Under the pieces are notes generated by a model. It was given only the letters and a program-made list of their open reading frames with translations, had not been told where the DNA came from and searched no databases. From NCBI GenBank assembly GCA_003211335.1, contig QCTA01000032.1, forward strand, positions 1-9,144: 9,144 bases of DNA, in the 5' to 3' direction. The translations under genes and the position numbers were made by a program. This stretch comes from Prochlorococcus sp. AG-670-O11 (GTDB taxonomy: Bacteria > Cyanobacteriota > Cyanobacteriia > PCC-6307 > Cyanobiaceae). Positions 1-9,144 of the stretch are shown one piece after another; position 1 is the first letter of the stretch, and every line of letters starts with the position of its first letter.

Positions 1-90
1 TTTTTTTTGGTACTATCTTTGTTAGCTTCCTATATAGTAAAAATTAAATATGGACCAAACTTAAAAATACAAAAATAGTGGATTTTTTAT

Positions 91-292
91 TTAAGACTTT
101 TTAAGAAAATAGTTGCTATCGGAACCCGAATTTATTTTTTCTTCGGTATCCAACAAATTTGCTATTTCTATTAAAAGAGCTTTAACTTCAGAATTTGGTG
201 ACCCAGATTCATCCTGAAATTTTTTACAAATTTCTTTGATATCTTTAGATGTCTGATAAATTAATATTGTTTTTTTGGTCTGGATTAGCCAT
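91..292 (-). pseudogene. Small gene split by one extra A in an A7 run
   Basis: Reading from the ATG at 292, the frame starts MANPDQKNN and stops after 15 codons. A second frame, open to a TAA at 91-93, reads SKDIKEICKKFQDESGS..., a plausible small helical protein with no start of its own. The two frames join perfectly if the A7 run at 270-276 (T7 on the plus strand) had six A's, giving one 66-residue protein. The span is 202 nt, one more than 67 codons. The ATG lies 7 nt after the stop of the gene at 300-497, so it looks like the last gene of a minus-strand operon. The family is not recognised. The shift is a true mutation, transcriptional slippage or a sequencing error; it does not fit -1 ribosomal slippage, because the -1 frame stops at once. 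Confidence 0.6.
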
Positions 293-299
293 ATAAATA

Positions 300-497
300 C
301 TAGTAAACACCATTACAGTTGAAGCCGCTACAATCTATAACTCTAAGAATATTTATTAGGAAATTATGAAATTTATAATCAAAAAAGAAAGCCCAAGTTG
401 TGAAGATAGCAAAAGCTGAAAAAATAAAGGCGGCATATTGAAGCCAATGCGTTCCAGTACTATCTACTCCGTTTTTATCAAAATCTGAATTACTCAT
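300..497 (-). CDS. Small one-helix membrane protein, paralog of 4836-5057
   Basis: This 65-residue protein has a polar N-terminus (MSNSDFDKNGVD), a conserved GTHWLQY segment, one hydrophobic stretch at about residues 20-41 that should span a membrane, and a variable Cys-containing tail. About 31 of the first 46 residues match the protein at 4836-5057 (hand count), while the tails do not align. The paralog sits directly downstream of an hli gene, so a thylakoid location and a light-stress role are plausible by association; nothing in the sequence proves this. No strong Shine-Dalgarno is visible. A perfect inverted repeat lies 31-50 nt upstream of the ATG. It is followed by the broken gene at 91-292 and preceded by the gene at 607-801. 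Confidence 0.75.
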   Translation of the reverse strand: MSNSDFDKNGVDSTGTHWLQYAAFIFSAFAIFTTWAFFFDYKFHNFLINILRVIDCSGFNCNGVY

Positions 498-527
498 GTT
501 TCCAATTTTTCTTTACTCTAAAAAATA

Positions 528-547
528 AATTCAACTTATGTTGAATT
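528..547. repeat. Perfect 8-bp inverted repeat upstream of 300-497
   Basis: AATTCAAC, a 4-nt loop (TTAT), then GTTGAATT. The repeat sits 31-50 nt upstream of the minus-strand ATG at 497. It could be an operator for a dimeric regulator or a 5'-leader hairpin. No equivalent is seen upstream of the paralog at 4836-5057, which is translated directly after hli. Confidence 0.5.
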
Positions 548-606
548 AGGTTCATAACATGCATGAGTTTTTAGAAAAAAAATTTTTTTAATTAGTTTAT
601 TTTTTA

Positions 607-801
607 TTACTGATTGGTGTTCCATGTATCTTGATAAAGCCAGCTCAAGAACGCAAGGGTTAGAATATTCCCAATAGCATAAGTAAAACCTAATAATGGA
701 TCATAAATGTTGGCAATTATCGTAGACATAATGAAAATTATTAAACCAGAAATAATTAAATCTTTAATAGGTAAATCTTTGAAATCAATAGAATTAATCA
801 T
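607..801 (-). CDS. Small two-helix membrane protein, unknown
   Basis: This 64-residue protein has hydrophobic stretches at about residues 15-31 and 38-55, which suggests two membrane helices with a short charged N-terminus (MINSIDFKDLPIKD). The family is not recognised. It has no ExxNGRxAMxGF chlorophyll-binding motif, so it is not an Hli protein, although it occupies the place upstream of an MSNS-type gene that hli occupies at 5058-5318. The 109-nt gap to the next gene is AT-only in places, including an A/T palindrome near 571-592. The start is the only ATG near the N-terminus; no clear ribosome binding site is visible. Confidence 0.55.
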   Translation of the reverse strand: MINSIDFKDLPIKDLIISGLIIFIMSTIIANIYDPLLGFTYAIGNILTLAFLSWLYQDTWNTNQ

Positions 802-954
802 TTTGATTTTTAAATATATTTGAATTTCTTAAATGTAAGATAATTTAAAATACTTTAATATTACATTTAATTTATAGATTTAATATAGCTTAAATTTTTT
901 AGTCTTAGAATCAAGTAGAAGATATGCAGAATTATCCTTAGCTATTGTAAATAT

Positions 955-988
955 TTAGATACTTATAATTAATTTACTGAGTATCTAA
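955..988. repeat. 9-bp inverted repeat before the gene at 995
   Basis: TTAGATACT (955-963) and AGTATCTAA (980-988) are perfect complements separated by 16 nt, and end 6 nt before the ATG at 995. The rest of the 193-nt gap from 802 holds nothing recognisable. The repeat could be an operator or a leader hairpin hiding the start codon of the gene at 995. Confidence 0.4.
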
Positions 989-994
989 TCTTTG

Positions 995-1258
995 ATGAGA
1001 ATTAACTCGCAGTGGTTAAGCGTAATTTTTAGTATTGGAACTATGCTTATGGCTTTTTAAATTTTGGATAAGGAAGAAAGCATGAAAAAAAATAAATCAA
1101 TTTCTAGTGGAGAAAGGCAAGAACTAATTTTAAAAAAGATGAAAGCTAAAGTGATACAAGTAGGAAGTGGAGTTTCGAATGAAAATTATGATAATAAGGA
1201 ATTATATGAGTTTATCCATGTTGCTAATTGGTTTCAAGAGTTAACAGATGAGAATTAA
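995..1258 (+). pseudogene. Paralog of 5879-6142 with in-frame stop after its membrane helix
   Basis: From the ATG at 995 the frame reads MRINSQWLSVIFSIGT..., then a TAA at 1058-1060, then continues open to 1258. The paralog at 5879-6142 has exactly the same length (264 nt) with TTA (Leu) at that codon, so a single T-to-A change cut the gene. About 56 of 87 codons encode identical residues. The stop separates the N-terminal membrane helix from the soluble domain (SGERQELILKKMKAK core). An ATG at 1082 with AAGGA seven bases upstream could restart translation and give a 58-residue soluble product; the paralog has neither of these at that place. The 3' end overlaps the next gene by one base (TAATG), so passage of ribosomes through the second part may still matter. 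Family unknown. Confidence 0.75.
1070..1084 (+). promoter_or_regulatory. Shine-Dalgarno plus ATG allowing internal restart
   Basis: AAGGA at 1070-1074, a 7-nt spacer, then ATG at 1082. It lies just after the nonsense codon at 1058-1060. The intact paralog has AAAGA and ATA at the aligned positions, so this start signal is specific to the interrupted copy. Confidence 0.5.
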
Positions 1259-1509
1259 TGATGGAAGAGTTTACTTTGATTAATAAGGATAGAAGTAGGC
1301 TTAAAGTTTTTAAACCTTTTAAAGATCTATTGAAATCTAGTCAAACTATTAATGTGATTGAGATTGCTTATGGATGCGTTTATAAGATAAGTAGTAAAAA
1401 AGTTATGAAAGGAAGTAGGGTGGAAAGTATTGAAGATGCAAGAAAAGAATATAAGAAATTACTAGATCAAGGATGGAATAAAACAAGTATCTTTAAAAGC
1501 TACTTCTAA
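1258..1509 (+). CDS. Small DUF1651-like protein
   Basis: This 83-residue protein ends with the pattern ...SIEDARKEYKKLLDQGWNKT, which resembles the C-terminus of DUF1651, a picocyanobacterial family with a charged 'EA...L...GW' end. The family name is from memory and needs a profile search. No signal peptide or membrane helix is visible; it should be a small basic cytoplasmic protein. The ATG at 1258 overlaps the TAA of the preceding gene by one base, and a second ATG follows immediately at 1261. This junction implies translational coupling, so the gene depends on ribosomes reading the part of 995-1258 downstream of its nonsense codon. A hairpin 10 nt after its stop may end transcription. Confidence 0.7.
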   Translation: MMEEFTLINKDRSRLKVFKPFKDLLKSSQTINVIEIAYGCVYKISSKKVMKGSRVESIEDARKEYKKLLDQGWNKTSIFKSYF

Positions 1510-1519
1510 GCAAAAATAT

Positions 1520-1554
1520 GTATTCTTTCAGGGTTGTAGATAACCGAAAGATAC
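1520..1554 (+). terminator. Stem-loop downstream of 1258-1509, terminator-like
   Basis: The pairs GTAT/ATAC, CTTTC/GAAAG and GGTT/AACC nest into a 13-bp stem with one- and two-base bulges and a 6-nt loop. The stem starts 10 nt after the stop at 1509. It is not followed by a clean T run, so Rho-independent termination is uncertain. A second hairpin, AAAAAAG (1580-1586) with CTTTTTT (1595-1601), ends in T's and may act as the terminator proper. Confidence 0.45.
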
Positions 1555-1604
1555 TATTTGAATATAAGAAAAAGGTTATAAAAAAGGGGGTTGGCTTTTT
1601 TAAG

Positions 1605-1672
1605 TATGACTTTGATTTTTAAAGTCGATGAGAACAGGATTCAAACCTGTGACTTATTTCTCCGAAAGAATC
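1605..1672 (-). repeat. tRNA 3'-half-like repeat, copy 1
   Basis: On the minus strand this reads as the 3' half of a tRNA. It has an anticodon-like loop (TTTCGGA at 1667-1661), a variable region, a perfect 5-bp T stem (ACAGG/CCTGT) with the 7-nt loop TTTGAAT, and an acceptor-like end at 1625. There is no D arm or 5' acceptor strand, so it is not a working tRNA. It aligns without gaps with the copy at 7694-7762, both on the minus strand, sharing blocks such as TTCTTT, CAGGTT, GAATCCT and CGACT. A hairpin, GACTTT(7)AAAGTC, sits where a tRNA terminator would be. Short tRNA-derived repeats are known from Prochlorococcus islands and are typical remnants of integration at tRNA genes. Confidence 0.65.
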
Positions 1673-1690
1673 CTCAAAAATTTACTTATA

Positions 1691-1736
1691 GCAATGTGTT
1701 CAAATGTTATGAAGATTTTGGAGATTTAAACATTGC
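1691..1736. repeat. 7-bp inverted repeat beside tRNA-like copy 1
   Basis: GCAATGT (1691-1697) and ACATTGC (1730-1736) are complementary with a 32-nt spacer. They lie on the tRNA-5' side of copy 1, inside the 315-nt gap between 1509 and 1825. Apart from this repeat, the hairpins and the tRNA-like element, I see nothing in that gap. The short arms could be chance in AT-rich DNA. Confidence 0.25.
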
Positions 1737-1824
1737 ATAAATTTAGTAAATATATTTTTTTATATTGCTTGAAAGAAGGTTGGATTTATATTAATCTTTA
1801 ATTACTTTTGAATTGTTCATATAG

Positions 1825-2745
1825 ATGCTTGCACCTCATATTTCATCAAAATATCTCAGAAGTGTTGTTGCTCCCTATAAAATAGTTCATAAGGAATTGC
1901 GAAATATAAATATAACTAATAATTCTGATTTTAATACGAAGGAGGAAATAAGATTACAAGATATGTTTGGAGAAGAAATTAGGAAGAAACTTAAAAGAGC
2001 TGGGGTGGATAATAATTTTTTCAAAGGTAAAAGGGTTCTTGAAGTTTGTGCAGGTTCAGGATTTCTAACCTACCATCTTTTATCTAATTACAAGATAGAA
2101 CATCTTACTGTTAATGATATTTCAATTAATGAAATTAATTCTGCTAAGTTGCTCTTAGGTAAATCTTTCCCAGATGCAAATTTGGATTGGATTATTGGTG
2201 ATTTACACGAAATCTCTATTTCAAATAAATTTGACTTGATTATTGGCAATTCATTTCTACATCATTTCCATGATATGCCTAAAGTTTTAGAGAAGTTTCA
2301 TAGTCTTTTAAATAAAGGAGGTATTTTTATATCTATGCATGAACCAACTGTTAATTCTTTGGCAATAGTAGCGGTTAAGCCAATTGCGTACTTATTATCT
2401 TTAATTTACCCAAAAATGATTATTGAGTACTCAAGAAGACTTCATTCAAAAAATAAAAATAAAAATAAAAATTTAAAATTTTATACTGATATTTGGTTAT
2501 TGGAATCATCTCTTATTAAAAAAACAGCATTCAAATTAAAATATAAAGATGCAAAAACTATTTCTTGGGACCTGATCTTTAAAATAATTACAAATATATT
2601 TAAACTTCACATAACTCCTGAAAAAAGGACATTTAATAATAAAGAAAAAATCATAAGACGTTATGCTTTCAAAATTGATAGTATCCTTAATAAATTTTTA
2701 CCACCGCGATTTTTCGGTTCTTTAGCAATTATTCTTTATAGATAA
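1825..2745 (+). CDS. Class I SAM-dependent methyltransferase
   Basis: This 306-residue protein transfers a methyl group from S-adenosylmethionine to an unknown acceptor. It has a Rossmann-type motif I, VLEVCAGSG (71-79), an acidic residue ending strand 2 (TVNDIS, D98), IIGDLHEI (123-130), the motif IV region DLIIGNSFLHHF (137-148), and LLNKGGIFISMHEP (161-174). This is the layout of the Methyltransf_11/25 group, which methylates small molecules, quinones, lipids or sugars. The C-terminal third is basic and partly hydrophobic (about 182-200), so it may touch a membrane. A KNKNKN stretch near 208-216 is encoded by an AAAAAT microsatellite. It is followed after 51 nt by an SGNH-type surface protein and then an LptA-like protein, which favours an envelope glycan or lipid substrate. 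No clear Shine-Dalgarno precedes the ATG. Confidence 0.85.
   Translation: MLAPHISSKYLRSVVAPYKIVHKELRNINITNNSDFNTKEEIRLQDMFGEEIRKKLKRAGVDNNFFKGKRVLEVCAGSGFLTYHLLSNYKIEHLTVNDISINEINSAKLLLGKSFPDANLDWIIGDLHEISISNKFDLIIGNSFLHHFHDMPKVLEKFHSLLNKGGIFISMHEPTVNSLAIVAVKPIAYLLSLIYPKMIIEYSRRLHSKNKNKNKNLKFYTDIWLLESSLIKKTAFKLKYKDAKTISWDLIFKIITNIFKLHITPEKRTFNNKEKIIRRYAFKIDSILNKFLPPRFFGSLAIILYR
2449..2472 (+). repeat. AAAAAT hexamer microsatellite inside the methyltransferase
   Basis: Four perfect tandem AAAAAT units encode alternating Lys and Asn. A unit gain or loss changes the protein by two residues and keeps the frame. Confidence 0.7.
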
Positions 2746-2796
2746 ATTTATTATTTTTTGTTGTATGTATTAATTCCAATAAATGTCTTAAGTTAT

Positions 2797-4032
2797 ATGA
2801 ATTTTAAATTATTAACAATTCAATTATTTATAACAATAGTTTTTATATTTTTAGGATTGTTATTGATTATTGAAATCCCCCCACTTGCACTAATTTATTT
2901 TCAGTCAAAGATATTAAATAAAAACTTTAAGCAACGCTGTAATGATATTGTGCTTAATCAAATAAATTTCAAATATGCTTCATGTCCGAATAATGTATAT
3001 GTTAAACAAGGAGGCTTAGATTATCCAATAATTAAAGAAACTTTATCCTATACAGATGGTTTTGGTGGGAGAGTAAATAAGAATTCTTTAGGAAAAAATT
3101 TCGATAAAAATGAATTCAATCTTTTTCTAATTGGAGACTCATTTATACAGGCTGATGAACTTCCATATGAAAAAACAGTTTATGGAATTATTAATAATTC
3201 TACTAATAGTAAAAACTTCAAAGCATATGGTTTTGGTTTCTCATCATGGAATACGCAAGAATATTTATCTTCTATTAAGGCTATCAATGCAAATAATAGC
3301 TTATATGATGTTTTCCTTTTCCCAAATGATATAACTCCTAGTTATAGAAAATCTAGGTATGCCTCTTCGAGAAAAAAATTAATAGATTCAAAAAATAGTA
3401 CTAATAAAAATTTTTTTAAAAATAGATTAAGTAAATCAATTACATTTCAAAAATTAAAGGAATTATATTTAAATAAAAAATCAAAAATAATTACTGAAAA
3501 ATTTTGGTTGCAATACCCAAAAGAAAAAGATAAATGTCAATATTTAGAGAATAATAAGGATTTTTTATCTACAAGATTAGTAGATTATATTTATTATTCT
3601 TTACCATATAAATGCTGGACTGAAATTCATAGAGAATCGTATAGATTAGTCTTGGAAGATATTGAAAATATGAAGGAAGAGGCGTATAAAAGAAATTCAA
3701 AAATTCGATTTATTTACTTACCTCCAGGATTTAGCTTTCAAAATGAAAATTTCCCAGGAAGAACTCATAGATATTATGGGATTCCAAAAAATATCGAACT
3801 TAAATTATCTGGCTTAGTCCAAAAATTTAAGAATGATATCCCCACATCATTTGTTGATTTGGATAAAGCTATTAGTATAGAACTATCAAGATATAAGCAG
3901 AAAAAAGATTGCAAAACTGAAAAATGTAATAATTTATTTTATTACCCATATGATGGTCATCTCAATCATCAAGGACATAATTTCTTATATGAATACTTAT
4001 ATTTAAATTCAAGTTATAATTTTAAGTATTAA
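2797..4032 (+). CDS. Membrane-anchored SGNH/GDSL-type hydrolase or acyltransferase-like protein
   Basis: The likely start is the ATG at 2797 (411 residues); an upstream TTG at 2758 would add 13 residues but is a poor start. Residues about 5-33 form an N-terminal membrane helix, so the rest should face the periplasm. The first SGNH block is FLIGDSF with Ser115 as probable nucleophile. FNLFLIGDS opens a typical strand-turn, YGFGFSSWN (about 148-156) fits the Gly block, PNDITPS may supply the Asn block, and DGHLNHQGH (Asp386, His388) matches the C-terminal DxxH block. This arrangement resembles the AlgJ/AlgX and DltD-like SGNH proteins that acylate or deacylate surface polysaccharides. The substrate cannot be read from the sequence. 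It follows the methyltransferase in the same orientation and precedes an LptA-like gene, so it probably belongs to one envelope-modification cassette. Confidence 0.7.
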   Translation: MNFKLLTIQLFITIVFIFLGLLLIIEIPPLALIYFQSKILNKNFKQRCNDIVLNQINFKYASCPNNVYVKQGGLDYPIIKETLSYTDGFGGRVNKNSLGKNFDKNEFNLFLIGDSFIQADELPYEKTVYGIINNSTNSKNFKAYGFGFSSWNTQEYLSSIKAINANNSLYDVFLFPNDITPSYRKSRYASSRKKLIDSKNSTNKNFFKNRLSKSITFQKLKELYLNKKSKIITEKFWLQYPKEKDKCQYLENNKDFLSTRLVDYIYYSLPYKCWTEIHRESYRLVLEDIENMKEEAYKRNSKIRFIYLPPGFSFQNENFPGRTHRYYGIPKNIELKLSGLVQKFKNDIPTSFVDLDKAISIELSRYKQKKDCKTEKCNNLFYYPYDGHLNHQGHNFLYEYLYLNSSYNFKY

Positions 4033-4069
4033 TAATTTAAAAGAATAACAATTTCTGCTTAACTATTAC

Positions 4070-4075
4070 TATAAT
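4070..4075 (+). promoter_or_regulatory. Candidate -10 box for the LptA-like gene
   Basis: A perfect TATAAT lies 58 nt before the ATG at 4134. No matching -35 box is visible 17 nt upstream, which is common in Prochlorococcus. The 101-nt gap after the SGNH gene otherwise holds nothing recognised. Confidence 0.35.
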
Positions 4076-4133
4076 GTTTTTTCTCCACATGCATCTTTTG
4101 GAATGGGTGAGTAAACTATTGTTGAATAAATAA

Positions 4134-4502
4134 ATGAAACGCATACTACTTGCAATGGGACTATTTCTTTTAACTGAAATTTCATTTGCAAAAGAGAAAC
4201 TGAACTATACGGTTACATCTGATTCTCAAATACAAAATACTATGGGCAATTTTGAAGCTATTGGCAATGTTGTTATCAAAAGTACTAATAATAAATTTGA
4301 AGCCTACTCAAATAAGCTTACCTACGATAAAGATGCGAAAACTTTAAAATTAGTTGGAAATGTATTTGTTAAAAATTTAGAGTCCGAAGGTTTATCTATT
4401 CAAGAATCATATGGTGATGAATTGACTATATTCACTGATTCGGGGCTTTTTAAATTTAATTCTAAAAATAAAAATGGAGTAAAAACAAAACTCAAATTCT
4501 AA
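4134..4502 (+). CDS. Secreted OstA/LptA-like beta-jellyroll protein
   Basis: This 122-residue protein starts with a clear signal peptide, MKRILLAMGLFLLTEISFA, with likely cleavage after Ala19 (SFA-K). The mature part is a short repeat of beta strands with the OstA_N-type pattern: GNFEAIGNVVIKSTNNKF, AYSNKLTYDKDAKTLKLVGNVFV. In Gram-negative bacteria LptA carries lipopolysaccharide across the periplasm as a chain of such jellyrolls. Here it is about 100 mature residues, shorter than E. coli LptA, so it could be a bridging or accessory unit and not the housekeeping LptA. It follows the methyltransferase and SGNH genes, which supports a role in export or modification of a surface lipid or glycan. 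The assignment to the OstA fold is from the repeated strand pattern only. Confidence 0.7.
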   Translation: MKRILLAMGLFLLTEISFAKEKLNYTVTSDSQIQNTMGNFEAIGNVVIKSTNNKFEAYSNKLTYDKDAKTLKLVGNVFVKNLESEGLSIQESYGDELTIFTDSGLFKFNSKNKNGVKTKLKF

Positions 4503-4616
4503 ATTAAACAATATTACTCGCAAAGCTTATAAAAAAATTGAAAGTCGATTTAAGTAAGCGGTTAAATACTTTTTGTGTATATTTTGGGTGTTAATTTATA
4601 AAAACTTATACGAATT

Positions 4617-4676
4617 AATCATCCTCAAAAGCTATAGATTTTCATTTTTTAGCACTTATTCGTTTCTAGTGGTGAT
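4617..4676 (-). pseudogene. Decayed C-terminus of a paralog of 7894-8520
   Basis: On the minus strand the frame reads KRISAKK*KSIAFEDD* and aligns with the last 16 residues of the protein at 7894-8520 (KRISPEKWKSIAIEED*). The Trp codon has become TGA and a Cys codon upstream has become TAG. The DNA similarity continues past the stop on the low side: GGGTG, then AATTTATAAAAACTT at 4593-4607, matches 7873-7887. Only the tail survives; the rest of the gene is missing. The remainder of the 333-nt gap 4503-4835 has no gene I can support apart from the open frame at 4656-4826. Confidence 0.6.
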
Positions 4677-4826
4677 AAAAGGAGGTTCTTTAACCCATGT
4701 AGAAGTAACCTTTCCAGAATCATTAAAGATATATTTTAAAAAATTGGTCTTCATTATTTGTATTTTCAATAAACCTTTTAACCCTTGATATATTTGAATT
4801 AACCCACCAGTAGATCTAGCTATAAC
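4656..4826 (-). other. Open frame without a good start, possible gene remnant
   Basis: About 56 codons are open on the minus strand after a TAA at the upper end. The only ATG is at 4754, giving a 32-residue product that starts MKTNFLKYIF and ends VKEPPFITTRNE. It has protein-like composition (NDSGKVTSTW) for such AT-rich DNA but no Shine-Dalgarno. It overlaps the relic at 4617-4676 in another frame. It may be a truncated small gene or chance. Confidence 0.25.
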
Positions 4827-4835
4827 TTTTTAAGG

Positions 4836-5057
4836 TTAATATTCTACCTTCCAACGCGTTACGCAATAACTTAGAGGGTTATATCCATTGCAATTCCAAA
4901 ATTTAAATATTTTTAAGGCGAAATGGTGGAAACCAGAATCATTGAAAAATGCCCAACCAAAATAAATAGCAAATGCAGTTACAACAAGCGCAACATATTG
5001 TAGCCAATGCGTTCCAGACTTATCTACACCATTTTTGTCAAAATTAGAATTACTCAT
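4836..5057 (-). CDS. hli-linked small one-helix membrane protein
   Basis: This 73-residue paralog of the protein at 300-497 shares MSNSNFDKNGVD, GTHWLQY, AFAI and WAFF. One membrane helix is expected at about residues 20-40. The C-terminal tail (about 48-73) is longer and rich in Cys, Tyr and Trp, unlike the other copy. Its ATG follows the TAA of hli with no gap (TAAATG), so the two are surely one operon and probably translationally coupled. That linkage makes a role beside Hli at the thylakoid under high light or nutrient stress likely. No family with known function is recognised. Confidence 0.8.
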   Translation of the reverse strand: MSNSNFDKNGVDKSGTHWLQYVALVVTAFAIYFGWAFFNDSGFHHFALKIFKFWNCNGYNPLSYCVTRWKVEY

Positions 5058-5318
5058 TTAGAGGATTGGATATGCTATCCATCCAAATAAAGTGTAGTTA
5101 ATAATGACAGCCATAAAGCCTATCATTGCAAGTCTTCCATTTGTTCTTTCCGCAATAAACCAGTAGCTATTTGGCCATTCAAATTTAGTCTTATTAGGTA
5201 TTTGATTTCCAGAAAGTGTAGTTTCTTCACTAATTCTGTCTTGAAAAGAATCAACATTTTCGTTATTTAGAATTGGGTAATAGCTTTCGCTTCGAATATT
5301 GTCTTCTTTTTTAATCAT
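5058..5318 (-). CDS. hli: High-light-inducible protein (Hli/HLIP, CAB-like)
   Basis: This 86-residue thylakoid protein has one membrane helix. It carries the chlorophyll-binding signature ERTNGRLAMIGF at 57-68 (Glu57 and Asn60 as pigment ligands, Arg62 for the Glu-Arg ion pair of dimers). The helix runs on through MAVIINYTLFGWIAYPIL. Hli proteins bind chlorophyll and carotenoid, dissipate excess energy and protect photosystem II assembly and chlorophyll biosynthesis under stress. The roughly 50-residue polar N-terminal extension is longer than in the shortest Hli proteins; picocyanobacterial and phage Hlis vary here. It is directly followed by the MSNS-type gene at 4836-5057. Two TTTAC-type repeats upstream may be regulatory. 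Prochlorococcus genomes hold many hli copies, and those in islands are often the stress-induced, phage-exchanged type. Confidence 0.93.
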   Translation of the reverse strand: MIKKEDNIRSESYYPILNNENVDSFQDRISEETTLSGNQIPNKTKFEWPNSYWFIAERTNGRLAMIGFMAVIINYTLFGWIAYPIL

Positions 5319-5335
5319 TTTTTAGAAATTTGAAT

Positions 5336-5366
5336 TTTATACATTTTAAAAAGTAAAAAGTGTAAA
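5336..5366 (-). promoter_or_regulatory. Candidate hli promoter with TTTACA/TTTACT repeats
   Basis: On the minus strand TTTACA (5366-5361) and TTTACT (5357-5352) lie upstream of TATAAA (5341-5336), which is 17 nt before the ATG at 5318. The TTTAC pair resembles the HLR1 sites bound by RpaB at cyanobacterial high-light genes, but its period is 9 nt and not 10, and the spacing from TTTACA to TATAAA is 19 nt. Confidence 0.3.
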
Positions 5367-5465
5367 TAGGTTAAAATGCTTTTTTTAAATATTTGAACCT
5401 GAGGCTATTCGTAATCCACATAATAGAAGTCAATATTCCTATTATTTGGTAAATACAAGATATCA

Positions 5466-5627
5466 ATGAAATCTCTACTTACTAGCAAAAGATCAAAAGC
5501 AATATTAGGTATTGGGATAATGGCTATCTGTATAGGTGCAATATCAAAAAAGGTTATTAGCTACCCCGCGGGAGAATGCATGAAGGGTACTAAAGAGATG
5601 ACTTTTAATAAAGAAATAAGCATTTAA
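5466..5627 (+). CDS. Small one-helix membrane protein, 53 residues
   Basis: The ATG at 5466 opens a 53-residue frame ending in a double stop (TAATAA). Residues 1-10 are basic (MKSLLTSKRSK), 11-27 are hydrophobic (AILGIGIMAICIGAIS) and form one membrane or signal-anchor helix, and the tail carries YPAGECMKGTKE with one Cys. It is divergent from hli, 147 nt away, so the two could share a control region. No Shine-Dalgarno is seen. The family is not recognised. Base use matches the neighbours, except for a GC-rich patch (CCCCGCGGG) around Tyr-Pro-Ala-Gly. Confidence 0.5.
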   Translation: MKSLLTSKRSKAILGIGIMAICIGAISKKVISYPAGECMKGTKEMTFNKEISI

Positions 5628-5755
5628 TAAGAAGTCTGGATACTTATTACTTTCTAAAGTTTTTAAATTCTAAATAAGGTAAATAGGCTTTGAAATATCT
5701 AAGTCTTGTAGTTTATGGTTAAATTAAAATATTAATTTAGTCTTTGAAAGCTTTT

Positions 5756-5831
5756 AGGAGCATTAAGAATGCTAACTTTTTTGGAAACTATATTTAAACT
5801 TATAGAAATAAAACCCTTTTTTAATGCATAA
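5756..5831 (+). CDS. 20-codon leader ORF with strong Shine-Dalgarno
   Basis: AGGAG at 5756-5760, 8 nt spacing, then ATG at 5769; the ORF reads MLTFLETIFKLIEIKPFFNA and stops at 5829-5831. This is the best ribosome binding site in the region. Its stop overlaps the next ATG at 5824 (ATGCATAA), so it could feed ribosomes into the following ORFs as a leader peptide. It may also be the stub of a decayed gene. Confidence 0.35.
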
Positions 5832-5889
5832 GTTATTAATACCTTTTATAGCTGTATTTGCTTTACTTACGACTGTTAATGCAAATTAA
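5824..5889 (+). pseudogene. Signal-peptide stub of a secreted protein
   Basis: The frame MHKLLIPFIAVFALLTTVNAN is a near-ideal signal peptide: a basic start, a hydrophobic core, and a VNA cleavage site. It then stops right after the cleavage point. Small secreted proteins of Prochlorococcus often begin in this style. The mature protein is missing, so this is a truncated gene whose tail was replaced by the gene at 5879, which starts 11 nt before this stop in another frame. The stub could still be translated and could couple translation. Confidence 0.5.
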
Positions 5890-6142
5890 CTCGCAGGGGT
5901 GGAGCTTAATTTTTAGTATTGGAACTATATTGGTAACGTTTTTAATTTTGGATAAAGAAAAAAGAATAAAAAAATATAAATCAATGTCTAGCCAAGAAAG
6001 GCAAGAATTAATTTTAAAGAAAATGAAAGCTAAAGGAATAGAAGTTGGAAGTGGAGTTCCAAATAAAAATTATGACAGTGAAGAAGTATATGAGTTAATT
6101 CATATTGCTAAATGCTTTCCAGAGTTTAAGAGAAAGAGATAA
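5879..6142 (+). CDS. Small membrane-anchored protein, intact paralog of 995-1258
   Basis: The start is set to the ATG at 5879 (87 residues), because its first residues MQINSQ match MRINSQ of the copy at 995 and the two genes then have identical length. An upstream in-frame ATG at 5858 would add seven residues that are not shared. Residues about 8-24 (WSLIFSIGTILVTFLIL) form one membrane helix. The cytoplasmic part contains MSSQERQELILKKMKAK, then GIEVGSGVPNKNYDSEEVYELIHIAK, in a pattern close to a short helical domain. It has no recognised family or catalytic motif. The two upstream mini-ORFs overlap it in a chain. Its 3' end overlaps the convergent ORF at 6100-6282 by 43 nt. Confidence 0.7.
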   Translation: MQINSQGWSLIFSIGTILVTFLILDKEKRIKKYKSMSSQERQELILKKMKAKGIEVGSGVPNKNYDSEEVYELIHIAKCFPEFKRKR

Positions 6143-6282
6143 TTAATGAAAGAAACTACCATAGTAAATAACAATATAAATAAGCTATTAAATAATAAAA
6201 AAATATAAATAATCAAGCTAACAAAAGAACTTCCCACAATTAGGAAGACCATAAGAAGTGCAATTAACTTAGCTAATCCCAT
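6100..6282 (-). CDS. Possible 60-residue two-helix membrane protein
   Basis: The ATG at 6282 lies within the last codons of the gene at 6273-6659 (ATGGGATTAG, 10-nt overlap), a spacing typical of coupled genes. The product is almost wholly hydrophobic (MGLAKLIALLMVFLIVGS... to ...LFTMVVSFINYLFLL), enough for two membrane helices, and ends NSGKHLAI. A longer start at 6333 would add 17 polar residues wholly inside the upstream gene. Against it, AT-rich DNA yields hydrophobic frames by chance, and the 3' end overlaps the opposite-strand gene at 5879-6142 by 43 nt. No family recognised. Confidence 0.4.
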   Translation of the reverse strand: MGLAKLIALLMVFLIVGSSFVSLIIYIFLLFNSLFILLFTMVVSFINYLFLLNSGKHLAI

Positions 6283-6659
6283 AAAGATAAATCTGAATTT
6301 CCTGTTGATCTTTGCATCCAGTGAATTTTCCAATCATTATCCACTTTTTTAAAAATGGAAGTAACTGTTGGTAAGTCATCATTATGTGTACCTTTGTAAG
6401 TGAATTTTGAACCTAGAGTGAAAATGCACAAACAAACATTATTACTTAAAAACTCGAGGCGGTGTACTTTTGTTATTTCTGCCTTTTCTTGAACAACATC
6501 ACCAGAAATCATTTTTTCAAAGTCTTCTGCATTTATAGGATTACCACTTGGTCTTATGAATAGAAAATCAGAAGTTGAATTATGAATAAAAAAGGAAGCC
6601 ATTTTTTCTGGATTTGCAAATTCATTTAACAATGAAAATATTGTTTCTTTATCCGTCAT
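6273..6659 (-). CDS. NTF2/SnoaL-like (DUF4440-type) small protein
   Basis: This 128-residue cytoplasmic protein fits the cone-shaped alpha+beta NTF2-like fold: an N-terminal helix (ETIFSLLNEFANPEKMASFF), a mid segment (AEDFEKMISGDVV), then a run of strands ending VTSIFKKVDNDWKIHWMQRSTG, the usual 'W-K-I-x' closing strands of SnoaL/DUF4440 proteins. Members include enzymes, ligand binders and immunity proteins, so no activity can be assigned; no catalytic Asp-His pair is obvious. The ATG at 6659 is 31 nt from a 14-bp motif shared with the promoter region of the DUF3303-like gene. No Shine-Dalgarno precedes it, only an A/T run. Confidence 0.65.
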   Translation of the reverse strand: MTDKETIFSLLNEFANPEKMASFFIHNSTSDFLFIRPSGNPINAEDFEKMISGDVVQEKAEITKVHRLEFLSNNVCLCIFTLGSKFTYKGTHNDDLPTVTSIFKKVDNDWKIHWMQRSTGNSDLSLWD

Positions 6660-6689
6660 AAAAAAAAAGATAGTTATCGTAAACTAAAG

Positions 6690-6703
6690 TTTAGATCGAA
6701 TGT
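6690..6703 (-). promoter_or_regulatory. 14-bp shared upstream motif, copy 1
   Basis: Minus strand ACATTCGATCTAAA, extended to ATTTACATTCGATCTAAA. It is identical over 14 bp to the copy at 7635-7648, and each sits upstream of a minus-strand gene in the same orientation. It is likely a promoter or regulator site; the TTTACATT half resembles half of an HLR1 (RpaB) site. Confidence 0.5.
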
Positions 6704-6751
6704 AAATCAGCATAATTGTATGTATTCACTAGAAGATATTTAGAAACAAGA

Positions 6752-6866
6752 AACCTCTCCAGAAATTCCAACTACCAGAGAGGTTATTAAATTGACTCCT
6801 ACTATATAAAGTCAATTTATGTCTTGGAGTAAACGAAGAGTGTACTCATTGAGGTTTGGCCTCAAT
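6752..6866. other. Three consecutive hairpins between two minus-strand genes
   Basis: Stem 1: AACCTCTC (6752-6759) with GAGAGGTT (6778-6785). Stem 2: TAAATTGACT (6788-6797) with AGTCAATTTA (6810-6819), 10 bp. Stem 3: ATTGAGG (6848-6854) with CCTCAAT (6860-6866), loop TTTGG. All are perfect and lie in the 269-nt gap between the stop at 6929 and the start at 6659. None has a clean T run; stem 1 on the minus strand is followed by TCTTGTTTC and is the best terminator candidate. The run of stems would also suit a small RNA or a structured leader. No known cyanobacterial RNA (Yfr1 core, 6S) is recognised. Confidence 0.45.
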
Positions 6867-6928
6867 AAATTTATAGCAAGGAAATTAATAATTAACGATA
6901 GCCCTGAAAGTAGTGATCGTATTATTTG

Positions 6929-7234
6929 TTAATCACAACAACTGTCCTTTGTTAATGAAGCAGTCCAAGAGGATTCCTCCATTGTTGATAAGTCAACTCT
7001 ATGAGTTGACATCCAGTCACCATTTGCTTCCACAAACTTCTGAACATTACCTTCTGGCGCTTGATGAATAACAATAATTTTTTGAGGATCTTCCTTGCTT
7101 ACTCCTCTAAAAAGCGGCTTAATATCAAATTCTGAATGCCTTTTATCTGCTTCTTCACTGTCAAATATTGCAACCCATTCATCGAAAGTGCTTTCGATTT
7201 TAAAAGTAAAGACAGATGTTACAGAGCAAGACAT
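6929..7234 (-). CDS. DUF3764-like small cytoplasmic protein
   Basis: This 101-residue protein begins with a strand (SVTSVFTFKIEST), then FDEWVAIFDSEEADKRHSEFDIKPLFRGVSKEDP, then a strand IIVIHQAPEG and a helix VQKFVEANGDW. The pattern is that of a small ferredoxin-like alpha+beta domain, and the 'ADKRHSEFDIKPLFRG' region recalls DUF3764, a family common in marine picocyanobacteria. The name is from memory. Function unknown; no metal site is evident, though the C-terminus has Cys98 and Cys99. It follows the DUF3303-like gene by 50 nt on the same strand, which is another dimeric-barrel-type small protein. No Shine-Dalgarno is seen. Confidence 0.75.
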   Translation of the reverse strand: MSCSVTSVFTFKIESTFDEWVAIFDSEEADKRHSEFDIKPLFRGVSKEDPQKIIVIHQAPEGNVQKFVEANGDWMSTHRVDLSTMEESSWTASLTKDSCCD

Positions 7235-7266
7235 AAAAAAAGGAGCTAATTGCTTCTTATTTTAAA

Positions 7267-7278
7267 GTTGATGTCAAC
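7267..7278. repeat. Short palindrome between 7285 and 7234 genes
   Basis: GTTGA, TG, TCAAC: 5-bp arms, 6 nt after the stop of the DUF3303-like gene and 33 nt before the next ATG. On the minus strand it contains TTGACA. It is an operator or -35 candidate, or chance. Confidence 0.25.
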
Positions 7279-7284
7279 CACCTT

Positions 7285-7557
7285 TTATGAGTAGACTTTG
7301 GCAACAAGTGGACCAGCTTCTTCATCAGTAAATACAGGTGTGGTTTCCCAATTTAGGAATTCACCCCATTCTGCGGCATGTTGATATATCGCTTTTGGAT
7401 CATCAGTCTTTAAAACTATCCAACCCTCTAAAGAACCAGGGGCGTGATATCTTCCAATCATCTCAACTCCAGGATAATCTCCCCCTCCACCAAGGAATTT
7501 TTCTGCACCTTTTTGATGATATCCAGTCTTAAATGACCAATGCTGAACATAAAGCAT
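7285..7557 (-). CDS. DUF3303-like protein
   Basis: The start is taken at the ATG at 7557 (MLYVQHWSF, 90 residues), because family members begin MLYVQHW; an in-frame ATG at 7593 would add a lysine-rich 12-residue piece that is not typical. The protein has the DUF3303 pattern: a strand MLYVQHWSFK, GYHQKGAEKFLGGGGDYPGVEMIGRYHAPGSLEGWIVLKTDDPKAIYQHAAEWGEFLNWETTPVFTDEEAG. This is a small dimeric alpha/beta-barrel-like fold of unknown function, widespread in cyanobacteria. No signal peptide or helix for membranes. It leads a minus-strand run into the DUF3764-like gene and carries a shared 14-bp motif 78 nt upstream of its ATG. Confidence 0.85.
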   Translation of the reverse strand: MLYVQHWSFKTGYHQKGAEKFLGGGGDYPGVEMIGRYHAPGSLEGWIVLKTDDPKAIYQHAAEWGEFLNWETTPVFTDEEAGPLVAKVYS

Positions 7558-7634
7558 TTTTTTAATTTTTATTGGCTTTTTATTATATAGCAAGAAAAAT
7601 AATTCATGAAAATAAATATTGTTTGTTTCCTTTT

Positions 7635-7648
7635 TTTAGATCGAATGT
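7635..7648 (-). promoter_or_regulatory. 14-bp shared upstream motif, copy 2
   Basis: Minus strand ACATTCGATCTAAA, extended to ATTGACATTCGATCTAAA, so that a TTGACA -35-like hexamer is embedded. It lies upstream of the DUF3303-like gene and matches copy 1 at 6690-6703. Confidence 0.5.
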
Positions 7649-7680
7649 CAATATATTTTTCCAATAAAAAAGAGAGCTTG

Positions 7681-7715
7681 GGAAAAACTCTAGTGTGACT
7701 TGGTTTTTATAGAGT
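7681..7715 (-). terminator. Hairpin with T run after tRNA-like copy 2
   Basis: On the minus strand ACTCTA (7715-7710), a 17-nt loop, TAGAGT (7692-7687), then TTTTT (7686-7682). It directly follows the tRNA-like 3' end, as a native tRNA terminator would, so the repeat seems to carry tRNA 3' half plus terminator. Confidence 0.5.
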
Positions 7716-7762
7716 CGGGGCAAAAGGATTCGAACCTGGGACCTAGTGCTCCCAAAGAACCC
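7694..7762 (-). repeat. tRNA-Pro-like 3'-half repeat, copy 2 (candidate att site)
   Basis: On the minus strand the order is: an anticodon-stem-like GGTTC/GCACT, loop TTTGGGA whose central TGG would read Pro codons, a variable region, T arm CAGG-TTCGAAT-CCTT, and an acceptor end TGCCCCGA at 7715. There is no D arm or 5' acceptor half, and two T-stem pairs are broken, so it is not a working tRNA. It aligns gap-free with copy 1 at 1605-1672 in the same orientation about 6.1 kb away. Reads like the footprint left by site-specific integration at a tRNA-Pro gene. Confidence 0.65.
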
Positions 7763-7823
7763 GGTAAAACAATGCTATAACTGAGACTTATGTTGCTTAT
7801 AGTACTTTCTGGGATTTATACAT

Positions 7824-7871
7824 GGACTAATTCGGACTAGATAACACAGTCTTGGGTGCATTTTTGGTGCA
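7824..7871. repeat. Two helically phased direct-repeat pairs beside the tRNA-like copy
   Basis: GGACTA at 7824 and 7834 (10-bp period) and GGTGCA at 7855 and 7866 (11-bp period). Repeats of this kind flank tRNA attachment sites as arm sites for tyrosine integrases. No integrase gene is in the window. The rest of the 300-nt gap 7594-7893 holds copy 2, its hairpin and the shared motif. Confidence 0.4.
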
Positions 7872-7893
7872 AATTTATAAAAACTTTTTCAAA

Positions 7894-8520
7894 TTAATCT
7901 TCCTCAATAGCGATTGATTTCCATTTTTCAGGACTTATTCTTTTACAACCTGGGTATCCAAATTCAGGGCAATTAGGCCAATCTGGGTCCCAAGAGTACA
8001 TTGAGTTGAATTTCTTGTAAAAGTCTGGCTCTTTTTGCAGAAGTTCTAATTTGGTTTCAACTTCCAATTCTTGACCATAGGGCAAAACTATCTCTTTATA
8101 TTTTTCTAAACAATCCTCTTTTTTTATGGTTTCACTCATTTTCTCAGACTTATAGGGTTTCCAGTCAAATTTGATGTAATTTGGGACTACATTTCTCATA
8201 CGTTTCATAAGTAATTTTTGATTTTTTAGATTTTCTTTAACTGCCTCTGCAATAAATTCTTCAGTACATATTTCTTTTGCTCTTTCTATTGTAAAAATTG
8301 CTAATTTATTCCTAAATTCGTATCTATATTTTTGTGAGTTTTCAAAATCTAATTTAATCTCATTTTTTTCTTTAGATATGTTTTCGTCTTTTAATTGTTT
8401 ATTGGGGATAGTTTGAATTTGGGTAATTTTTCTAATGTATTTATTATTAAGGAAATATGGAGTAATTAGTACAAGAAATATAAGCCATAAAGCTAAGTTA
8501 GCAGATTTATTTAAATTCAT
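7894..8520 (-). CDS. Membrane-anchored protein of unknown function
   Basis: This 208-residue protein has one N-terminal hydrophobic segment (about 9-25, ALWLIFLVLITPYFL) that should anchor it or serve as an uncleaved signal. A charged, likely helical region follows (30-75), then RNKLAIFTIERAKEICTEEFIAEAVKENLKNQKLLMKRMRN, and a Trp/Pro/Cys-rich C-terminus (WDPDWPNCPEFGYPGCKRISPEKW). The paired Cys near the end could form a disulfide if exported. No family is recognised. Its ATG is 9 nt after the stop of the gene at 8530, so the pair is an operon. A decayed copy of its tail at 4617-4676 shows it belongs to a duplicated island family. Confidence 0.65.
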   Translation of the reverse strand: MNLNKSANLALWLIFLVLITPYFLNNKYIRKITQIQTIPNKQLKDENISKEKNEIKLDFENSQKYRYEFRNKLAIFTIERAKEICTEEFIAEAVKENLKNQKLLMKRMRNVVPNYIKFDWKPYKSEKMSETIKKEDCLEKYKEIVLPYGQELEVETKLELLQKEPDFYKKFNSMYSWDPDWPNCPEFGYPGCKRISPEKWKSIAIEED

Positions 8521-8529
8521 TGATGCAGA

Positions 8530-9144
8530 TTAAAAACCTAAATCTTCGATTTTTACATTTGGAGCTGGTTTCCAATTGGCATAAACTTTCTTCCAAGATG
8601 ACACTGTTTCTTTACCGATTTCACTTAAATGAGCGCTACCCGTGCCCTCAGTAGAGAATCTTATATAACTATTCTTACTATCATCTGACTTTAATAATGC
8701 TGCAGCAATATCTTTGGTGACCTTAAAGACTCCGTTACATCCCTTTACTACAAGGAAATTATCACCATCTGGGATCCAAAGAATATTTGCTTCAAACGGA
8801 TACATGCTATAGAAAGTAGTGAAACCAACGCTATGACTAAATACCCAATAACCGCCTAATCTAATAGAGTCTCGTGCCCAAACTGAAGAAACTTTTGACC
8901 CCCCCGGGACAAAGTTTTGATCCCTTACAGCAACCGACTCACCTGTTACGGGGTCGTTATAAGTTAAAGCCTCAGAGAAAGGGAATTTTTTCCCTGGCCT
9001 TCTAAAATCTGAAGTTAGTTGATAATCCTTTAAATCTGAATAACCTGCTGGAAGTATCCCTTTTGAAATCCTTGTAACACTTGAATTGAGATTGTCAGCA
9101 CAAAACATGTTATTTTTGGCTGAATCAGAATCTAAAGTTTTTGA
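8530..9144 (-). CDS. Unrecognised protein, 5' end beyond the window
   Basis: The frame is open from the window edge (9144) to a TAA at 8530-8532. An ATG at 9108 would give 192 residues, but the 12 codons upstream of it are also open with no stop, so the true start probably lies outside. The protein has no membrane helix in the visible part. It contains many Gly, Ser, Trp and aromatic residues in a beta-rich pattern (VWARDSIRLGGYWVFSHSVGFTTFYSMYPF region, VVKGCNGVFKVTKD), and ends WKPAPNVKIEDLGF. No family is recognised. It is the upstream partner of 7894-8520. A GC-rich spot (CCCCCCGGG at 8899-8907) encodes the Pro-Gly-Gly turn. Confidence 0.65.
   Translation of the reverse strand, partial: SKTLDSDSAKNNMFCADNLNSSVTRISKGILPAGYSDLKDYQLTSDFRRPGKKFPFSEALTYNDPVTGESVAVRDQNFVPGGSKVSSVWARDSIRLGGYWVFSHSVGFTTFYSMYPFEANILWIPDGDNFLVVKGCNGVFKVTKDIAAALLKSDDSKNSYIRFSTEGTGSAHLSEIGKETVSSWKKVYANWKPAPNVKIEDLGF

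What the first reader, a model, noticed from the sequence alone, without database searches (positions are those of the whole stretch)
1605..7871. Two tRNA 3'-half-like repeats in the same orientation bracket about 6.1 kb of island cargo
The minus-strand sequences ending at 1625 and 7715 align gap-free over more than 45 nt (TTCTTT, GGAG, CAGGTT, GAATCCT, CGACT blocks). Each looks like an anticodon loop, T arm and acceptor end without a 5' half, followed by a hairpin. Between them lie a methyltransferase, SGNH protein, LptA-like protein, an hli operon and several small genes. This is the geometry of a non-autonomous, tRNA-targeted integrative element (tycheposon-like) or of serial insertions at a tRNA-Pro gene. 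No integrase is present, so mobility is inferred.
Basis: partly seen in the sequence, partly recalled or inferred. Interest (0 to 1): 0.7.

Follow-up and report, generated by a model that had tools for sequence, protein, structure and literature searches.

The report
Decayed tRNA-Pro insertion stack in Prochlorococcus
The two tRNA-like repeats are worn landing sites in a pile of small mobile DNA cassettes that build up behind one tRNA gene in Prochlorococcus; in related genomes most of these cassettes lack their own insertion enzyme, and many carry the same short sequence key at both ends.

Summary
Copy B (core 7761-7714, minus) matches the 3' 48 nt of Prochlorococcus tRNA-Pro(TGG) at 44/48, copy A (1672-1625, minus) at 32/48; a core profile made without the window still finds both (E 4e-16, 3.6e-7). 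In 45 stretches of 43 related genomes the core recurs downstream of the intact tRNA-Pro: 247 displaced copies in its orientation, 6 reversed, none in a control. Degeneracy rises with distance. Units between cores are mobile: units of one cluster (75-100% identical) have no matching outer flank in 96 of 98 pairs. Many ends carry tandem 8-12 bp units, phased 11 or 12 bp, at fixed distances from the core. The unit tends to match at both ends of one element (101 of 241; mispaired 24 of 722), rarely across a core in hosts (11 of 247), but across the core in 13 of 17 viral contigs (attP form). 224 of 245 units lack the recombinase family found in 21. In the window, copy B has right-arm units at exactly -109 and -98; copy A has the gene position of known left ends. 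A decayed third end lies at 4571-4592. Serial insertion is supported; one bracketed 6.1 kb element is not. Closest kinds: tycheposons, CIME accretion, integrase-less integron arrays.

The parts
7714..7761 (-). Copy B: displaced attachment core, 3' 48 nt of tRNA-Pro(TGG), 4 mismatches
7850..7870 (-). Right-arm unit pair GCACCAAAAA / GCACCCAAGA at exactly -109 and -98 from core B: right end of a class C element lying to the right (predicted tRNA side)
7655..7713 (-). Left arm after core B, with terminator-like hairpin; start of the next older element; no phased units found
1625..1672 (-). Copy A: older displaced core, 16 mismatches
1545..1624 (-). Left arm after core A, terminator-like; no phased units found
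1258..1509 (+). Small gene 116 nt after core A; 11 of 24 family members in other stacks lie 97-185 nt after a core on the same strand. A relative matches DUF1651 below its cut-off
4571..4592 (-). Decayed right-arm unit pair (AACACCCAAAA / TATACACAAAA, 11 bp phase) of a third element; no core found behind it
4573..4665 (-). Relic of the 3' end of a paralogue of the 208-aa gene plus that right arm, 82% to 7852-7944
7894..8520 (-). 208-aa gene, last gene of the element that ends at core B; in 1 of 266 genomes, there also near a core
8530..9144 (-). Second gene of that element (open at the window edge); 90% aa match in a Prochlorococcus MAG that has the same gene pair and a core
6273..7557 (-). 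DUF3303, DUF3764 and DUF3804 genes after core B
1825..4502 (+). Methyltransferase, SGNH-like and LptA-like genes between the decayed end and copy A

Best explanation
The window is an old, distal stretch of an insertion stack at tRNA-Pro(TGG). Tyrosine recombinases insert circular elements at the 3' half of the intact tRNA gene. Each insertion restores the tRNA and pushes the older core, now without a 5' half, downstream together with its cargo. Repeated insertion yields a one-way array, youngest beside the tRNA. The intact tRNA should lie off the right end of the window. Core B is the junction between a younger element on its right (208-aa gene and its neighbour) and an older one on its left. 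Core A is an older junction further along. At least one more junction between them seems to have lost its core. Shown by sequence: core identity, orientation, tandem order, core-to-core units at different ranks, matched end units in many elements, attP-like forms in viral contigs, recombinase genes at the right end of 21 of 245 units. Inferred: the circular intermediate, that the phased end units are arm-type recombinase sites, and that recombinase-less units move in trans with recombinases of elements bearing the same unit.
For: Core profile E-values and tRNA assignment. In 45 host stretches from 43 genomes: 289 cores in the orientation of the tRNA (42 of them in the intact tRNA itself, 247 displaced), 6 reversed, all in two genomes, 0 in the reversed-sequence control and none upstream of the tRNA in the DNA held (at most about 1 kb there in 34 of 43 stretches). 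Mismatches rise with rank in 26 of 29 stacks, mean rho 0.55, 0 of 2000 permutations; 13 of 14 stacks that share no unit cluster; proximal half 2.03, distal half 5.37 mismatches. Same-cluster pairs: 96 of 98 without an outer-flank alignment of 300 nt. Own arms share an ungapped match scoring 12 or more in 57.5% of 226 intervals (window's included), mispaired 7.4%; matching phased units 101 of 241 versus 24 of 722. Across the core: 11 of 247 in hosts, 13 of 17 in viral contigs. Recombinase 70-237 nt from the right end, minus strand, in all 21 units that have it, catalytic residues invariant, PHROG integrase E down to 2e-14. Class C right-end profile hits copy B at E 1e-39.
Against: No whole genome is held for the window, so the intact tRNA to the right is predicted, not seen. 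Copy A is only 32/48. The order is not strict: 4 of 29 stacks have a near-perfect core distal to a degenerate one, so insertion into displaced cores or rearrangement also happens. 140 of 241 intervals show no matching phased unit under the strict rule, and two of seven within-class key tests were not significant (N=6 and N=7). The 13 viral matches hold only 7 different keys; 7 of them share one. One recombinase representative had no Pfam match at E<=0.01 and PF00589 matches in stacks are weak. The methyltransferase, SGNH-like, LptA-like and 208-aa genes have no relative in the sampled stacks, and the three SGNH-like relatives elsewhere were not examined for cores. The stretches were chosen for contig length, not at random.
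Confidence: 0.87

Rival explanations
1. A single 6.1 kb non-autonomous element lies between copies B and A, as in the first reader's first option.
For: Two directly repeated cores with a plausible unit length (other intervals range 143-23,544 nt); a terminator-type left arm after B.
Against: No shared arm unit between its two ends; a decayed right end of another element inside at 4571-4592; block duplications in the window suggest several insertions.
Confidence: 0.1
2. The repeats spread by copying of a tRNA fragment (retro-copying, gene conversion or segmental duplication) without site-specific recombination.
For: Block duplications do exist in the window (D1, D2, D3).
Against: Sharp core-to-core units with different neighbours, matched phased units at both ends, recombinase genes adjoining the core, attP-like forms in viral contigs.
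Confidence: 0.03
3. The end units are not recombinase sites but replication iterons or repressor boxes of the elements; stack formation is as described.
For: Tandem short repeats also serve as iterons (general knowledge); the correlation of unit similarity with the recombinase N-terminal region is weak (partial rho 0.15, permutation 0.0055; remaining part 0.11, 0.057).
Against: They occur at both ends at class-fixed distances from the core; recombinase-bearing members exist for the main geometry classes.
Confidence: 0.2

Closest known systems
Tycheposons (Hackl et al. 2023 Cell; not held, known here through passages of PMC10872708, PMC10187409 and PMC11389934, and recall)
   Same: Prochlorococcus, tRNA target, own group of tyrosine recombinases, cargo; counted among phage satellites in PMC11389934
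   Different: The window has no recombinase; most stack units elsewhere are shorter than the 4-200 kb given in PMC10872708 and lack the recombinase; phased end keys are not mentioned in the passages I saw
CIMEs and tandem accretion of ICE/IME (PMC5704250, passages)
   Same: Integrase-less units that keep their attachment sites, tandem at a tRNA 3' end
   Different: Not merely decayed: some recombinase-less units 94-99.9% identical recur at different ranks in different species; many units with one core and diverse end keys; conjugation genes were not looked for
Integron cassette arrays without integrase (CALIN; PMC11389934, passages)
   Same: Works like it: one-way arrays of short gene cassettes without integrase, possibly mobilised in trans
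   Different: The site is a tRNA 3' half, not shown to be attC; the order comes from repeated insertion at the tRNA; kinship of the recombinases with integron integrases was not tested
Additive flexible genomic islands with tRNA-end repeats (PMC10872708; pseudo-tRNA-Met copies in PMC2784084; passages)
   Same: Recurring tRNA 3' pieces in variable islands
   Different: No unit borders, end keys or age gradient in the passages seen
PRE1 repeat of Prochlorococcus MED4 (Coleman et al. 2006; recalled, not read)
   Same: As recalled, a 48 bp island repeat, possibly this core
   Different: Could not be checked; two searches found no paper

Membership tests
Tycheposon | Tyrosine recombinase encoded in the element | tested here: not met
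   No recombinase match in the window; present in 21 of 245 stack intervals elsewhere. The element right of core B is only partly in the window, so this holds for the DNA seen
Tycheposon | Integration at a tRNA gene, bordered by its 3' end | tested here: met
   Cores A and B are tRNA-Pro(TGG) 3' pieces
Tycheposon | Length 4-200 kb (PMC10872708) | tested here: inconclusive
   No complete element is identified in the window; intervals of 500 nt or more elsewhere have median 2.1 kb
Tycheposon | Recombinase belongs to the published tycheposon subfamily | not testable with these tools
   Reference sequences and Hackl et al. not held
CIME | attL and attR kept, integration and transfer genes lost | tested here: inconclusive
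   Cores kept and no recombinase match; left and right end of one and the same element were not both recognised in the window; transfer genes not searched for
Integron / CALIN | attC sites | not tested
   Sites are tRNA 3' halves; no attC scan was run
Integron | Integron integrase | tested here: inconclusive
   No match to the stack recombinase family in the window; no integron-integrase model was searched on its own

The most novel reading that the evidence does not exclude
Prochlorococcus runs an integron-like cassette system built on a tRNA: tRNA-Pro is the entry site, a large set of short gene cassettes share one 48 bp core, and a phased 8-12 bp key at both ends of a cassette names the recombinase that can move it, supplied in trans by a separate phage, satellite or tycheposon with the same key. 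The stack is a roughly time-ordered record of past insertions.
Probability: 0.5. Interest if true: 0.82.

Novelty: new variant of a known kind. Interest (0 to 1): 0.6.

Why it matters
Prochlorococcus islands hold nutrient and stress genes, and it is not obvious how small genes arrive without a mobility enzyme. A readable core and end key give exact unit borders, predict which recombinase moves which cassette, and give a rough order of arrival. For example, 35 of 120 recombinase-less intervals (under 6 kb, phased units in both arms under the looser rule) carry exactly a unit found in the right arm of one of 29 recombinase-bearing elements, against 20 of 2400 letter-shuffled units; the shuffle does not keep class-wide consensus letters, so part of the excess may be class likeness. 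Recurrent recombinase-less units include pstS-like and arsR/GAPDH/MFS/pstS-like cargo (sequences; gene names recalled, not searched).

Tried and rejected
A snoRNA-like Rfam match over copy A (E 0.64, below its cut-off) was rejected as chance. RNA folding of either copy is not clearly better than shuffles (z -1.3 to 0.7). A box ATTKACATTCGATCTAAA shared by 7635-7652 and 6690-6707 was first taken for an element arm, then rejected because both copies lie upstream of start codons, like a shared promoter. Recombinase N-terminal region versus key gave only a weak correlation. No match of the window in the phage collection at near identity. Copy A as a piece of another tRNA was tested against 37 tRNAs of one genome and rejected. 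Literature: nine searches. Six papers were seen as passages only (PMC10872708, PMC12416821, PMC2784084, PMC10187409, PMC11389934, PMC5704250), all others as search listings. Nothing in the titles, abstract starts and passages I saw mentions keyed ends at tRNA-Pro, but Hackl et al. 2023 and Eppley et al. 2022 are not held, so I cannot say this is absent from print.
Full report
What is there. The two repeats are real. Minus-strand 1680-1603 and 7769-7692 align without gaps at 53/78, blastn E 5e-7. There is no intact tRNA in the window. Compared with 37 tRNAs of one related genome, copy B is the tRNA-Pro(TGG) 3' half at 44/48 and copy A the same at 32/48, with the next tRNAs behind (31/48 and 27/47). 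A profile from 289 cores of other genomes, without the window, finds B at 4e-16 and A at 3.6e-7; the next window match is E 2.4.

The genus-wide setting. The query window:7640-9144 matches 256 of 266 genomes of the genus at E<=0.001, weak matches included; the listed matches, a capped list, lie nearly all around copy B. None of the 29 loci L008-L036, about 2-3 kb each, has an intact tRNA. I then took stretches of contigs from 43 genomes, chosen for contig length, not at random. ARAGORN finds an intact tRNA-Pro(TGG) in one stretch of each of the first nine genomes, plus one degenerate second call in G018. The tRNA 5' part is in 43 of the 45 stretches; the other two are second islands of two genomes. 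I turned each stretch so that the tRNA (or, in those two, the cores) reads forward. Cores with at most 16 mismatches: 289 forward, 42 of them in the intact tRNA and 247 displaced, and 6 reversed, in G008 (4) and G148 (2). The reversed-sequence control gave none, and none lies upstream of the tRNA, but 34 of 43 stretches hold only about 1 kb there. The 27 stacks with at least 30 kb held have a median of 6 displaced cores, range 0-14.

Order. Core mismatches rise with rank from the tRNA in 26 of 29 stacks with more than three displaced cores, mean rho 0.55, 0 of 2000 permutations; among 14 stacks that share no unit cluster, 13 are positive. Four of 29 break the order with a near-perfect core behind a degenerate one. 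In the window B (4 mismatches) and A (16) fit the trend if the tRNA lies to the right, which the orientation also predicts.

Units. Of 245 core-to-core intervals, 57 fall in 18 clusters and 188 are unique. Cluster identities run from 75% to 100%; several clusters without the recombinase reach 94-99.9% between genomes of different species. In 98 same-cluster pairs, 96 have no outer-flank alignment of 300 nt or more in the 1 kb beyond the cores; a few have shorter ones. One 16,323-nt unit occurs twice, identical, in one genome. So the core marks unit borders.

End keys. Many intervals end in tandem pairs of 8-12 bp units, phased 11 or 12 bp, at fixed distances from the core. The unit tends to be the same at both ends: matching phased units in 101 of 241 intervals versus 24 of 722 mispaired; within geometry classes 5 of 7 tests are significant (N=24, 33, 16, 27 and 9), two small ones (N=6, 7) are not. 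A looser rule gives 152 of 241 versus 61 of 482. Across a core in hosts only 11 of 247 match, all with scores 7-8 of 9. Of the 20 IMG/VR loci, two have the tRNA 5' half and one too short a flank; 13 of the other 17 carry the same key on both sides (7 different keys, one of them in 7 loci), 4 do not. That is what an uninserted attP should look like.

Recombinases. A divergent tyrosine recombinase family is in 21 of 245 intervals, always on the minus strand 70-237 nt from the right end; intervals with it have median 9.1 kb, those without 1.9 kb, and only 2 of 205 under 5 kb have it. A profile search of all six frames finds the same 21 at E 1e-20, 22 at 1e-5 and 23 at 1e-3, so two further remnants are possible. 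Recombinases of other families were not excluded. Catalytic residues are invariant; PHROGs calls four of four tested members integrase, E 2e-14 to 1e-5; PDB search finds a XerC-like recombinase at 7e-8; but a Pfam scan of one member gave no hit. A capsid family has members in six intervals (representative E 1e-44). Recombinase-bearing members exist for the main geometry classes. Of 120 recombinase-less intervals with phased ends, 35 carry exactly a unit seen in the right arm of one of 29 recombinase-bearing elements; shuffled units 20 of 2400. The recombinase N-terminal region follows the key only weakly.

The window read in this light. Copy B is the right end of a class C element: GCACC at exactly -109 and -98, right-end profile E 1e-39. 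A recombinase-bearing element with the unit CGCACCCAAA at -110 is L142. The genes next to it are the 208-aa gene and the gene at 8530-9144; the same pair with a core nearby occurs in one MAG. After B come a terminator-like left arm and the DUF3303, DUF3764 and DUF3804 genes, families that recur in other stacks. At 4571-4592 a decayed right arm of the same type follows a relic of a 208-aa paralogue; no core is found behind it. Then the LptA-like, SGNH-like and methyltransferase genes, then core A, then a small gene 116 nt away, on the strand and near the place (97-185 nt) where 11 of 24 relatives sit. On this reading the window holds pieces of at least four insertions. The B-to-A interval has no matching ends.

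Verdict. The finding is correct in its serial-insertion form and belongs to a known kind. What may be new is the keyed, mostly recombinase-less cassette system seen when the genus is read as a whole. The main papers on tycheposons were not readable here, so novelty is stated with that limit.

Noticed in passing
window 6766-6863: Yfr13 RNA on the minus strand, E 6e-19, between the DUF3764 and DUF3804 genes.
   Followed up: no
window 992-1242 / 5876-6126, 406-497 / 4966-5057: Paralogous blocks in the same order and direction, 82% and 79% identical, one after each core.
   Followed up: partly
window 7635-7652 and 6690-6707: Shared box ATTKACATTCGATCTAAA upstream of the DUF3303 and DUF3804 genes, promoter-like.
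   Followed up: partly
for example G005:C3:29496-30818 and C3:3324-3366: Recombinases with a 468-aa open frame about 215 nt from the 5' end of the intact tRNA-Pro in about ten listed genomes, with truncated tRNAs ending GGGAGCAT further upstream in some: a second class that may use the 5' part of the same tRNA (by coordinates).
   Followed up: no
G045 stretches L052-L055: A 16,323-nt recombinase-bearing element, identical at two sites of one genome; no tRNA was found in the 30 kb stretch around the second.
   Followed up: no
L118, L119, L120, L125, L131-L134: IMG/VR contigs of 9-40 kb with the attP-like form of this core and the key GTAATCTAG or GTATCCTAG: candidate temperate phages or satellites aimed at tRNA-Pro; hosts not checked.
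   Followed up: partly
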